From Candidatus Poseidonia sp. (GTDB lineage Archaea > Thermoplasmatota > Poseidoniia > Poseidoniales > Poseidoniaceae), in assembly GCA_022426155.1 (NCBI GenBank), contig JAKMEE010000005.1, positions 1 to 64,000 of the forward strand: 64,000 nucleotides of DNA. The letters run 5' to 3'. Position 1 is the stretch's first letter. Each line of letters begins with the position of its first letter. The position numbers were made by a program, and so were the translations under genes. Positions 1 through 64,000 of the stretch are shown piece after piece. A model generated the notes under the pieces. It searched no databases, was not told where the DNA came from, and was given only the letters and a program-made list of their open reading frames with translations.

Positions 1-1
1 C

Positions 2-904
2 CTCCCATCAGCGGCCCCATTGTCTCCAGCAGCCCCCGTGCCAGCACCACTCCCTCCAGCCCCCGTGCCAGCACCACTCCCTGCTGCTCCACTCCCACCA
101 ATCCCCACTCCCGTTGGTGAACCACAACCCAGCAATGACCCAGATACATCTTTGTCTTCGATTGCAGAAAATAAGGGATACGGGGATTTGTGGGCAAAAC
201 GTTCCAACAAACCTCTTCCACAAATCTACGGCCACATTGACCGAATTACCAACAAAGAAGCTGGTTCTCTTCTCGACAGATACGCGGACCGTTTCGGACA
301 TTCCCTAGATCGTGAAATCATCGTGATGCGCAAGCAAGAACTAGCCGACAAAGTGGCTGAAGTTCGTGACGCACCTATTGTTGAACTGATTGATGACGAG
401 CCAAGTAGCGCCATTTCCTCAGAAGATGAACTTCGCATGGTAGAAAGTGAACTTCGCGAACTCAAGCCTGCCTACCAAGAGGCAAAAGCCTCTGGCGATG
501 CTGCCAGCCTTGCCGAGATGAAACCTCAACTCGTCGCTTTAATGAATCGACGGAAAGAATTGCAAGCCCAACAATCAACAAGTGTAGTTGAAGCACATAC
601 AGCGGAACCCTCCGACTCACAATCGGATGAACTCTTTACACAATTCGTGGGTATTGTTGATGATCTTCTCGGATCCAATCTCCCCGATTCCATCGTCACT
701 GCCTTCATGGCTAGTCCCGAATTTGGTATTTATCAAGAAGTTGGTGGCTCGCCGGAAACCGCTTCAGATGAGATGAAGGCCCAATTTTACAACATTGTTG
801 ATGATCAACTTGGCAATATGTCACCCGAATCGATCGAAGCGTTCGTTAGCTCCCCTGATTTTTCAATTTACTCTTCGATAGGCGAACAATACAAGGATGT
901 GTGA
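2..904 (+). CDS. hypothetical protein, Pro/Ala-rich N-terminal region, 5' end outside window
   Basis: Open frame runs to the window edge without a stop; first listed codon at 20 is TTG inside a P/A repeat, so the true start is probably upstream. Stop at 902-904. Confidence 0.6.
   Translation, partial: LPSAAPLSPAAPVPAPLPPAPVPAPLPAAPLPPIPTPVGEPQPSNDPDTSLSSIAENKGYGDLWAKRSNKPLPQIYGHIDRITNKEAGSLLDRYADRFGHSLDREIIVMRKQELADKVAEVRDAPIVELIDDEPSSAISSEDELRMVESELRELKPAYQEAKASGDAASLAEMKPQLVALMNRRKELQAQQSTSVVEAHTAEPSDSQSDELFTQFVGIVDDLLGSNLPDSIVTAFMASPEFGIYQEVGGSPETASDEMKAQFYNIVDDQLGNMSPESIEAFVSSPDFSIYSSIGEQYKDV
30..82. repeat. 27-bp tandem duplication encoding APVPAPLPP
   Basis: cagcccccgtgccagcaccactccct at 30-55 and again at 57-82. 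Confidence 0.85.
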
Positions 905-910
905 TGTACA

Positions 911-1783
911 ATGGGATTACTTGACAAAGCAGGCGGCGTAGGCGACGATAACAAAAAAATTGCGAAGGCAGTTCCCAAGGCGGCTGTTGTGGGATCGGTC
1001 AAAGCTAAGCCAGTTATGGCGAAGGCAGTTAAGGCGAAGGCAGTTAAGGCGAAGGCAGTAAAAGCTCAACCTGCAAAGGCGGCAAAAGCCAAAACCACCA
1101 GAGCAAAGCGAGCACGCCCTGTTGGGCTTACAGACGAATATGAAGTGGCATCTGACCTCAATCGTAGGATCTCTTGGCTTGTCAATTTCCTCGTCAATTT
1201 CGGAGTTCTCTTTGCCGCGATATTCATCTCACTTAGTGATACAGGCATTGTGACTACCATCCTTTATGCGACTGGATTAGGTGTCATTATCATCAACGTC
1301 ATCATCATACCAATGAAATTTAATCGTAACCTTGGACAATTTGTTTCGAGAACAAAATTTGTCAAAGGGGATGGTTCTAATCCGTTTTTCATCCATGGAC
1401 TCTTTGTCAACTCCATCGGCATCCTGGCTCTGGTCGGATTTATCATGATTTTTACGCAGTTCTCAAATTTGAGTGAAACGGATAACACAATACCGATCGT
1501 CATGGTATCTTCTGGCGCTTTATTCGTCATTCTATGGTTCATCGACCGTTTCCTACGCAATGGCAGTGAGATGAATCAAGGAATCTTTGACTTGATGTTT
1601 ACAGCATACCTCGTCAAGTATACACCTACTGAGGATGAAAAGGCTAGCGGAATTTGGGCTCGCCTCGAAAATATGGGCAACTTTGGAGACCAACTCATGA
1701 AGAAAACCGAAGAACGCCGTGCAAAGAAATCCTCGAGCAAAGCCAATGACGCTACACCAAACGAATCAGCTGACGAAGCATGA
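911..1783 (+). CDS. membrane protein with Lys/Ala-rich (histone H1-tail-like) N-terminus
   Basis: ORF 290 aa; KAVKAKAVKAKAVKAQPAKAAKAKTTRAKRAR followed by several hydrophobic segments. Confidence 0.7.
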   Translation: MGLLDKAGGVGDDNKKIAKAVPKAAVVGSVKAKPVMAKAVKAKAVKAKAVKAQPAKAAKAKTTRAKRARPVGLTDEYEVASDLNRRISWLVNFLVNFGVLFAAIFISLSDTGIVTTILYATGLGVIIINVIIIPMKFNRNLGQFVSRTKFVKGDGSNPFFIHGLFVNSIGILALVGFIMIFTQFSNLSETDNTIPIVMVSSGALFVILWFIDRFLRNGSEMNQGIFDLMFTAYLVKYTPTEDEKASGIWARLENMGNFGDQLMKKTEERRAKKSSSKANDATPNESADEA

Positions 1784-2796
1784 TTGGAGTATTTTGGCAC
1801 TGGTTGCAATCACGCAACCACCTCTTACCACTGGTATGGATTTGTTTCAGTGTTGTCGGATTCACCACATTTTTGCCATATTCTCTCATTTACGCATGTG
1901 TTTTTTGTGCCCTTTGTGTTTTTTGGTCATACATCGAATTCATGGTTCAACTCTCGTTTAGAGCTCCAATAAATCGAAAACCTCCACTTCAACAAGATCC
2001 TTGGATTCTTCAAGATGTTATCTTTAGAGGACGAATGATCAGAGTCCACCATGTAGAAGGGGCACCCGAACAACCGACGCTCATATTGACTCATGGCTGG
2101 ACCTCAGGGGCATCGCGGATGGTCAAGCGTGCTCAACCCTTTCTCAATAAGAATTGGACCGTTGTCATGATTGACTTGCCAGGACATGGGATTTCTGAAT
2201 CTGTAACGAAATGGACGGCTGAATATGCTACATCTGCTCTGATCGAATCCCTACGACACGTATCGCGAACATCATCACTCTTCGAAAATCGACCCGTGTT
2301 CTACTACGGCCATAGCATGGGCGCTTTCATTGGGTTCCGGCTAAGTGAACGACGGTTAGAATTACCCCCGACCATTCAGTTTCATGGTTGGATAATGGAA
2401 TCTCCGATGACTGGATACAGTGACATATTCATTGAGACCTGCGATCTTCTCAGAATCCCCTCCATGTTTCGTCCGATTGTCTTACGCAGGACAATATCAC
2501 AATTTAATTCATTGAATCAGAACAAGGGTAAATTCACAACACTCGACCAAACTAACATCCCATTGTGGGGGATGATGAAGGAACCAATCCTCCTTGTGCA
2601 AGCTACTCCAGATGAACGTCTAGGTGATCTTCATCACGAACGTTTGACCAGAGTTGTTCAAGAGATGGATCCTAGTCCTCATTTAACGGTTCATCCAATG
2701 AAATCCTTGACACATTCTGGCGCTGCAGAACATCATGAAAGAGATGGCCTTGTCAATGATTGGGTTGAAGAGATGATAACTCATTCTTCGCCTTGA
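1780..2796 (+). CDS. alpha/beta hydrolase family protein
   Basis: N-terminal hydrophobic segments, then LILTHGWTSGASRM, DLPGHGIS, YYGHSMGAF (nucleophile elbow). Confidence 0.8.
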   Translation: MIGVFWHWLQSRNHLLPLVWICFSVVGFTTFLPYSLIYACVFCALCVFWSYIEFMVQLSFRAPINRKPPLQQDPWILQDVIFRGRMIRVHHVEGAPEQPTLILTHGWTSGASRMVKRAQPFLNKNWTVVMIDLPGHGISESVTKWTAEYATSALIESLRHVSRTSSLFENRPVFYYGHSMGAFIGFRLSERRLELPPTIQFHGWIMESPMTGYSDIFIETCDLLRIPSMFRPIVLRRTISQFNSLNQNKGKFTTLDQTNIPLWGMMKEPILLVQATPDERLGDLHHERLTRVVQEMDPSPHLTVHPMKSLTHSGAAEHHERDGLVNDWVEEMITHSSP

Positions 2797-3866
2797 GATG
2801 CTTGCTCTCTGGCTAGTTCACGCATATCTTCAACTTCATCGAGTTCATCCATGATTTCCTTCCCAAGGAGCGTCTCCAACACGTCTTCCATGGTGAGAAT
2901 TCCAGACGTACCACCGAATTCATCCTTGACCAACGCAAATTGTTGTTTGTTGCTCAAGAAAATATCCAATGCTTGCTCAATGTTTTGTGTCGCTTCAATG
3001 AAAAGTACAGGTTTCATCATCTCCTTAAGAGTTGTATCCCATTCATCCCTACTTGCAGCCATCAAAATCTCAGAACGTATGACGATGCCCAATACATTGT
3101 CAATCGATTCATCAAACACAGGAATTCGTGAGAACCGCAGGATGCTATGCTCATCCAGGATTTCTTTGATAGTGGAGTTGACATCGTAGGCTGTGACCAC
3201 CACGCGTGGAGTCATTTCGGCTAAAACACTCACGTCACGCAATCTCAGGAGATTGTGAATCACAGTTTCTTCTGACTCCTCCAGTGCACCTTCAAATTCT
3301 CCAAGGTCCGCCATTGCAGCAACATCATCTCGTGTGACGGCCATTTCATCCCCTTTTGGCAAGATTGACTTCAATAATTGTATCGGGACTGTAATGAATG
3401 CCAGCAACTTTGTCATGAAGATAAGGACATAGGCTGTCGGTGTGCTCAATCGCTTCCAGTAGGCCGTCCCGAGTGTCTTCGGTATGATTTCGGAGAAAAA
3501 TAGTACAGCGAGAGTAAGTATGAGAGAGGCGACGGTTAGAACTTCTACGCCCCAAATACGTTGAACTTCGGAACCGACACCAGCTGCACCCATGGTGTGA
3601 GCAACAGTATTCAGAGTCAATATGGCAGTGAGAGGACGTACAGAATCATCATCTTTCAAATGAGCCCAAATATCGGCAGTTCGTTTTCCATCACTCTTCA
3701 ATCGCGCCACATGAGTCTGTGGTGTTGACAGGACAACAGCCTCAAGAATTGAACAGAGAAAAGAGACACCTAGTGCTAAGGTGATGTAAAAAATGAGAAT
3801 ACCGATATCACCGTTGCCGGTGGTGTCATTTGCGGTTACTACCGCTGCTAATGCAGAATAATCCAT
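2781..3866 (-). CDS. CNNM/CorC-type transporter (DUF21 membrane domain + CBS domains)
   Basis: FLCSILEAVVLSTPQTHVARLK...SEIIPKTLGTAYWKRLSTPTAYVL; CBS-like MTPRVVVTAYDVNSTIKEI and LALVKDEFGGTSGILTMEDVLETLLG. Confidence 0.85.
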   Translation of the reverse strand: MDYSALAAVVTANDTTGNGDIGILIFYITLALGVSFLCSILEAVVLSTPQTHVARLKSDGKRTADIWAHLKDDDSVRPLTAILTLNTVAHTMGAAGVGSEVQRIWGVEVLTVASLILTLAVLFFSEIIPKTLGTAYWKRLSTPTAYVLIFMTKLLAFITVPIQLLKSILPKGDEMAVTRDDVAAMADLGEFEGALEESEETVIHNLLRLRDVSVLAEMTPRVVVTAYDVNSTIKEILDEHSILRFSRIPVFDESIDNVLGIVIRSEILMAASRDEWDTTLKEMMKPVLFIEATQNIEQALDIFLSNKQQFALVKDEFGGTSGILTMEDVLETLLGKEIMDELDEVEDMRELAREQASQGEE

Positions 3867-4020
3867 GGTTTTTCGAAGGCCCCTGACCGTCTGGGTGTAA
3901 GTTAGGCTAAGCGTGAAGGGTTCTTCAAAATGACGCTACCCGAACAACTGAGAAATCTTCTCTCTCCGCGTGGGTGAAACTCAAGAAGCGGCGTTGATTG
4001 GAAGACCTGAGGGGAACCTA

Positions 4021-6273
4021 ATGGAAGAGGAACATGTGCTCATTTGTGTAGCATGGCCTTATGCCAATGGCCCACTACATTTGGGTCATGTAGCAGGGTG
4101 TTATCTCCCTCCAGACATACAATATCGCTTTGAACGTGCGAAGGGTCACAAGGTACTGATGGTTTCAGGTTCGGATGAACATGGAACACCCATCACTGTT
4201 TCAGCCGAACAGAAAGGAGTCGATCCACAATCCATTGTCGACGAATACCACGCCATTAATTCAAAGGCTTTGGTCGATCTTGGATGCGCTTGGAAATCCA
4301 ATGTTGATGCCCGTGGTATCGAATACGGCGGTGCATTATTCAATCGTACAAGTGACCCGCGTCACAAATCAATGGTCCAAGAGAATTTCTTAGCTCTGCA
4401 AGAAGCAGGTTTGTTTGACCGACAGACAATGGAACAATATTATGAAATTAATCCAGAAGGTGAAGGAAGATTCCTTCCAGACAGATATGTTGAGGGCACC
4501 TGCCCCGCTTGCGATAGTGAAGGAGCTCGTGGGGACCAATGTGATGCATGTGGTGCAACCTACGAGGCAGTTGAATTGAAAAATCCATATTCAAAAATGA
4601 ACCCAGGTGCACGGGTTGAAATCAGAGAGACAGAGCATCTATTTTATCGCCTAGACCTCTTCCAAGAAGCTCTTACCGAACATGCTGAATCACGTCAAAA
4701 GGTGTGGAAATCCAACGTCAAAGCGATGACAAAGCAGTGGCTGGATATGGGGCTTCGCCCACGCGCAGTTACTCGCGATCTCTCTTGGGGCATTCCAGTC
4801 CCACTGGAGGGTGAAAGTTGGGGTGGAAAATGTGTCTATGTTTGGTTTGAAGCGGTCCAAGGGTATTCTACCTGTGCCCGAATATGGGCAGAAGATTATG
4901 CTCAAAACCATGCTGATGGACCTGAGGCTTGGAAGAAATGGTGGCATGTGCAACCAGATGGCACGACGCCCCGCCATCTCTATTTCCTTGGAAAGGACAA
5001 CATTCCATTTCACACTGTCATTTGGCCATCCCTCATCATGGGGTTAAATCATGCGGCTTGCGGGAAAACAGCGAATGATCCTGTATCTTTACCAACTCCT
5101 GGTGAAATGGCACTGGAAGCTAACGTTCCAGCCATGGAATACCTTATGTTAGCGGGTGGACAATTTTCTAAATCTCGCAAACATGCAGTCTGGTTACCCT
5201 CTTTCCTAGAACGGTACGATCCAGATACACTACGATACTACCTGAGCATCAACATGCCAGAAAACCACGACACAGACTTTAATTGGCCAGATTTTGTTGA
5301 GAAAGTCAATTCGGAATTGATTGCAGCCTATGGGAACTTCGTCCATCGAGTATTGACGCTTGGAGCTCGTCTTCCTTCAGAAGAAGGGACTTCTCCTTTC
5401 TCACCTTATGATGGCCATCATAGCAACATACCTCACCAACAAGAATTGGAAAAAGCCCTTCTCTCGATCACCGAATCTTTGGAACGTCATCGATACAAAG
5501 AAGCTCTTCGCTCGATCATGTCTGTAGCTCAGTACGGTAATCAAATTCTCCAAGCAGCCGCCCCCTGGAAACATCTCAAAGAACGGGGAGAAGGGCACGA
5601 AGAGAGTTTGTCGACCCTTGCTTTTTGCTGGAGAATTACTCGTTTCTTAGCCATTACCACACATCCTTTCCTCCCCTTCAGCTCTCGTCGCCTATGGGCC
5701 TCTCTTGGAATTGCTGGTGATGTATCCGAGTGTAAATGGCATGATTCAATTGATTGGAGTTCACAATTGGATTGGAATAGCGCAACTCCAACACCACTCT
5801 TTGAGCGTCTTGACCTAGATGAAATTCTCAAAGTTGAACAGGGTTTGATCACAGATGTTCAAACAGAATCCACCGCCGTGCACGGAGTCAAGGGTGGAAA
5901 AAAGAAAAAGGTTGTACCGGAAATGAAGGAAGAAGAGGGAATTGAATACTTGAAATTTGATACTTTTATGAGTGTTGATTTACGCACAGGAACGATTGTT
6001 AGTGTTGAGGATCACCCCAACGCAGACCGTTTGTATGTTGTGAAACTGGACGATGGAAGTGCGGATGGCAGGACTATTTGTGCAGGATTGAAAGAATATT
6101 ATCAGCCTGATGAAATGGTTGGTAAAACCGTAGTATTTGTCGCGAATCTTGAACCTCGTGCATTGCGCGGGGTGATTTCAGAAGGAATGATGTTGGCTGG
6201 CGATGACGGCAATGGTTCAGTTCGTTTAGTCACAATAGACGGAAACATTAGTCAAGGTTCTCAAGTACGTTGA
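4021..6273 (+). CDS. metG: methionyl-tRNA synthetase with fused C-terminal tRNA-binding (EMAPII/Arc1p-like) domain
   Basis: AWPYANGPLHLGHVAGCYLPPDI (HIGH region), Zn-ribbon CPACDSEGARGDQCDACG, FSKSR (KMSKS), C-terminal FMSVDLRTGTIVSVEDHPNADRLYVVKLDDG. Start placed at internal Met (ORF opens at 3970). Confidence 0.95.
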   Translation: MEEEHVLICVAWPYANGPLHLGHVAGCYLPPDIQYRFERAKGHKVLMVSGSDEHGTPITVSAEQKGVDPQSIVDEYHAINSKALVDLGCAWKSNVDARGIEYGGALFNRTSDPRHKSMVQENFLALQEAGLFDRQTMEQYYEINPEGEGRFLPDRYVEGTCPACDSEGARGDQCDACGATYEAVELKNPYSKMNPGARVEIRETEHLFYRLDLFQEALTEHAESRQKVWKSNVKAMTKQWLDMGLRPRAVTRDLSWGIPVPLEGESWGGKCVYVWFEAVQGYSTCARIWAEDYAQNHADGPEAWKKWWHVQPDGTTPRHLYFLGKDNIPFHTVIWPSLIMGLNHAACGKTANDPVSLPTPGEMALEANVPAMEYLMLAGGQFSKSRKHAVWLPSFLERYDPDTLRYYLSINMPENHDTDFNWPDFVEKVNSELIAAYGNFVHRVLTLGARLPSEEGTSPFSPYDGHHSNIPHQQELEKALLSITESLERHRYKEALRSIMSVAQYGNQILQAAAPWKHLKERGEGHEESLSTLAFCWRITRFLAITTHPFLPFSSRRLWASLGIAGDVSECKWHDSIDWSSQLDWNSATPTPLFERLDLDEILKVEQGLITDVQTESTAVHGVKGGKKKKVVPEMKEEEGIEYLKFDTFMSVDLRTGTIVSVEDHPNADRLYVVKLDDGSADGRTICAGLKEYYQPDEMVGKTVVFVANLEPRALRGVISEGMMLAGDDGNGSVRLVTIDGNISQGSQVR

Positions 6274-6277
6274 ATGA

Positions 6278-6907
6278 CTAGTCGTTCATTCGTTCCCGGA
6301 CAGCAAACATCACTTCACGTGACAGTGATTTCATGTCCTCTTTCATATCTGGCATAGAATCACGAAGAGCGATGCCCATATCATCTGGAAGCGATTGAAG
6401 ATTGATTTCAACATTGAACATTGCACCCTTTGCAGCAGCACTCGCAAGGAGGCCTGCAACTCCGACATCGGTCACGGCATTGGCATTCCCCAATTTCGCT
6501 AAATCAGGTAAGAGTTTGAGAAGTTGAATTGCAAACATTGTAGTTTCATGTGGAACTTTAGCAGCTTGTAGTGTTGCGGACCGGATGGCTTTTCTACGTC
6601 GAGATTTTTCTTCTTCTGTTTCTTTCACCATGGCGAAGGAATCCATGACTTGGTCAAATGCATCACTGTCTTCCTTTGCGAGATCCCCAGACTTTGTCAT
6701 CAATGGGATGGCAATATTTTGGATATCTTCCGCGACACCCCATCCATCTTCCCATTTTTTGTGATTCAAAGTAAGGTCTGCGACCATGCAAGAAAGAGCA
6801 GCAGCCTGACCTAGGGCAACAGCAGCGGCCGTACCTCCACCAGGGGTTGGAGAGGATGAGGCGAGGGCCGCTTGGTATTCACGCATTGTCATGTCCATCC
6901 AATTCAT
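6278..6907 (-). CDS. formimidoyltetrahydrofolate cyclodeaminase-family protein
   Basis: SSPTPGGGTAAAVALGQAAALSCMVADLT and DSDAFDQVMDSFAMVKETEEEKSRR are typical FTCD-C; ATGA overlap with upstream ftcD stop. Confidence 0.85.
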   Translation of the reverse strand: MNWMDMTMREYQAALASSSPTPGGGTAAAVALGQAAALSCMVADLTLNHKKWEDGWGVAEDIQNIAIPLMTKSGDLAKEDSDAFDQVMDSFAMVKETEEEKSRRRKAIRSATLQAAKVPHETTMFAIQLLKLLPDLAKLGNANAVTDVGVAGLLASAAAKGAMFNVEINLQSLPDDMGIALRDSMPDMKEDMKSLSREVMFAVRERMND

Positions 6908-7950
6908 TGATTCACTTCCTTCAAAATAGCCCATTCAATAATTCCAGAATGGGGATCGAACTCATGTCTTTCTCTCAAACCTAATCCGTCGATTGCGGCG
7001 TTGACGAGATCTTCATCTCGGTCTGCATTCGGAGAAAAATATTTTCCAGCAACCTTCATGGCTTCAAGAGGGACTAAACCAACAATTTCACTTCCTAGGA
7101 GATTCGTGGCGTGATCCTTTGCTATTGATTCACATGCCTTGAAAGCCATGTGTAATGGACACTGATGAACATCTCGCAAATTCATTGATACTTGTGAGAT
7201 CCCCATTTCTTCGAGTGTAACACCCATTCCTTGGACCATCGGCAGCATACCTGGGATTCGCATTCGACTTCCATTTTCTTCTTTGATCAAACGACCAGAA
7301 CTTCTCAACAGAGAGCCCATTTTCTTAGCAACGCCCCCATCTTTTTCATCGACGTTAACGTTGTATGCAACAAGTATTGTTCGTGCTCCAACTGTGATGC
7401 CACCTGATTTCGCTGAAATTTCATTCCACGAAGTTGTTCCTGAATCTGGGAGGCGAGTCGATTCTTCATGAGCCGTCTCCTTATTGGAAAGACGTGCCTC
7501 TAGCCCCTCATATTCGGCCTTGCGCAATGTAGAGAGCAATGTGCGGTCAGGATGAGTGGCTGCTTCTCCGTAGAGGAACAAGGGGGCATTGGTTTGTGAT
7601 GCAACAATGTTAACGACCTCCCTCGCAAGTTCTGCGCATTCATCCATCGTGATACCTTTGAGAGGTACAAAGGGACATACATCAACGACTCCCAGGCGTG
7701 GATGCTCTCCTTGATGATGACGCATGTCTAGGAGTTCTATACTTCTGATGATGAGGGCGATGGCACCATCACGAACAGGCTCGGGTTCACCTGCTAACGT
7801 AATGACAGTGCGGTGGTAATCATGATCTGGCTCAACGCCAAGGACAAAACACCCAGATACACTTCGTGCCGCGCTTACAATGGCTTCAATTTTTTCAAGG
7901 TCACGCCCCTCCGAAATATTGGGGACGCATTCAACCAAACGTGAAGCCAT
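6904..7950 (-). CDS. ftcD: glutamate formimidoyltransferase
   Basis: LVECVPNISEGRD, DPDHDYHRTVITLAGEP-like, HHQGEHPRLGVVDVCPFVPL, family hallmarks. Confidence 0.93.
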   Translation of the reverse strand: MASRLVECVPNISEGRDLEKIEAIVSAARSVSGCFVLGVEPDHDYHRTVITLAGEPEPVRDGAIALIIRSIELLDMRHHQGEHPRLGVVDVCPFVPLKGITMDECAELAREVVNIVASQTNAPLFLYGEAATHPDRTLLSTLRKAEYEGLEARLSNKETAHEESTRLPDSGTTSWNEISAKSGGITVGARTILVAYNVNVDEKDGGVAKKMGSLLRSSGRLIKEENGSRMRIPGMLPMVQGMGVTLEEMGISQVSMNLRDVHQCPLHMAFKACESIAKDHATNLLGSEIVGLVPLEAMKVAGKYFSPNADRDEDLVNAAIDGLGLRERHEFDPHSGIIEWAILKEVNQ

Positions 7951-7996
7951 GAATCCAACATCTCCTCTCGGCTCATGAATGTTGTTTTCTATATTC

Positions 7997-9217
7997 TCAG
8001 GAATACAGGGCTTCTGGACTTGAATTTTGTGAGCCCTGTGACCGTTTCTTATCGAGGCGTGTCACCGCGGCCATGAGGTCACTATGGACAACAACAGAGC
8101 GACCATCACGTATCGCAATCATACCAGCTTCGACACATGTCGCCTTCAATTCTGCCCCAGAATATCCCTGTGTTTTCTCAACAACTCTTCGGAGTTGAAC
8201 TTTTTTAGTGTTTATATTCTCCAGATGAACCTTGAGAATTTCTTCTCTTGATTCATCATCAGGCAATGGGATATCAATCACTCGATCAAAACGACCAGGG
8301 CGCAAAAGTGCATCATCAAGTATGTCTGGTCGATTTGTTGCTGCAATGATTTTAACATCATTTAATGCATCAAAACCATCCAGTTCTGCGAGAAGTTGCA
8401 TCAAGGTTCGCTGGACCTCCCGGTCCCCACTCGTTGACCCATCAAGGCGTTTAGCACCGATTGCGTCGATCTCATCTAAGAAAATAATGCTCGGCGCTTT
8501 TTCTTTCGCAAGTGAGAATAATTCCCGCACCATTCGACCACCTTCACCAATATACTTCTGTGCAAGTTCACTCCCGACCATCCTGATAAATGTGGCATCA
8601 GTATGATTGGCTACAGCTTTGGCGAGTAATGTTTTGCCACAGCCAGGTGGTCCTACAAGCAACACTCCCTTTGGGGGCGTAATACCGACTTTTGCGAATA
8701 ATTCTGGTTTCACCAGAGGCAATTCAATGGCTTCACGGACTGATTCTACTTGTTCTGATAATCCTGCGACCTCATCATAGGTGATTTCTGGCTTTTCAAC
8801 CATTTCCGCCCCACTCACCATTGGGTCCCACGCCTCATGAAGAATTTCAATGACTGATAATGTATCTTGGTTCAGTGCCACTCGTGTTCCAGGCTTCATC
8901 TTTTCTGGATCTAAACGCTGATTGAGGGATACTTGGAATACAGTACCATTTGATGATCGAACGATAGCTCGCTCATGGTCCAATACATCTTGCAAATGAC
9001 CGATAATGAGAGGTGGCATTTTCAAAAGATTGACATTTTCTTCCAAACGTTCAACCTTTTTACGAACCGTTCTAAGTTCTGAATCGAGTTCAGTTCGCTC
9101 TATGATGAGTTGTTCAGTTTCTTCCCTTAATTTGGCATAATCTGCTTCAAGTTCCTTCAGGTCCTCATCGGTTGATGAAGAAATAGGGTTCGCATTGCGT
9201 TCGACCTCAGTCCCCAT
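7997..9217 (-). CDS. pan: proteasome-activating nucleotidase (PAN), AAA ATPase
   Basis: Coiled-coil N-terminus, GLSEQVESVREAIELPLVKPELFAKVGITPPKGVLLVGPPGCGKTLLAKAVA, DEIDAIGAKR, C-terminal EALYS resembling an HbYX-type tail. Confidence 0.9.
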   Translation of the reverse strand: MGTEVERNANPISSSTDEDLKELEADYAKLREETEQLIIERTELDSELRTVRKKVERLEENVNLLKMPPLIIGHLQDVLDHERAIVRSSNGTVFQVSLNQRLDPEKMKPGTRVALNQDTLSVIEILHEAWDPMVSGAEMVEKPEITYDEVAGLSEQVESVREAIELPLVKPELFAKVGITPPKGVLLVGPPGCGKTLLAKAVANHTDATFIRMVGSELAQKYIGEGGRMVRELFSLAKEKAPSIIFLDEIDAIGAKRLDGSTSGDREVQRTLMQLLAELDGFDALNDVKIIAATNRPDILDDALLRPGRFDRVIDIPLPDDESREEILKVHLENINTKKVQLRRVVEKTQGYSGAELKATCVEAGMIAIRDGRSVVVHSDLMAAVTRLDKKRSQGSQNSSPEALYS

Positions 9218-9260
9218 GGCTCTCAACCTCCCGACCCCTTCACACCGTATGAACTACACG

Positions 9261-9818
9261 ATGAAGAATTGTGAGAGGAGTGAAATCAAAGGGTTCAAGA
9301 GTTGTCGCCATGAGTCGTCAATAGGGGGCAATATTTTGGGTGATTGTGAACTCTGTGGTGCTATGAAAGTAGGCGTTCGAAGCGTGCGGACTGGTAAGAC
9401 CGAAGTGACCGCCTGTTCCCGTTGTGTTGAGAAAATGAATTTAGCACCCAAATCAACAGCCCCAGGGCTTGTGCGCGCACGTCAAATGAGTACACGACCA
9501 GCTCCAAAATCAAAACGAAATCAATTCATGAACCGTCCTGAAAAAGATTTGGCGGATGATTTTGCACAACGAATCTCAAAGGCCCGTATGAATCGAAACT
9601 GGTCACAACAACAATTAGGTCAACGAATGGCGGAGACTGTGAATGTTGTCAAAGCAGCGGAAGGTGGAAAACACCCAACAGATGCAGTCATCAAGAAATT
9701 TGAACGCATCCTCAACATTACCCTCTTGGTTGATCACGCGCCATCAGAAACTCGAAAACTCGACGGCGGACCAGCTCGAGGCATGACCTTTGGTGATTTC
9801 CTCGACGATAAACGGTGA
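9261..9818 (+). CDS. multiprotein bridging factor 1 (MBF1) family, zinc ribbon + HTH
   Basis: CELCGAMKVGVRSVRTGKTEVTACSRC ribbon and DFAQRISKARMNRNWSQQQLGQRMAETVNVVKAAEGGKHPTDAVIKKFERILNI HTH. Start uncertain (ORF opens at 9195, overlapping divergent PAN). Confidence 0.85.
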   Translation: MKNCERSEIKGFKSCRHESSIGGNILGDCELCGAMKVGVRSVRTGKTEVTACSRCVEKMNLAPKSTAPGLVRARQMSTRPAPKSKRNQFMNRPEKDLADDFAQRISKARMNRNWSQQQLGQRMAETVNVVKAAEGGKHPTDAVIKKFERILNITLLVDHAPSETRKLDGGPARGMTFGDFLDDKR

Positions 9819-9822
9819 TGTC

Positions 9823-10386
9823 ATGGACGAAGTTTCGGTCCATGCATTATGGCTTGCCCAAGATGACCCGAAGAAAAACACCGCCGTTCTTGCCGGTAAA
9901 CGTGGTAATCTTCGCCTGCACAAAACAATGCGAACTCTTCCGAAGAAAGGCATCATCCTCGAACCTCTTTGCGGCAAGGTATTTGGCCCAGAAGACCACG
10001 ATCTTCTCCTCAATCAAAGGGGCTCTCTGGTTGGTCTTGATTGCAGTTGGGCTCATATTGAATCAAGTGTTGAACAAGTCATGAGACAAACTCGTCTCCA
10101 ACCGCGAATGCTCCCACTGCTCCTTGCGGCTAATCCAGTGAATTGGGGTAAGCCTAGTCAACTGACAACTGCGGAAGCTCTTGCTACTGTACTGACGTTA
10201 ATTGGGCGAGAGGAACAAGCTCGGCAGACGCTAGGAGCCTTTCGCTGGGGGGAACGATTCTTTGAGCTCAACAGAGAACCACTCGATGCATATTCATCAG
10301 CAACTTCTTCCCAAGAACTCGTTAAATTGCAATTTGAATTTTTTGATGTCAATTTAGATGATGATGCTTTGGGTGATCACCAATGA
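9823..10386 (+). CDS. tsr3: rRNA aminocarboxypropyltransferase Tsr3 family
   Basis: DPKKNTAVLAGKRGNL, ILEPLCGKVFGPEDHDLL, LDCSWAHIESS, LPLLLAANPVNWGKPSQLTTAEALATVL, FRWGERFFELNREPLDAY. Confidence 0.85.
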   Translation: MDEVSVHALWLAQDDPKKNTAVLAGKRGNLRLHKTMRTLPKKGIILEPLCGKVFGPEDHDLLLNQRGSLVGLDCSWAHIESSVEQVMRQTRLQPRMLPLLLAANPVNWGKPSQLTTAEALATVLTLIGREEQARQTLGAFRWGERFFELNREPLDAYSSATSSQELVKLQFEFFDVNLDDDALGDHQ

Positions 10387-11180
10387 CAAAATCCCATCGC
10401 GTTGGAGTTCATCGTTTAGAACGTCATTCGTTTACATTTACAGAAGATAATCTCGCTGATGAATCTCTTGTGCATTTGAAACTCAACGATAACAGAATCA
10501 CTACATTACTCGCAACATGCGATGATTTGTCCCATCTGTGGCTAGGTCACATAGCGACCGAATATGGGATGGCCTTGTGGCCTGCGAATGCGAACCTTAC
10601 GCAAAAACATCACCAAGAGAGGGGTGTGACAGTCAACATGGAATCCAAAGGTTCCCCCGTATTGGCTGAGCGGGAACAAGTGGTCACGTCTTCGTGTGGA
10701 GCATGCAATAAAGAGGACCTCCCCGAACTTCTAGAATCATTGCCAGTGGTGGATGACTTAGAATTGGATGTCACATTTGACGATGTCAATACATTACTTG
10801 AGCAAATGCGAGAGCAGCAACAAGGCTTCAAAGAAACTGGTGGGATGCATGCGGCTGGAATGTGCTATGGCGTGTCGATGGTTGAATTCGTTGCAGAAGA
10901 TATTGGACGTCATAATGCAGTAGACAAAGTCATTGGCAGGCACATATCCGTTCACCCTACGCAACGCCCGATTATTCTCCTGCTCTCTGGCCGAATTGGT
11001 TGGGATATCGTTGCGAAAGCTGCCAGAATGAATATTCCATTGATTGTTTCTGTGGGGGCAGCATCATCATTGGCCGCCCAAACTGCAAGGTTTTGCAACA
11101 TCACCTTGTTGTCATTCTTGAGTGGTGGTAAGAGCGTTGTAATTGGGCCCCACCGCGGCCGTTTGAACACAAAGACTTGA
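10383..11180 (+). CDS. fdhD: formate dehydrogenase accessory sulfurtransferase FdhD
   Basis: TSSCGACNKEDL (CxxC), GGMHAAGMC, EDIGRHNAVDKVIG, LLSGRIGWDIVAKAARMNIPLIVSVGAASSLA. Confidence 0.93.
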   Translation: MTKSHRVGVHRLERHSFTFTEDNLADESLVHLKLNDNRITTLLATCDDLSHLWLGHIATEYGMALWPANANLTQKHHQERGVTVNMESKGSPVLAEREQVVTSSCGACNKEDLPELLESLPVVDDLELDVTFDDVNTLLEQMREQQQGFKETGGMHAAGMCYGVSMVEFVAEDIGRHNAVDKVIGRHISVHPTQRPIILLLSGRIGWDIVAKAARMNIPLIVSVGAASSLAAQTARFCNITLLSFLSGGKSVVIGPHRGRLNTKT

Positions 11181-11217
11181 GAAGGATGTTGAAGACGAAA
11201 CACTACGAGGTGTTCTC

Positions 11218-13509
11218 ATGCGTCAGAAGGTACCAGCAACGACCCCCCCTGATCGAGCACGGCTCAAACTCAGAAAGCCAAAGAAAAAGGCTGCTGGAAT
11301 TCCTGCTGTTGCCTCTTCGATGAATCATGGCCTTTCAAAGATGGGCCCTCTGAAAACACTGAAAACACTCAAGATGGTCAATCAACAATCTGGTTTTGAT
11401 TGTCCTGGATGTGCTTGGCCTGATCCCGAACACAGAACGACCTTTGAATTCTGCGAAAATGGGGCAAAAGCAGTGGCTGATGAAGCAATGAAGGCACATG
11501 TTACGCCACATTTTTTCTCAAAACACTCGGTCCATGAACTTGCTTCACTCAGCGATTATGAATTGAATCGTAAAGGCCGGATTTCACACCCGATGGTGCT
11601 GGAAAAGGATTCTTCGCACTACACTCCAATTTCATGGGATGATGCCATACAACGTATTTCCCGAAAAATAAGTGGACTATCATCCCCCCATCGTTCTGTT
11701 TTTTACACATCGGGGCGAACAAGTAATGAGGCTGCATTTCTGTATCAAGCCATGGTGCGCAGGCTCGGAACCAATAACCTGCCTGATTGTTCTAACATGT
11801 GCCATGAATCGAGTGGAAAGGCACTCGGCGCGACAATTGGCATTGGAAAAGGGACTGTCACACTTGATGATTTCAATCATGCCGACCTCATCCTCGTGAT
11901 AGGACAAAACCCGGGTACTAATCATCCAAGAATGCTGACGGCACTCCGGGATGCAAAGCACAATGGAGCGCGAATCATTCACATCAATCCATTACCAGAA
12001 GCAGGACTCACCCGATTTAAGCACCCCCAAGATTACATGAAAGGGTCGTTAACATCCACATCCTTGGCAGATTTGCACCTACCAGTTCGCATAGGTGGTG
12101 ATGCTGCTCTACTCAAAGGGTTCATCAAAACTCAATATGATTCCGAAGCACTCGACCTGGAATTTGTGAAGGATAAGACAGTCGGGTATGAGGAAATGGC
12201 ATCTTCCATTGCGAATATTTCATGGGATGCAATTGTTCGTGATTCTGGAATCTCAAAGGAATTGATTCTCAAAGCAGGCAGCATGTTGTCTCAATCATCC
12301 GGGACTATTGCCTGCTGGGCCATGGGGTTGACGCAGCATAGAAATGGCGTCGCCGTGATCCAAGAAGTCGTCAACCTCCTTCTCATGGGAGGTCATGTCG
12401 GCCGAAAGGGTGCTGGTTTCTGTCCTGTTCGAGGCCATTCAAATGTACAAGGCGATAGAACGGTTGGTATTTGGGAGGCTCCAAGTGAATCCTTTTTGAG
12501 TAAAATGGAACAAGGATTAGGTTTTCCGATTCCAAAAGAGCACGGTTATGACGTGGTTAATGCAATTCGGGCGATGGAGCGAGGCGATGTTGATGTATTC
12601 TTTTGCATGGGTGGGAATTTTATCTCAGCGACACCCGACACACTACGAACTGCTGAAGCAATGCGGCGTGTTGAATTGACCGTTCAAGTATCAACAAAAC
12701 TCAATCGTTCTCATCTTGTCACTGGTAAGGAAGCAATCATTCTTCCTTGTCTGGGCCGAACTGAATTAGACCAACAATCCACAGGGATGCAATTTGTCAC
12801 TGTGGAAAATTCAATGGGAATCGTTCATCGGTCAGAAGGTAGGTTGACTCCTGCATCACCCACCCTCCGGAGTGAACCATCAATCGTTTCTCAACTCTCA
12901 CATGAGTTATTTGGTTCAGAAGAATTCGATTGGAAGGGAATGAGTTCGAATTATGATTTCATTCGTGACCTCATGGAGAATTCCTTAGATGGATTTGACC
13001 AGTACAATGAGAGAGTAAGGCACGAGAACGGTTTTGCACTCCCCAACCCACCACGCGATTCCCAATCCTTCGCTACCGTTGACGGGAAAGCACATTTCAC
13101 CACCCACTCCCTACCGGATATATCTGTCCCAAAGCAACATTACGTGATGATGACGCTTCGGAGTCATGATCAATATAATACGACAATCTATGGGTTGCAC
13201 GATCGGTATCGCGGTGTTCATGGCCATCGGAGGGTGTTGTTCATGAACGCAGAAGATATGGTGGAACGTGGATGGAAAGCAAAAGATTCAGTTGACATCA
13301 CAAGCCACTATCAAAACCAAAAACGAAGGTCTGAAACTTGGCTCCTTGTGCCTTACGAAATACCAAAAGGTAACATTGCTGCCTACTTCCCCGAAGCGAA
13401 CACCCTTGTCCCGTTAGATTCAACAGCTGATTTATCCAATACTCCAACATCCAAATGGATTGTTTGCACTCTTGATGCACCAAAATCATCCACCGGTGAA
13501 GAGGAGTGA
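11218..13509 (+). CDS. FdhF/YdeP-type molybdopterin oxidoreductase alpha subunit
   Basis: FDCPGCAWPDPEHRTTFEFCENGAKAVADEAM, YTPISWDDAIQRI, SNMCHESSGKALGATIG; adjacent to fdhD. Confidence 0.9.
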   Translation: MRQKVPATTPPDRARLKLRKPKKKAAGIPAVASSMNHGLSKMGPLKTLKTLKMVNQQSGFDCPGCAWPDPEHRTTFEFCENGAKAVADEAMKAHVTPHFFSKHSVHELASLSDYELNRKGRISHPMVLEKDSSHYTPISWDDAIQRISRKISGLSSPHRSVFYTSGRTSNEAAFLYQAMVRRLGTNNLPDCSNMCHESSGKALGATIGIGKGTVTLDDFNHADLILVIGQNPGTNHPRMLTALRDAKHNGARIIHINPLPEAGLTRFKHPQDYMKGSLTSTSLADLHLPVRIGGDAALLKGFIKTQYDSEALDLEFVKDKTVGYEEMASSIANISWDAIVRDSGISKELILKAGSMLSQSSGTIACWAMGLTQHRNGVAVIQEVVNLLLMGGHVGRKGAGFCPVRGHSNVQGDRTVGIWEAPSESFLSKMEQGLGFPIPKEHGYDVVNAIRAMERGDVDVFFCMGGNFISATPDTLRTAEAMRRVELTVQVSTKLNRSHLVTGKEAIILPCLGRTELDQQSTGMQFVTVENSMGIVHRSEGRLTPASPTLRSEPSIVSQLSHELFGSEEFDWKGMSSNYDFIRDLMENSLDGFDQYNERVRHENGFALPNPPRDSQSFATVDGKAHFTTHSLPDISVPKQHYVMMTLRSHDQYNTTIYGLHDRYRGVHGHRRVLFMNAEDMVERGWKAKDSVDITSHYQNQKRRSETWLLVPYEIPKGNIAAYFPEANTLVPLDSTADLSNTPTSKWIVCTLDAPKSSTGEEE

Positions 13510-14777
13510 GCATGGAAGCCATTTCGTATCGTGAATTAATTCGCACGAATAAGCCATACCGGCAATTATGGATTGGTTCAGTAATCTCAATGCTCGGTGA
13601 ATGGTTCAATACCATCGCCTTGTTCTTTCTCATCTTGGAATATACCGGGAATGAATTCCTCCTCGGAGTATTGTTCACTGTTCGAATGGCGAGTTTTGCT
13701 CTTCTACAACCCATCATTGGACTTCTGGCTGATCGCTTCAATCGCAAGACTTTGATGATTGTTTCCAATCTCGTACAGGCTGTTCTTGCACTCGGTTTCC
13801 TCTTTGTCGATGGCCCCGAAGACATCGTTTGGATGATTGCATTATCTGGCCTCATGATGCTTCTTCATGGAATGTACATGACTGCTGAACGAGCGGCTCT
13901 ACCCAACCTCGTCTCAGCTGAGGATTTGCCAACAGCGAATGCATTGGATGCTGCTTCGTGGTCGACAGCACTGTGCATGGGTGCAATGCTGGGTGGTCTT
14001 GTAGTCTCATACTGGGGAGTGAATGCCGCGTTCATTATCGATTCAATCACCTTTGTCATAGGAACATTATTTTTGGTCACATTGAATCTCCCTCAATCCA
14101 TTGACCAGAACATGAAGGGTCCAATATTCAAAACAGCATTTCACAATATCAGATTTGGATGGAGACGCATTCGAGGAGAGCCCCGTCTTTTTCGAATCGT
14201 ATTTGCAAAAGCGTCATGGAACGTTGCTGGTGGAGGGTTGGCTGGAGTGTACCTTGTTTTGCTCGGAGCTGATGTCACTGGATTTGGGGCAGCCTTTGGG
14301 TTTGGTTTGTTTTTCTTTGCACGAGGAGTCGGAACTGGCCTAGGACCGGTGATTGCCAGGCGAATATTCACCAATGAATCTCATTGGCCTGTATTGGTTG
14401 GTCTCCTCATTGTTGCGTCCGGATGTTCCTATTTCCTGGTAGGTTTGAGTGTGGGAGGCGCTCTTTGGTTAACGGTCATTCTCGTCATCTTAGCTCACAG
14501 CGCAAGCGGGGCTAATTGGGTCCTTTCAACGATCATGACCCAACGGTGGGTCGAAGATGAAGTGAGAGGACGTGTGTTTTCCACGGACATGCTCATTCTC
14601 TCTATCGCATTCTCATTGTCAACATCCACGGCAGGATATATCCAGGAATACACGGATTTAGGCATAAGGAATGGAATCCTCATGTATTCCGCCCTCATGA
14701 TCATATCAGGCACAATCTTCAGCCTTTGGCGGCCAGATCAGAAGGGCAACTCTGCTCGTCAATTGCCACTAGCTTGA
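13506..14777 (+). CDS. major facilitator superfamily transporter
   Basis: About 12 hydrophobic segments; LLADRFNRKTLMIVSNLVQAVLALGFL loop 2-3 motif. Confidence 0.85.
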   Translation: MSMEAISYRELIRTNKPYRQLWIGSVISMLGEWFNTIALFFLILEYTGNEFLLGVLFTVRMASFALLQPIIGLLADRFNRKTLMIVSNLVQAVLALGFLFVDGPEDIVWMIALSGLMMLLHGMYMTAERAALPNLVSAEDLPTANALDAASWSTALCMGAMLGGLVVSYWGVNAAFIIDSITFVIGTLFLVTLNLPQSIDQNMKGPIFKTAFHNIRFGWRRIRGEPRLFRIVFAKASWNVAGGGLAGVYLVLLGADVTGFGAAFGFGLFFFARGVGTGLGPVIARRIFTNESHWPVLVGLLIVASGCSYFLVGLSVGGALWLTVILVILAHSASGANWVLSTIMTQRWVEDEVRGRVFSTDMLILSIAFSLSTSTAGYIQEYTDLGIRNGILMYSALMIISGTIFSLWRPDQKGNSARQLPLA

Positions 14778-16648
14778 ACACAACGTTCGTGTGTGCATTC
14801 AGGCGGTGAAAAGTACCGTCGTTCTGATGGTTCGAAAGTGTCCAATTGAAGCGTCGAATCTAAACCTTCTTGGATAAATACCGCAGACGATGTAGATGCT
14901 GGCAGATAATCTTCACCAGTTGATGCAAGACTGAGCCTCAATGTATGGCCCGCTTCAATTTCCACATCCATTGGCATAAACTCCATTTTGGCATTGATAG
15001 TTTCAACCACAGGAGTCCATGTTTGTACCGAATCCCCTCCTGCATGATATCGTAAATCCATGATAGCATGGGCGATATGTATGCAGTTATTGCTCTCATC
15101 GCAATCTTCCAAGAGAGCATAGAGTTGTCCACCCAATGTTGCTGTTGTGACATCGATGTGAAGGCGTGGCGTTCCAGCAATGAACAATGTTTCTTCCAGG
15201 GCTTCTGTGACATAAACTGGACCAATGTTTCCTGTTGGCAAAACGGTCGTCCCTCCACTATTGGTCATATCTTCTCCAAGGGACCACCTCATTTCGTTGA
15301 CATCAGCTGGTGGATATCGATCCTCAAGTCTCCATGAACCTTGGTTTGACTGTATTTCGATATACAGGCCGGGTGCTTCCCCTTCTCCGCGCAAGTAATA
15401 ATCAAACCATTCTAACAGGTCTTGCATCCAATCCATTCGTACCATCTCGGGGAATGCTTCACCACCTCGCCCTCCTAAATCTGAACGGTCATCAAGTTGG
15501 ACAGGACGGTCGGGGTAGTCATGGTCCCATTGGCCAAACAAGCCCTTTGCTTCGATACCAGCGTCAATCAGTGCGTTCATGGTCGGGACGGCCATATGGG
15601 GGTCCACGTTCCAATCATGCATGCCCTGAATGAGATAGACACTCCCCGTATAATGTTCAAGCACACGATCAAGGAAGTAACGTTCCGCCCAATAACTTCC
15701 TGCGGCTTCTCCACCCCAAGCCCAAGCACCCACGCCTGTACCCGGCCCGATGATGTAGTCTGGGCACGCGTTTTGATAATCTTCTTCATTCCCATCGAAA
15801 CCGTATGACCCGTAAACCCCGTTATGCATAATAGGGGCGCGAGCTTCAGATGAACCGTTCCTCCACATCAATTCCTTGACCCCAATAAGTCCTGAAATTG
15901 GTACAATAGTTTTCAGATAGTCATGCTCAGAACCAAACATTGCAGCCTGCCAAGGCGTACTCCCATCGTAAGATTTTCCTATTAACCCAACCGCGCCATT
16001 GGACCATGATTGTTCGCCAAGCCAACGAACGGCTGCGTCGTTTCCAAGTTGTTCGGCATTCCCCATCAAATCCATGCAATGATTTGATCGTCCAGTCCCT
16101 GAAACAGAAACCTGGGCGAAGGCAAATCCATGCGGTAAAATCTGATCTATGATCATCTGGCCCAACCAGGTGCCAGGAACCTCAATTGTTGGGGTCTCGA
16201 CACTTGGTTCTTGGAAGTAGGGCCCAAATTCTGCAATCACCGGGACGGTGATGTTTTCCGGGACATTTGGCCTCCAAACGGCTAACGAAATCAGACCATT
16301 AGGTGCAGCACCGCCTTCCTCAATGGGCAATGTGTACTCTACAAATGTGTGTGTGGAATTCCATTCGTTATCAGTTGGAAGAATATCATAGGGGCCAATT
16401 TCCAAAGCAACTCCAAAATCTCCATCTGTGGCGTAATCCATGAGATACCGATCCCACACAGGTACACGATACTCATTTTCTAAATCATCTCCCATGGCAA
16501 GATCAATGATAACAGTACCAAACATGGCTGCAATGAATAGGAATAGAAGAGAAAGTGCAATTGTTGACCCCAATACGAGATTGAATTCCCGTGTCAACCG
16601 AACCTCATGGGCTTTGTTCTCAAATTCAACACCCTCCTCTTCTGTCAT
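14759..16648 (-). CDS. CocE/NonD (X-Pro dipeptidyl-peptidase-like) hydrolase, membrane anchored
   Basis: N-terminal TM; GAVGLIGKSYDGSTPWQAAMFG nucleophile motif; GMHDWNVDPHMAVPTMNAL; C-terminal beta domain. Confidence 0.85.
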   Translation of the reverse strand: MTEEEGVEFENKAHEVRLTREFNLVLGSTIALSLLFLFIAAMFGTVIIDLAMGDDLENEYRVPVWDRYLMDYATDGDFGVALEIGPYDILPTDNEWNSTHTFVEYTLPIEEGGAAPNGLISLAVWRPNVPENITVPVIAEFGPYFQEPSVETPTIEVPGTWLGQMIIDQILPHGFAFAQVSVSGTGRSNHCMDLMGNAEQLGNDAAVRWLGEQSWSNGAVGLIGKSYDGSTPWQAAMFGSEHDYLKTIVPISGLIGVKELMWRNGSSEARAPIMHNGVYGSYGFDGNEEDYQNACPDYIIGPGTGVGAWAWGGEAAGSYWAERYFLDRVLEHYTGSVYLIQGMHDWNVDPHMAVPTMNALIDAGIEAKGLFGQWDHDYPDRPVQLDDRSDLGGRGGEAFPEMVRMDWMQDLLEWFDYYLRGEGEAPGLYIEIQSNQGSWRLEDRYPPADVNEMRWSLGEDMTNSGGTTVLPTGNIGPVYVTEALEETLFIAGTPRLHIDVTTATLGGQLYALLEDCDESNNCIHIAHAIMDLRYHAGGDSVQTWTPVVETINAKMEFMPMDVEIEAGHTLRLSLASTGEDYLPASTSSAVFIQEGLDSTLQLDTFEPSERRYFSPPECTHERCVQASGN

Positions 16649-16696
16649 ACCGCTCCAACCTTTCGTGCACCCACTTCAATTTGAGGTTAACGCGTA

Positions 16697-18778
16697 TTGG
16701 TGCCCACGCCCAACATCAACAAGCCTCAAAGACGACCACCTTTACCGACCAACATGGAACCATCATGGGAGGCGCTACGCCAACACCTCCCTGAAGGCAT
16801 CCCTCAATCTCTGCCTTCCAAACAGGACCTTGATGGAAGTGTTGACCACGCACCCGCCCGCCGTCAAATATTGACGCCGAAGGAAAAAAGGCTGGCTCTC
16901 AAAAATGCAATGCGATACATACCTGTTGAACATCACGAGATTATGCTGAAGGAATGTTTGGATGAATTGAATTCCTTTGGCCGAATTATCATGCGCAGAT
17001 ACAAACCCTCGGAGTACGAGATCAAGGCTTATCCTATCCAAGCCTATCCCGCCCAATCAATGCATGCGGCTGCCATCATGTTGATGATTCACAATAACCT
17101 CGACCCTGAAGTGGCTCAGTTTCCTGATGAACTCATCACCTACGGAGGTAACGGTTCCGTATTCCAGAATTGGGCGCAATATCGCCTCGCCATGAAATAC
17201 CTCTGCGAAATGAAGGATGACCAAACATTGGTCATGTACTCTGGCCATCCAATGGGACTCTTCCCGTCTTCACCCAATGCACCCCGTGTCGTTGTCACCA
17301 ATGGAATGATGATACCTAATCACTCATCCCCCGAGGATTATGAAAAATATAATGCTCTCGGAGTCACCCAATATGGGCAAATGACTGCTGGCTCATACAT
17401 GTATATCGGGCCCCAAGGCATCGTACACGGCACGACAATCACCCTTCTCAATGCAGCCCGCATGCACCTCGGAATATCAAACGACGAAGGGCTCGAGGGC
17501 GTGACTTTCATCACAAGTGGTTTGGGAGGGATGTCGGGTGCTCAGGCTAAGGCAGCTACAATTGCAGGGGCGGCGTGTATCATTGCCGAAGCAAATGAAC
17601 ATGCAGCCATTAAGCGTCACAAACAAGGATGGCTATCGGAAGTTACTGATGATCTCGATGAGGCCATCGACCTGATGGTACAGGCAGCAAGTGAAAAAAC
17701 TCCGATTTCGATTGGTTTTGTGGGAAACATCGTCGATCTATGGGAGCGATGCATCACGCGTGATATTCACATTGATCTTGGCAGCGACCAGACCAGTTTG
17801 CATAACCCATTCCAAGGTGGCTACTTTCCCGTTGGTTTTTCCTATGAAGAATCCGCGACCATGTTATCATCCGATCCCGACCGTTTCAAAACAGAAGTCC
17901 AAGAAACACTTCGACGCCATGCAAGTGCAATCAATACTCTGAGTGGTCGCGGCATGTATTTCTGGGATTATGGGAATGCATTCTTGCTTGAAGCATCAAG
18001 AGCTGGGGCAGATGTGACTAATCGTGATGGATCGTTCCGCTATCCATCTTATGTTGAAGATATCATGGGGCCCATTTGTTTCGATTATGGATTCGGGCCA
18101 TATCGGTGGGTTTGTACCAGTGGTTTGGAGAAGGATTTGGAAATTACAGATTTACTTGCCTGCGATGTTCTCGAATCCATGTTACCTGATACACCGGAAG
18201 TGATTCGGCAACAGGTCATAGATAATATTCGATGGATAAAACAAGCGGGTGCCAATAAGATGGTTGTTGGTAGCCAAGCACGTATCCTCTATGCTGATGA
18301 TCTAGGCCGGCGAAATATTGCTAAAGCCATGAATGCAGCAATCCGCAATGGCCGTATATCAGCCCCAGTCGTATTGGGGAGAGATCATCATGATGTTTCT
18401 GGAACTGATAGCCCCTATCGGGAGACATCAAACATTCGTGATGGTTCAATGTTTACGGCTGACATGGCGGTTCAAAATGCCCTAGGTGATTCCTTTCGAG
18501 GAGCGACTTGGGTCAGTCTTCACAATGGAGGCGGCGTTGGTTGGGGTGAAGTCATCAATGGAGGATTTGGAATGGTCCTAGATGGATCTGCTGAGGCGGA
18601 TAATCGATTGGATTCAATGTTACATTGGGACGTAAATAATGGCGTAGCTCGACGAGCCTGGGCGCGGAATGATGGGGCTATGTTCGCCATTCGTCGTGCT
18701 ATGGAAATGGAGCCAAAATTATCTGTTACAGTCCCACATTTGGTGAGCGATGAACTCATCAACCGACACATGGAGTAA
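16697..18778 (+). CDS. hutU: urocanate hydratase
   Basis: TYGGNGSVFQNWAQYRLAMKYLCEM, TFITSGLGGMSGAQAKAATIAG, SVTVPHLVSDELINRHM; start codon uncertain (TTG/GTG vs internal ATG at 16754). Confidence 0.94.
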   Translation: MVPTPNINKPQRRPPLPTNMEPSWEALRQHLPEGIPQSLPSKQDLDGSVDHAPARRQILTPKEKRLALKNAMRYIPVEHHEIMLKECLDELNSFGRIIMRRYKPSEYEIKAYPIQAYPAQSMHAAAIMLMIHNNLDPEVAQFPDELITYGGNGSVFQNWAQYRLAMKYLCEMKDDQTLVMYSGHPMGLFPSSPNAPRVVVTNGMMIPNHSSPEDYEKYNALGVTQYGQMTAGSYMYIGPQGIVHGTTITLLNAARMHLGISNDEGLEGVTFITSGLGGMSGAQAKAATIAGAACIIAEANEHAAIKRHKQGWLSEVTDDLDEAIDLMVQAASEKTPISIGFVGNIVDLWERCITRDIHIDLGSDQTSLHNPFQGGYFPVGFSYEESATMLSSDPDRFKTEVQETLRRHASAINTLSGRGMYFWDYGNAFLLEASRAGADVTNRDGSFRYPSYVEDIMGPICFDYGFGPYRWVCTSGLEKDLEITDLLACDVLESMLPDTPEVIRQQVIDNIRWIKQAGANKMVVGSQARILYADDLGRRNIAKAMNAAIRNGRISAPVVLGRDHHDVSGTDSPYRETSNIRDGSMFTADMAVQNALGDSFRGATWVSLHNGGGVGWGEVINGGFGMVLDGSAEADNRLDSMLHWDVNNGVARRAWARNDGAMFAIRRAMEMEPKLSVTVPHLVSDELINRHME

Positions 18779-18783
18779 TCAAC

Positions 18784-20343
18784 ATGACCGATGAACGTAT
18801 TGTCTATGTTGATGGAGCAACGTTGGCGCCATCAGAGGTGATGCTTGTGGCTCATCAACGGGCTTTAGTGGAGGTATCTGGTGATGCCTGGCCGCTAATT
18901 CATGCAGCCCGAGATGTTGTTGAACGCATTGTTGATCAGGATGAAACAGTCTATGGAATCAATACTGGATTTGGCGCACTTGTCAATCAGCGTATTTCCT
19001 CCGAGGATCTCGCTGACCTCCAAGTTAATCTGATCCGCTCCCACGCAACTGCCTTGGGTGAGCCAATGGACATCATTGCCGTTAGAGCAATGATGGTTAT
19101 CCGCCTCAATTCACTCTGCAAAGGACATTCCGGTATACATCCTGATTGTATCAACCAGCTCGTTACATTTCTGAATCAAGGAATTCACCCCTGGATTCCA
19201 AGAATTGGAAGTCTTGGTGCGAGTGGTGATCTCGCCCCCCTCTCACACCTTGCACTCGCCCTCATGGGTGAAGGCAGCATCATCAATGACAAGAATGAAC
19301 GAGTATCTACCAAAGATTTACTTTTCGATCGGGGGGTTCTTGGCGTCAAACTCACAGCAAAGGATGGCCTTTCTCTTATCAATGGGACAAGTCAAATGAC
19401 TGCCTTTGCTGCAATCGCCCACCATCGTTTACGTCACATGCTTATCTTTGCGGATTTAATTCTGGCTACATCGATCGAAGCAAGGAAATGCAGTTTGCAA
19501 CCATCAAATGCTTTGGTACACCAAGCAAGACCCCACCCCGGTCAAGAACTAGTAGCTCGTCGTTTACGCATCATACTTGCAAATTCACCAATCATGAATG
19601 ATCATGCGGATTGCGATCGTGTGCAAGATGCATATTCATTCAGATGCGCACCCCAAGTTCATGGTGCCGTGCATGAATCATTCACTCGGCTCGATGAAAT
19701 GTTGAGAACTGAGATCAACAGTGCTACTGACAATCCACTAATATTTCCCACTCCTGACCGCCCTGGCCCTCACGAAGTCATCTCTCAAGGAAATTTCCAC
19801 GGTGAGATACTTGCACTTACTGCAGATTTTATGTCGCTGGCATTATTTGAATTGGGCTCCATAAGTGAACGTCGAATCGACCAAATGTTGGATCCAGCAC
19901 GTAGTGGCTTGCCAGCATTTTTAGCAAAGAATTCTGGTTTGGAATCAGGTTTGATGATTGTTCAATATGTTGCTGGGGCCTCTCTAGCAGAACTACGCGG
20001 GCATGCATCACCGAGATCAGCATTCTCCACTACGACCTCTGCAGGTCAAGAAGATCATGTGAGTATGGGTGCCACAGCCGCTTGGAATTTGTTATCTGCA
20101 ACCGACCGCTTAGCGGAAGTTCTTGCCTGTGAAGCCTTGGTTGCGTGTGAAGGACTTGAACATGAAACATTCCAACCTGCTCCGCATGTTCAAGGTTTCA
20201 AATCCCTCGTCCGTACCGTAGCCCCTCCTCTTGAGGGAGACAGGAGCACATCAGATGAATTGATTCAACTCTCACGTGACCTACTGGACGGTTCGTGGCT
20301 AGCAAGAATCGAATCAGAGTATGGGCGTTTACCTCAATCTTGA
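18784..20343 (+). CDS. hutH: histidine ammonia-lyase
   Basis: VYGINTGFGALVNQRIS, IGSLGASGDLAPLSHLALALMGEG (MIO ASG), DNPLIF, SQGNFHGE, SAGQEDHVSMGATAAW. Confidence 0.97.
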   Translation: MTDERIVYVDGATLAPSEVMLVAHQRALVEVSGDAWPLIHAARDVVERIVDQDETVYGINTGFGALVNQRISSEDLADLQVNLIRSHATALGEPMDIIAVRAMMVIRLNSLCKGHSGIHPDCINQLVTFLNQGIHPWIPRIGSLGASGDLAPLSHLALALMGEGSIINDKNERVSTKDLLFDRGVLGVKLTAKDGLSLINGTSQMTAFAAIAHHRLRHMLIFADLILATSIEARKCSLQPSNALVHQARPHPGQELVARRLRIILANSPIMNDHADCDRVQDAYSFRCAPQVHGAVHESFTRLDEMLRTEINSATDNPLIFPTPDRPGPHEVISQGNFHGEILALTADFMSLALFELGSISERRIDQMLDPARSGLPAFLAKNSGLESGLMIVQYVAGASLAELRGHASPRSAFSTTTSAGQEDHVSMGATAAWNLLSATDRLAEVLACEALVACEGLEHETFQPAPHVQGFKSLVRTVAPPLEGDRSTSDELIQLSRDLLDGSWLARIESEYGRLPQS

Positions 20344-21161
20344 ATTCCATCCAGAATTCTTTCGACTTCTTCCAACCCCGTTAATTGCATTAATCGAAAC
20401 TGGGATGTTTCTGTCATTGTGACGCCAAGCACGCCGGATTTCGTTTCAAGTAAGCGACACAAATCTATAGCCCTCTGAATTTTTTCTTCAACTGCATGGT
20501 AAATTGCATGTGCCCGATCCATGTCCTGCATTGCCAATGCTGGTTCAAGTTCAGATACATCAAAACCCATCCTTCTCCATTGTAGCATTCTTTTCGTCAA
20601 CAATGCGTTGTGAAAACCTACTCTCGATAATTTTGTGAGGTGGGTGATGTGGGGTGGGTCGTAACTTTCGGATGAGGGTTCAACAACCTCGGTTTTGGAG
20701 TGGTGTGAAACAGTTCTCTCTCTCTCCATGGCAGGTGCCAATGCACGGATTCTCGCCCATAATACAGGGTCAAATGTGAGCGCATCAACAGACAAAAGCA
20801 TCGTATGGCTGCCTTCTAAAACAACCCGTGAAATATGTTGTAAAAATTTCATCAAATGCTGTTGACCGTTTTTTGCTAAAAGCCAATCGAGCCCTTCTAA
20901 TAAGATCAGACACCGACGTCCGACACTCTGTTCTTCTATGAGGGCCAGAATGTCATCAAGGCTTGGTGCTATTGATGTCTTTGACTCTTGCTCAGTCAAC
21001 CAAAACACATTGGTGTCGTCCATGGATATGAATCTAAGAAGCGAACGCAAAGGGAGTCTTGAGATGCAAATACGGGCCTTGTCATGGGCCTCATCCATTG
21101 ATTCAAAGATGTCGAATAGTTCTTCGTGAGTGGAAGATTCTAACGTGAATAGACCCGGCAA
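20334..21161 (-). CDS. DUF835-like protein
   Basis: RCLILLEGLDWLLAKNGQQHLMKFLQHISRVVLEGSHTMLLSVDALTFD resembles DUF835 found in Thermoplasmatota and other euryarchaea. Confidence 0.6.
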   Translation of the reverse strand: MPGLFTLESSTHEELFDIFESMDEAHDKARICISRLPLRSLLRFISMDDTNVFWLTEQESKTSIAPSLDDILALIEEQSVGRRCLILLEGLDWLLAKNGQQHLMKFLQHISRVVLEGSHTMLLSVDALTFDPVLWARIRALAPAMERERTVSHHSKTEVVEPSSESYDPPHITHLTKLSRVGFHNALLTKRMLQWRRMGFDVSELEPALAMQDMDRAHAIYHAVEEKIQRAIDLCRLLETKSGVLGVTMTETSQFRLMQLTGLEEVERILDGIQD

Positions 21162-21222
21162 GTAACCCCCTCCTCAACCCATCCACGAATGAAGCATCAT
21201 AAGGTATTAGTCCCTTGAAGGC

Positions 21223-21231
21223 TTATATTTA
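21223..21231 (+). promoter_or_regulatory. candidate archaeal TATA box for the EF-hand gene
   Basis: gCTTATATTTAcc about 50 nt upstream of ATG at 21281. Confidence 0.4.
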
Positions 21232-21280
21232 CCATGAATGATTATAATGCACCACTCTGTGGAACAAGGCAGGTGGCAAC

Positions 21281-23257
21281 ATGAGTGACGAAGATGGAAA
21301 CAAAGTTCCAATGGCTGAATGTGGCTCTTGCCGTACAATTATCCCACTCGATTCTGAGTCGTGTCCTGAATGTAACACACAATTTTCTGGTGTTTCGGAA
21401 GATGCACTAGGAGAATGTGGGGCTTGTAACAAGCTCGTACCTCTTGAATCCACCCGGTGCCCTGAATGTGGTGTAGTATTTGTCGCTGACGACGTCATTG
21501 ATATTCTTCGGAACTGGGTGAATGAAACTGGAATTAACATTCGAAAACTCTTTGACAAATTTGATGAAAACTCCGATGGAACCATTGATTCTGGCGAATT
21601 AAAACGAGGTCTTCTGGGGTTAAACCTTGCAGATTTACCTCCTTCGCAAGTTGAGCGTCTTGTCACGGAAATAGACCGAGATGACAACGGGGTTATTGAT
21701 CTGGATGAATTTGAAAATATCCTGAATGGGGACGAGGATTCAGAAATCGAGAATCCTGAAGAAGCAACTTCTCAGGTTGAAGGGGATGACCTTGCTGAAG
21801 AGAAACTAGTCGATGACGATTCGGATGTCGGAGAACAAGATTCTGATGATGCGGATGTAGAGTTTTCCGCTGATGAAGCATTTATGAAACTTGGAATGGC
21901 AATTTCAGAACAAGGATTAACCATTCGCGAAGTATTTGAAACCATGGATACGGACTCCAGTGGTTTGATTATGGGTCCTGAACTCCAAAAGGGCATAGAA
22001 GAAATCCTAGGAGAAAATATGGATTCATCCACAATCTATTCAATTCTAAAAATATTGGACCAAGATGATGACGGTAATGTTGACCCTATGGAACTTATCA
22101 AGGGATTGGAGGCACTTGACCTTGGTATTGACTCCGACGATACTGAAATGGAAGGTGAAGATTTAGACGAGGAGATGGATGATGTTGAATACGATCTTGA
22201 GGACGAAACTAAACCATCCGCATTGAATTCTCTCGCCAAACTCCTTGATGAAAATGGTGTTTCAGCACAACGATTTTTCAATGACTTAGACAAAGATGGG
22301 AACGGTTTGGTATCGATTGAGGAACTTCGTGAGAATTTCAATAAACAATTTGATGAAGAGTTCGATTTGGATGAAATCGAGATTCTCATGGATGAACTTG
22401 ACATCGATGGAGACGGCATGGTGGACATCATGGAATTCATCGAACGAATGGAAGAACTTGATGACCATTACACCACCCTTGAAGAAGGAGTTCTCAAGGA
22501 ATTCCCATCGCCTATGCAAAAGAAGATGATGTCAAAGTCTTGGAATGATGCGGTTTGGCCCCTCATTCACACTGCATTTGGAATATTGATTGTCATCCTC
22601 CTTGTCAATGCCCTGATTGGGCCAGTTGATGGTAGTGGAGGAATGGTGGAATACGCATCAAAAACAACCGGCAATCCACCACTCAATGACATTGGAGCAC
22701 CGCTCCAAGATGGTGATATTTACGTGTGTGACGAATCCTTCCAAGATGGCGGTTGTCCTAATTCCCTCACTCCACTTGCTGGAGAAAATGGGGCATCGTC
22801 CATGCCGAAAGGATTCTACTGGGATGGCATGCTTGGGCTCGCCATCGGGTTTGGCGGTATTGCATGGAGTCTGATCACTCACCTCGCCATCGTGCCAGGC
22901 TGGAGGGCCCGTGCGCGTGCTATGAAAGAAGTCGAAGCTGATATGGAGGATGCGGTATCTGATTCAGAAGATGAAGAAGAAGAACCTGCAGACGATGAGG
23001 AGCAGGAAAATGACGCATCAGAAGGTGACGAAAGTGGTGAAGGTGAAACTGAAGAGGATGGTGACGACGAAGATGATGTTCAGGATGGAGATGATGAAAT
23101 TGACATTGGAAGTTATGTTGGTATTGTCCTCGAAGATGAAGAGATCTTCGGGACCATCCTTGAATTCGATGACGATGAAGGGACTGTTACCGTTGAAGAA
23201 GATGGAACAGGTGACCTTGTGACAGGTTACCAGGATGAAATGTTCTTGCCAGAGTGA
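21281..23257 (+). CDS. zinc-ribbon / six EF-hand membrane protein with acidic C-terminal region
   Basis: CGSCRTIIPLDSESCPEC and CGACNKLVPLESTRCPEC ribbons; six EF loops (DENSDGTIDSGE, DRDDNGVIDLDE, DTDSSGLIMGPE, DQDDDGNVDPME, DKDGNGLVSIEE, DIDGDGMVDIME); two TM segments. Confidence 0.9.
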   Translation: MSDEDGNKVPMAECGSCRTIIPLDSESCPECNTQFSGVSEDALGECGACNKLVPLESTRCPECGVVFVADDVIDILRNWVNETGINIRKLFDKFDENSDGTIDSGELKRGLLGLNLADLPPSQVERLVTEIDRDDNGVIDLDEFENILNGDEDSEIENPEEATSQVEGDDLAEEKLVDDDSDVGEQDSDDADVEFSADEAFMKLGMAISEQGLTIREVFETMDTDSSGLIMGPELQKGIEEILGENMDSSTIYSILKILDQDDDGNVDPMELIKGLEALDLGIDSDDTEMEGEDLDEEMDDVEYDLEDETKPSALNSLAKLLDENGVSAQRFFNDLDKDGNGLVSIEELRENFNKQFDEEFDLDEIEILMDELDIDGDGMVDIMEFIERMEELDDHYTTLEEGVLKEFPSPMQKKMMSKSWNDAVWPLIHTAFGILIVILLVNALIGPVDGSGGMVEYASKTTGNPPLNDIGAPLQDGDIYVCDESFQDGGCPNSLTPLAGENGASSMPKGFYWDGMLGLAIGFGGIAWSLITHLAIVPGWRARARAMKEVEADMEDAVSDSEDEEEEPADDEEQENDASEGDESGEGETEEDGDDEDDVQDGDDEIDIGSYVGIVLEDEEIFGTILEFDDDEGTVTVEEDGTGDLVTGYQDEMFLPE

Positions 23258-23261
23258 GGAC

Positions 23262-23633
23262 ATGGAACAAATTGACCCCCTTCGAATCTTCTTGAACACA
23301 GCTGCTTGCCCTGTTTGCGGTTGTCTTGAACCGTATGGAACAATTCGTTGTCCAGAGTGTGGGACTTTCCATTCAGGTGCAATCATGGAAGAGCGTGAGG
23401 CTCCGGTACCATCAGAGGTTCAGGAGATTGAGAAGGCCGAACTGGACCCCTCCGCATATTCTCTAGGTCCAAGTTTTACGTTGCCCGATGAATCTTTCGA
23501 GGAGAGTGAGGACGTCAAAGAATGGGACGGAGGTTCTAGTGATTTTTCTTTTGATGATTCCGATGATCCACTACCCGCGGTGGAGTCGGAAACTAAAAAT
23601 TTCGTTGAACCTGAAGTTGTTGTTGAAGATTAG
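23262..23633 (+). CDS. zinc-ribbon protein with acidic tail
   Basis: CPVCGCLEPYGTIRCPECGTF; start 5 nt after the preceding stop. Confidence 0.7.
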   Translation: MEQIDPLRIFLNTAACPVCGCLEPYGTIRCPECGTFHSGAIMEEREAPVPSEVQEIEKAELDPSAYSLGPSFTLPDESFEESEDVKEWDGGSSDFSFDDSDDPLPAVESETKNFVEPEVVVED

Positions 23634-23697
23634 TCAATTGCCGATAGTAAATGATTTAATACAAATAATTCATTAAAGGCATAAGCATCTAATTCAT

Positions 23698-23774
23698 TGG
23701 TGGGCTCGGAGAGAATCGAACTCTCGATCTTTGCCATGTCAAGGCAACGTCATAAACCCCTAGACCACGAGCCC
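23698..23774 (-). tRNA. tRNA-Val(GAC), CCA encoded
   Basis: Reverse complement GGGCTCG TG GTCTAGGGGTTTATGAC G TTGCC TTGACAT GGCAA AGATC GAGAG TTCGATT CTCTC CGAGCCC A CCA: complete cloverleaf, anticodon GAC. Confidence 0.93.
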
Positions 23775-23833
23775 TAGGTAGTCTTGGCCACCGCCCGTTT
23801 GTATTAAACCAATTCGGTAGGTGTTGTGTTGAA

Positions 23834-23983
23834 TTAACTCACGATCTTTGAGATCTTGCCGGTGCACTCGGGTTGTGAACAACGGCCACCCATACGCGTT
23901 CGGCCATTTTTCATCTTAATCAGCTGCCCATCTTTGATAGGGCCGTAAGTTTTGCACTTCAAACAAAATCCTTCGACAGTAGT
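23834..23983 (-). CDS. small zinc-ribbon protein, DUF5679-like
   Basis: MTTVEGFCLKCKTYGPIKDGQLIKMKNGRTRMGGRCSQPECTGKISKIVS; start among several Met options (ORF opens at 24034). Confidence 0.65.
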   Translation of the reverse strand, partial: TTVEGFCLKCKTYGPIKDGQLIKMKNGRTRMGGRCSQPECTGKISKIVS

Positions 23984-24196
23984 CATGTGATTCATTTTCT
24001 CCGTAGGAGGGGGGCTCTTTGAAGACTTCGTCAAAGAAATTCAACTTTTGGTGATTTGGGGGCGAAACCCCTAGGTTCAGAGCATAAAATTGGGGATAGA
24101 TGCGAACTTTGTATTTGCAGGGGGGATGAAATCGCTACACTGCACTTGATCAGAGCCGAAATTCCACACTCTTGTTGGAGGTGATTCAGCCTGGAT

Positions 24197-24220
24197 GTCG
24201 CATAACTCACATTATGCGAC
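24197..24220. repeat. 9-bp perfect inverted repeat GTCGCATAA-ctcaca-TTATGCGAC
   Basis: Arms 24197-24205 and 24212-24220, 6-nt loop, intergenic. Confidence 0.8.
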
Positions 24221-24236
24221 GCAGAGGGGTACACAA

Positions 24237-24569
24237 TTATTGTGAATTCATGAAATTTAAATCCCCGGGAGCTATTTCGAACATTCCAACTAAGGGTGGA
24301 CCAATCATCAAACCCTCTAACCCCCCATCTTGTTTGTCGAGGGTGTTTGAAATTTCATCTGATACCTTTTTCCAAACATTCAGACTGGTAAAGACTGATT
24401 GTACAAGGAACATTCGTGAATCTTGTTTACCCGTCCCGATCCAAGCAGCAATACATCCATCTTGGCGACGTTTAAACTCCTGGCGCGCTTGTAGTTTACG
24501 TCGCAATCTTGCGTCCTTCCCTTTTTTACCTGAGCAAACAATAGTTTCAACAATATACATGAACATCAC
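24237..24569 (-). CDS. hypothetical protein, possible antibiotic-biosynthesis-monooxygenase-like (dimeric alpha/beta barrel)
   Basis: ORF 110 aa with TATA-like tataatatctataat upstream on minus strand (about 24590-24605). Confidence 0.5.
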   Translation of the reverse strand: MMFMYIVETIVCSGKKGKDARLRRKLQARQEFKRRQDGCIAAWIGTGKQDSRMFLVQSVFTSLNVWKKVSDEISNTLDKQDGGLEGLMIGPPLVGMFEIAPGDLNFMNSQ

Positions 24570-24629
24570 CTAAAATTAAATTGAGTGGTACTTATAATAT
24601 CTATAATCTGAGTGGCGTATTATTGAATA

Positions 24630-25892
24630 TCAGTGTATGGTGTGATGCCCGTTCAAGAAGGTAGAGTGGAACGGAGAGTGGCTTGGTTGAAGACACCATG
24701 ATTCCCAATGTGGACTTTCAAGAACATTGAGATTAGCAACAGCTCCAACCTCGATGTTCCCATGAGGATTTCCCGACGGGTGAGGAGTTTTTTGTGCGGG
24801 ATGCCAAGTGACAGCTTTGAGTGCGGCTAAAGGATCGAGGCCACAACGTTGAACCATCAGTGAACCCATAAATGGGAGGCTTAGTGTTTGACAATTTGGA
24901 TTAAAATCAGTCGCAAGCGAATAGGCGAGTCCTTCCGCTTCGATGGTTTTGAGATCAGGCCATAATTCCCCCATGGCGTAAGGCGTACCCGGGAGGAAAC
25001 CAGTGAGGACGCCTGCTTCATTCATCCTCAGTCGCGTATCCCACGAGGTATGGTGTGCATGGTCTGCTGTATCAACTCGTAATTCAGCCGCTAGATCTCC
25101 ACCTCCGCCGTCTTGAAATTCATCAATGTGCATTCGTAGTGACAAACCGTGGTTCCGTGAGGCTTTTAGCACATCTTCACTTTCCTCAATTGAAAACCAA
25201 CCAGGTTCACAAAACACATCAGCGGATCGTGCAATTCCTTGGTCAACAACCGCAGGCAATTGTTCAGATATCAGTACATCAAGATATTCTTTCGAGGTCA
25301 TGCCGGACGGAATATCATGAGCTCCTAGCCAAGTGGAGTCGATAGAGGGCAAATGGTCCACACTACCCAATTGACGGCTAACTTCTAGCAATTTTAATTC
25401 ACTCTCAGTACTCAATCCATAACCGCTTTTGACCTCCATATGAGTTGTTCCTGAACGTAGAGCTCGACGCATCCTCTGATATCCTGACCTAAACAACGAG
25501 TCGGTGCTGGCAGCCCTCGTTGCAGCAGTAGTTGACGCAATTCCTCCACCCATTGACGCAATTTCTGAATAGGATTTCCCCTGTTGTCGCCAACGTACTT
25601 CCCTTGACCGGTCGCCAGACCAAACGAGATGAGTATGGCCATCAACAAGTCCGGGGATGACTGCTTTGCCGCCGAGAGAGATGAAATGTAAATCCCCACG
25701 TAGTTCTGGGTCATGACCAACATAATCATATTCGGAGCGAACCATGCTTGATTGTTGGATATCCGCTATCAAACCATCTTCTATAATAACAGCCATATCA
25801 TTAACAATTGACGTATCATCAATGCCGGATTTCTCTGGGGAGTTTTCATGGAATTGAACCATCGACCCGATGTCCACGATGATGGTCCTCAT
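24630..25892 (-). CDS. hutI: imidazolonepropionase
   Basis: GKAVIPGLVDGHTHLVWSGDRSREVRWRQQGKSYSEIASMGGGIASTTAATR, MEVKSGYGLSTESELKLLEV, GLSLRMHIDEFQDGGG, ATDFNPNCQTLSLPFM. Start at internal Met MRTIIV avoids overlap with kae1. Confidence 0.93.
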   Translation of the reverse strand: MRTIIVDIGSMVQFHENSPEKSGIDDTSIVNDMAVIIEDGLIADIQQSSMVRSEYDYVGHDPELRGDLHFISLGGKAVIPGLVDGHTHLVWSGDRSREVRWRQQGKSYSEIASMGGGIASTTAATRAASTDSLFRSGYQRMRRALRSGTTHMEVKSGYGLSTESELKLLEVSRQLGSVDHLPSIDSTWLGAHDIPSGMTSKEYLDVLISEQLPAVVDQGIARSADVFCEPGWFSIEESEDVLKASRNHGLSLRMHIDEFQDGGGGDLAAELRVDTADHAHHTSWDTRLRMNEAGVLTGFLPGTPYAMGELWPDLKTIEAEGLAYSLATDFNPNCQTLSLPFMGSLMVQRCGLDPLAALKAVTWHPAQKTPHPSGNPHGNIEVGAVANLNVLESPHWESWCLQPSHSPFHSTFLNGHHTIH

Positions 25893-25943
25893 GCCCCTGC
25901 CTAGACGAAGAGGGTTGAAGAACAATGGCTTCCACGAAGAATC

Positions 25944-26951
25944 ATGTCTGGATGGACGTTGGGGATAGAAACAACGGCACACACCCTTTCATTTGGTCTG
26001 GTTGATGCTGAGGGAGTTCCGTATCCAGCAGCATCAGATACTCTCCGTCCTGACGAAGGCGGGATTCATCCGAGAGAAGCTGCTGACCATCACAAAGATG
26101 TTGCAAAGGCATTGTTTGAACAATCTCTTGAACAACAAAATCTCACACCAGCCGATATTTCAGCGGTTGCGTATTCACAGGGACCAGGCCTTGGACCTTG
26201 TCTTCGTGTCGGAGCGGCAATTGCACGAGGACTCGCCACCCGTATGAATGTCCCATTAATCGGGGTCAATCATTGCGTCGCACATATTGAAATCGGTCGG
26301 CAACAATGTGGTTGTGATGATCCTGTATTGCTCTATGTTTCGGGCGGGAATACACAAGTCATTGCTCGGCTCAATGGACGATACCGTGTTCTTGGTGAAA
26401 CATTGGATATTGGAATTGGAAATATGCTTGATAAATTTGCTCGTGCTCAGGGAATTCCATTTCCCGGTGGCCCGGTGATTGAACAAAAAGCTCGAGCCTA
26501 CCTCGATGCTAATCCAAACCCCTCGATGGAAGGACTTCAACTCCCCTATGCTGTGCGTGGAATGGATTTGGCTTTTTCTGGATTGATGACTGCCGCACAA
26601 CGCCTCATTGAACAGGGTGCTTCCTTAGAGGCAGTTTGTTGGTCATTGCAAGAACATGCATTTGCATCCTGTGTTGAAGTCGCGGAGCGAGCCATGGCTC
26701 ATACCGGAAAAGCGGAGTTGCTACTTGGAGGCGGCGTTGCGTGTAATCAGCGACTACGGACCATGTGTGAAGAAATGGCAAAGGATAGGGACGGTCAATC
26801 TTTTGCTCCACCAAGGATGTATTGCATCGATAATGGAACCATGATCGCCCTTTTAGGATTCATCGAATTGAGGCATCGAACGACACCTTTGTCGGAGAGC
26901 GGGATCGACCAATATTTGCGAACAGACCAAACCCCAATCGCTTGGTCGTGA
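25944..26951 (+). CDS. kae1: KEOPS tRNA N6-threonylcarbamoyladenosine synthase subunit Kae1/TsaD
   Basis: LGIETTAHT, HPREAADHH, VAYSQGPGLGPCLRVG, GVNHCVAHIEIG, YVSGGNTQV, LLGGGVACNQRLR; no fused Bud32. Confidence 0.95.
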   Translation: MSGWTLGIETTAHTLSFGLVDAEGVPYPAASDTLRPDEGGIHPREAADHHKDVAKALFEQSLEQQNLTPADISAVAYSQGPGLGPCLRVGAAIARGLATRMNVPLIGVNHCVAHIEIGRQQCGCDDPVLLYVSGGNTQVIARLNGRYRVLGETLDIGIGNMLDKFARAQGIPFPGGPVIEQKARAYLDANPNPSMEGLQLPYAVRGMDLAFSGLMTAAQRLIEQGASLEAVCWSLQEHAFASCVEVAERAMAHTGKAELLLGGGVACNQRLRTMCEEMAKDRDGQSFAPPRMYCIDNGTMIALLGFIELRHRTTPLSESGIDQYLRTDQTPIAWS

Positions 26952-26999
26952 GCCTTGTTCCATCCGAACGGTTTTATGGGGTGGTCCTCGCCATAGTTA

Positions 27000-27866
27000 A
27001 TGGGGGCAAAACACATCTCAGGGTCACGTCGACGTAATGAACCGTTTAATCCGTTCGCGAAAAATGCTTCTCAAGAGCATGAGCGGAGAAAAAGCGCACA
27101 ATCGCGTCAACCCTCGCGTCGCCCAACAACTCCCGATGTGTCTCCAAAAGAAACCGTGGATATCAAGGCCGAATTAGAACGTAAGCAGCGTGAAGCCAAT
27201 GAAAAATTGGTTGAGAAAGGGAAGGTCTCCGCCCCTGCTGTTCGTCCTGCACCAGTTCCGCAAACCAACTCAGAGAAGAAGGATTCAAACTCGGAACCAG
27301 TAAGTCGAGAAGATCGACTCGCAGAATTACGCAGAAAATCCGAGGCCCTCAAAAAGGCGGCACCGTCAAGCCCTGCTCAACCAAGTATGGAGCAAGAAAT
27401 CTTGGAGGGTGTCATAGATCCGGTGAGTCCAGTGGAAAATTCCGAAGTGGCTCCAGAAATCATAATCAGTGAATCTGAGGCCACAACTGGAGAAATGGTG
27501 ACATTACCTCGAGTTAAAAATGTCTTCAGGAAAATCGAGACTGAAACCAAAACGCCAACAAATGACAGGCGGCGCACACGGAGGCGCCATGACAAAAAAG
27601 GTGGGGGTCGTCAAAAGCCAGAAAGGAAACTTAACCGTCAAAAGTACCTTGAGTACAAGTACGCGGCTAAAGACATTCTTGACAACCCCAATGTTCCAGA
27701 AGAGCACCGCTCTAACGTACTAGGTCAGGTTTGGGCCAAAGGTGAACGTATTAGCGTCGAAGAATCCATTTCATTCATTGAACAAAAAGAACTTGAGTTG
27801 ATATTGCCAGCGGAAGTTGGTCAAAAACTTCGAGATCTTGTCAAGCGAATGACAACTAAGAGATGA
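27000..27866 (+). CDS. hypothetical protein, disordered charged N-terminus, basic conserved C-terminus
   Basis: ORF 288 aa between kae1 and FKBP gene; RRRTRRRHDKKGGGRQKPERKLNRQKYLEYKYAAKDILDNPNVPEEHRSNVLGQVWAKGERISVEESISF. Confidence 0.65.
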   Translation: MGAKHISGSRRRNEPFNPFAKNASQEHERRKSAQSRQPSRRPTTPDVSPKETVDIKAELERKQREANEKLVEKGKVSAPAVRPAPVPQTNSEKKDSNSEPVSREDRLAELRRKSEALKKAAPSSPAQPSMEQEILEGVIDPVSPVENSEVAPEIIISESEATTGEMVTLPRVKNVFRKIETETKTPTNDRRRTRRRHDKKGGGRQKPERKLNRQKYLEYKYAAKDILDNPNVPEEHRSNVLGQVWAKGERISVEESISFIEQKELELILPAEVGQKLRDLVKRMTTKR

Positions 27867-27870
27867 TAAT

Positions 27871-28374
27871 ATGACCGACCAAACCGTAAAAGAAAACAGC
27901 GTTGCAACCGTACACTACACTGGAACACTTCCTGATTCAAAGGAAGTCTTCGACTCCAGCGAGGGGCGAGACCCATTGACTTTCCTTGTGGGCCACCGCC
28001 AAATGATTCCTGGTTTTGAAGAAGAAATGATGGGTGCTAAAGTTGGAGAGCGAAGAGAATTCACATTGACTGCTGACCGAGCCTATGGAGAGCGTGACGA
28101 GGAAGCAGTATTGCAAATACCTCGAGAGAACTTCGCACCCCTTGAAGAAGAAGCTTCATTGGAAAAGGGAATGCAACTCGTTGCTCAAATGCCACATGGG
28201 CCAGCACCATTCACCGTAATTGAACTCACTGATGAAATTGTCACTGGAGATTTCAACCATGCACTTGCCGGTCAATCCCTCACCTTTTCTGTGGAAGTTG
28301 TTGAACTCCGGGATGCAAGTGAAGAAGAATTGGCACACGGACACGTTCACGGCCCAGGTGGGCACCACCACTGA
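27871..28374 (+). CDS. FKBP-type peptidyl-prolyl isomerase (SlyD-like)
   Basis: VHYTGTLPDSKEVFDSSEGRDPLTFLVGHRQMIPGFEEEMMGAKVGERREFTLTADRAYGERDE; His-rich C-terminus HGHVHGPGGHHH. Confidence 0.93.
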   Translation: MTDQTVKENSVATVHYTGTLPDSKEVFDSSEGRDPLTFLVGHRQMIPGFEEEMMGAKVGERREFTLTADRAYGERDEEAVLQIPRENFAPLEEEASLEKGMQLVAQMPHGPAPFTVIELTDEIVTGDFNHALAGQSLTFSVEVVELRDASEEELAHGHVHGPGGHHH

Positions 28375-28388
28375 ACTGAAAGCGAGTC

Positions 28389-30005
28389 TTGATGAAGCGC
28401 CATCCCCTGAGAACTGATATGGGGCCGTTGCGAAAGGATACTTGGAAGACCCTAAGTGGGATTGACCTCCCTCACATAGCCCGACCAACTAGCCCTGATT
28501 ATTCACACATTGCTGATGCTGGCAGCCCCCCATATACACGGGGAATTCATGAAACGATGTATCGTTCAAGACTCTGGACCATGCGTCAATATGCTGGATT
28601 TTCTAGCGCTAAAGAGACTAATGAACGATTTAAACTCCTCCTCGAACGTGGGCAGATGGGTCTTTCAGTGGCATTCGATTTGCCAACTCAACTTGGTCTC
28701 GATGCTGATGATGATCTCTCATACGGAGAAGTCGGCAAGGTGGGTGTGTCAATCTCATCGGTTGAAGATATGATTGAATTATTTGATGGAATACCACTCG
28801 ATGAAGTGAGTACGTCCATGACCATCAATGCACCAGCCATGGTGTTGTTGGCAATGTACATGGTTGCAGCAGAAGAGCAAGGGGCTAAAATTGATGAGTT
28901 ACGCGGAACCATTCAAAATGATATTCTCAAGGAATACATTGCACGGGGCACATACGTATTCCCTCCTGAACCAAGCATGAGATTAATCACCGATATATTC
29001 CAACACTGTGCTGAAAATGTTCCAAAATGGAACACTATTTCCATCTCTGGCTATCATATCAGAGAAGCAGGCTCAACAGCCGTTCAAGAAATTGCCTTCA
29101 CACTCGCCAATGCCTTGGCCTATGTTGAAGCAGCCATAGAATCTGGCATGGATATTGACGAATTTGCTCCACAACTATCTTTTTTCTTCAATTGCCATAA
29201 TGATTTCTTTGAAGAAGCATCAAAATTCAGAGCCGCGAGGAGCCTTTGGCACGATCTCATCAAAGAACGATATTCACCCAAGAAAGAAAAATCTCTGAAA
29301 CTTAGATTCCACACTCAAGTTGCAGGCGTAAGCCTCACTGCGCAGCAGCCACTCAACAATGTAGCGAGAGTGACCATACAAGCTCTAGCAGCAGTACTTG
29401 GTGGGACTCAAAGCCTTCACACCAACTCATACGATGAAGCACTTGGATTGCCCACTGAAGAATCTGCCACCGTTGCGTTAAGGACGCAACAAATCATCGC
29501 TGAAGAATCAGGTGTAGCTGATATTGCTGATCCACTCGGCGGTTCCTATCACGTTGAATCATTAACAAAAGCCATCTATGATTCTGCTTCATCCATCATT
29601 GAGCAAATTGAAACAATGGGTGGGGCAATGACAGCGATTGAGCAAGGTTGGCAACAACGAGAAATTCATCAATCCGCCTACCAGCATATGAACGAGGTTG
29701 AGCGAGGTGAACGACGAATCATTGGTGTGAACCATGGGGTCATGGAAACTGAAACACCGTTCCCAGCTATGAAAATTAATCCAAAAATTGGGGAAGAACA
29801 AGAAGGAAAATTGAAAATTTTGCGCACAAACCGTGATGGGGTGCTGGTGGAGAGATGTCTAAAACAGATTGAACAAGCTACCAAAGACGATTCGAATCTC
29901 TTCCCATCTGTTCTTGATGCTGTGCGTTCTAGGGCAACATTAGGCGAAATTATGAATGTACTCAAAGATGAATTTGGAACTTACATGGCGCCGAGTGGAT
30001 TTTGA
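28389..30005 (+). CDS. methylmalonyl-CoA mutase large (catalytic) subunit
   Basis: YTRGIHETMYRSRLWTMRQYAGFSSAKETNERFKLLLERGQMGLSVAFDLPTQLGLDADD; GGTQSLHTNSYDEALGLPTEESA; no C-terminal B12-binding domain in ORF. Confidence 0.95.
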   Translation: MMKRHPLRTDMGPLRKDTWKTLSGIDLPHIARPTSPDYSHIADAGSPPYTRGIHETMYRSRLWTMRQYAGFSSAKETNERFKLLLERGQMGLSVAFDLPTQLGLDADDDLSYGEVGKVGVSISSVEDMIELFDGIPLDEVSTSMTINAPAMVLLAMYMVAAEEQGAKIDELRGTIQNDILKEYIARGTYVFPPEPSMRLITDIFQHCAENVPKWNTISISGYHIREAGSTAVQEIAFTLANALAYVEAAIESGMDIDEFAPQLSFFFNCHNDFFEEASKFRAARSLWHDLIKERYSPKKEKSLKLRFHTQVAGVSLTAQQPLNNVARVTIQALAAVLGGTQSLHTNSYDEALGLPTEESATVALRTQQIIAEESGVADIADPLGGSYHVESLTKAIYDSASSIIEQIETMGGAMTAIEQGWQQREIHQSAYQHMNEVERGERRIIGVNHGVMETETPFPAMKINPKIGEEQEGKLKILRTNRDGVLVERCLKQIEQATKDDSNLFPSVLDAVRSRATLGEIMNVLKDEFGTYMAPSGF

Positions 30006-30015
30006 GGTGAATATA

Positions 30016-30459
30016 ATGGATTTTGGACCAATACGAATTGACCACATTGGAATTGCAACACACCAACTTGACGATACTACGGGTTTTTGGAAACTTTTGG
30101 GCCTAAAGCAACATTCGGAGGATGAAACTGTTCTCGATCAAGGTGTTATGACACGCTTTTTTTCAACCTCCACGCTCAATGAAATTGGAGATGTCCCTGC
30201 AAAAATAGAATTACTTGAGCCAACAGCGGATGAAACACCGATTGGGAGATTTTTGAACCGACGTGGCCCAGGTATTCAGCAACTCTGTTTCAGTGTGGGT
30301 AACCTCACCGGGCTGCTAGAACATTTACAGCGAAATGGGATTCGTTTGATTGATGAAAAACCTCGATTGGGTGCTGGAGGGCAAATGATTGCATTTGTCC
30401 ACCCTGCATCAACAGGCGGAGTCTTGGTCGAACTCAGCCAAAGACGCTCAGATGAATGA
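30016..30459 (+). CDS. methylmalonyl-CoA epimerase
   Basis: IDHIGIATHQLDDTTGFW, KIELLEPTADETPIGRFLNRRGPGIQQLCF. Confidence 0.9.
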   Translation: MDFGPIRIDHIGIATHQLDDTTGFWKLLGLKQHSEDETVLDQGVMTRFFSTSTLNEIGDVPAKIELLEPTADETPIGRFLNRRGPGIQQLCFSVGNLTGLLEHLQRNGIRLIDEKPRLGAGGQMIAFVHPASTGGVLVELSQRRSDE

Positions 30460-30487
30460 GGGCGAATGCCTATAATCGTCCCGTCAT

Positions 30488-30805
30488 TTGAGAGGGTTGA
30501 TGAGGACTTGCATTGACCAATTACTGGCCCTGCCACACATTGATGCCCCGCGTATGAAGCATGAGGTGAATTATTTAGCAGGTCGTCTCGAAGAGTTAAG
30601 AATTCAAAGAAATATTAGCAATGAAGCATATCTTGATGCCGGTGTAATTCAGGGTGCGATTGAGTTGATTGCTAACATGATTGACATGGGTGTACCACAA
30701 CGAGAGGTTCAACAAGAGTTACAACAGCAACTTTTCCGCGCCCAACGTCTTGAAACCAAGCACCCAGGGCTTAACTGGGCAGTCGAATCAGGCCGTGCGA
30801 GTTGA
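30488..30805 (+). CDS. hypothetical protein
   Basis: ORF 105 aa filling the gap between epimerase and ABC ATPase genes, same strand. Confidence 0.5.
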   Translation: MRGLMRTCIDQLLALPHIDAPRMKHEVNYLAGRLEELRIQRNISNEAYLDAGVIQGAIELIANMIDMGVPQREVQQELQQQLFRAQRLETKHPGLNWAVESGRAS

Positions 30806-30812
30806 ACAATCC

Positions 30813-31637
30813 ATGGGCCCAGCTTTGCTCACCGCCAACGATGTATCCAAATCGTTTGGAGAAATTCAAGCTCTGAATCATGTTAATTTGGAGATTCATG
30901 AGGGTGAAATTGTAGGATTAGTAGGTTCAAACGGTGCGGGGAAGACAACACTACTACGCCTTTTTTCAGGTGTTTATGAACCTACAAGCGGTACGATGAC
31001 TCTCGCTGACGGCAAACACGTCAAGGAAGCACGCCAAAATGTTGGTGTAGTCCCTGAATCCACCGGTCTTTATTCACGATTGACTGCGTGGGAAAATATT
31101 CGTTATCATAGCAGACTTCATGGGTTGTCAGATGATATCGCATGGCACAGAACTACCGTCTTTGCACAACGTTTGGAGATGCTCGATGCTTTGGGTCGGC
31201 ATACCAAAGGATTCTCTCGTGGGATGAAGCAAAAAACTGCCCTTCTTCGAGCACTTGTGCACGCCCCAAAAGTGCTCTTACTCGATGAACCAACAGCTGG
31301 ATTAGATGTGACTAGTGCTCGCACGGTTCGATCCCTCGTTCGGCAATTAGGCGAGGAAGGAGGGACTGTCATTTATTCAACACACCAATTAGCAGAAGCT
31401 GAGGCCGTTTGTTCTAGAATTATCATCATTCACAACGGCGAGGTACGTGCCGATGGAACGCCCCAATCTTTGTTGGAATTAACAGGAGGAAAGAACCTTG
31501 AGGAAGCCTATGTGATGTTAACAAAGGATAAAGCGCGGGCAAGACAAGAGGATCAAAAACCGATGTCCAAAATTGCTACTTGGTGGCAATCATTCTTTAC
31601 ACCTAGAACACCAATGGAGGTTGGCGAAGATGAGTGA
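30813..31637 (+). CDS. ABC transporter ATP-binding protein (NatA-like)
   Basis: GLVGSNGAGKTTLLRLFSG, SRGMKQKTALLRALVHAPKVLLLDEPTAGLD, H-switch YSTHQL. Confidence 0.93.
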   Translation: MGPALLTANDVSKSFGEIQALNHVNLEIHEGEIVGLVGSNGAGKTTLLRLFSGVYEPTSGTMTLADGKHVKEARQNVGVVPESTGLYSRLTAWENIRYHSRLHGLSDDIAWHRTTVFAQRLEMLDALGRHTKGFSRGMKQKTALLRALVHAPKVLLLDEPTAGLDVTSARTVRSLVRQLGEEGGTVIYSTHQLAEAEAVCSRIIIIHNGEVRADGTPQSLLELTGGKNLEEAYVMLTKDKARARQEDQKPMSKIATWWQSFFTPRTPMEVGEDE

Positions 31638-32847
31638 TTCCTCACGACGAATTCGAACCATTGCCAAGAAAGAATTGATTGAATTCGCAAGAGATTGGCG
31701 AACCATCCTTTCACTTTTGGTGATCCCACTCCTTATGTTCCCCGTTCTGTTCATTCTGTTTCCATTACTCTTGGCATCTGAAGCTGCTGAATTGGATGCT
31801 CTTCAGGTGAATATCGTGATTCAAAGCAATGAATTTCCTGATGATTTGGAAGATTTATTGAATAATTCGAGCATGGAATTGCACTACGAATCTCTGACTT
31901 ACGAAGGCAATCTGTCCAATCCAATAGGAGAGGAAGAACGCTTGCGCAACGGTAGCGTCGATGCAATTTTACGGTTTGAGAAAGCCGAAAATATCTGGCA
32001 TTATGCAATTTTATTCATGTCGACTTCAGAGCGCGGGCAAGAAGCTCGAAATCGTATGTTAGATGTATTGAACGATTGGGAAGCGAACGAAACTGAACGG
32101 CGAATAGTGGATGCAGGCCTTGACCCAAATACCACTATCAACCCCCTACAGTGGGATGGAGATATTGCTCAGAGCGATGTTGCAACTCAAGGGGAACAAG
32201 CTGGAATGATGTTATCGCTCTTCATCCCATTGGTTCTCTCAGTCTGGACCTTCTCATCGGCAATTCAACCGTCGATTGACATGACTGCTGGTGAACGAGA
32301 ACGCGGCACACTCGAAGCCTTGTTGGGTTTGCCTTGCTCAAGAATTGAATTATTATTTGGCAAATGGTTAGCCGTTGCCACAATCACAGGTATCGGGGTC
32401 CTCTTGCAAATCTTTGGATTACTCTTTGCCATAGGGTATTTGGCATCTACAAATCTGTTATCATTGCCGGATCTATCATTGACTACGGTCCTGTTTATTG
32501 CACTTGCAGTGATGTTATTTGCTGTGATGGTTGTTGCCTTTGAATTAGCTCTGGCGATGCGCTCTCATAGTGTTAAAGAAGCAGGTTCAGTACTCGGCCC
32601 TGCAGTGATCCTAATCCTTTTCCCTGCTTTGTTCACACAAGTGATTAACCTCGATGGGATTGAAGCCTTTTGGTTTGCTATCCCAGTCGTGAATGTTCTC
32701 CTTGCTTTACGCGAGTTATTGATGGACCGATTTGTGCTCGAACATATCCTTGTCTGGGTCGTAAGTTCAACAATTTATGCCATCGCAGCAGCGGTGTATG
32801 CTGCTCGTCAATTCAAACGAGAAGACATTGTGACAAGTCTATCTTAA
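31630..32847 (+). CDS. ABC transporter permease (NatB-like Na+ exporter type)
   Basis: N-terminal KKELIEFARDWRTILSLLVIPLLMFPVLF, large loop, GERERGTLEALLGLPCSRIELLFGKWLAV. Confidence 0.88.
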   Translation: MSDSSRRIRTIAKKELIEFARDWRTILSLLVIPLLMFPVLFILFPLLLASEAAELDALQVNIVIQSNEFPDDLEDLLNNSSMELHYESLTYEGNLSNPIGEEERLRNGSVDAILRFEKAENIWHYAILFMSTSERGQEARNRMLDVLNDWEANETERRIVDAGLDPNTTINPLQWDGDIAQSDVATQGEQAGMMLSLFIPLVLSVWTFSSAIQPSIDMTAGERERGTLEALLGLPCSRIELLFGKWLAVATITGIGVLLQIFGLLFAIGYLASTNLLSLPDLSLTTVLFIALAVMLFAVMVVAFELALAMRSHSVKEAGSVLGPAVILILFPALFTQVINLDGIEAFWFAIPVVNVLLALRELLMDRFVLEHILVWVVSSTIYAIAAAVYAARQFKREDIVTSLS

Positions 32848-34385
32848 GCTCCAAATGCAATCAAGGAATCTCGAACAATAGCACAAATAAGATCGATTTC
32901 CTCTGACGTGATGGCGAAATGCGGTGTAAAGCGCAATGCATTAACTCCACCGTGAATGACTCCTAAGCCTCGTCTTCGACACCAAGGTTCGATGGCATCA
33001 AATCCAACAACAGGAAACTTCGAAGGTTCCAATTCAGCGCTACATAGTAATCCTGTTCCTTGCACCTTGGTGATAACTTCTGGGAATTCAGCTTGGAGAA
33101 CTTTGAGTTTCTCGACAAATTCCACACCGCGATTGCGGATATTTTGACGCAATTCTGGAGTCATACGATCCAAAACGGCGACCGCTGTTTCCAAGGCACG
33201 TGGATTGGTAGTCATGGTGTTCCCATAAATTCCGGTGACGTAAAGTGAGGCTGCCCGTTCATTCATGCCTAAGACTGACAAGGGATATTGACCAGCATTC
33301 AATGCCTTTGACCATGTTTCGAGGTCGGGGGCTTCGCAGTCCTCAAATCCTTCATAATCGACGATTGAAAGTGTTCCTTGGCCTCGAATCCCAGCCTGTA
33401 TTGAATCTACCAAGAGCATACTCCCATGTTCAAGAGTCAGCTTTCTTGCTTCGTCGTAAAAATCTCGTTCAACACATTGCCCAGGGTTCCCTTCTCCTTG
33501 GACTGGTTCGATGGCGAGTAATTCAATGAAAACTCCGTCCCTGTTCGCATTGTCAAACGCCTCCCGCAATGAAGCTATGTCATTAGCAGGAACTAAAATC
33601 AAATTATCTCGTTCTTCGAATGTGGCGAGATGCTGTTGATATTTCGGAAGACATGAATGAGAGATTTGAGCAGGTCGATCAGTTCGACCGTGGAACCCTT
33701 GTTCAATCGCCATCATCTTGATTTTCTTCCCTTCATGCCTAGCACCCTTTGCCGTCAATTTTTTTGCATTGACATCGGCAATTCTACAACTGACTGTAAC
33801 GGATTCTGAACCACTATTCATGCAGATAAAGGAATGAAATGGGCAAGAGCCCCGCATGTGCCCCAACTCTTTACGCAACCGGTTTTCAAGTCGCTTTTGA
33901 GAAAAAGATGCTGTCATGACATTGGCCATGACCCAGTTTTGCGACATGGCTTCGAGGATTTCATCAGGCCCATGGCCTGCTCCAAGCATCCCGTACCCAC
34001 CATTATCATGAATAACTGCTCCATGTGCAGTGATAATCCAAGGACCACGCCCACTTAGTGCAACGTATGGATTGACAGTTGCTGGATTGTAAAAATTAAC
34101 ATATCCCTCTTGTAATTGTTCTATCATCGCCCCTTCATCCATGTCAAGGGCGCTATGACCAAATTCAGAGATGATGGCTTCTTGGCCTGCTGCTGCTTCA
34201 TGGATTGCACGCCCTAATCTCGGATCATGGGGCAAAAAGAACGTGATTTCGTCATCGGTTAATCCTGTGGTCTGCATTTGCCCAGCACGACTCCGCATCA
34301 GGTGGAGAACTTCGATTGGGGCGGGTAGCACATCGGGAACCATGTCCGTTCCTCGCCTCGGACTTCTTTGAACATTGGGGCTCAT
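32844..34385 (-). CDS. class III PLP-dependent aminotransferase (possibly L-lysine 6-aminotransferase type)
   Basis: NSGSESVTVSCRIADVNA, IEQGFHGRT, VQGEGNPGQC, LLVDSIQAGIRGQGT, WSKALNAGQYPLSVLG. Substrate not determinable. Confidence 0.85.
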   Translation of the reverse strand: MSPNVQRSPRRGTDMVPDVLPAPIEVLHLMRSRAGQMQTTGLTDDEITFFLPHDPRLGRAIHEAAAGQEAIISEFGHSALDMDEGAMIEQLQEGYVNFYNPATVNPYVALSGRGPWIITAHGAVIHDNGGYGMLGAGHGPDEILEAMSQNWVMANVMTASFSQKRLENRLRKELGHMRGSCPFHSFICMNSGSESVTVSCRIADVNAKKLTAKGARHEGKKIKMMAIEQGFHGRTDRPAQISHSCLPKYQQHLATFEERDNLILVPANDIASLREAFDNANRDGVFIELLAIEPVQGEGNPGQCVERDFYDEARKLTLEHGSMLLVDSIQAGIRGQGTLSIVDYEGFEDCEAPDLETWSKALNAGQYPLSVLGMNERAASLYVTGIYGNTMTTNPRALETAVAVLDRMTPELRQNIRNRGVEFVEKLKVLQAEFPEVITKVQGTGLLCSAELEPSKFPVVGFDAIEPWCRRRGLGVIHGGVNALRFTPHFAITSEEIDLICAIVRDSLIAFGA

Positions 34386-34415
34386 TCATCTAGTAAAGTT
34401 CAATATAGAACACCT

Positions 34416-34450
34416 TAAGTATTCGCCCAGTATTACTATGCGAATACTTA
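34416..34450. promoter_or_regulatory. 35-bp near-perfect palindrome, candidate operator
   Basis: TAAGTATTCGC-CC-AGTA-T-TACT-AT-GCGAATACTTA; centred at 34433; 15 of 17 symmetric positions pair; sits between divergent genes. Confidence 0.75.
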
Positions 34451-34475
34451 TATGCCAATGTTTTGAGGAGGAATC

Positions 34476-34646
34476 ATGCCGAAAATTTCCTTGGACATGC
34501 CTCAAGAACTGATGTATGACCTCAAATTGCATGTGGGTGATGAAAAGAAATTTATCAGTTTAGCAGATGCAGTAAGAACAGCTTGCCGAAAGATGCTTGA
34601 TCAATTGGATCAAATCGACGAGAGGCATGGTAGGAGGGGTGATTAA
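34476..34646 (+). CDS. 56-aa ribbon-helix-helix DNA-binding protein (CopG/Arc-like)
   Basis: MPKISLDMPQELMYDLKLHVGDEKKFISLADAVRTACRKMLDQLDQIDERHGRRGD; strong SD (gaggagg) before ATG; below the ORF-track length cutoff. Confidence 0.8.
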   Translation: MPKISLDMPQELMYDLKLHVGDEKKFISLADAVRTACRKMLDQLDQIDERHGRRGD

Positions 34647-34647
34647 A

Positions 34648-35223
34648 ATGGTTCAACGAGATGAAGCAATGAAAGCAGTTCGCGTTCTATTGGAGTTCAT
34701 CGAGGGTGATGGGAAAGCAGAACGTGAAGGACTGTCTCGTACTCCTGAGCGAGTTGTTGATTCCTGGCAAGAAATATACGCAGGTTATCAAATGGATGCC
34801 GAAGAAATTCTAGATGCCACCTTCAATGGCGAGGGTTATGATGGAATTGTCCTCTTGCGTGATATTGAATTTCACTCCACCTGTGAACATCACCTTCAAC
34901 CGTTCAAGGGAAGGGCTCACGTAGCATACATTCCTGTTGAACGCATTGTCGGCATCAGTAAATTAGCACGAATTGTGGAATTGCATGCACGTCGTTTACA
35001 GAATCAAGAACGCATCACAAAAGGAATTGCAGATGACATCGAGTCCTATTTGAAACCGCTTGGTGCAGCGGTCATCTTAGAGGCGTCTCATGGCTGTATG
35101 CAATGCCGAGGCGTCGCCAAACAACAGGCAGTCATGACCACTTCATCCATGCGTGGTGTGTTTTTTGAAACCGCTGAAGCTCGTGCAGAATTGATGCAAT
35201 TGATTCAACAACCAAAACTATGA
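34648..35223 (+). CDS. folE: GTP cyclohydrolase I (type IA)
   Basis: RDIEFHSTCEHHLQPFKGRAHVAYIP, RLQNQERITKGIADDI, HGCMQCRGVAKQQAVMTTSSMRGVF. Confidence 0.95.
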   Translation: MVQRDEAMKAVRVLLEFIEGDGKAEREGLSRTPERVVDSWQEIYAGYQMDAEEILDATFNGEGYDGIVLLRDIEFHSTCEHHLQPFKGRAHVAYIPVERIVGISKLARIVELHARRLQNQERITKGIADDIESYLKPLGAAVILEASHGCMQCRGVAKQQAVMTTSSMRGVFFETAEARAELMQLIQQPKL

Positions 35224-35232
35224 GGCTTTACG

Positions 35233-35892
35233 ATGATCAGTGATACATGCCAACTGTCTGGAGAATCATCTGTTGATGATCCAACCGATTTGGCAACGGA
35301 ATACAATATCGTTGAAATATTTCATTCAGTACAAGGAGAAGGATTCAGGGCTGGCATTCCTCATGTTTTTGTCAGATTTGGCTCCTGCAATCTTCGTTGT
35401 GAGTGGTGCGATACAAACTTTGACGAGCATGAACCAATGAATGCAATTGATATCTTGGGTGCGATTATGAAATTCCCGTGCAAAAATATCATCTTCACCG
35501 GAGGAGAGCCTATGTTGAATGACTTATGGCCACTCAGCCGGTTGCTCAAATCAAGGGGATATCACATATCCATTGAATCCAATGGAACCATCGAAATTCC
35601 AGAAGGTTTGCTTGATTGGATTTGTATCTCCCCGAAGGATCAAATGTATCCTAATGTCGCTATAAGGCAGCAAATAGGTGATGAATTGAAATGTGTCTAT
35701 GTTGGACAAAACCTCAGCATGTACGATGAACTGCGCAAGGGCTTTGAGCATCATTTCCTCCAACCTTGTTACATCGACACCCAGAGTGTTGAGTGGAACG
35801 GTGAAAACTTTGCATCTACAGAAGCCATCGTGAAGAAACATCCTGGTTGGAGATTGTCCTTACAAACGCACAAGTGGATGGGAATATTGTAG
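35233..35892 (+). CDS. queE: 7-carboxy-7-deazaguanine synthase (radical SAM)
   Basis: FHSVQGEGFRAGIPHVFVRFGSCNLRCEWCDTNF (CxxxCxxC), IIFTGGEPMLND. Confidence 0.94.
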   Translation: MISDTCQLSGESSVDDPTDLATEYNIVEIFHSVQGEGFRAGIPHVFVRFGSCNLRCEWCDTNFDEHEPMNAIDILGAIMKFPCKNIIFTGGEPMLNDLWPLSRLLKSRGYHISIESNGTIEIPEGLLDWICISPKDQMYPNVAIRQQIGDELKCVYVGQNLSMYDELRKGFEHHFLQPCYIDTQSVEWNGENFASTEAIVKKHPGWRLSLQTHKWMGIL

Positions 35893-35900
35893 GTGATTCA

Positions 35901-37052
35901 ATGATGAGAAAAAAGGCCGTGATGGCACTGAGTGGTGGAATGGATTCATCAACTCTTTTGCTCCGTTTATTACGAGAAAATTACGATGTCACGGCTATTT
36001 CATTTGATTATGGTCAAAATCATAAGATCGAGCTCGAACGCGCTACCGAACTGATTGAACATCTCAAAGAAAATAATCAGACGCTCACTCATCAAATTGT
36101 CCAATTGTCGAGTGCCATGAATTTATTTGAAAGTGCCCTCTTAGGTGATTCCGAAATTCCTGAAGGACATTATGAAGAAGCATCGATGAAAGCTACAGTT
36201 GTCCCTAATCGAAATGCTATATTTGCATCAATTTTGTATGGAACTGCCTTATCGTTGAGTGAAAAACATCAATGCAATTCTGTTGTGGCTTTGGGAGTCC
36301 ACAGTGGTGACCACGCCATCTATCCTGATTGTCGTCCAGAATTTTACCGAGCTCTCGAGCATGCATTTTCTATTGGCAATTGGGGCAGTGAACAGGTGGA
36401 ATTTGTCCTGCCGTATCTTGATGATGACAAAATTGGTATCTTACGGGATGGTCTTCAGTCGTGCGTGGAACTTGAATTGGAATTTGATGAAATATATGTT
36501 CGAACTATTACATCGTATTCACCCGATCAAGATGGAAAGAGTGCTGGAACATCAGGCTCTGATATTGAACGGATTCTCGCATTTCATGCAATCGGACGTC
36601 GTGACCCCATTGATTATGTCAAACCATGGGACGATGTCCTCGCCAATGCCCTGAATGTGGAACGGGCATACCGTGATGAATCATATCGAGAACAACTCAC
36701 TAAGTTACAATACCAAGTGACTCGATTGCAAGGCACAGAACCTGCATTCACCGGTCAATATTGGAATGAGAAAAGAAATGGAAATTACCATTGCATCTGC
36801 TGCGATACCCTTCTCTTCATCTCATCGATGAAGTTTGATTCTGGTTGTGGATGGCCATCATTCCATAGTGAACACCAAGAAGCAAATATTACGAGAATTG
36901 AGGATAGAAGTCACGGTATGCTTCGCACAGAAGTCCAATGCAGTCGTTGTGAAGCCCACCTGGGCCATGTATTCAACGATGGGCCTCGAGCATTTGGTGG
37001 AGAACGATACTGTATTAACTCAGCATCCATGAATTTCCTGCCTGCGGAGTGA
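35901..37052 (+). CDS. queC: QueC-like 7-cyano-7-deazaguanine synthase fused to peptide-methionine (R)-S-oxide reductase (MsrB)
   Basis: N-terminal ALSGGMDSSTLLLRLLRENYDVTAISFDYGQNHKIEL (PP-loop); C-terminal GNYHCICCDTLLF...FDSGCGWPSF...CSRCEAHLGHVFNDGP...RYCINSASMNF is a full MsrB; one uninterrupted frame. Confidence 0.93.
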   Translation: MMRKKAVMALSGGMDSSTLLLRLLRENYDVTAISFDYGQNHKIELERATELIEHLKENNQTLTHQIVQLSSAMNLFESALLGDSEIPEGHYEEASMKATVVPNRNAIFASILYGTALSLSEKHQCNSVVALGVHSGDHAIYPDCRPEFYRALEHAFSIGNWGSEQVEFVLPYLDDDKIGILRDGLQSCVELELEFDEIYVRTITSYSPDQDGKSAGTSGSDIERILAFHAIGRRDPIDYVKPWDDVLANALNVERAYRDESYREQLTKLQYQVTRLQGTEPAFTGQYWNEKRNGNYHCICCDTLLFISSMKFDSGCGWPSFHSEHQEANITRIEDRSHGMLRTEVQCSRCEAHLGHVFNDGPRAFGGERYCINSASMNFLPAE

Positions 37053-37057
37053 ACATT

Positions 37058-37507
37058 ATGACAACAAGCATACGAAGATACATCGAAACAGATACAGGAC
37101 ACCGCGTTCCAAATCACAAATCTAAATGCCGACACATGCACGGTCATCGATACAGATTTGAAGCTGAAATTGAAGGTGACGTAGTGAATATTTCAGGGGT
37201 TTCTGAGGAGGGGATGCTCATGGATTTCTCAGACATAAGTGAATTGTTAACCATACACATCCACGATGTGATCGACCATGCCTTTGTTGTCTATGAAGGA
37301 GATGAACTCGGCCGAGCCGCATGCGAGGTCATGGGGGATAGCCATCGGACGGTGATTGTACCGTTTATCCCAACTGCTGAGAATCTTGCGAAATGGGCCT
37401 TTGACACATTGGCCCCCCATATTCGATCTGCCTATGGAAATCGTCTGCAACTCGTTGCAATGCATTGCAGAGAAACTCCAAAATCCTTAGCAACATGGAG
37501 AATTTGA
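37058..37507 (+). CDS. queD: 6-carboxytetrahydropterin synthase (PTPS family)
   Basis: TDTGHRVPNHKSKCRHMHGHRYRFEAEIEG, GMLMDFSDISELL, PTAENLAKWAFD. Confidence 0.92.
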   Translation: MTTSIRRYIETDTGHRVPNHKSKCRHMHGHRYRFEAEIEGDVVNISGVSEEGMLMDFSDISELLTIHIHDVIDHAFVVYEGDELGRAACEVMGDSHRTVIVPFIPTAENLAKWAFDTLAPHIRSAYGNRLQLVAMHCRETPKSLATWRI

Positions 37508-38332
37508 TTACTCAATTTTTCTCCTTCGTTCGTTTCTCCAATGGGGATTATCTGAACAAAATTCGAGTGCAGTAGTGGCATCAACAAAACCACCAATCAA
37601 ACGTGTTGCTTCATCTTCTGTAGGAGCACTTCTCATGAGGGTTCGTTTAAGCGATTGCTCCATGGATGATTTTCGCTCTGGCTTACCAGGAAGAGCCTCA
37701 CTAAACTGGTGAATTGCTTCAATCATGGTGGCTCTTAATGGTGGAGATATATGTCGTTGAAGTGGGACGATGTCTGGTAAACCTGCGTCGCTTCCCTGAG
37801 ACCTTATCACTCTTGACCGTTGACATTCATACAAAAGGGCATTGACCGCATGACTCAGGTTGGCAATTGGGTAACCCTCCCAGGTTGGTAATGTAACAAA
37901 GACATCACAACGTTCCAAATCTTCAGTGGAAAGGCCTTTCCCCTCTTCACCAAACACCAAAGCCACCTTGAGATTTGTATCTGTAATTCTGTCAACCATT
38001 TCCCACGGATACATGAAATGACGGAACAGCGTTTTGTCTCCAATTTCACGCTTACCTGATGTTCCCATCACCAATGAAAATTGATCTGTAGCCTCTGAAA
38101 AAGAGTCGAATATTTTTGCACCGTCAAGGACTCGTCTTGCATGTTTAGCACGAGCAAATGCTTCTCCATCATCAAGAGAACATTTCGGGTTGACAAGGAC
38201 GAGTTGATCAAAGCCATAATTCAGCATGCTACGACATACCGCCCCTAAATTACCGGGGTGGGATACACCGACCAAAACAACTGTGAGGTCGTAATGCGAG
38301 AGAGGAAGTGGAATATCTGCTCGCTCGCCCAT
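37508..38332 (-). CDS. SpoU/TrmJ-like RNA 2'-O-methyltransferase
   Basis: VVLVGVSHPGNLGAVCRSMLNYGFDQLVLVNP, LVFGEEGKGLSTEDLERCDVFVTLPTWEGYPIANLSHAVNALLYE. Confidence 0.9.
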   Translation of the reverse strand: MGERADIPLPLSHYDLTVVLVGVSHPGNLGAVCRSMLNYGFDQLVLVNPKCSLDDGEAFARAKHARRVLDGAKIFDSFSEATDQFSLVMGTSGKREIGDKTLFRHFMYPWEMVDRITDTNLKVALVFGEEGKGLSTEDLERCDVFVTLPTWEGYPIANLSHAVNALLYECQRSRVIRSQGSDAGLPDIVPLQRHISPPLRATMIEAIHQFSEALPGKPERKSSMEQSLKRTLMRSAPTEDEATRLIGGFVDATTALEFCSDNPHWRNERRRKIE

Positions 38333-38334
38333 GA

Positions 38335-38556
38335 CTAAGCCTCCTCCCGTTGATTCACAAATTCCATTATCCATCGAGGGTCACAAATGACGTAAAGAAA
38401 GAACAGGAATCCCCCGTTTTCTCTGTCACTCATGACCAATGAGCGTTTCTTGATGTTGTGTTGATGCCTGAGGTGTAAAATAAGAGCTTCAAGTTCTTCA
38501 GCGCTTTCACTATGAACGCTAACAGGCATTCGGTCCCAATCGACACGGACCGTCAC
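38335..38556 (-). CDS. small hypothetical protein
   Basis: 73-aa ORF tightly packed between trmJ-like and rps17e genes on the same strand. Confidence 0.5.
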   Translation of the reverse strand: MTVRVDWDRMPVSVHSESAEELEALILHLRHQHNIKKRSLVMSDRENGGFLFFLYVICDPRWIMEFVNQREEA

Positions 38557-38569
38557 GAAAGATCACCGT

Positions 38570-38761
38570 TCAATCGGTGCGTCGTTGTCGGTAACGTGTG
38601 ACGTAACCAGCAATCCAGTTGCGAAGTTTCTTTGACTCCACATCGGTGAGTTGATTCACCATCAATTTGTTGTGGTCAAAATCATCGGTGAATTTTTCAC
38701 CGTGCTCTTCACACAAACGAATGGCTCGAATTTTGATAAAACTTGGTCGAATATTTCCCAT
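38570..38761 (-). CDS. rps17e: 30S ribosomal protein S17e
   Basis: MGNIRPSFIKIRAIRLCEEHGEKFTDDFDHNKLMVNQLTDVESKKLRNWIAGYVTRYRQ. Confidence 0.93.
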   Translation of the reverse strand: MGNIRPSFIKIRAIRLCEEHGEKFTDDFDHNKLMVNQLTDVESKKLRNWIAGYVTRYRQRRTD

Positions 38762-38767
38762 GCTTGT

Positions 38768-39046
38768 TCACTCCTTCATCAATTTGACTTCAACTGGAAT
38801 TCCAGGTTCGTCGTGGCGTGTCACCAACAATCGAATCTTACGAGGAGGGTTTTCAATTCCTCTATTCCAAATATGCTCGTTGACCTCAGGGTCAATGTAA
38901 AGTTCCTCATCTTCCTTGACTTTGAGATGCTTAATCACTTGTTCGCGGATGATTTGCATGGCTCTTGGAGCCCGCTTGTAGCGTGTGATGTTCCAAGCAT
39001 TACGCAATGGAACAATGAGTTCGGATTCGTTTGGTCGTGCCATCAT
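38768..39046 (-). CDS. rpl31e: 50S ribosomal protein L31e
   Basis: VPLRNAWNITRYKRAPRAMQIIREQVIKHLKVKEDEELYIDPEVNEHIWNRGIENPPRKIRL. Confidence 0.95.
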   Translation of the reverse strand: MMARPNESELIVPLRNAWNITRYKRAPRAMQIIREQVIKHLKVKEDEELYIDPEVNEHIWNRGIENPPRKIRLLVTRHDEPGIPVEVKLMKE

Positions 39047-39053
39047 AATCACC

Positions 39054-39209
39054 TCATCGCTGGAGCTTACTGCGTCTCCAATGGTGTCGCTTTGGATGTG
39101 ACACTGTGTTTCGGTCGGTCTTGAGCATGACCCAAACTGGGACACGCCGATTCTGCTTTCCTGCCTTCAATAGGCGAATTTTCTTTGCTGCTGGTTTATT
39201 TTTTGACAT
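39054..39209 (-). CDS. rpl39e: 50S ribosomal protein L39e
   Basis: [43 protein letters not shown]. Confidence 0.95.
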
Positions 39210-39222
39210 ATCGAGCACCTTC

Positions 39223-39606
39223 TCAGATTCTTCGGATGGACGCATTACTGCGGCTCTTGGATTGGTTTGCGAGCATTTGCTTCAAGGAAGCATCACTCAT
39301 CGGGGTCGACAATTTACCAGCGGCATGGAGTTGGATCAATTGCTGTTTAATCGATTGGACACGTTGGGGCTCTACTATGGCAATGCGTGCCAATCGTGAA
39401 CGAGCATCGGGTGATAGGATGGTGCGAATGGCTTGATTCAACTGCTCTGACACCATGGCGTCCTGTTGTGCCTGCTCTTCGGCTTTCAATTGGTTAACAG
39501 CTTGTTCTTGCAATTGCCCTTGGAGTTCTTGAAGGCGCTTGGCACGAAGTGCAGACAACTCATCATCTTGAGATGCCACCATACTGCTCACCCTTTTCAG
39601 CTCCAA
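39223..39606 (-). CDS. PDCD5/TFAR19-related DNA-binding protein
   Basis: [16 protein letters not shown]...[50 protein letters not shown]. Confidence 0.93.
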
Positions 39607-40188
39607 TCAGTACTTGTTCAAACCTGGATACTGTGATTCAGCTGAGTCACGGACCGAATGAGCAACGGCGTCAATTAATTTTTGACCTGAGGCTGTAATT
39701 TGACGACCAGAATACAAATCCTGAGTCATCTGTTTTCCGTCATCACCGAGAAGAGGAATGGCTTCCATTTGCTTGCTTTTCTCATTCCAGCGCTTTGCAA
39801 TATTACCATCGTCGTCCTTCTCCCAGCGATTGACTGTCTTGGAATGGGATTTTTCAACCAGTCCTGCATCCTCAAGTTGTTGAAGAGCAGTACGGATGAT
39901 GTGGCGGGAAGCAACACCAGGAGTGTTTGGCATGACCCCGTTATCTTTCTTGCCACCAAATGCTTGGGCAAGGTGAGTTGCGCCGATTGGCCCGTTACGG
40001 GAGACCTTTCGAAGAATGGCCGCCGTGCGGAGATACCACCAATTTGATTGTGTTGGGGGGCGTTCTCGATCGACAGCAGTTTTGACGTAATCGGCCCACT
40101 CAGGCATGGAAATTGCATCCTGTTCGGCCATTGCATCGGCAAGAGCAGGCATTAAGAGGTCAGCGGGAATGTCATACACGGTCGTCAT
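39607..40188 (-). CDS. rps19e: 30S ribosomal protein S19e
   Basis: VYDIPADLLMPALADAM, RPPTQSNWWYLRTAAILRKVSRNGPIGATHLAQAFGGKKDNGVMPNTPGVASRHIIRTALQQLEDAGLV. Confidence 0.95.
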   Translation of the reverse strand: MTTVYDIPADLLMPALADAMAEQDAISMPEWADYVKTAVDRERPPTQSNWWYLRTAAILRKVSRNGPIGATHLAQAFGGKKDNGVMPNTPGVASRHIIRTALQQLEDAGLVEKSHSKTVNRWEKDDDGNIAKRWNEKSKQMEAIPLLGDDGKQMTQDLYSGRQITASGQKLIDAVAHSVRDSAESQYPGLNKY

Positions 40189-40327
40189 AACGATACACCA
40201 AGCAACATGGCGACCGTCCGCCCCTATATGAAAAGAACGGGTCATCCTCGCATGGGAAGAGGCCACATCGCCATATTTATTCCGCTGAATACAAGCCTTG
40301 ATGAAGTCCCCCCATTTGGTTAGACTG

Positions 40328-41170
40328 ATGAAGAAGGCATTGGCGCAAAACCCGAACCTTTTGCGCACCCTCATCGGTCTTTCCTTGACCCTCATATTCA
40401 TGCTCTCATACGCCGTATATGGAGCCACCGTATCTCCCTCGGTCTACGTCTACACAACGGAAGCGACTGTTACCACCTTTGAGGAGCAACCGACTAACCG
40501 AATATACGATTCAGATGAAAACGAAACAACTTGGCTGTGGCAATTTTCAGCGAATGGTAAAAATCTGACTTGGGTTAATGCTTCATTTGAAGACCTTTCA
40601 GATGAGAGCATTGTTCGGATCACATCAACTGCAAAACTCTACAGCCATGAGCTCTTGGGAATCACATATCAACCAGAAAATCCTCAGGATGATGAGTTTT
40701 CTTGTGCTGAGTCATGTTATCACAATATCACACATCAACGTATTTCTGACACAGGTGGCGAACTAGAATTCCATGGCCTGACCTCAGTCGACCCAGCTCG
40801 GCGCTCAAATGGCTCTGTTTTTGCACAATCTCTGGAGGAAGCTCGAGAAAAGGCAGGAAATCTTGTTGCATACAACCACACACCTTCCGTTATCAGAATT
40901 GAAATTATTGAACAGGGCAACCGGAGCACTGAACCATACGTTGCGGTGGAAACCGTCAATGAAATCTTGGATGAGGTGGATGTTTTTTCTGTTGATGCGG
41001 CAACTGAATTCCTATGGGCCTTTGCAGCCGTAGTGGGGTGTTTTTCTATTGTCCTGATCCCCTCATTCACGGTTTATTTTGCCGCCAGAGCGAAAGAAAA
41101 GAGGGATGAGGCCAAACTTGAATCTGCTCAGGAGCGTGTCACTATTTGGGTGGAATCCGAATCAGAGTGA
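40328..41170 (+). CDS. hypothetical membrane protein, two TM segments flanking an extracytoplasmic domain
   Basis: N-terminal LLRTLIGLSLTLIFMLSYAVYGA and C-terminal FLWAFAAVVGCFSIVLIPSFTVYFAA hydrophobic segments. Confidence 0.65.
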   Translation: MKKALAQNPNLLRTLIGLSLTLIFMLSYAVYGATVSPSVYVYTTEATVTTFEEQPTNRIYDSDENETTWLWQFSANGKNLTWVNASFEDLSDESIVRITSTAKLYSHELLGITYQPENPQDDEFSCAESCYHNITHQRISDTGGELEFHGLTSVDPARRSNGSVFAQSLEEAREKAGNLVAYNHTPSVIRIEIIEQGNRSTEPYVAVETVNEILDEVDVFSVDAATEFLWAFAAVVGCFSIVLIPSFTVYFAARAKEKRDEAKLESAQERVTIWVESESE

Positions 41171-41228
41171 TGAAAAACTCCTCCATTGCTCTCATATAGA
41201 TTAACCATATCTCCTGTTTTTGACAGAC

Positions 41229-44200
41229 ATGATAAGAAGGACGGCCATTTTTTTCTTGGTGCTACTTCTAGCCGTTTCATTTGGCCCAGTTGTGACACAA
41301 TTAGAGGATGAAAATACTGTACACCTCACATCAAAATCAACAGGTGTTGATCTATCCGTCACCAATGTCGACATCTCATATACCAACAGTATAGATGAAA
41401 ATAATTACCGAATGTTTTCTTCAAACCATCCCATTCTTGGATTCAACAGACCTGCTGAATTGTATGTAATTGATAGCATGGTCAATGTGTCTGCCACACT
41501 GACCGTCACGGTGGAAAATGACGGAACTGCTTCATCTGGCGTCATCGATGTGAACGTGCGAGTTCTCCACAATGAATACGCGTACTTTGAATTGTTTAAT
41601 TCCACGGTTCAAATGGCAGCATTAAGTGGCTCATCCTCGAATACAGTGGAAGTGCCAATGACACTTGGTTATGCTGGAAATCACACACTGATGATTCGTT
41701 CAACTTCAACTATTGCGGATGACAATCCTGCCAACGACCAACTCACGAAGGGATACTCTGTAGGAAGTCATTATTACAATTGTGATAACACTGTTGGATG
41801 GGTCATCGGCACCGAATGGGGCCTCAATTCAGACACCTCGATCTCAAAAGGAACTAGTTGCCATGTGGGCAACGGACAAACAAGCAGCTACAGCAGCAGC
41901 ATGACTACATCCCTGATCACACCTCCAATGAACATGTCTGATGCCATACCAAATCCCTTGCGAACGACTGGGTTTTCCTTCTATTACACTGGTAGTGCTG
42001 CAGTCAATGATCAATTGAAGATTTATGCGAAAAATTCCTTCGGTGCTTGGAATGAATTGGCATCCTTGAGTGGAAGTGTGGACTCAAGCTTCCTAGATGG
42101 AGCCAATTGGCAAACATTTAGTGTCAATAACAAAGGTGCCGTATCGCCACTTATTCCTATGCCAGATGAATATTTCCACTCATCCACACAAATCAAATTT
42201 GAATTTACAAGCGATGCATCGGGTGCAGACATAGGTTACTGGTTTGATGAGCTTGTCTTCATGTATGATCAACAAGCAAAACCATCAGAATATCAAGTGA
42301 ATGCCCAAGGCATTTCTACAAATGGGGCCCTGCCTGGGTCTTGGGGAAGTATCGATGTGGCAATCGAGAACACAGGAAATATTTCCGGTGTATTCCTCCC
42401 ATCCATTCAAGGAATTCCCGCTGGTTGGGATGTGTACTATGCCCGACCATCAGGATCGAGCTTCGATCCACAAGACGGGTTAGTTGTCAATCCAAATTCA
42501 ATATCAGAATTTAGTTTAATGATTAAGCCTGATGGCAATGCATCCATTGGCCTTCACCAAATGACTATGAAAATTGAATCCAGTGAATACTCGCAAGTCT
42601 CTACAACCTTGCCTGTTCAATTTTTGGTGATGGCGGACCGAATCCCAGTCATCACTCCCCCGGCAACCCGGCCAAGCTGTCCACCATCCTTTACCTGCAC
42701 CTTCGAAGTTGAATTGAATAATGTGGGGCAGGCAACTGATGTATTCGACCTCTCCATTGACAAAAGTTTACTCAGCCAAGGGTGGGATGTGGCCTTTGCA
42801 TGGTCGCAGGACACCTCAATTCTCATACGTCCTGATCAACCACTTACGGCCCTCATGACACTCACTGTTCCCGCAGGTACTGCACCAGATACACTGAGTT
42901 CAGTTGACATATCAATGGTGGCACAGAACGATAGTTCCAGAATCGCGATTGAAACGATTTCTGTATCGGCATCGATGACAAGTATTGCAAGTGTTGACCT
43001 CATTGAATCACAGAAAATCGACCGATTTGAGGTTGATGCTGGTGAAACAGTGACACTAACATACACCATTTGGAACAATGCTACTCGTCAGGACATATTT
43101 GACATGCAAGTGATCGTGGAAAATGAAGGACTGTGGATTGTACATCAACCTACGCGTCAAAATGCTGTACTCAATTCAGGATCGAGCACTACGTTCACTG
43201 TTGTCATAGAGGTGCCCGAAAATGCACAGGCAAACGATCGAGGGCCAACCATCAAGCCGATGATTGAATCTCAGAGAAGTTTCATGCAAATTGAGGGTCC
43301 AGAATTTGACTCGTTGCGCGTGACGACGAGTGAAGACTTATCACTTCAAATTCTTGAAGCACCAACCTCGCTATCTCCTGGAACCCCCAATTTCGCGGTT
43401 TTTGAAGTGATTAACAATGGAAACGGTGCAACACAGGCCATTTTGGAACCTGTTAATTTCCCCGACACTTGGACGTGGTGGATCACCATTGACGATGAGG
43501 TACATACTGGGCCGTTGGAACTCTCTGTATCGTATGATTTATCCCATAACCGAACCGTTGAATTTTGGTTCGAAACACCGGCATCAGAGGCTGCTGGAGA
43601 ATTACACACTATTCAATTGGAAGTCAAGACATTTGTTCCAGGGGAGGACATCAACCCAGATGACAATTTCGTCGAATTCTATGCTACAACCAAGTCCGTT
43701 CGCAGCCCATCAATTGTATTGTTACCTCATCAGAATTCCGTGATGGCAGGAGGATTATTCACCATTACCGCCCATGTTGAGAATCAAGGGAATGCGATAG
43801 AAAATCGACTTCGTTTGAAGGCGACTGTTTCGTCATCACCACCAACCGAAGGAATTCTCTCATTCCTCACCATCGACGGTGGTTCTCGTGATATTTCCCA
43901 AGAAACTGATTTTATGATTCCACCAGGTGAGATCACTAATCTTTCGATTGATGTATTGGTCCCAAAAGATGCCCCATTGGGCACACGATTGGTCGTTAAA
44001 TTTGAACTCCTAGGGGCTGTTGATGAAGAAGATTTGCCCATTGTCATGGTCGAAGAGGGTATGGTGATTATTGATCAACGCCGGTCCATGGAAGTCACAG
44101 CAATTAGTGCCGCGAATACTACAGTTCCAAACGGGGCAGCTGGTGTGATATGGGTGAACCACACTTCCACCTCATCATTTCAAGAAACGTACATTCTCAA

Positions 44201-44765
44201 TGGTATAACGCCAGAAGGCTGGCAATTGACTTGCAATAAAATTCTCGTCAATGAATCTGGATTGCCATTCAATACCGCCCCCGGACATATATCACCTGTA
44301 GTCACGAAACATCATTGCGAGGTTTTGCGGCTCTCTGGACCCCATGAAGGAAATGTGTTCATACAACTGACAACAAACGATGAAGTGTTGGAATATTCAA
44401 ACACTACAACAATGAACTTTGAGAAAGTACAAGACACTCAATCCCTTTCTTCGACAACGATTCTTCTTGGTAGTGGAGGAGGAGTCATGCTGATTGGCAT
44501 CATCATCTTAACATTGAAGATGAAGTCGAATAAAGAAGATGATGATCTCGTTATGGATGACGAAAAGGGAGTTGTTGACATCCCCCAAGGTCCCCCAGTG
44601 AGTCAAGCCCCAATTCAGCAAGAAACTCATACTGGATTGCAGGCATCGAATATTGAACAAACACCATCAACAGGGCCGCCTCTACCTGAGTCTGGCCTTC
44701 CTGATGGATGGACCATGGAACAATGGGCGTACTATGGGCAACAATACCTTGATGGGGCCCCGTGA
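41229..44765 (+). CDS. giant surface protein with CARDB/NEW-like beta domains and C-terminal membrane anchor
   Basis: Signal peptide; repeated TVTVENDGTASSGVIDVNV / DVAIENTGNISGVFLPS / FEVINNGNGATQ / AHVENQGNAIENRLR modules; TM near C-terminus; tail GLPDGWTMEQWAYYGQQYL. Confidence 0.85.
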   Translation: MIRRTAIFFLVLLLAVSFGPVVTQLEDENTVHLTSKSTGVDLSVTNVDISYTNSIDENNYRMFSSNHPILGFNRPAELYVIDSMVNVSATLTVTVENDGTASSGVIDVNVRVLHNEYAYFELFNSTVQMAALSGSSSNTVEVPMTLGYAGNHTLMIRSTSTIADDNPANDQLTKGYSVGSHYYNCDNTVGWVIGTEWGLNSDTSISKGTSCHVGNGQTSSYSSSMTTSLITPPMNMSDAIPNPLRTTGFSFYYTGSAAVNDQLKIYAKNSFGAWNELASLSGSVDSSFLDGANWQTFSVNNKGAVSPLIPMPDEYFHSSTQIKFEFTSDASGADIGYWFDELVFMYDQQAKPSEYQVNAQGISTNGALPGSWGSIDVAIENTGNISGVFLPSIQGIPAGWDVYYARPSGSSFDPQDGLVVNPNSISEFSLMIKPDGNASIGLHQMTMKIESSEYSQVSTTLPVQFLVMADRIPVITPPATRPSCPPSFTCTFEVELNNVGQATDVFDLSIDKSLLSQGWDVAFAWSQDTSILIRPDQPLTALMTLTVPAGTAPDTLSSVDISMVAQNDSSRIAIETISVSASMTSIASVDLIESQKIDRFEVDAGETVTLTYTIWNNATRQDIFDMQVIVENEGLWIVHQPTRQNAVLNSGSSTTFTVVIEVPENAQANDRGPTIKPMIESQRSFMQIEGPEFDSLRVTTSEDLSLQILEAPTSLSPGTPNFAVFEVINNGNGATQAILEPVNFPDTWTWWITIDDEVHTGPLELSVSYDLSHNRTVEFWFETPASEAAGELHTIQLEVKTFVPGEDINPDDNFVEFYATTKSVRSPSIVLLPHQNSVMAGGLFTITAHVENQGNAIENRLRLKATVSSSPPTEGILSFLTIDGGSRDISQETDFMIPPGEITNLSIDVLVPKDAPLGTRLVVKFELLGAVDEEDLPIVMVEEGMVIIDQRRSMEVTAISAANTTVPNGAAGVIWVNHTSTSSFQETYILNGITPEGWQLTCNKILVNESGLPFNTAPGHISPVVTKHHCEVLRLSGPHEGNVFIQLTTNDEVLEYSNTTTMNFEKVQDTQSLSSTTILLGSGGGVMLIGIIILTLKMKSNKEDDDLVMDDEKGVVDIPQGPPVSQAPIQQETHTGLQASNIEQTPSTGPPLPESGLPDGWTMEQWAYYGQQYLDGAP

Positions 44766-44778
44766 ACCGAGTGAAATC

Positions 44779-44952
44779 ATGGACTCATACTCACCCGTGT
44801 GGTATGGATTATGGTTCATAGTTTCAATCTGTGGTGTTTTGACTTGGTACCTGAGGAATTTTAGTCAACGAGTTCAAACAACCAAGTTCGTTGCCTTGTT
44901 GGGTTCAGCCACCATGTTGACGCTCCTGATTTGGACTTGGACTGATTATTGA
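44779..44952 (+). CDS. small two-TM membrane protein
   Basis: MDSYSPVWYGLWFIVSICGVLTWYLRNFSQRVQTTKFVALLGSATMLTLLIWTWTDY; between and co-directional with neighbours. Confidence 0.6.
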   Translation: MDSYSPVWYGLWFIVSICGVLTWYLRNFSQRVQTTKFVALLGSATMLTLLIWTWTDY

Positions 44953-44961
44953 GGTGTTGAT

Positions 44962-45465
44962 ATGCAAGAACTCGCAGGCATTGAGAATCATCCAATGAAG
45001 GGTCAATATCCCTGCCGTTTACCAGTTTGGTGGGCACGCCATGGATCAGTCCATAAAGATCCAAATGAACGAGGCGTGAGTGGTCGGAAAATTATCCTGC
45101 AAATTGTGAAGAATTTTAAAAAATTTGAGAGATGGGTGGCCAAAATACTCCGTGCACCAAAGATTCTTCGACGCCCGTTGGATCAAATGAACAGCACACT
45201 ATGGGAATTGTGTGATGGCAGTCGCACATTTGCTGAAATTTGTGTGGTGATGAATGAGATGTATCAAGAAGAAATCGCTCCAGTCATTGCACGTACATCT
45301 GTAGCGGTTTCACTGCTCTCTTCACATAATCTAATGGTGGTACTTGAGGAACCGCTCAATCAACGATGGCGGGTAGGCCCAGGATTAATTCCTGAGTACC
45401 ATGAATTGGAAATCTCGGAAAATGAAGCCTATGACCTGGAACTACTCGCTGGAGAAACACCTTAG
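44962..45465 (+). CDS. PqqD-like protein
   Basis: RRPLDQMNSTLWELCDGSRTFAEICVVMNEMYQEEIAPVIARTSVAVSLLSSHNLMVV matches the PqqD/RRE pattern. Confidence 0.7.
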   Translation: MQELAGIENHPMKGQYPCRLPVWWARHGSVHKDPNERGVSGRKIILQIVKNFKKFERWVAKILRAPKILRRPLDQMNSTLWELCDGSRTFAEICVVMNEMYQEEIAPVIARTSVAVSLLSSHNLMVVLEEPLNQRWRVGPGLIPEYHELEISENEAYDLELLAGETP

Positions 45466-45795
45466 GCAATCTGGAATCGCTTTCAACTGTTCGATAGGTC
45501 TTGCGACCACCACATTCACTCCGTCATCGACAATCGGGCGTTGTAGGTGCTGAGGGTTCTGAACAAGGAACACGAGTACTTCCTCGAGCGATCCATCTTT
45601 GCTGATTGGAAGGTCTCGGTTCCAACGTAAAAATTCGATGTGAGATTGTTGTGAACGATTCATGAGATCCTTAAGAGTATCAATTGATGGTGGTGCGGCT
45701 TGGTAATCGATAATATTGGGAGACAAATCATGTTCTTGTAACATGTCAACTACTTGACGAGATTTTGAACAACGATTGTAATGATAGACATCCAT
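45442..45795 (-). CDS. ArsC/YffB-type arsenate reductase-like protein
   Basis: VYHYNRCSKSRQVVDMLQEHDLSPNIIDYQAAPPS. Confidence 0.85.
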   Translation of the reverse strand: MDVYHYNRCSKSRQVVDMLQEHDLSPNIIDYQAAPPSIDTLKDLMNRSQQSHIEFLRWNRDLPISKDGSLEEVLVFLVQNPQHLQRPIVDDGVNVVVARPIEQLKAIPDCLRCFSSE

Positions 45796-45817
45796 GTTAA
45801 TGGCAGGAATTTGCAGT

Positions 45818-46573
45818 TTATGATGGTGTTTGAGGTTCCCAAATAAGACGCAATCCAATTCCATCGCTAGATTTGCTTTCATCGGCAGAAGAACGGGCCG
45901 AGGATCTCGTTGAATCACTTTCTGTAAACCAGGAACCTCCACGAATCACACGGCGAGTGGTCCCCTCAATTGTGAAAGGTTTTTGCTTCCTCCTAATATC
46001 ATAATTCCGAACCCAGTGGTCCATGCACCATTCTGCGACCAATCCATTCATGTCATGAATACCCCATGAATTCGGTTTTTTCAAGCCCACTTCCCGGGTT
46101 GAACTCCCTGCATTACCAGCATGCCATCCATAATCGTCTAACTCTGTATCGGAATTTCCAAACCACCATCGACCTTTTGTACCGCAACGAGCAACATATT
46201 CCCATTCTGATTCACTTGGAATTCGCCATTTCCCAATGAAACCGAGTCGTTCTTGATCCCCCTCAAGTTGGTTTAATTGCTCAAGAAAAACCATCACTTC
46301 GTCAAAGCAAATCGATTCAACTGGCCGTAATCCAGCACTCCATCCCTCCTGAAATTTTGATGGGTTTTCTCCCATCACATCCAACCATTGCGCTTGGGTC
46401 ACAAGTCGTTCTCCAAAGAAAAAGGGTGATTCAATGGTGAGTGAATGAGGGGGATGTTCATGGCGAGCACCGCTGCCGACGCTATCGCCCATCACAAATT
46501 CGCCAGGTTCAATGAGATGAAACGAACCTCCCCAGCGGTCGGTGAACATTGGGCGCGATTGGTCCATGGACAT
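45818..46573 (-). CDS. formylglycine-generating enzyme (SUMF1) fold protein
   Basis: FVMGDSVGSGARHEHPPHSLTIESPFFFGERLVTQAQW, WRIPSESEWEYVARCG, MNGLVAEWCMD, RVIRGGSW. Confidence 0.88.
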   Translation of the reverse strand: MSMDQSRPMFTDRWGGSFHLIEPGEFVMGDSVGSGARHEHPPHSLTIESPFFFGERLVTQAQWLDVMGENPSKFQEGWSAGLRPVESICFDEVMVFLEQLNQLEGDQERLGFIGKWRIPSESEWEYVARCGTKGRWWFGNSDTELDDYGWHAGNAGSSTREVGLKKPNSWGIHDMNGLVAEWCMDHWVRNYDIRRKQKPFTIEGTTRRVIRGGSWFTESDSTRSSARSSADESKSSDGIGLRLIWEPQTPS

Positions 46574-46577
46574 CGAC

Positions 46578-47132
46578 TCAATCTACGAATTTTCTTGAGG
46601 TGGAAATAACCGATGTGACCAATGCATTCAGACGTTCTTGGAGGGAAACGTCATTCAATTCACCATCATCGTTGAAGGCTTCCTTCACATGTCCAATCGC
46701 CAATTGTTCTGGAACCGGCCAAGCATGGAGCCAGCGAAGTGTGATACGCATGTGATTCAAGGTGTTTGAATTGGTTACACCTCCCAAAGTGGACATCAAA
46801 CCAAACACCTTACCTCCGACGTGTTTGTCATACATCCAATCAAAAGTATTTTTCATGACTCCAGACATTGTGCCGTGATATTCCGGAGACGCGACCAAAA
46901 ATGCGTCGCACTCTGAAATGAGAGCTTGAAACTCTTGCACATGAGGGTGATTCCAACAGCCATCTTCTCCTACAAGTGGTAATGGTTTTTCGTTCAAATC
47001 CCAAAAAAGAATCTCTGCGCCTTGTTCTTCTGCCTCTTTCAATGCTGCATGAACAAGCATCCCTGACTTTGATGATGCGCGGTATTCCCCAGCGAGTCCG
47101 AGTAATTTGAGTCGTTTCTTTCCCATGCCCAT
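46578..47132 (-). CDS. NADPH-dependent FMN reductase / flavodoxin-fold protein
   Basis: LKLLGLAGEYRASSKSGML, CDAFLVASPEYHGTMSGVMKNTFDWMY, KVFGLMSTLGG. Confidence 0.88.
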   Translation of the reverse strand: MGMGKKRLKLLGLAGEYRASSKSGMLVHAALKEAEEQGAEILFWDLNEKPLPLVGEDGCWNHPHVQEFQALISECDAFLVASPEYHGTMSGVMKNTFDWMYDKHVGGKVFGLMSTLGGVTNSNTLNHMRITLRWLHAWPVPEQLAIGHVKEAFNDDGELNDVSLQERLNALVTSVISTSRKFVD

Positions 47133-47228
47133 GGCAGAATGTCTCAACCTTTGAATGTAAGGTTGGTGTAAAATCAAACATAAGCAACCCTTATGCGGAA
47201 CGGTTGCTCGGTTCAAAGTGGTGCTAGC

Positions 47229-49574
47229 ATGAGCGGTGAAGACGATTTAACTTCTGAGACCGACATTGATGCTGAAATTGAATTGGAAGATGTCGCTCTT
47301 ACGGCAGTTGATGACGCCATTAACGCTGTAGAAAATCAGGAAACTCCCCCCACGGAGGACGTTGAAAATTCTCCAGAAAATAAACCCACTTCAAGCATTC
47401 CAGAAATTGATGATGTGGAAAACGTGGAAGAGATGCTTGAAGTTCTCCTCAACATGGGAGAAGAGCGTTCGAGAAAAAATGATGTCAAAGGAGCCCTTCA
47501 AGCATTCAACAAAGCGATTGCACTGGATCCCTCAAGTGATATGGCCTGGTTCAACCGTGGTGTTCTTCTTGAAGCCCAACAGGATGCAAGAGGGGCACGC
47601 CAATCTTTCCAAATTTGCTTGGACTTGAATGAGGAACATGCACCCGCAACGGCGAATATGGCAATTCTTCTCGAACGAATTGGAGATCTGGAGGGAGCCT
47701 ATTCAATGGCAAACCGTGCACTAGGATTCTTCCCTGGCCATCCTGCGTTGGTCGAATTAAAAGAGCGATGTCGAAACAGTGACATTTCAGTTCCTATGGA
47801 AGTCATGGAGCCCTCAATTCCTGTGAGTCAAACATTTGATATGAAACAGGTTGAAAAAATTGCGGAAGAGAAGGGTATCGAGGACCCGGAGGCTCTATTG
47901 AATGAAGCAGTTCATCACGATCACGATGCAGACAATGAGTTGACTCAAGTTGAATTAGAGAGTGCGGCAGAAGTTGTCATTGCACAGCAAACTGTTGTCG
48001 CTGAGCAGGAAATAGTGGTTCAACCAGCACCAGAAATTGTTCCAGAATTACCTGTTCAAGAGACTCAACCAGATATTGATTCGATGGTTGAAGAGGCGAC
48101 CGAGCATCTCAAACAAGGCAATGCTAAGGAAGCACTGGCTCTCCTGAAACCTCACCTCAAAACCATTGGAGCTAAGCACGCACCTGCATGGAGAATTGCT
48201 GGTGGATCTATGGCTCGTCTCAATCTTGATGACCATGCAATTGCTGCCATGACACATGCCCAAAACCTTGAGCCTGAACACGCTCCAGGTTGGTTTAATT
48301 TGGGTTCAGTTCAGCAGAGAAAGGGACTCATAAAAGATGCGATGAACGCCTATCAACGGTCTCTCGAAGCAGATAGCGCGTACCTCAAAGCTGCCGAAAA
48401 ACTCAATGCATTGTCCTTGGAACAAGGATTTATCGAGAGTTATCTTGATTCTTCTCGACGCATTTTGGCAATGGACTCCACACATCCTGTCAAGAACGGA
48501 TTTGTCACCATGCTCATAGATCTTGCACGCGGTGAAAATCAAGTCATGGACCAAGTTTCAGGCTTACCACCAACCCTTCCCGCTGGGCCCGACATGGCAA
48601 AGGAAGCCATTGCATGGATGTCTGAAGAGCCATCTGAATTACATGCGCAGGCACTTTCTCTTAGTCTCCAGCACAGCGATGCTGTATTAATGTGGAAGCA
48701 ATTGATTCAGCAGGATGGAAACAATTCAAACCTTTGGAGAGGTCTAGCTCACGCATTGGAACAAGCAGGTGATTTGGAAACTGCTCAGAAATGTCATGCG
48801 AAGGCAAAAAATATTGATGGAGATGCATCTGCCATTCCTGACGTCCAGACTACCGTTGAACCCGCAATCGAACACCAATTGGCATCTCCTCCAGAAGGGG
48901 AGCAAGAACCTGAACCGGCCGCATCACATGATGCACTTCTCATGCCAGAACCTGTGTTGGATCAACCCTCTGTTCCTGAGCCAGTAGTGGCTGAAGTTGC
49001 TACCAGCCAAGCCAATGATTTACTCATGACTCCCCGAGAAGTCATACCGAGTATTCCTGCAGAAGCTGAGCCAGAAGTTGATTTGGCAAAAGCTGCACTT
49101 GACGCTGCACAAACTGTGGCACGGACAACTCCACAATCAATCTCTTCAAATGCAATCTCCAACCAGGACGTTGCTTGGTTTAATCAAGGAATTCAGTTGA
49201 TTGATGATGGGAAATACAAGGAGGCTCTTTCATGTTTTGACAAAGCCCTCCCTGCCTTTGCAGACGATGATGCAATGATCATTCGGATTTTGAACAATCG
49301 TGGAAATGCCTATTATTTCCTTGAAGAGTATCCAAAATGTGTTGAATCCTACCACCAAGCCATGCTCATTCGACCTACAGAAGTCCGTGGTGAAACATTG
49401 TACAACATGGGCACGGCTTATGCTGAGATGGAACGATATAACGATGCAATCAAATGTTTTGAACAAGCAATCCCGAGAGGCTTGGATACCACTGCCGCCC
49501 GTCGAGCAAAAGACCAAATCCGTCGATGCAATATTTTGCAAAAAGCGATTGATAAGAAGCAAAAACGACGCTGA
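47229..49574 (+). CDS. TPR-repeat protein
   Basis: DVKGALQAFNKAIALDPSSDMAWFNRGVLLEAQQDARGARQSFQ; WFNLGSVQQRKGLIKDAMNAYQRSLEADSAYLKA; further TPRs at C-terminus. Confidence 0.9.
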   Translation: MSGEDDLTSETDIDAEIELEDVALTAVDDAINAVENQETPPTEDVENSPENKPTSSIPEIDDVENVEEMLEVLLNMGEERSRKNDVKGALQAFNKAIALDPSSDMAWFNRGVLLEAQQDARGARQSFQICLDLNEEHAPATANMAILLERIGDLEGAYSMANRALGFFPGHPALVELKERCRNSDISVPMEVMEPSIPVSQTFDMKQVEKIAEEKGIEDPEALLNEAVHHDHDADNELTQVELESAAEVVIAQQTVVAEQEIVVQPAPEIVPELPVQETQPDIDSMVEEATEHLKQGNAKEALALLKPHLKTIGAKHAPAWRIAGGSMARLNLDDHAIAAMTHAQNLEPEHAPGWFNLGSVQQRKGLIKDAMNAYQRSLEADSAYLKAAEKLNALSLEQGFIESYLDSSRRILAMDSTHPVKNGFVTMLIDLARGENQVMDQVSGLPPTLPAGPDMAKEAIAWMSEEPSELHAQALSLSLQHSDAVLMWKQLIQQDGNNSNLWRGLAHALEQAGDLETAQKCHAKAKNIDGDASAIPDVQTTVEPAIEHQLASPPEGEQEPEPAASHDALLMPEPVLDQPSVPEPVVAEVATSQANDLLMTPREVIPSIPAEAEPEVDLAKAALDAAQTVARTTPQSISSNAISNQDVAWFNQGIQLIDDGKYKEALSCFDKALPAFADDDAMIIRILNNRGNAYYFLEEYPKCVESYHQAMLIRPTEVRGETLYNMGTAYAEMERYNDAIKCFEQAIPRGLDTTAARRAKDQIRRCNILQKAIDKKQKRR

Positions 49575-49638
49575 TTTCTCCACCTCCAAAGACCGACACT
49601 CGGTCAAGTTCAAAAAGGAGTGCCGATGTGAATTCACC

Positions 49639-50019
49639 ATGGACTGCGGAACATGTGAGACAACAGGGCCGATGGTTGTCGTTCAACCTGATGAAATTCA
49701 AGTTGAGTTAACCATGAGCGATAAGGCGACAGAAATGTTGCAACAAGCGTTTGGAGACGACCGTTCACACGCCCTCTTGGTGGGTGTACTAAGCGGAGGA
49801 TGCTCCGGTTACATGTATGATTTACAAATCGTTGAAACTACCGATACAGCATGTCAAGAACTGACCATCAACGGCTTCAGAGTTCTTGTCCCAAGTGCTT
49901 CCAGTCATCTTTTGAACGGTATCGAAATAGATTATGTTGATCGCATGATGGGCGGCGGATTCAAAATCAACAATCCAAATGCATCATCGTCATGTGGATG
50001 TGGCGAGTCCTTCGCTTGA
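49639..50019 (+). CDS. A-type Fe-S cluster carrier (IscA/ErpA-like)
   Basis: LVGVLSGGCSGYMYDLQIV ... GGGFKINNPNASSSCGCGESFA. Confidence 0.9.
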   Translation: MDCGTCETTGPMVVVQPDEIQVELTMSDKATEMLQQAFGDDRSHALLVGVLSGGCSGYMYDLQIVETTDTACQELTINGFRVLVPSASSHLLNGIEIDYVDRMMGGGFKINNPNASSSCGCGESFA

Positions 50020-50028
50020 GGGTAACAA

Positions 50029-50679
50029 ATGGGTGTTTTCACCTTTGATGCCTCTGTCCTGTTGTTGCAAGGCGATGATTTGCTGCCTTTTCTTGACGGT
50101 TTGACGACCAACAAAGTTGACGGACCGTGCACGACTGTTTTTACAAATTTGCATGCAAAAATCATTGATGTTTGTGAGGTCATCCCATTCAATGATCAAG
50201 TTGTTCTTGTCGGTTTCGAAGCATCAAAATCTAATTTAATTGAACATCTCCGAGTCCGATTTCTGGGAAGAAACATCACTTTACAGGATGTATCCCATCT
50301 TAATCAGGTTTACTTGAGTAACAAGATTGTGAATGCTCCGGAAGGTTCCTTACACCATACAAGTTTCTTTGGTAAGATGGTTATCTGTTCAACGGCGAAG
50401 CCCGTTGAAGTCACATGGTCTGAAAACGATTTTACAGAATACAGAATTCAAGAGTTGTTGCCGTTTTATGGTCACGAAATCTCATCGGATGTGCACCCAT
50501 TAGCCTGCGGCTTGGGGGCCTTGGTTCATCCGCAAAAAGGATGCTACATCGGACAAGAAATCTTGACGAGAATGAGAAGTCGCAACAAAATGGGCAAACA
50601 ATTACTTCGTGTTGAAAACCCCGTTGACGACGCGTTAACTGTTGGTAAAACCCAGTCACTCGTCATTCGAAGAGTCTAA
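50029..50679 (+). CDS. ygfZ: YgfZ/GcvT-related folate-binding protein
   Basis: KGCYIGQEILTRMRSRNKMGKQLLRV signature; DGPCTTVFTNLHAKIIDVCEV. Confidence 0.85.
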   Translation: MGVFTFDASVLLLQGDDLLPFLDGLTTNKVDGPCTTVFTNLHAKIIDVCEVIPFNDQVVLVGFEASKSNLIEHLRVRFLGRNITLQDVSHLNQVYLSNKIVNAPEGSLHHTSFFGKMVICSTAKPVEVTWSENDFTEYRIQELLPFYGHEISSDVHPLACGLGALVHPQKGCYIGQEILTRMRSRNKMGKQLLRVENPVDDALTVGKTQSLVIRRV

Positions 50680-50689
50680 AATGAAGTCC

Positions 50690-51628
50690 TCAATATCCAA
50701 GGACATCTTTGAGTTGACTCTTGTAAAAATTGGCAGAACCTTGCAAAGAGGCGAGTTCGTCTTCAGATAATTCTAGTTCAAAAATGCGTTCAACACCTTT
50801 GGCCCCAATGATACACGGAACTCCGATGTAAACATCTTCCAAACCGTATTGGCCAGAAAGTTTGCATGAGGCTGGAATCAAGCGCTTTCGGTCATTGAGG
50901 ACTGATTCTGCCATGATTGCGGCTGCTGAACCAGGGGCATAAAATGCTGAACCACGCTCTAGAAGTTTGACGATCTCTCCGCCTCCACTTGCTGTACGTT
51001 CACTGATTGCTTGAATTCGATCTTCTGAAATTAATTGAGTGATGGGGATACCTCCGACGGTAGTGTAACGTGGCAAAGGGACCATGGTATCACCGTGACC
51101 ACCTAGGACCATTGGGGACACATCCTCCTCTGCACATCCAAGTTCTAGCGCGATGAAGTGGGCCATACGCGCACTGTCAAGGACTCCTGCTTGTCCAATA
51201 ACGCGCTCAGGTGAAAATCCCGTCACCTGTTGCATGTGATAGGTCATCAAATCCAAAGGATTGGTAACCATCACAATCGTGCTATCAGGAGCATGATTAC
51301 GAATACCTTCACCCACTTGGGAAACAATATCTGCATTTTTTCCAATCAAATCTTCACGGGTCATTCCTGGCTGACGAGGGAAACCTGAAGTTACAACAAC
51401 CACTTCTGCACCTGCGATATCTGTGTAATCTGCGGTCCCAGTGATCCGGCCGTCATAATTCAGCACATTGGCATTTTGGGACATGTCGAGAGCCTTTCCC
51501 TTGGCAAACCCTTCGTAAATGTCGAGGAGTACAATATCGGCCACTTTCATTTGTGCAAGAACAAAGGCACAAGTTGCACCAACATTTCCTGCCCCAATCA
51601 CTGCAATCTTCCTACGTCCCGCTGCCAT
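50690..51628 (-). CDS. mdh: malate dehydrogenase (LDH/MDH superfamily)
   Basis: KIAVIGAGNVGATCAFVLAQMKVADIVLLDI, TSGFPRQPGMTREDLI, VTNPLDLMTYHMQQVTGF, VLGGHGDTMVPLPRY. Confidence 0.95.
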   Translation of the reverse strand: MAAGRRKIAVIGAGNVGATCAFVLAQMKVADIVLLDIYEGFAKGKALDMSQNANVLNYDGRITGTADYTDIAGAEVVVVTSGFPRQPGMTREDLIGKNADIVSQVGEGIRNHAPDSTIVMVTNPLDLMTYHMQQVTGFSPERVIGQAGVLDSARMAHFIALELGCAEEDVSPMVLGGHGDTMVPLPRYTTVGGIPITQLISEDRIQAISERTASGGGEIVKLLERGSAFYAPGSAAAIMAESVLNDRKRLIPASCKLSGQYGLEDVYIGVPCIIGAKGVERIFELELSEDELASLQGSANFYKSQLKDVLGY

Positions 51629-51835
51629 TATATCACCGAATATGAAGAACCAAATGACGATACTCCATAAGCACAATGGTTCAGATTCCTGAGGGAACTT
51701 CTCAACATCTTCCACTTCTACGAGAAGTTTTGTAGAGTTGCGACCATGGAGCATGAGCGAGGTGTCTAAAAACCCCCTTCAAGTGGGACACATGTCACTC
51801 CCCGACTCGGGGGGCGAAAACGATGCGGTGATGAC

Positions 51836-52999
51836 ATGAAACTTGGTGTTCCCAAAGAACCTGAAGGCGAAACGAGAGTGGCCATTGTACCCTCAAGCAT
51901 GAAGAAATTGACCAAAGCTGGTTTTGAAGTATTTGTGGAATCTGGTGCAGGCATAAACGCCAACTACAGTGACCAAGACTACACTGATGCTGGTGCAAAT
52001 ATCGTTACAAGAGATGAAGCATTGGCCTGTGAAAACATTGTGACCATCCAATTTCCTGGTATCAAAGGCATCTCGGAAGGCAGCAACCTTGCATGTGTCT
52101 CCGACCCATTCCGTCATCCAGAATCTGTCAAAGCCTGCATGGACGCTAACATCACCTTACTCTCCATGGATATGATTCCACGACGCCTCTCAAGGGCACA
52201 ATCAATGGATGTAAACTCCAGCCAAGATAATCTAGCTGGATACAAGGCAGTGCTTCTCGGCGCAGCCCATGTCCCACGTGGAATACCAATGATGACAACG
52301 TCGGCTGGTACCATTCGACCTGCAAAGGTAGTGATCATGGGCAGCGGAGTTGCGGGATTGCAAGCGATTGCCACCGCCAAACGCCTTGGTGCTGTTGTTT
52401 ATGCATCCGATGTCAGAAAATCAGCAGCTGAGCAAATTGAATCAGTTGGTGGTCGTTTCATCGAAGTGGATGGAATGGATGATTTTGAAGATGAATCTGG
52501 TTATGCAAAACCCTTGACTCCAGAATTCATTCAAAAAGTGAATGACACGGTTTGCGGCGTCGCATCAGATGCGGATATCATTGTGACAACTGCTCGAATT
52601 TTTGGACGTCCTGCACCCATTACCGTCCCTTCCTCTGCTGTTAAGGAATTCAAGTCAGGAGCAGTTGTTGTCGACATGAACGCTGATGTTGGTGGAAATT
52701 GTGAAGACACTGTCCAAGGCGAGGTAATAACAACCGAGAATGGCGTTATCATCGTCGGAACCTCAAACCTCCCTGGCACCTTAGCAAACACAGCGAGCAT
52801 GTTGTATTCAAACAACCTAACTACCTTCTATTCATCACTTGTTGATGAAGGAAAGGTCAACATTACCGAAGAGGATGATATTCTCGTTGGTGCACCAGAA
52901 GGTTCTGATTTCTATGTCTCTGGGATGGGCGGAGTACTCATCTGCAAAGATGGTGCAATGCATCCAAAGCAAACTCGCTTGGCGGGGGTGGTTGAATGA
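51836..52999 (+). CDS. pntA: NAD(P) transhydrogenase subunit alpha part 1
   Basis: KLGVPKEPEGETRVAIVPSSMKKLTKAGFEVFVESGAG, VVIMGSGVAGLQAIATAKRLGAVVYASDVR. Confidence 0.95.
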   Translation: MKLGVPKEPEGETRVAIVPSSMKKLTKAGFEVFVESGAGINANYSDQDYTDAGANIVTRDEALACENIVTIQFPGIKGISEGSNLACVSDPFRHPESVKACMDANITLLSMDMIPRRLSRAQSMDVNSSQDNLAGYKAVLLGAAHVPRGIPMMTTSAGTIRPAKVVIMGSGVAGLQAIATAKRLGAVVYASDVRKSAAEQIESVGGRFIEVDGMDDFEDESGYAKPLTPEFIQKVNDTVCGVASDADIIVTTARIFGRPAPITVPSSAVKEFKSGAVVVDMNADVGGNCEDTVQGEVITTENGVIIVGTSNLPGTLANTASMLYSNNLTTFYSSLVDEGKVNITEEDDILVGAPEGSDFYVSGMGGVLICKDGAMHPKQTRLAGVVE

Positions 53000-53313
53000 C
53001 AACAGTAACTGAAGCAGCCTTAATCGCAAATCTCACACTTTTCCTCCTAGCAATTTTCCTCGGATTTGAGTTGATTACAAAGGTCCCTGCAACTCTCCAT
53101 ACGCCACTCATGAGTGGTGCAAACGCCATTTCAGGAATTAGTGTTGTAGGTGCACTCCTAGGTGCTAACGTTGCGTATAAAGGTGGACAGACGGCTGTAT
53201 CAGGTATCCTGGCATTCATAGCAATCGTCCTCGCAATGATCAATGTCGTTGGAGGATTTGCAGTTACCAATAGAATGCTCAACATGATTGCGGGAAAGAA
53301 CAGGAGGGCTTGA
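52996..53313 (+). CDS. NAD(P) transhydrogenase subunit alpha part 2 (membrane)
   Basis: FLGFELITKVPATLHTPLMSGANAISGISVVGAL. Confidence 0.95.
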   Translation: MTTVTEAALIANLTLFLLAIFLGFELITKVPATLHTPLMSGANAISGISVVGALLGANVAYKGGQTAVSGILAFIAIVLAMINVVGGFAVTNRMLNMIAGKNRRA

Positions 53314-53314
53314 A

Positions 53315-54739
53315 ATGCAGGATTGGATCCCTCTCGGATACCTTCTTTCCGCAGCTCTCTTCATATTTGGATTGAAGAAATTGGGTCATCCACGAACTGC
53401 TCCCTTGGGTAATCAATACGGAGCGCTCGGGATGTTGGTCGCTGTTATAACGACCATCATTGATATGCAACTTGCTTCAGGTGACATGAACTGGACGCTT
53501 ATCATCGCAGGACTCGCACTCGGCTCCCTTATTGGAATTATCATGGCCGTTCGTGTTGAAATGACAGGTATGCCTGAATTGGTCGCTTTGTTCAATGGAT
53601 TTGGTGGAGCCGCTTCTGCTCTGGTCGCACTATCTGAGACTTGGGGGTATATTCAGAACTCTACAACAGCCCCTACCGACGAATTGACGATTGCGGTAAT
53701 CATGATTGCAGCTGGCCTCTCCGCACTCGTTGGATGGATGACTCTGACCGGGTCCATTCTGGCAATGTTCAAACTAAAAGGTGGTATCTCAGTATTTGGA
53801 AAATGGATTAAAACGCCTACATGGGGCCCTACTTGGCTCAACCCAGTGAAGATTTTGCTCACTCTTTCTGTCTTTGTCCTCATTGGAATGTCGATCAATG
53901 ACCCAGGAAATGAGAATTATCTGTGGGGCATCATCGCTATATCATGTATTCTTGGATTGGTTTTGGTGTTACCCATTGGTGGCGCAGACATGCCGGTTGT
54001 TGTTTCTCTTCTCAATTCACTATCAGGAATTGCTGCAGCCTTCACAGGATTCATTATTGGAAATTCAGTGCTTATTGTAGCAGGTTCACTCGTTGGGGCC
54101 TCAGGCCTCATTTTGACATTCATCATGTGCAAAGCAATGAATCGAACACTTCCCGATGTTTTGTTCAAGTCTTTTGGAGGGACGGTTAGCAAAGACACAG
54201 TAACCCGAACCAAGGTCGGATCTGATGCTGACGAGGTAGCCATGATGGTTGATGGTGCACAAAAAGTCATCATCGTGCCTGGTTACGGAATGGCAGTATC
54301 ACAATGCCAGCACCAAGTGAAGGAATTCGGTGATTTGCTCGAAGAAAAATTCGGTACTGAAGTCAAATATGCTATCCATCCCGTTGCTGGACGAATGCCT
54401 GGCCACATGAACGTGCTCTTGGCTGAAGCTAATGTCCCCTATGAACAACTCATTGAGATGGATGAAATCAATCCTGAATTCCCAGACTGTGACGTCGCTG
54501 TAGTCATCGGAGCAAACGATACTACCAATCCTGCAGCACGTAGCGGCGAAGGACCGCTTGCTGGAATGCCAATCATCGATGCTGACGCAGCACGAACTGT
54601 GGTCATCATCAAGCGTTCACTCTCCGTTGGCTACGCTGGCGTTGACAATGATTTGTTTTACATGGATAAAACCATGATGTTGTTCGGTGATGGAAAAGCC
54701 ATGATGACTGGCCTAAACAATGCAATCAAGGAAATTTGA
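53315..54739 (+). CDS. pntB: NAD(P) transhydrogenase subunit beta
   Basis: GNQYGALGMLVAV, LFNGFGGAASALVAL, VIIVPGYGMAVSQCQHQVKEF, IHPVAGRMPGHMNVLLAEANVPYE, VIGANDTTNPAA. Confidence 0.97.
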   Translation: MQDWIPLGYLLSAALFIFGLKKLGHPRTAPLGNQYGALGMLVAVITTIIDMQLASGDMNWTLIIAGLALGSLIGIIMAVRVEMTGMPELVALFNGFGGAASALVALSETWGYIQNSTTAPTDELTIAVIMIAAGLSALVGWMTLTGSILAMFKLKGGISVFGKWIKTPTWGPTWLNPVKILLTLSVFVLIGMSINDPGNENYLWGIIAISCILGLVLVLPIGGADMPVVVSLLNSLSGIAAAFTGFIIGNSVLIVAGSLVGASGLILTFIMCKAMNRTLPDVLFKSFGGTVSKDTVTRTKVGSDADEVAMMVDGAQKVIIVPGYGMAVSQCQHQVKEFGDLLEEKFGTEVKYAIHPVAGRMPGHMNVLLAEANVPYEQLIEMDEINPEFPDCDVAVVIGANDTTNPAARSGEGPLAGMPIIDADAARTVVIIKRSLSVGYAGVDNDLFYMDKTMMLFGDGKAMMTGLNNAIKEI

Positions 54740-54812
54740 TTCAGTGATTTTGTGCACGGTGATGAAGCAACATTCAAAGAGCGAGGCTGAGTGGAAAAGG
54801 TAAGGTGAGTTC

Positions 54813-55769
54813 ATGCAACGACGACTCCGCAACTTCTCGCTCATGCTCGTACTAAGCCTCATGCTTGCAGCACCAGCCCTTGGAAGCCCTAATGGTCCCC
54901 CATGGGAGAACAGTGGAGGTATTATTGTTGAAACAGGATGTACCTGTCACGGCGGAGGGGCTCCATCAACCGAAGTTGTCGTTTCAATTTCTGGTGTTCC
55001 TCGCGCCTACAACCTCAGTGAAACCTATGAATTCACTGTAAGTTTGCAACATGCGTCAAATGAAATAGGAGGCTTTGTCCTCTATGATTACAATTCAGGC
55101 ACATTGACCGCAGGAGAAGGAAGTCAACAAGTTGAAGAAGAACCAGGGGCAGTGTCTCAATCAGCACCAGGCAATGACTGGGTTGTTTCTTGGACAGCAC
55201 CTGCAGAAAACATTGGTCCAGTTGACTTTCAATTGGTAGGCAATGCTGTGAATGGAAACGAAGTTTTCGATGAAGGTGACAAGTGGAATATCCTGTCATT
55301 TATCATCAGTGAACCGGGTTCTGCTGCTATTGTTTCTGAGGAAGACATCTCTTTGCGAACCATTAGTGTTGGAGATTATGATTCTCTCTTCGTGGCTGAG
55401 GAGGATCCCGAAGCGGTAGAAGCGGAACGACAAGAAGGGATTGCACATAATTTCTTTACCAATGGTAACCTATACTATTGGTCCACTCTCTCACTCATTA
55501 TCGTTGCAGCTGTCCTTCAGGGAGAATTCTACGAGCGTAAATTCGCAGGCGGACCTCCGCACCTCGACAAGAGTCTCGCAATACCTCAAGGTGTTCGACG
55601 TGGGTTTGTCGCTGCCGCCTTTGCAATTCTCTTCGCCTTCATGATTGAAGATGGACAACCATGGGGCTATGCGCTGGTTGTCGGAATGTTGACACTCTGG
55701 GCGATTTATGGGGTCTACCGCACCATTATCCAAGCAAGGGCACCCAAGACCTATACAGATTTGATCTGA
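54813..55769 (+). CDS. secreted/membrane choice-of-anchor-V/Reeler-like protein with CTCHGG motif
   Basis: Signal peptide, GCTCHGGGAPSTEVVVSISGVPRAYNLSETYEFTVSL, acidic linker, then TM segments. Confidence 0.65.
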   Translation: MQRRLRNFSLMLVLSLMLAAPALGSPNGPPWENSGGIIVETGCTCHGGGAPSTEVVVSISGVPRAYNLSETYEFTVSLQHASNEIGGFVLYDYNSGTLTAGEGSQQVEEEPGAVSQSAPGNDWVVSWTAPAENIGPVDFQLVGNAVNGNEVFDEGDKWNILSFIISEPGSAAIVSEEDISLRTISVGDYDSLFVAEEDPEAVEAERQEGIAHNFFTNGNLYYWSTLSLIIVAAVLQGEFYERKFAGGPPHLDKSLAIPQGVRRGFVAAAFAILFAFMIEDGQPWGYALVVGMLTLWAIYGVYRTIIQARAPKTYTDLI

Positions 55770-55779
55770 GTGGGATGCA

Positions 55780-57090
55780 ATGTCGGTCTTGCTTGAAACT
55801 GACACTGAACAAGCCATACAATCTCATCTTGATGAGTTAACACTTCGAACGACGATTTTATTTGTTTCAGTATCGTTGTTGACACTGGCTTGGTCGTTTG
55901 TGATTGACGACCTATTCATGATGTTTCTTAACCACATCCAGCCATGTGCAGAATCATGTCTGAACCTCTATCAACCAGCCCAATGGAGCGCAATAAGGTG
56001 GTTGAGTTCTCTCCTTTTGGGAATGATAAGTACAATACCACTAGCACTCCATCATATTCACCAATTCTCTCGCCCAGGATTGCTTGACAACGAATACAAA
56101 TCTCTGAAACGTACAACCTACTCGGGTACAATGATCTTTTTTGTGATGGGATGGTTCATGTTGTATTGGGCCTTTCCAACCCTCTATTCAATGGGTCATG
56201 AGCACCAAACTTCCATGGGGCTAGTCGCTCAATACAGCGTTGTTGAAATGGTAGTTTTCGCAGCAATTTCTATTTGGATTCTCATGCTCTTCATGCTCTC
56301 ATGGTCTGTTTTGGTTGCCCTCGGTTATTCAGGTGTCCTAACCAATGAAACAGCAGATCACTGGCGGTGGAAAATATATGGGATTGGTACCTTGCTCATC
56401 CTTCTCTCAATGCCAGAAGGAACAAATGGCTTGACACCTCTTCTCCTCATTCTGTATTGGGCTACGTGTGAAACCATAGGTAGGAATTGGTTCAATGCGT
56501 CGCCTTCACAACTCGGAAAGTCAAGCGTAAGACTCGATTATGAGGGCCGCCAACGCAGACTCTATGTGGCCGATTGTTCATGTTTAGGTGCCAATACACA
56601 CCATGGACTTGGATCGATCAATGGATATGCGCTGGGTTCATTTGAAGCTCTATGTGCTAACAAGGACGACCGTAACCGTCTTCTTGAGCATACAATTGCT
56701 GGCAATTACACAGATATTTTGATCACGGGATGTGATACAAAAGCCTGCCCTGAGCGCTTGAAAAATAATCTGAATCAACTTGGCTGCAGTTTGCGTGGTC
56801 TGGACCTCATGGGCCTAGGAAGTTATAGGGCTGGCCCAGCAAGAGAACCTCGGGCTGATTTCGAAATGGCATTGATGACCATTGGCGAACCATTTCCAGA
56901 GCATCAACTCTTGGCGAGGGTTCAAGATTTCATCAATAACAACCCGCAATTCACCAAAGACATTCACATGGTTACTCATTCACGTCGGCAGCAAGGACCC
57001 TATTTTTCAGAGAGTGCACTGTTGATCAGAGTTGAGGAAATGTTGACTGGATTTGATGAATTCCGCACCAAGGCAATATTCCAAGATTGA
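55780..57090 (+). CDS. tatC: TatC-like Sec-independent translocase subunit with extra soluble C-terminal domain
   Basis: N-terminal IQSHLDELTLRTTILFVSVSLLTL; six hydrophobic segments; then a ~190-aa soluble region containing DCSC, GCDTKAC. Confidence 0.75.
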   Translation: MSVLLETDTEQAIQSHLDELTLRTTILFVSVSLLTLAWSFVIDDLFMMFLNHIQPCAESCLNLYQPAQWSAIRWLSSLLLGMISTIPLALHHIHQFSRPGLLDNEYKSLKRTTYSGTMIFFVMGWFMLYWAFPTLYSMGHEHQTSMGLVAQYSVVEMVVFAAISIWILMLFMLSWSVLVALGYSGVLTNETADHWRWKIYGIGTLLILLSMPEGTNGLTPLLLILYWATCETIGRNWFNASPSQLGKSSVRLDYEGRQRRLYVADCSCLGANTHHGLGSINGYALGSFEALCANKDDRNRLLEHTIAGNYTDILITGCDTKACPERLKNNLNQLGCSLRGLDLMGLGSYRAGPAREPRADFEMALMTIGEPFPEHQLLARVQDFINNNPQFTKDIHMVTHSRRQQGPYFSESALLIRVEEMLTGFDEFRTKAIFQD

Positions 57091-57147
57091 TGAATATTCA
57101 ATCCATCTGCGCCGAAGATTCAAACCGAATGCCACCAACCCACACAC

Positions 57148-59235
57148 ATGAAGCGGTGGGCATCAATTCTGATGGCCTTGGCTTTTTTCTCAATCAGCCT
57201 TTGGAGTTGGATGAATGAGGAAACCATCAACGATTGGATTTCGGTGCAAATTGTGGAATCTCCACAAGGAGAATCAGAACTCCTTGGACTACAAAAAGAC
57301 GAAACTTGGTTGGTGGTGGTGGTCGATTTTGCCAGTAACCCAGCCACCAATGCTTGGGGGACTGAACGAGCAGAACAAATGTTGAATCAAAGCACCCTCC
57401 AATACATCGAAGAACTCTCTGGCAGTACATCGAACCTTGACATTCATGTACATCCAGAACCGGTAAGAGTGAGTCAAAATCCATCCTATTACGGAGCCGA
57501 TTCAAATGGACGTGATACTGATGTGAATGGGAACTTCCTTCCAAGTGAACTCGCAAGTGAAACAGTCAAACAGCTAGAGGATTCCTTGGATTGGAGTAAA
57601 GGTGACCTAAATGAAGATGGGATTGTTGACCGGTTTTTGATTCTACATACAACCAAAGGTCAGGAAGAAAATCCAGGTATTCAGGCCAGAATATGGAGCC
57701 ATTTCACTCACTTTGACACACCAATCTCAGTTTCAGGGGGCCATGAAGTTCATCATTACACACTTGCGAGTTTGCAAACTGGAACGAGCGGAGTTGGTAC
57801 TATTCTTCATGAAATGATGCATCAGTTGGGGGCGGTGGACTTGTATCCAGTTCATGCAGAAACATCGTACCAACCATGGAAAGGATTGGGCGATTGGGAT
57901 ATCATGGCAAGTGGAAATTGGAACGGTGGAGGAACATGGCCAGCATTGCCATCTGCTGCCTCAATGGAACTGATTGGGCTAGATGATCGTATTCAGGAAT
58001 TGGACCTTAGTTGGCCTGAATCTGCTAGCAGTCCATGTTTGGGCCCAACCGTTGAGCTCCAACCCATGGGCGAATCTGGTCAAGCATTGAAAATAAAAAT
58101 ATCAGAAATGGAATCAATCTTTATTGAATGGAGAAATGACACTGGATTTGATTCTCGATTACCTGGCCACGGCGTCTTGGTGACATACCAAGACCTATCG
58201 GTTGGAAATTTTGAACGGAACGAAGTCAATTCGAATCCTAAATTACCTTGGCTTATGGTTCTCGAAGCGGACGGTAATCAAGACCTTGTACGTGGAATCA
58301 ATGAAGGTGAACCCAGCGACCTTTTCATGAATGGAACTGAATTTGGGCAGCAAGGGGTAGTCATACGTACACATGATGGTGTGGCTGTACCTTGGACTGC
58401 CTCGGTATTGATGAATGAAACCGTGAAAATTTCATTTCAAGCAACCAATTGTTCTCCAAATTTTTCATTTAATCTTCCAGACCACAGTACCACAGTTCTT
58501 CCCAATGATTCCGTTCCTGTGACACTTTCTGGCCAGAGTTGTACTGTGAATCTCACATCAACAGATGGGAGGTCTGTCCTTCTTTCACCGAGCCAGCAAG
58601 GTGAAACAACACATGTGCTCACTTTCTCAGAGCCGGGTTTACCAAACAGCCTTTCCATCGTTTCTGGAACTGTTGATTGTTTGGAAGGGAGCATTGACAT
58701 CATGTACCCCGTTCAAACATTGAATCGCATCCCTATTATTTCCACCATCAAACAGGTGATTCCTGTGAGTTCCGCAACTTCCCTGGCGATATCACTTCCT
58801 TCTTTGGGAGAAGGAAAGCAACGACTATCTGTTAGCATCGATGGTCCATTGGCTCGAATTGCAGAAGGTGCATCTTATGTTGACCTTGAAGATGGAGCGG
58901 TATACGAATTACAAATAAATCAGGAAAATCTCTTGTCAAATAACATGCTTGTCAGAGGAGACCTCATTCTCTCAACCGATGAAGGCGACTCATGGATCTA
59001 TTCTGTTGAACTGGTTGCACAAGATGAAAATGAACCATGGTATGTGTCATGGAGAACTCCAGGTAGAGTTCTTGCGCTGACGATGTGTCTTCTTGGGATT
59101 TACGTATTGAGTGGGCTAAAGCCATCTCCATCAGCACCGGCTCAAAAGGTTGAACAGCCGTTGCAAATCCAAGAAACATCATCACTTGCCGACTCATGGG
59201 ACGGAATTCAATCGATGAATCATGATTTTGAGTGA
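57148..59235 (+). CDS. M6-family secreted metalloprotease, membrane-anchored
   Basis: GVGTILHEMMHQLGAVDLYP (HExxH), GLGDWDIMASGNWNGGG, C-terminal TM VLALTMCLLGIYVLSGL. Confidence 0.88.
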   Translation: MKRWASILMALAFFSISLWSWMNEETINDWISVQIVESPQGESELLGLQKDETWLVVVVDFASNPATNAWGTERAEQMLNQSTLQYIEELSGSTSNLDIHVHPEPVRVSQNPSYYGADSNGRDTDVNGNFLPSELASETVKQLEDSLDWSKGDLNEDGIVDRFLILHTTKGQEENPGIQARIWSHFTHFDTPISVSGGHEVHHYTLASLQTGTSGVGTILHEMMHQLGAVDLYPVHAETSYQPWKGLGDWDIMASGNWNGGGTWPALPSAASMELIGLDDRIQELDLSWPESASSPCLGPTVELQPMGESGQALKIKISEMESIFIEWRNDTGFDSRLPGHGVLVTYQDLSVGNFERNEVNSNPKLPWLMVLEADGNQDLVRGINEGEPSDLFMNGTEFGQQGVVIRTHDGVAVPWTASVLMNETVKISFQATNCSPNFSFNLPDHSTTVLPNDSVPVTLSGQSCTVNLTSTDGRSVLLSPSQQGETTHVLTFSEPGLPNSLSIVSGTVDCLEGSIDIMYPVQTLNRIPIISTIKQVIPVSSATSLAISLPSLGEGKQRLSVSIDGPLARIAEGASYVDLEDGAVYELQINQENLLSNNMLVRGDLILSTDEGDSWIYSVELVAQDENEPWYVSWRTPGRVLALTMCLLGIYVLSGLKPSPSAPAQKVEQPLQIQETSSLADSWDGIQSMNHDFE

Positions 59236-60338
59236 ACAGACCGCTGAATGTTCAAAAACATCCATTCATCTTGGGGTCGAAGGGCACAAAGCCACCGTTT
59301 ATTCACGCCCTCTGCTAATCGAACTGCTAGGCAAACTCCTTCCCAAGATGTTGCTGCCAATTCAATCGGTTGAATCAACCAGGGGGCATGTTCTGCTTCG
59401 ATTTCTTTTTCATATGCCCTCCATTGGCACCCATATTTGAATCCAGGCCGAAGCAATAACCCATGATGAATGAGAGTTGCATACAATGAATCTGTGACTG
59501 GCCGTCCACTCAATAGTTCAAATTCTTCGAACCTCAAGTAACGTCCTGAGAGATGAGGGACACCGATAGCCGGCAGGGGCCATGTTTCTTCTCCAGAAAT
59601 AAAATGGCCATCTTCTGAAGCCACCCCATCGTTCAAAAGTTTCTGAATTTCAATGTTCTGAGAATCAGACAAATGCTCTAATTTTTGTTGATTTCCTTCA
59701 GGCCATACATGGCTTAGGCAGTACACCGTCACATCCAATTCGTCATCCATAATACAAAGCTCAGGAATTTGCCCTTGATCAATGACATCGACCACCCATT
59801 GATTCAATTCATACCAATCAAGATAGTCATTGGTGTGATGAACACGGATTTGACTGAAAGCCTGTTCCTTCTTCCAAGAAAGGTGGCGTTCCCAGCGCAT
59901 GGCCCATGTAGCACTGGGAAGATTTGGGAATCGTTGTCTTAAATGAACTGAAGGTACAACTATTTCTCCCCCATTTCTCATGATATCCATCGCAATTGAT
60001 TTGGAGAGAAACGATGAGTCGTGTTCCATTTGTTCAGATACCCATCCGTCCCCTTGAGGCAAGGGGACATGGCGATACCAATGACAGAACATAATTTCCT
60101 CAGGTGTGAGAAAAACTCCGCCATCCCGAGTCAATGTTCCCAGACCACTTTTTTGATGTAATCGTTGGGATAATGGAGCTGGTAAATACCATTGTCCATC
60201 CAATAGTTTTGGTGATTCTATCGGGGTGCTAGGGGGCGAATTTGAGGTCAACGAAGAACCCAAAGGACGAGTCGTACGAATTCGTGGCGTGTAAGTCCGT
60301 TCTCTACGCGCCATGGTCCGACCATTGAACACTTTCAT
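59220..60338 (-). CDS. endA: tRNA-splicing endonuclease (EndA-like, two-domain size)
   Basis: HHGLLLRPGFKYGCQWRAYEKEIEAEHAPWLIQP...AVRLAEGVNKRWLCAL matches the C-terminal catalytic fold with candidate Tyr/His/Lys. Confidence 0.8.
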   Translation of the reverse strand: MKVFNGRTMARRERTYTPRIRTTRPLGSSLTSNSPPSTPIESPKLLDGQWYLPAPLSQRLHQKSGLGTLTRDGGVFLTPEEIMFCHWYRHVPLPQGDGWVSEQMEHDSSFLSKSIAMDIMRNGGEIVVPSVHLRQRFPNLPSATWAMRWERHLSWKKEQAFSQIRVHHTNDYLDWYELNQWVVDVIDQGQIPELCIMDDELDVTVYCLSHVWPEGNQQKLEHLSDSQNIEIQKLLNDGVASEDGHFISGEETWPLPAIGVPHLSGRYLRFEEFELLSGRPVTDSLYATLIHHGLLLRPGFKYGCQWRAYEKEIEAEHAPWLIQPIELAATSWEGVCLAVRLAEGVNKRWLCALRPQDEWMFLNIQRSVHSKS

Positions 60339-60409
60339 TTATGCTCGTCGCAGATGACCGATTGCCCTATGTGCTGTTGTGTTGTGAGAAGAACAGAGGG
60401 GGGCCAAAG

Positions 60410-61369
60410 ATGGTGGATGGATTTCTAGGCTCGCTAACAACAGAGGAACGAACTCTTCTTCATTTACTCAATCAGCAACTACCAAGCGGGGGCTGGGAGG
60501 CACCCGCTGCCTTGACGCAAGCAGGAATCTCTGCTGCAGTTCACGTCCAAAGAAAGCACATACCAAGAACGCTCAAACACATGGAAAAACAGGGCTACAT
60601 CAATGTTGAGCAACGTCATATCCCTGGTGGCAAACAACGGAAACGAGTCTATACCCTCACTGAGGTGGGAACAAATGCTGCGAATTCACTGAGCGAAGGA
60701 TTGCTGAGTAAAGAGATTCATCGCGATGGGAAGAAGACCATACTCAAAACTCTCCATTCTAATCACCAGTCTATACTTGAGTTGTTATCTCATCTTGATG
60801 AAGGGCTTTCTTGGTCTGAACAACCATTGGTATCTCCAGTTTCAAACCCTGACGGAATGGCGTCCATTGATGCACAATATGGTGAGGAACTCGTTCGACG
60901 AATGTTCTCAAGAGCCTGGGAGGATGGAAAAATCACACGTGATGAACAATCATTGCTCAATGAAGTCGTTGATTTTCTTGGTATGCACCCTGAACGAGTA
61001 CGTCGTTTATCCAATGAAGCTCGCAAAGCAGCAAATGCCCCTCCGCCCGAAGATGTATATTATGAAATGATCTTGCAAGCCCTTGAAGACGGAGAGGTCA
61101 TGGAAGAAGAATTAGCACTGTTGGACACGTTTCGTATTGCTTATGGAATCGATTCAGTCACACATAATTCACTCCTAGAACGTGCTAAAACCACGCCGCA
61201 ATTTTCTGAACACTTCCATCAATATGCAGCAGCTGTAAAAACTGCTTACAAAGACAAAATCATCACCGCAGATGAACATGCTATCCTTCGAACATTACGT
61301 GAACAATTAAAAATCCCAGAATCAGAACACAACCAAATCATGGGTGAGTTGACGGGGCAAGTGGGGTGA
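60410..61369 (+). CDS. winged-helix protein with TerB-like helical repeats
   Basis: N-terminal MarR-like wHTH (GYINVEQRHIPGGKQRKRVYTLTEVG); three related segments FSRAWEDGKITRDEQSLLNEV / ILQALEDGEVMEEELALLDTF / VKTAYKDKIITADEHAILRTL. Confidence 0.65.
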   Translation: MVDGFLGSLTTEERTLLHLLNQQLPSGGWEAPAALTQAGISAAVHVQRKHIPRTLKHMEKQGYINVEQRHIPGGKQRKRVYTLTEVGTNAANSLSEGLLSKEIHRDGKKTILKTLHSNHQSILELLSHLDEGLSWSEQPLVSPVSNPDGMASIDAQYGEELVRRMFSRAWEDGKITRDEQSLLNEVVDFLGMHPERVRRLSNEARKAANAPPPEDVYYEMILQALEDGEVMEEELALLDTFRIAYGIDSVTHNSLLERAKTTPQFSEHFHQYAAAVKTAYKDKIITADEHAILRTLREQLKIPESEHNQIMGELTGQVG

Positions 61370-61373
61370 AGTC

Positions 61374-62435
61374 ATGGGTATGAATGATGAAGAAGCAATA
61401 TTGCACGATGAACTCTCAAAAATGAAACAGCACCTTCGTTCAAAGGACGATGCAAAAATCGTTCTCATCGGGGATGTCATGATGGATTGTTACATCCATG
61501 GCTATGCTAACAACCTCAATTCTCGAGCACCAGTTCCAGTACTACGCGAGACATCTCGTGAGGAAGATGTCGGCGCTGCTGCCCATGTTGCACGGGGATT
61601 GAAATCCATGGGCATGAGGAGCCATCTATTCGGGGTAGTTGGTGACGATGTGGCAGGTTTGAGCATTATTGAAGCCCTCGAAAATGAAGGTGTTTCAACC
61701 CACGGTATTGCCATCATTGAAGATCGCATCACCACTGTAAAAACACGGATGCTGGCATCTCGAGAAAGCCTAATTCGAGAGGAACAATTGCTGCTCCGAT
61801 GGGATATTGAAGAAGATGACCCTGTTCCTGAGGAGGCTTCTATTGCGATGTATGAGCAAGCCGCTGCAGACATTGAAGGCGCATCTGCACTCATTCTGTC
61901 GGATTATGGGCAAGGTGTTGTCACCGACAAAGGTTCAGAAACACTGGTTACGATTGCTCGTGAGAAAGGTGTCCCAGTAATTGCCGATCCTAAGTTGACT
62001 GGTCTACATCGTACTGATGGGATGGACTGGATTCTCTTCCAGCATCAAGGATTGGAGTTAATGAGGCGAAGAGTTGGTGCAAGCACTGGTGCTGAAGCTG
62101 CAAAAAAATTGATTGAACAATACAATTGGAAACATCTCGTAGTGCTATCTGGTGAAGCAGGGGTCACGATTTACTCTTCCGATGAACCTACCGTTCACGC
62201 ACCATGCAGCCTAGTGGATTTACGGCAAATGATCGGTCTCATTGATGCGGCTGCCGTGGCCATTGCATTCTCCCTTTCACGCAATCTCGATGTGCGTTCA
62301 ACAGCACTGCTTGCAAACGCTGCGTGTGAATGTATTCTAGGGGCCGAGCAGACAGATTCTTTTGTGCTAAGCAGAGAAGATTTGATTCTCCGCATTGGTG
62401 AAATGGTCTGGAATCTACAAGTTTCAAAGCGATGA
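61374..62435 (+). CDS. PfkB/RfaE-like carbohydrate kinase
   Basis: IVLIGDVMMDCYIHGYANNLNSRAPVPVLRETSREEDVGAAAHVARGLKSMG, LILSDYGQGVVTDKG; C-terminal GA.D motif position reads LIDAAAVAIAF. Confidence 0.85.
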   Translation: MGMNDEEAILHDELSKMKQHLRSKDDAKIVLIGDVMMDCYIHGYANNLNSRAPVPVLRETSREEDVGAAAHVARGLKSMGMRSHLFGVVGDDVAGLSIIEALENEGVSTHGIAIIEDRITTVKTRMLASRESLIREEQLLLRWDIEEDDPVPEEASIAMYEQAAADIEGASALILSDYGQGVVTDKGSETLVTIAREKGVPVIADPKLTGLHRTDGMDWILFQHQGLELMRRRVGASTGAEAAKKLIEQYNWKHLVVLSGEAGVTIYSSDEPTVHAPCSLVDLRQMIGLIDAAAVAIAFSLSRNLDVRSTALLANAACECILGAEQTDSFVLSREDLILRIGEMVWNLQVSKR

Positions 62436-62444
62436 GGTGATCCT

Positions 62445-62939
62445 TTGAGCGCTTGGATTTTTCCGACTACCGCAGATGTCGGTTTGAGAACATTCGGACG
62501 TGACCTTTCATCACTCTTCATCGAAGCAGCTCAGGGAATGCAACAATACCTGTCATCTCAAAAGGGCTTTGAAGAAGCTGAACGGAGCGTTCGGCATTAC
62601 GGCCAATGGGAAGTGAAGTGGTCTCACCAACCCCTTGATCATAGCATGCTTTTCATCACATGGCTTGAAGAAGTCCTTTACAGATGTGAAGTGCACAATC
62701 AATGGTTCATGGAGGGGATGGCCAAGGTTGAGGAGGTAGAAGATGGCCTACGATTCATTGCACAAGTCACATGGTGTGATGCAGATGTGGTTGAACGAGA
62801 AGTCGAAATCAAAGCCGTAACAACACATGAATTGCTCGTAAGTTTTGTTCAACCAGGTGATGTGGTTACAAGTCAATGGCCCGATGTACCAGAATTTCAA
62901 GGACCTGGCTGGTATGCTGATGTCGTCTTTGACATTTGA
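62445..62939 (+). CDS. archease
   Basis: IFPTTADVGLRTFGRDLSSLFIEAAQGMQQYL; HSMLFITWLEEVLY-like; TTG start. Confidence 0.88.
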   Translation: MSAWIFPTTADVGLRTFGRDLSSLFIEAAQGMQQYLSSQKGFEEAERSVRHYGQWEVKWSHQPLDHSMLFITWLEEVLYRCEVHNQWFMEGMAKVEEVEDGLRFIAQVTWCDADVVEREVEIKAVTTHELLVSFVQPGDVVTSQWPDVPEFQGPGWYADVVFDI

Positions 62940-62956
62940 ATGAGGTGGGAATTCCA

Positions 62957-63243
62957 AGGGTGGACGCTCGTTCACTCAGGCCAAATCCGCTAGCTTCCTC
63001 CATCCCGAGACCCCACAGCACCCATGGCCCCAGGTAGGGCTGCTCCGTTCCCGGCCTGACCTAGTCCCCCGGTTATTCTCTTCCCGTTTCCTTCCGGAGA
63101 CGGGTCATGACACCCGGGTCATGTGGGGGCGAGACATCAATGTCCGCCTGCGGGAACCTGAATGCCGCTCTCGCCGCTCCAAGGCGTTCAGCCCACCATA
63201 ACGACGCTTTGTGGTACAGGGTACGCCGAGCTCCCCACCTATC
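62957..63243 (-). ncRNA. signal recognition particle 7S RNA
   Basis: Minus strand 5' GGTGGGGAGCTCGGCGTACCCTGTACC..., helix-8 core GTCAGGCCGGGAACGGAGCAGCCCTAC, 3' CGAGCGTCCACC pairing with 5' end. Ends approximate. Confidence 0.93.
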
Positions 63244-63293
63244 CCAACAAACCGTCCGACTCAGGCTATATGAACTCAACGCTAAAGCAATCC

Positions 63294-63686
63294 TCAAGCC
63301 TCATCGTTCACTTCTTCGTATTTTGAGGGGCATGAAGTCTTGATAACGTCGGCCTCGAGAAAGTAGGAACCTTCATCGTAACGAAGAATTCCTTCAGCAT
63401 AGACGGTACGATTGTCATCCAATCCATTTGATACGGCTGCATTAGAAAAATGAATAACAAGAGAGGACGTTTCCCCCTCTAAGACAAAAATCATGGATGA
63501 ATTTTCGATCGAACCATCTCGGACTTCACCACGAATTGCGACTTCCTCTCCAACGTAGTGATCCGGACCTACCATCAATTCGTCAACCGTCTGCGTAACT
63601 GGCGGCGATTGAACGAGAACCGTTGCCAACAAACCCAGAGTGATGATACCACCAATCACCAAAACCCGAGTTCGACGTGCCCACAT
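63294..63686 (-). CDS. ccmE: CcmE-like cytochrome c maturation heme chaperone (CxxxY variant)
   Basis: N-terminal TM, OB-fold region VGEEVAIRGEVRDGSIENSSMIFVLEGETSSLVIHFSNAAVSNGLDDNRTVYAEGILRYDEGSYFLEADVIKTSCPSKYEE. Confidence 0.75.
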   Translation of the reverse strand: MWARRTRVLVIGGIITLGLLATVLVQSPPVTQTVDELMVGPDHYVGEEVAIRGEVRDGSIENSSMIFVLEGETSSLVIHFSNAAVSNGLDDNRTVYAEGILRYDEGSYFLEADVIKTSCPSKYEEVNDEA

Positions 63687-63693
63687 GATTCCA

Positions 63694-64000
63694 CTATCCT
63701 TCGTTGGTCGTATTTTTCGTTGCTGATCCAACGGCTTCTTCCAAATTCTTGAAAGAAGAATCTTTCAAGCGCTGGTCTATACCGCTGACGACGGTTTTCA
63801 CAATGGATGGACCTTCAAAAACAAATGCACTGTAGGCCTGAACCAAACACGCTCCTGCAGTAATTTTTTGCCAAGCGTCATCGGCTGAAAAGACACCACC
63901 TACGCCAATAATCGGCCAATCACCGGATGTCATTTCATGCACGATTCGAATCATTTCCGTCGAACGTGTGAAAAGCGGTTTTCCACTCAACCCGCCTTGT
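63694..64000 (-). CDS. pyrD: dihydroorotate dehydrogenase (class 2-like), partial at window edge
   Basis: GGLSGKPLFTRSTEMIRIVHEMTSGDWPIIGVGGVFSADDAWQKITAGACLVQAYSAFVFEGPSIV; N-terminus beyond 64000. Confidence 0.88.
   Translation of the reverse strand, partial: QGGLSGKPLFTRSTEMIRIVHEMTSGDWPIIGVGGVFSADDAWQKITAGACLVQAYSAFVFEGPSIVKTVVSGIDQRLKDSSFKNLEEAVGSATKNTTNEG

Follow-up and report, generated by a model that had tools for sequence, protein, structure and literature searches.

The 64,000-nucleotide stretch of Candidatus Poseidonia DNA analyzed here (the window), whose archaeal SRP RNA identifies it as archaeal, carries a plus-strand operon leading from GTP to preQ0, from which a modified tRNA base is made. 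The gene order is RHH-folE-queE-queC(msrB)-queD, where the leading gene (34476..34646) encodes a 56-aa protein assigned below to the ribbon-helix-helix (RHH) superfamily. It is followed by folE, encoding GTP cyclohydrolase I (34648..35223; PF01227, 2.6e-64; TIGR00063, 5.5e-61), queE, encoding 7-carboxy-7-deazaguanine synthase (35233..35892; TIGR04508, 8e-40, below the cut-off of that model), queC fused in one frame to an MsrB (SelR) domain (35904..37052; PF06508, 1.4e-40; PF01641, 2e-49) and queD, encoding 6-carboxytetrahydropterin synthase (37055..37507; PF01242, 2.8e-25; TIGR03367, 2.5e-22). Many relatives show a spacing compatible with the fusion of QueC to this methionine-R-sulfoxide reductase; in others queC is short and leaves no room for it. 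The same genome also encodes TgtA (TIGR00432; locus L254, C3:49888-50862, in a 749-codon open frame), so that archaeosine is the likely end product of the operon. A SufC-like ABC ATPase gene adjoins tgtA. On the minus strand, a class-III aminotransferase gene (32844..34385; PF00202, 1.9e-39) diverges from the operon.

The 56-aa product had been taken for an RHH protein in the first-pass annotation, and profile comparison bears this out. Aligned by hhalign with RHH_1 proteins of the phylum, its family reached a probability of 96 and a score of 41.3 over 51 colinear columns, whereas none of 40 column-permuted controls exceeded 12.0 and the reversed profile scored 9.3; the homology to the RHH (MetJ/Arc/CopG) superfamily thus extends over the whole motif. 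Single-sequence Pfam and NCBIfam scans gave no RHH match at E 0.001, a PDB sequence search returned no convincing RHH match and Foldseek matched no RHH structure to the protein. AlphaFold monomers consist of a coil (residues 1-9) and two helices (10-20 and 23-50) located where an RHH fold expects them; they contain no strand, which is not expected to form without a partner chain. In the predicted strand, residues K3, S5 and D7 are invariant and alternate, a pattern that fits a ribbon facing the DNA. The family was found in 87 of 97 genomes of the order (a few by weak matches only) and in 94 of 119 genomes of the class, and the 33 matches obtained in a draw of 148 genomes of the phylum all came from the class of the window. 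Its named relatives all belong to marine group II/Poseidoniales or to closely labelled euryarchaeal genomes. A search for paralogs in the same genome returned one spurious partial match only, and a search for viral relatives found none.

Upstream of the RHH gene, the unstranded sequence at 34416..34450, TAAGTATTCGCCCAGTATTACTATGCGAATACTTA, forms a 35-bp near-palindrome. On recount, 15 of its 17 mirrored pairs match about position 34433, as first described, and the two AGTATT motifs (34418, 34429) and the AATACT motif (34443-34448) lie where they had been placed, with a pitch of exactly 11 bp. The site ranks first among 35-bp palindromes of the window (the runner-up reaches 13/17), about 0.01 such sites being expected by chance per 64 kb in a hand calculation with equal base frequencies, and it is the sole site of its kind in the assembly. 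This symmetry, together with the position of the site between divergent genes, could designate a single 35-bp dyad, acting as a large-dimer operator, a cruciform or an RNA hairpin and controlling both genes. The relatives argue otherwise. Symmetry over the whole 35 bp averages 10.03 pairs in 92 relatives versus 9.89 when alignment columns are shuffled among genomes, and maxima of 15/17 are reached by the shuffled alignments as well. A stem test on the mirrored columns found 64.1% of paired cells versus 64.2% after shuffling, and covariation did not exceed that of the shuffles. With both symmetry and covariation at shuffle level, the long palindrome was rejected as a functional unit, and so was a hairpin or attenuator RNA, for which conserved pairing with compensatory changes is lacking.

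What the upstream regions of orthologous operons conserve, and very strongly, is a series of two to four tandem 9-bp near-palindromic units, AGTAWTACT, repeated at a pitch of exactly 11 bp. The near-palindrome of the window corresponds to three such predicted operator units on the plus strand: unit 1 at 34418..34426 (AGTATTCGC, columns 2-10 of the aligned array, counted from 0), in phase with the two others; unit 2 at 34429..34437 (AGTATTACT, the exact consensus), delineated by the alignment and by the spacing test; and unit 3 at 34440..34448 (GCGAATACT), the best conserved of the alignment, with a nearly invariant AATA. A larger near-palindrome follows automatically wherever near-symmetric units occur in phase and in odd number. 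The 35-bp symmetry is a by-product of individually near-symmetric units and is not itself conserved.

The spacing was quantified in 146 distinct upstream regions, collected from orthologous operons of the same family, of the order and of named genomes; regions at most 15 differences apart were merged, and those retained are still phylogenetically related, so that the counts are not numbers of independent events. Unit pairs 11 bp apart occurred 158 times versus 0.4 in shuffles, and pairs 22 bp apart 63 times versus an expected 0.3. At least two in-phase units were present in 131 of the 146 regions (10.6 in shuffles), at least three in 98 (0.3) and at least four in 22 (0.02). Such in-phase repetition of a short site is what a tandem-site, autoregulatory RHH operator of the F55 type, discussed below, would show. 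The proposal that half-sites one helical turn apart would suit cooperative RHH dimers agrees with this 11-bp phasing. Two genera, g3 and g4 (L082-L086, L102-L111), have units nearer to the start codon or only two of them, and their promoter layout differs; in genome G073 the units have likewise moved towards the start codon or are reduced to two.

The array also holds a defined position relative to the promoter. A predicted TATA box, TTATAT (34448..34453, plus strand), begins at -28 from the RHH start codon, and unit 3 runs into it, in a place where it would be expected to cover the BRE. A hexamer resembling TTATAW in at least five of six positions is present in 129 of the 146 regions, with its mode at -28, and the center of the final unit falls mostly at -31 to -33. 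The window itself has a GGAGG preceding the RHH start codon. A Shine-Dalgarno-like sequence occurs in only 22 of the 146 regions, which, together with the TATA mode at -28, suggests that in most members a leaderless transcript starts near the RHH start codon. With such a start, the units would cover the BRE/TATA position. The array lies on the predicted promoter (BRE/TATA) of the gene of the proposed regulator itself, a placement in keeping with the F55 mode of action.

An RNA-level explanation was also considered, in which the palindrome is part of a preQ0/preQ1-type riboswitch or another RNA element. Bacterial preQ1 riboswitches do control such genes (PMC5372724), but an Rfam search of the window at gathering thresholds returned only the SRP RNA and a tRNA, with no preQ1 or preQ0 aptamer. 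The TATA box is 3' of the units, which are thus not expected in the operon transcript, and the stem test gave no covariation. We regard a riboswitch as extremely improbable.

The genome-wide motif search proposed by the first-pass annotation located the array once per genome, at the preQ0 operon. This locus is the sole match in the same genome to the sequence-only array model R1, although at a genome completeness of 89% another target could be missing, and a model that scores arrays could let isolated single units escape. Among 58 genomes of the family, all matches with E<0.01 lie upstream of RHH/folE genes. Weaker matches in four relatives fall inside coding ORFs or, in G043, correspond to the same locus at a contig end, beside a permease gene. 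A multi-gene regulon was therefore rejected.

Control of both divergent sides, as initially envisaged, is not supported by the comparison of gene neighborhoods. Of the 150 distinct regions that extend far enough upstream, 58 have a divergent aminotransferase gene as upstream neighbor, 52 a codirectional ABC permease gene and 40 another or unidentified gene; two or more in-phase units occur in 49 of the 58, 47 of the 52 and all 40, respectively. Since it is kept whatever the upstream neighbor, the array follows the RHH gene and not the aminotransferase gene, which is probably not a target. Its retention beside permease and other genes also weighs against the single two-sided dyad, a reading that we consider very unlikely. 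The site does lie between divergent genes in the window, as had been noted, but the minus-strand start codon assigned at 34385 is doubtful because aminotransferase homology begins only around residues 15-30 and relatives start differently. In many relatives of the same genus, the aminotransferase starts with MFKGYLGG, at a distance of about 98 bp from the RHH start; at this position the genome studied here (window 34343-34389, minus strand) has ATGTTCAAAG, in another frame.

The RHH gene precedes folE in nearly all loci. In some genomes of a third family of the class, an additional gene is inserted between RHH and folE, and the array still sits immediately in front of RHH. At the loci concerned (L256, L257 and L258), the intervening gene encodes a membrane protein (about 250 aa) for which no NCBIfam match was found, and a MATE-like transporter is encoded upstream. 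Many small RHH proteins are antitoxins. The connection between protein and array being deduced from sequence, the units might serve a different, unlinked regulator, with the RHH protein otherwise employed, for instance as an antitoxin relic. This we judge distinctly unlikely: all families examined conserve the array along with the RHH gene, even where RHH stands apart from folE, the genome has no second copy of the array, and the RHH gene has no toxin gene beside it, the next gene being folE. Moreover, cooperative binding to several sites is typical of RHH proteins (PMC5569661).

The direction of control is a further point. The promoter elements are preceded by units 1 and 2, a location open to archaeal activators, and the RHH regulator AvtR is reported to activate or repress depending on its concentration (PMC5569661). 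The RHH protein could similarly activate from the array or change sign with concentration, but the best conserved unit is the one adjoining the TATA box, which favors occlusion, and we hold activation to be unlikely.

The reading that we favor, and believe to be probably correct from the sequence evidence assembled above, is that of an autoregulated, single-target RHH repressor. Dimers of the 56-aa protein would bind each 9-bp AGTAWTACT unit through their antiparallel beta ribbon, and adjacent dimers, placed 11 bp apart on one face of the DNA, would bind cooperatively. With unit 3 over the BRE/TATA position, a filled three-unit operator would block TBP and TFB and thereby repress RHH-folE-queE-queC-queD, amounting to negative autoregulation of the de novo synthesis of preQ0, the archaeosine precursor. 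Relief might come from the amount of the protein alone or from a metabolite such as preQ0. The array, its pitch and its position at the TATA box accompany the RHH gene across the class. A more far-reaching possibility, which we advance as speculative and rather doubtful, is that of a class-wide dedicated regulator of preQ0/archaeosine in Poseidoniia, in which the 56-aa protein would itself sense a product of the pathway, such as preQ0, without a separate sensor domain.

Repressors of the MetJ/Arc/CopG type bind as cooperative dimers to arrays in which short sites follow each other at about one helical turn. The present system resembles them by the RHH_1 profile homology of the 56-aa protein and by the spacing of its short sites; it differs in that single sequences fall under Pfam thresholds, the 56 residues include no effector domain and the target is a metabolic operon, such a target being unreported in the papers found. 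On the simplest reading, promoter occlusion would match the archaeal viral RHH repressors, of which F55 and its tandem repeats come nearest. F55, a 6.3-kDa protein, is reported to act as a repressor through tandem repeats overlapping the BRE or the transcription start site, its own promoter included (PMC5569661). Both cases would involve a small archaeal RHH repressor, as proposed here, with tandem repeats on its own promoter. However, F55 is viral and acts on several promoters with the consensus ATAGATAGAGT, whereas the present protein is chromosomal, with one target and AGTAWTACT units; the two are likened by mode of action, not by sequence. SvtR and AvtR, also from archaeal viruses, are RHH regulators of archaeal promoters for which spreading along DNA into the BRE/TATA has been proposed, but their consensus sites are imperfect inverted repeats, and AvtR has two RHH motifs per chain and can also activate (PMC5569661). 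Bacterial preQ1 riboswitches share with the present case the control of deazaguanine pathway genes, but they are RNA elements, of which Rfam detects none in the window.

Tandem-site RHH repressors are thus already known, while this member and its target pathway appear undescribed: the open-access literature searched held nothing relevant on archaeal preQ0 regulators or marine group II RHH proteins. If correct, the proposed system would provide a candidate mechanism by which archaea control preQ0 synthesis at the level of transcription, none having been found described in the open-access papers searched, and a defined transcription factor/operator pair for the uncultivated marine group II archaea. 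With a 56-aa protein and a short single-copy site, in vitro tests of the prediction do not require the organism to be cultured. The class-wide retention of the system, combined with the occurrence of TgtA in this genome, points to a tight control over how much archaeosine precursor is supplied.
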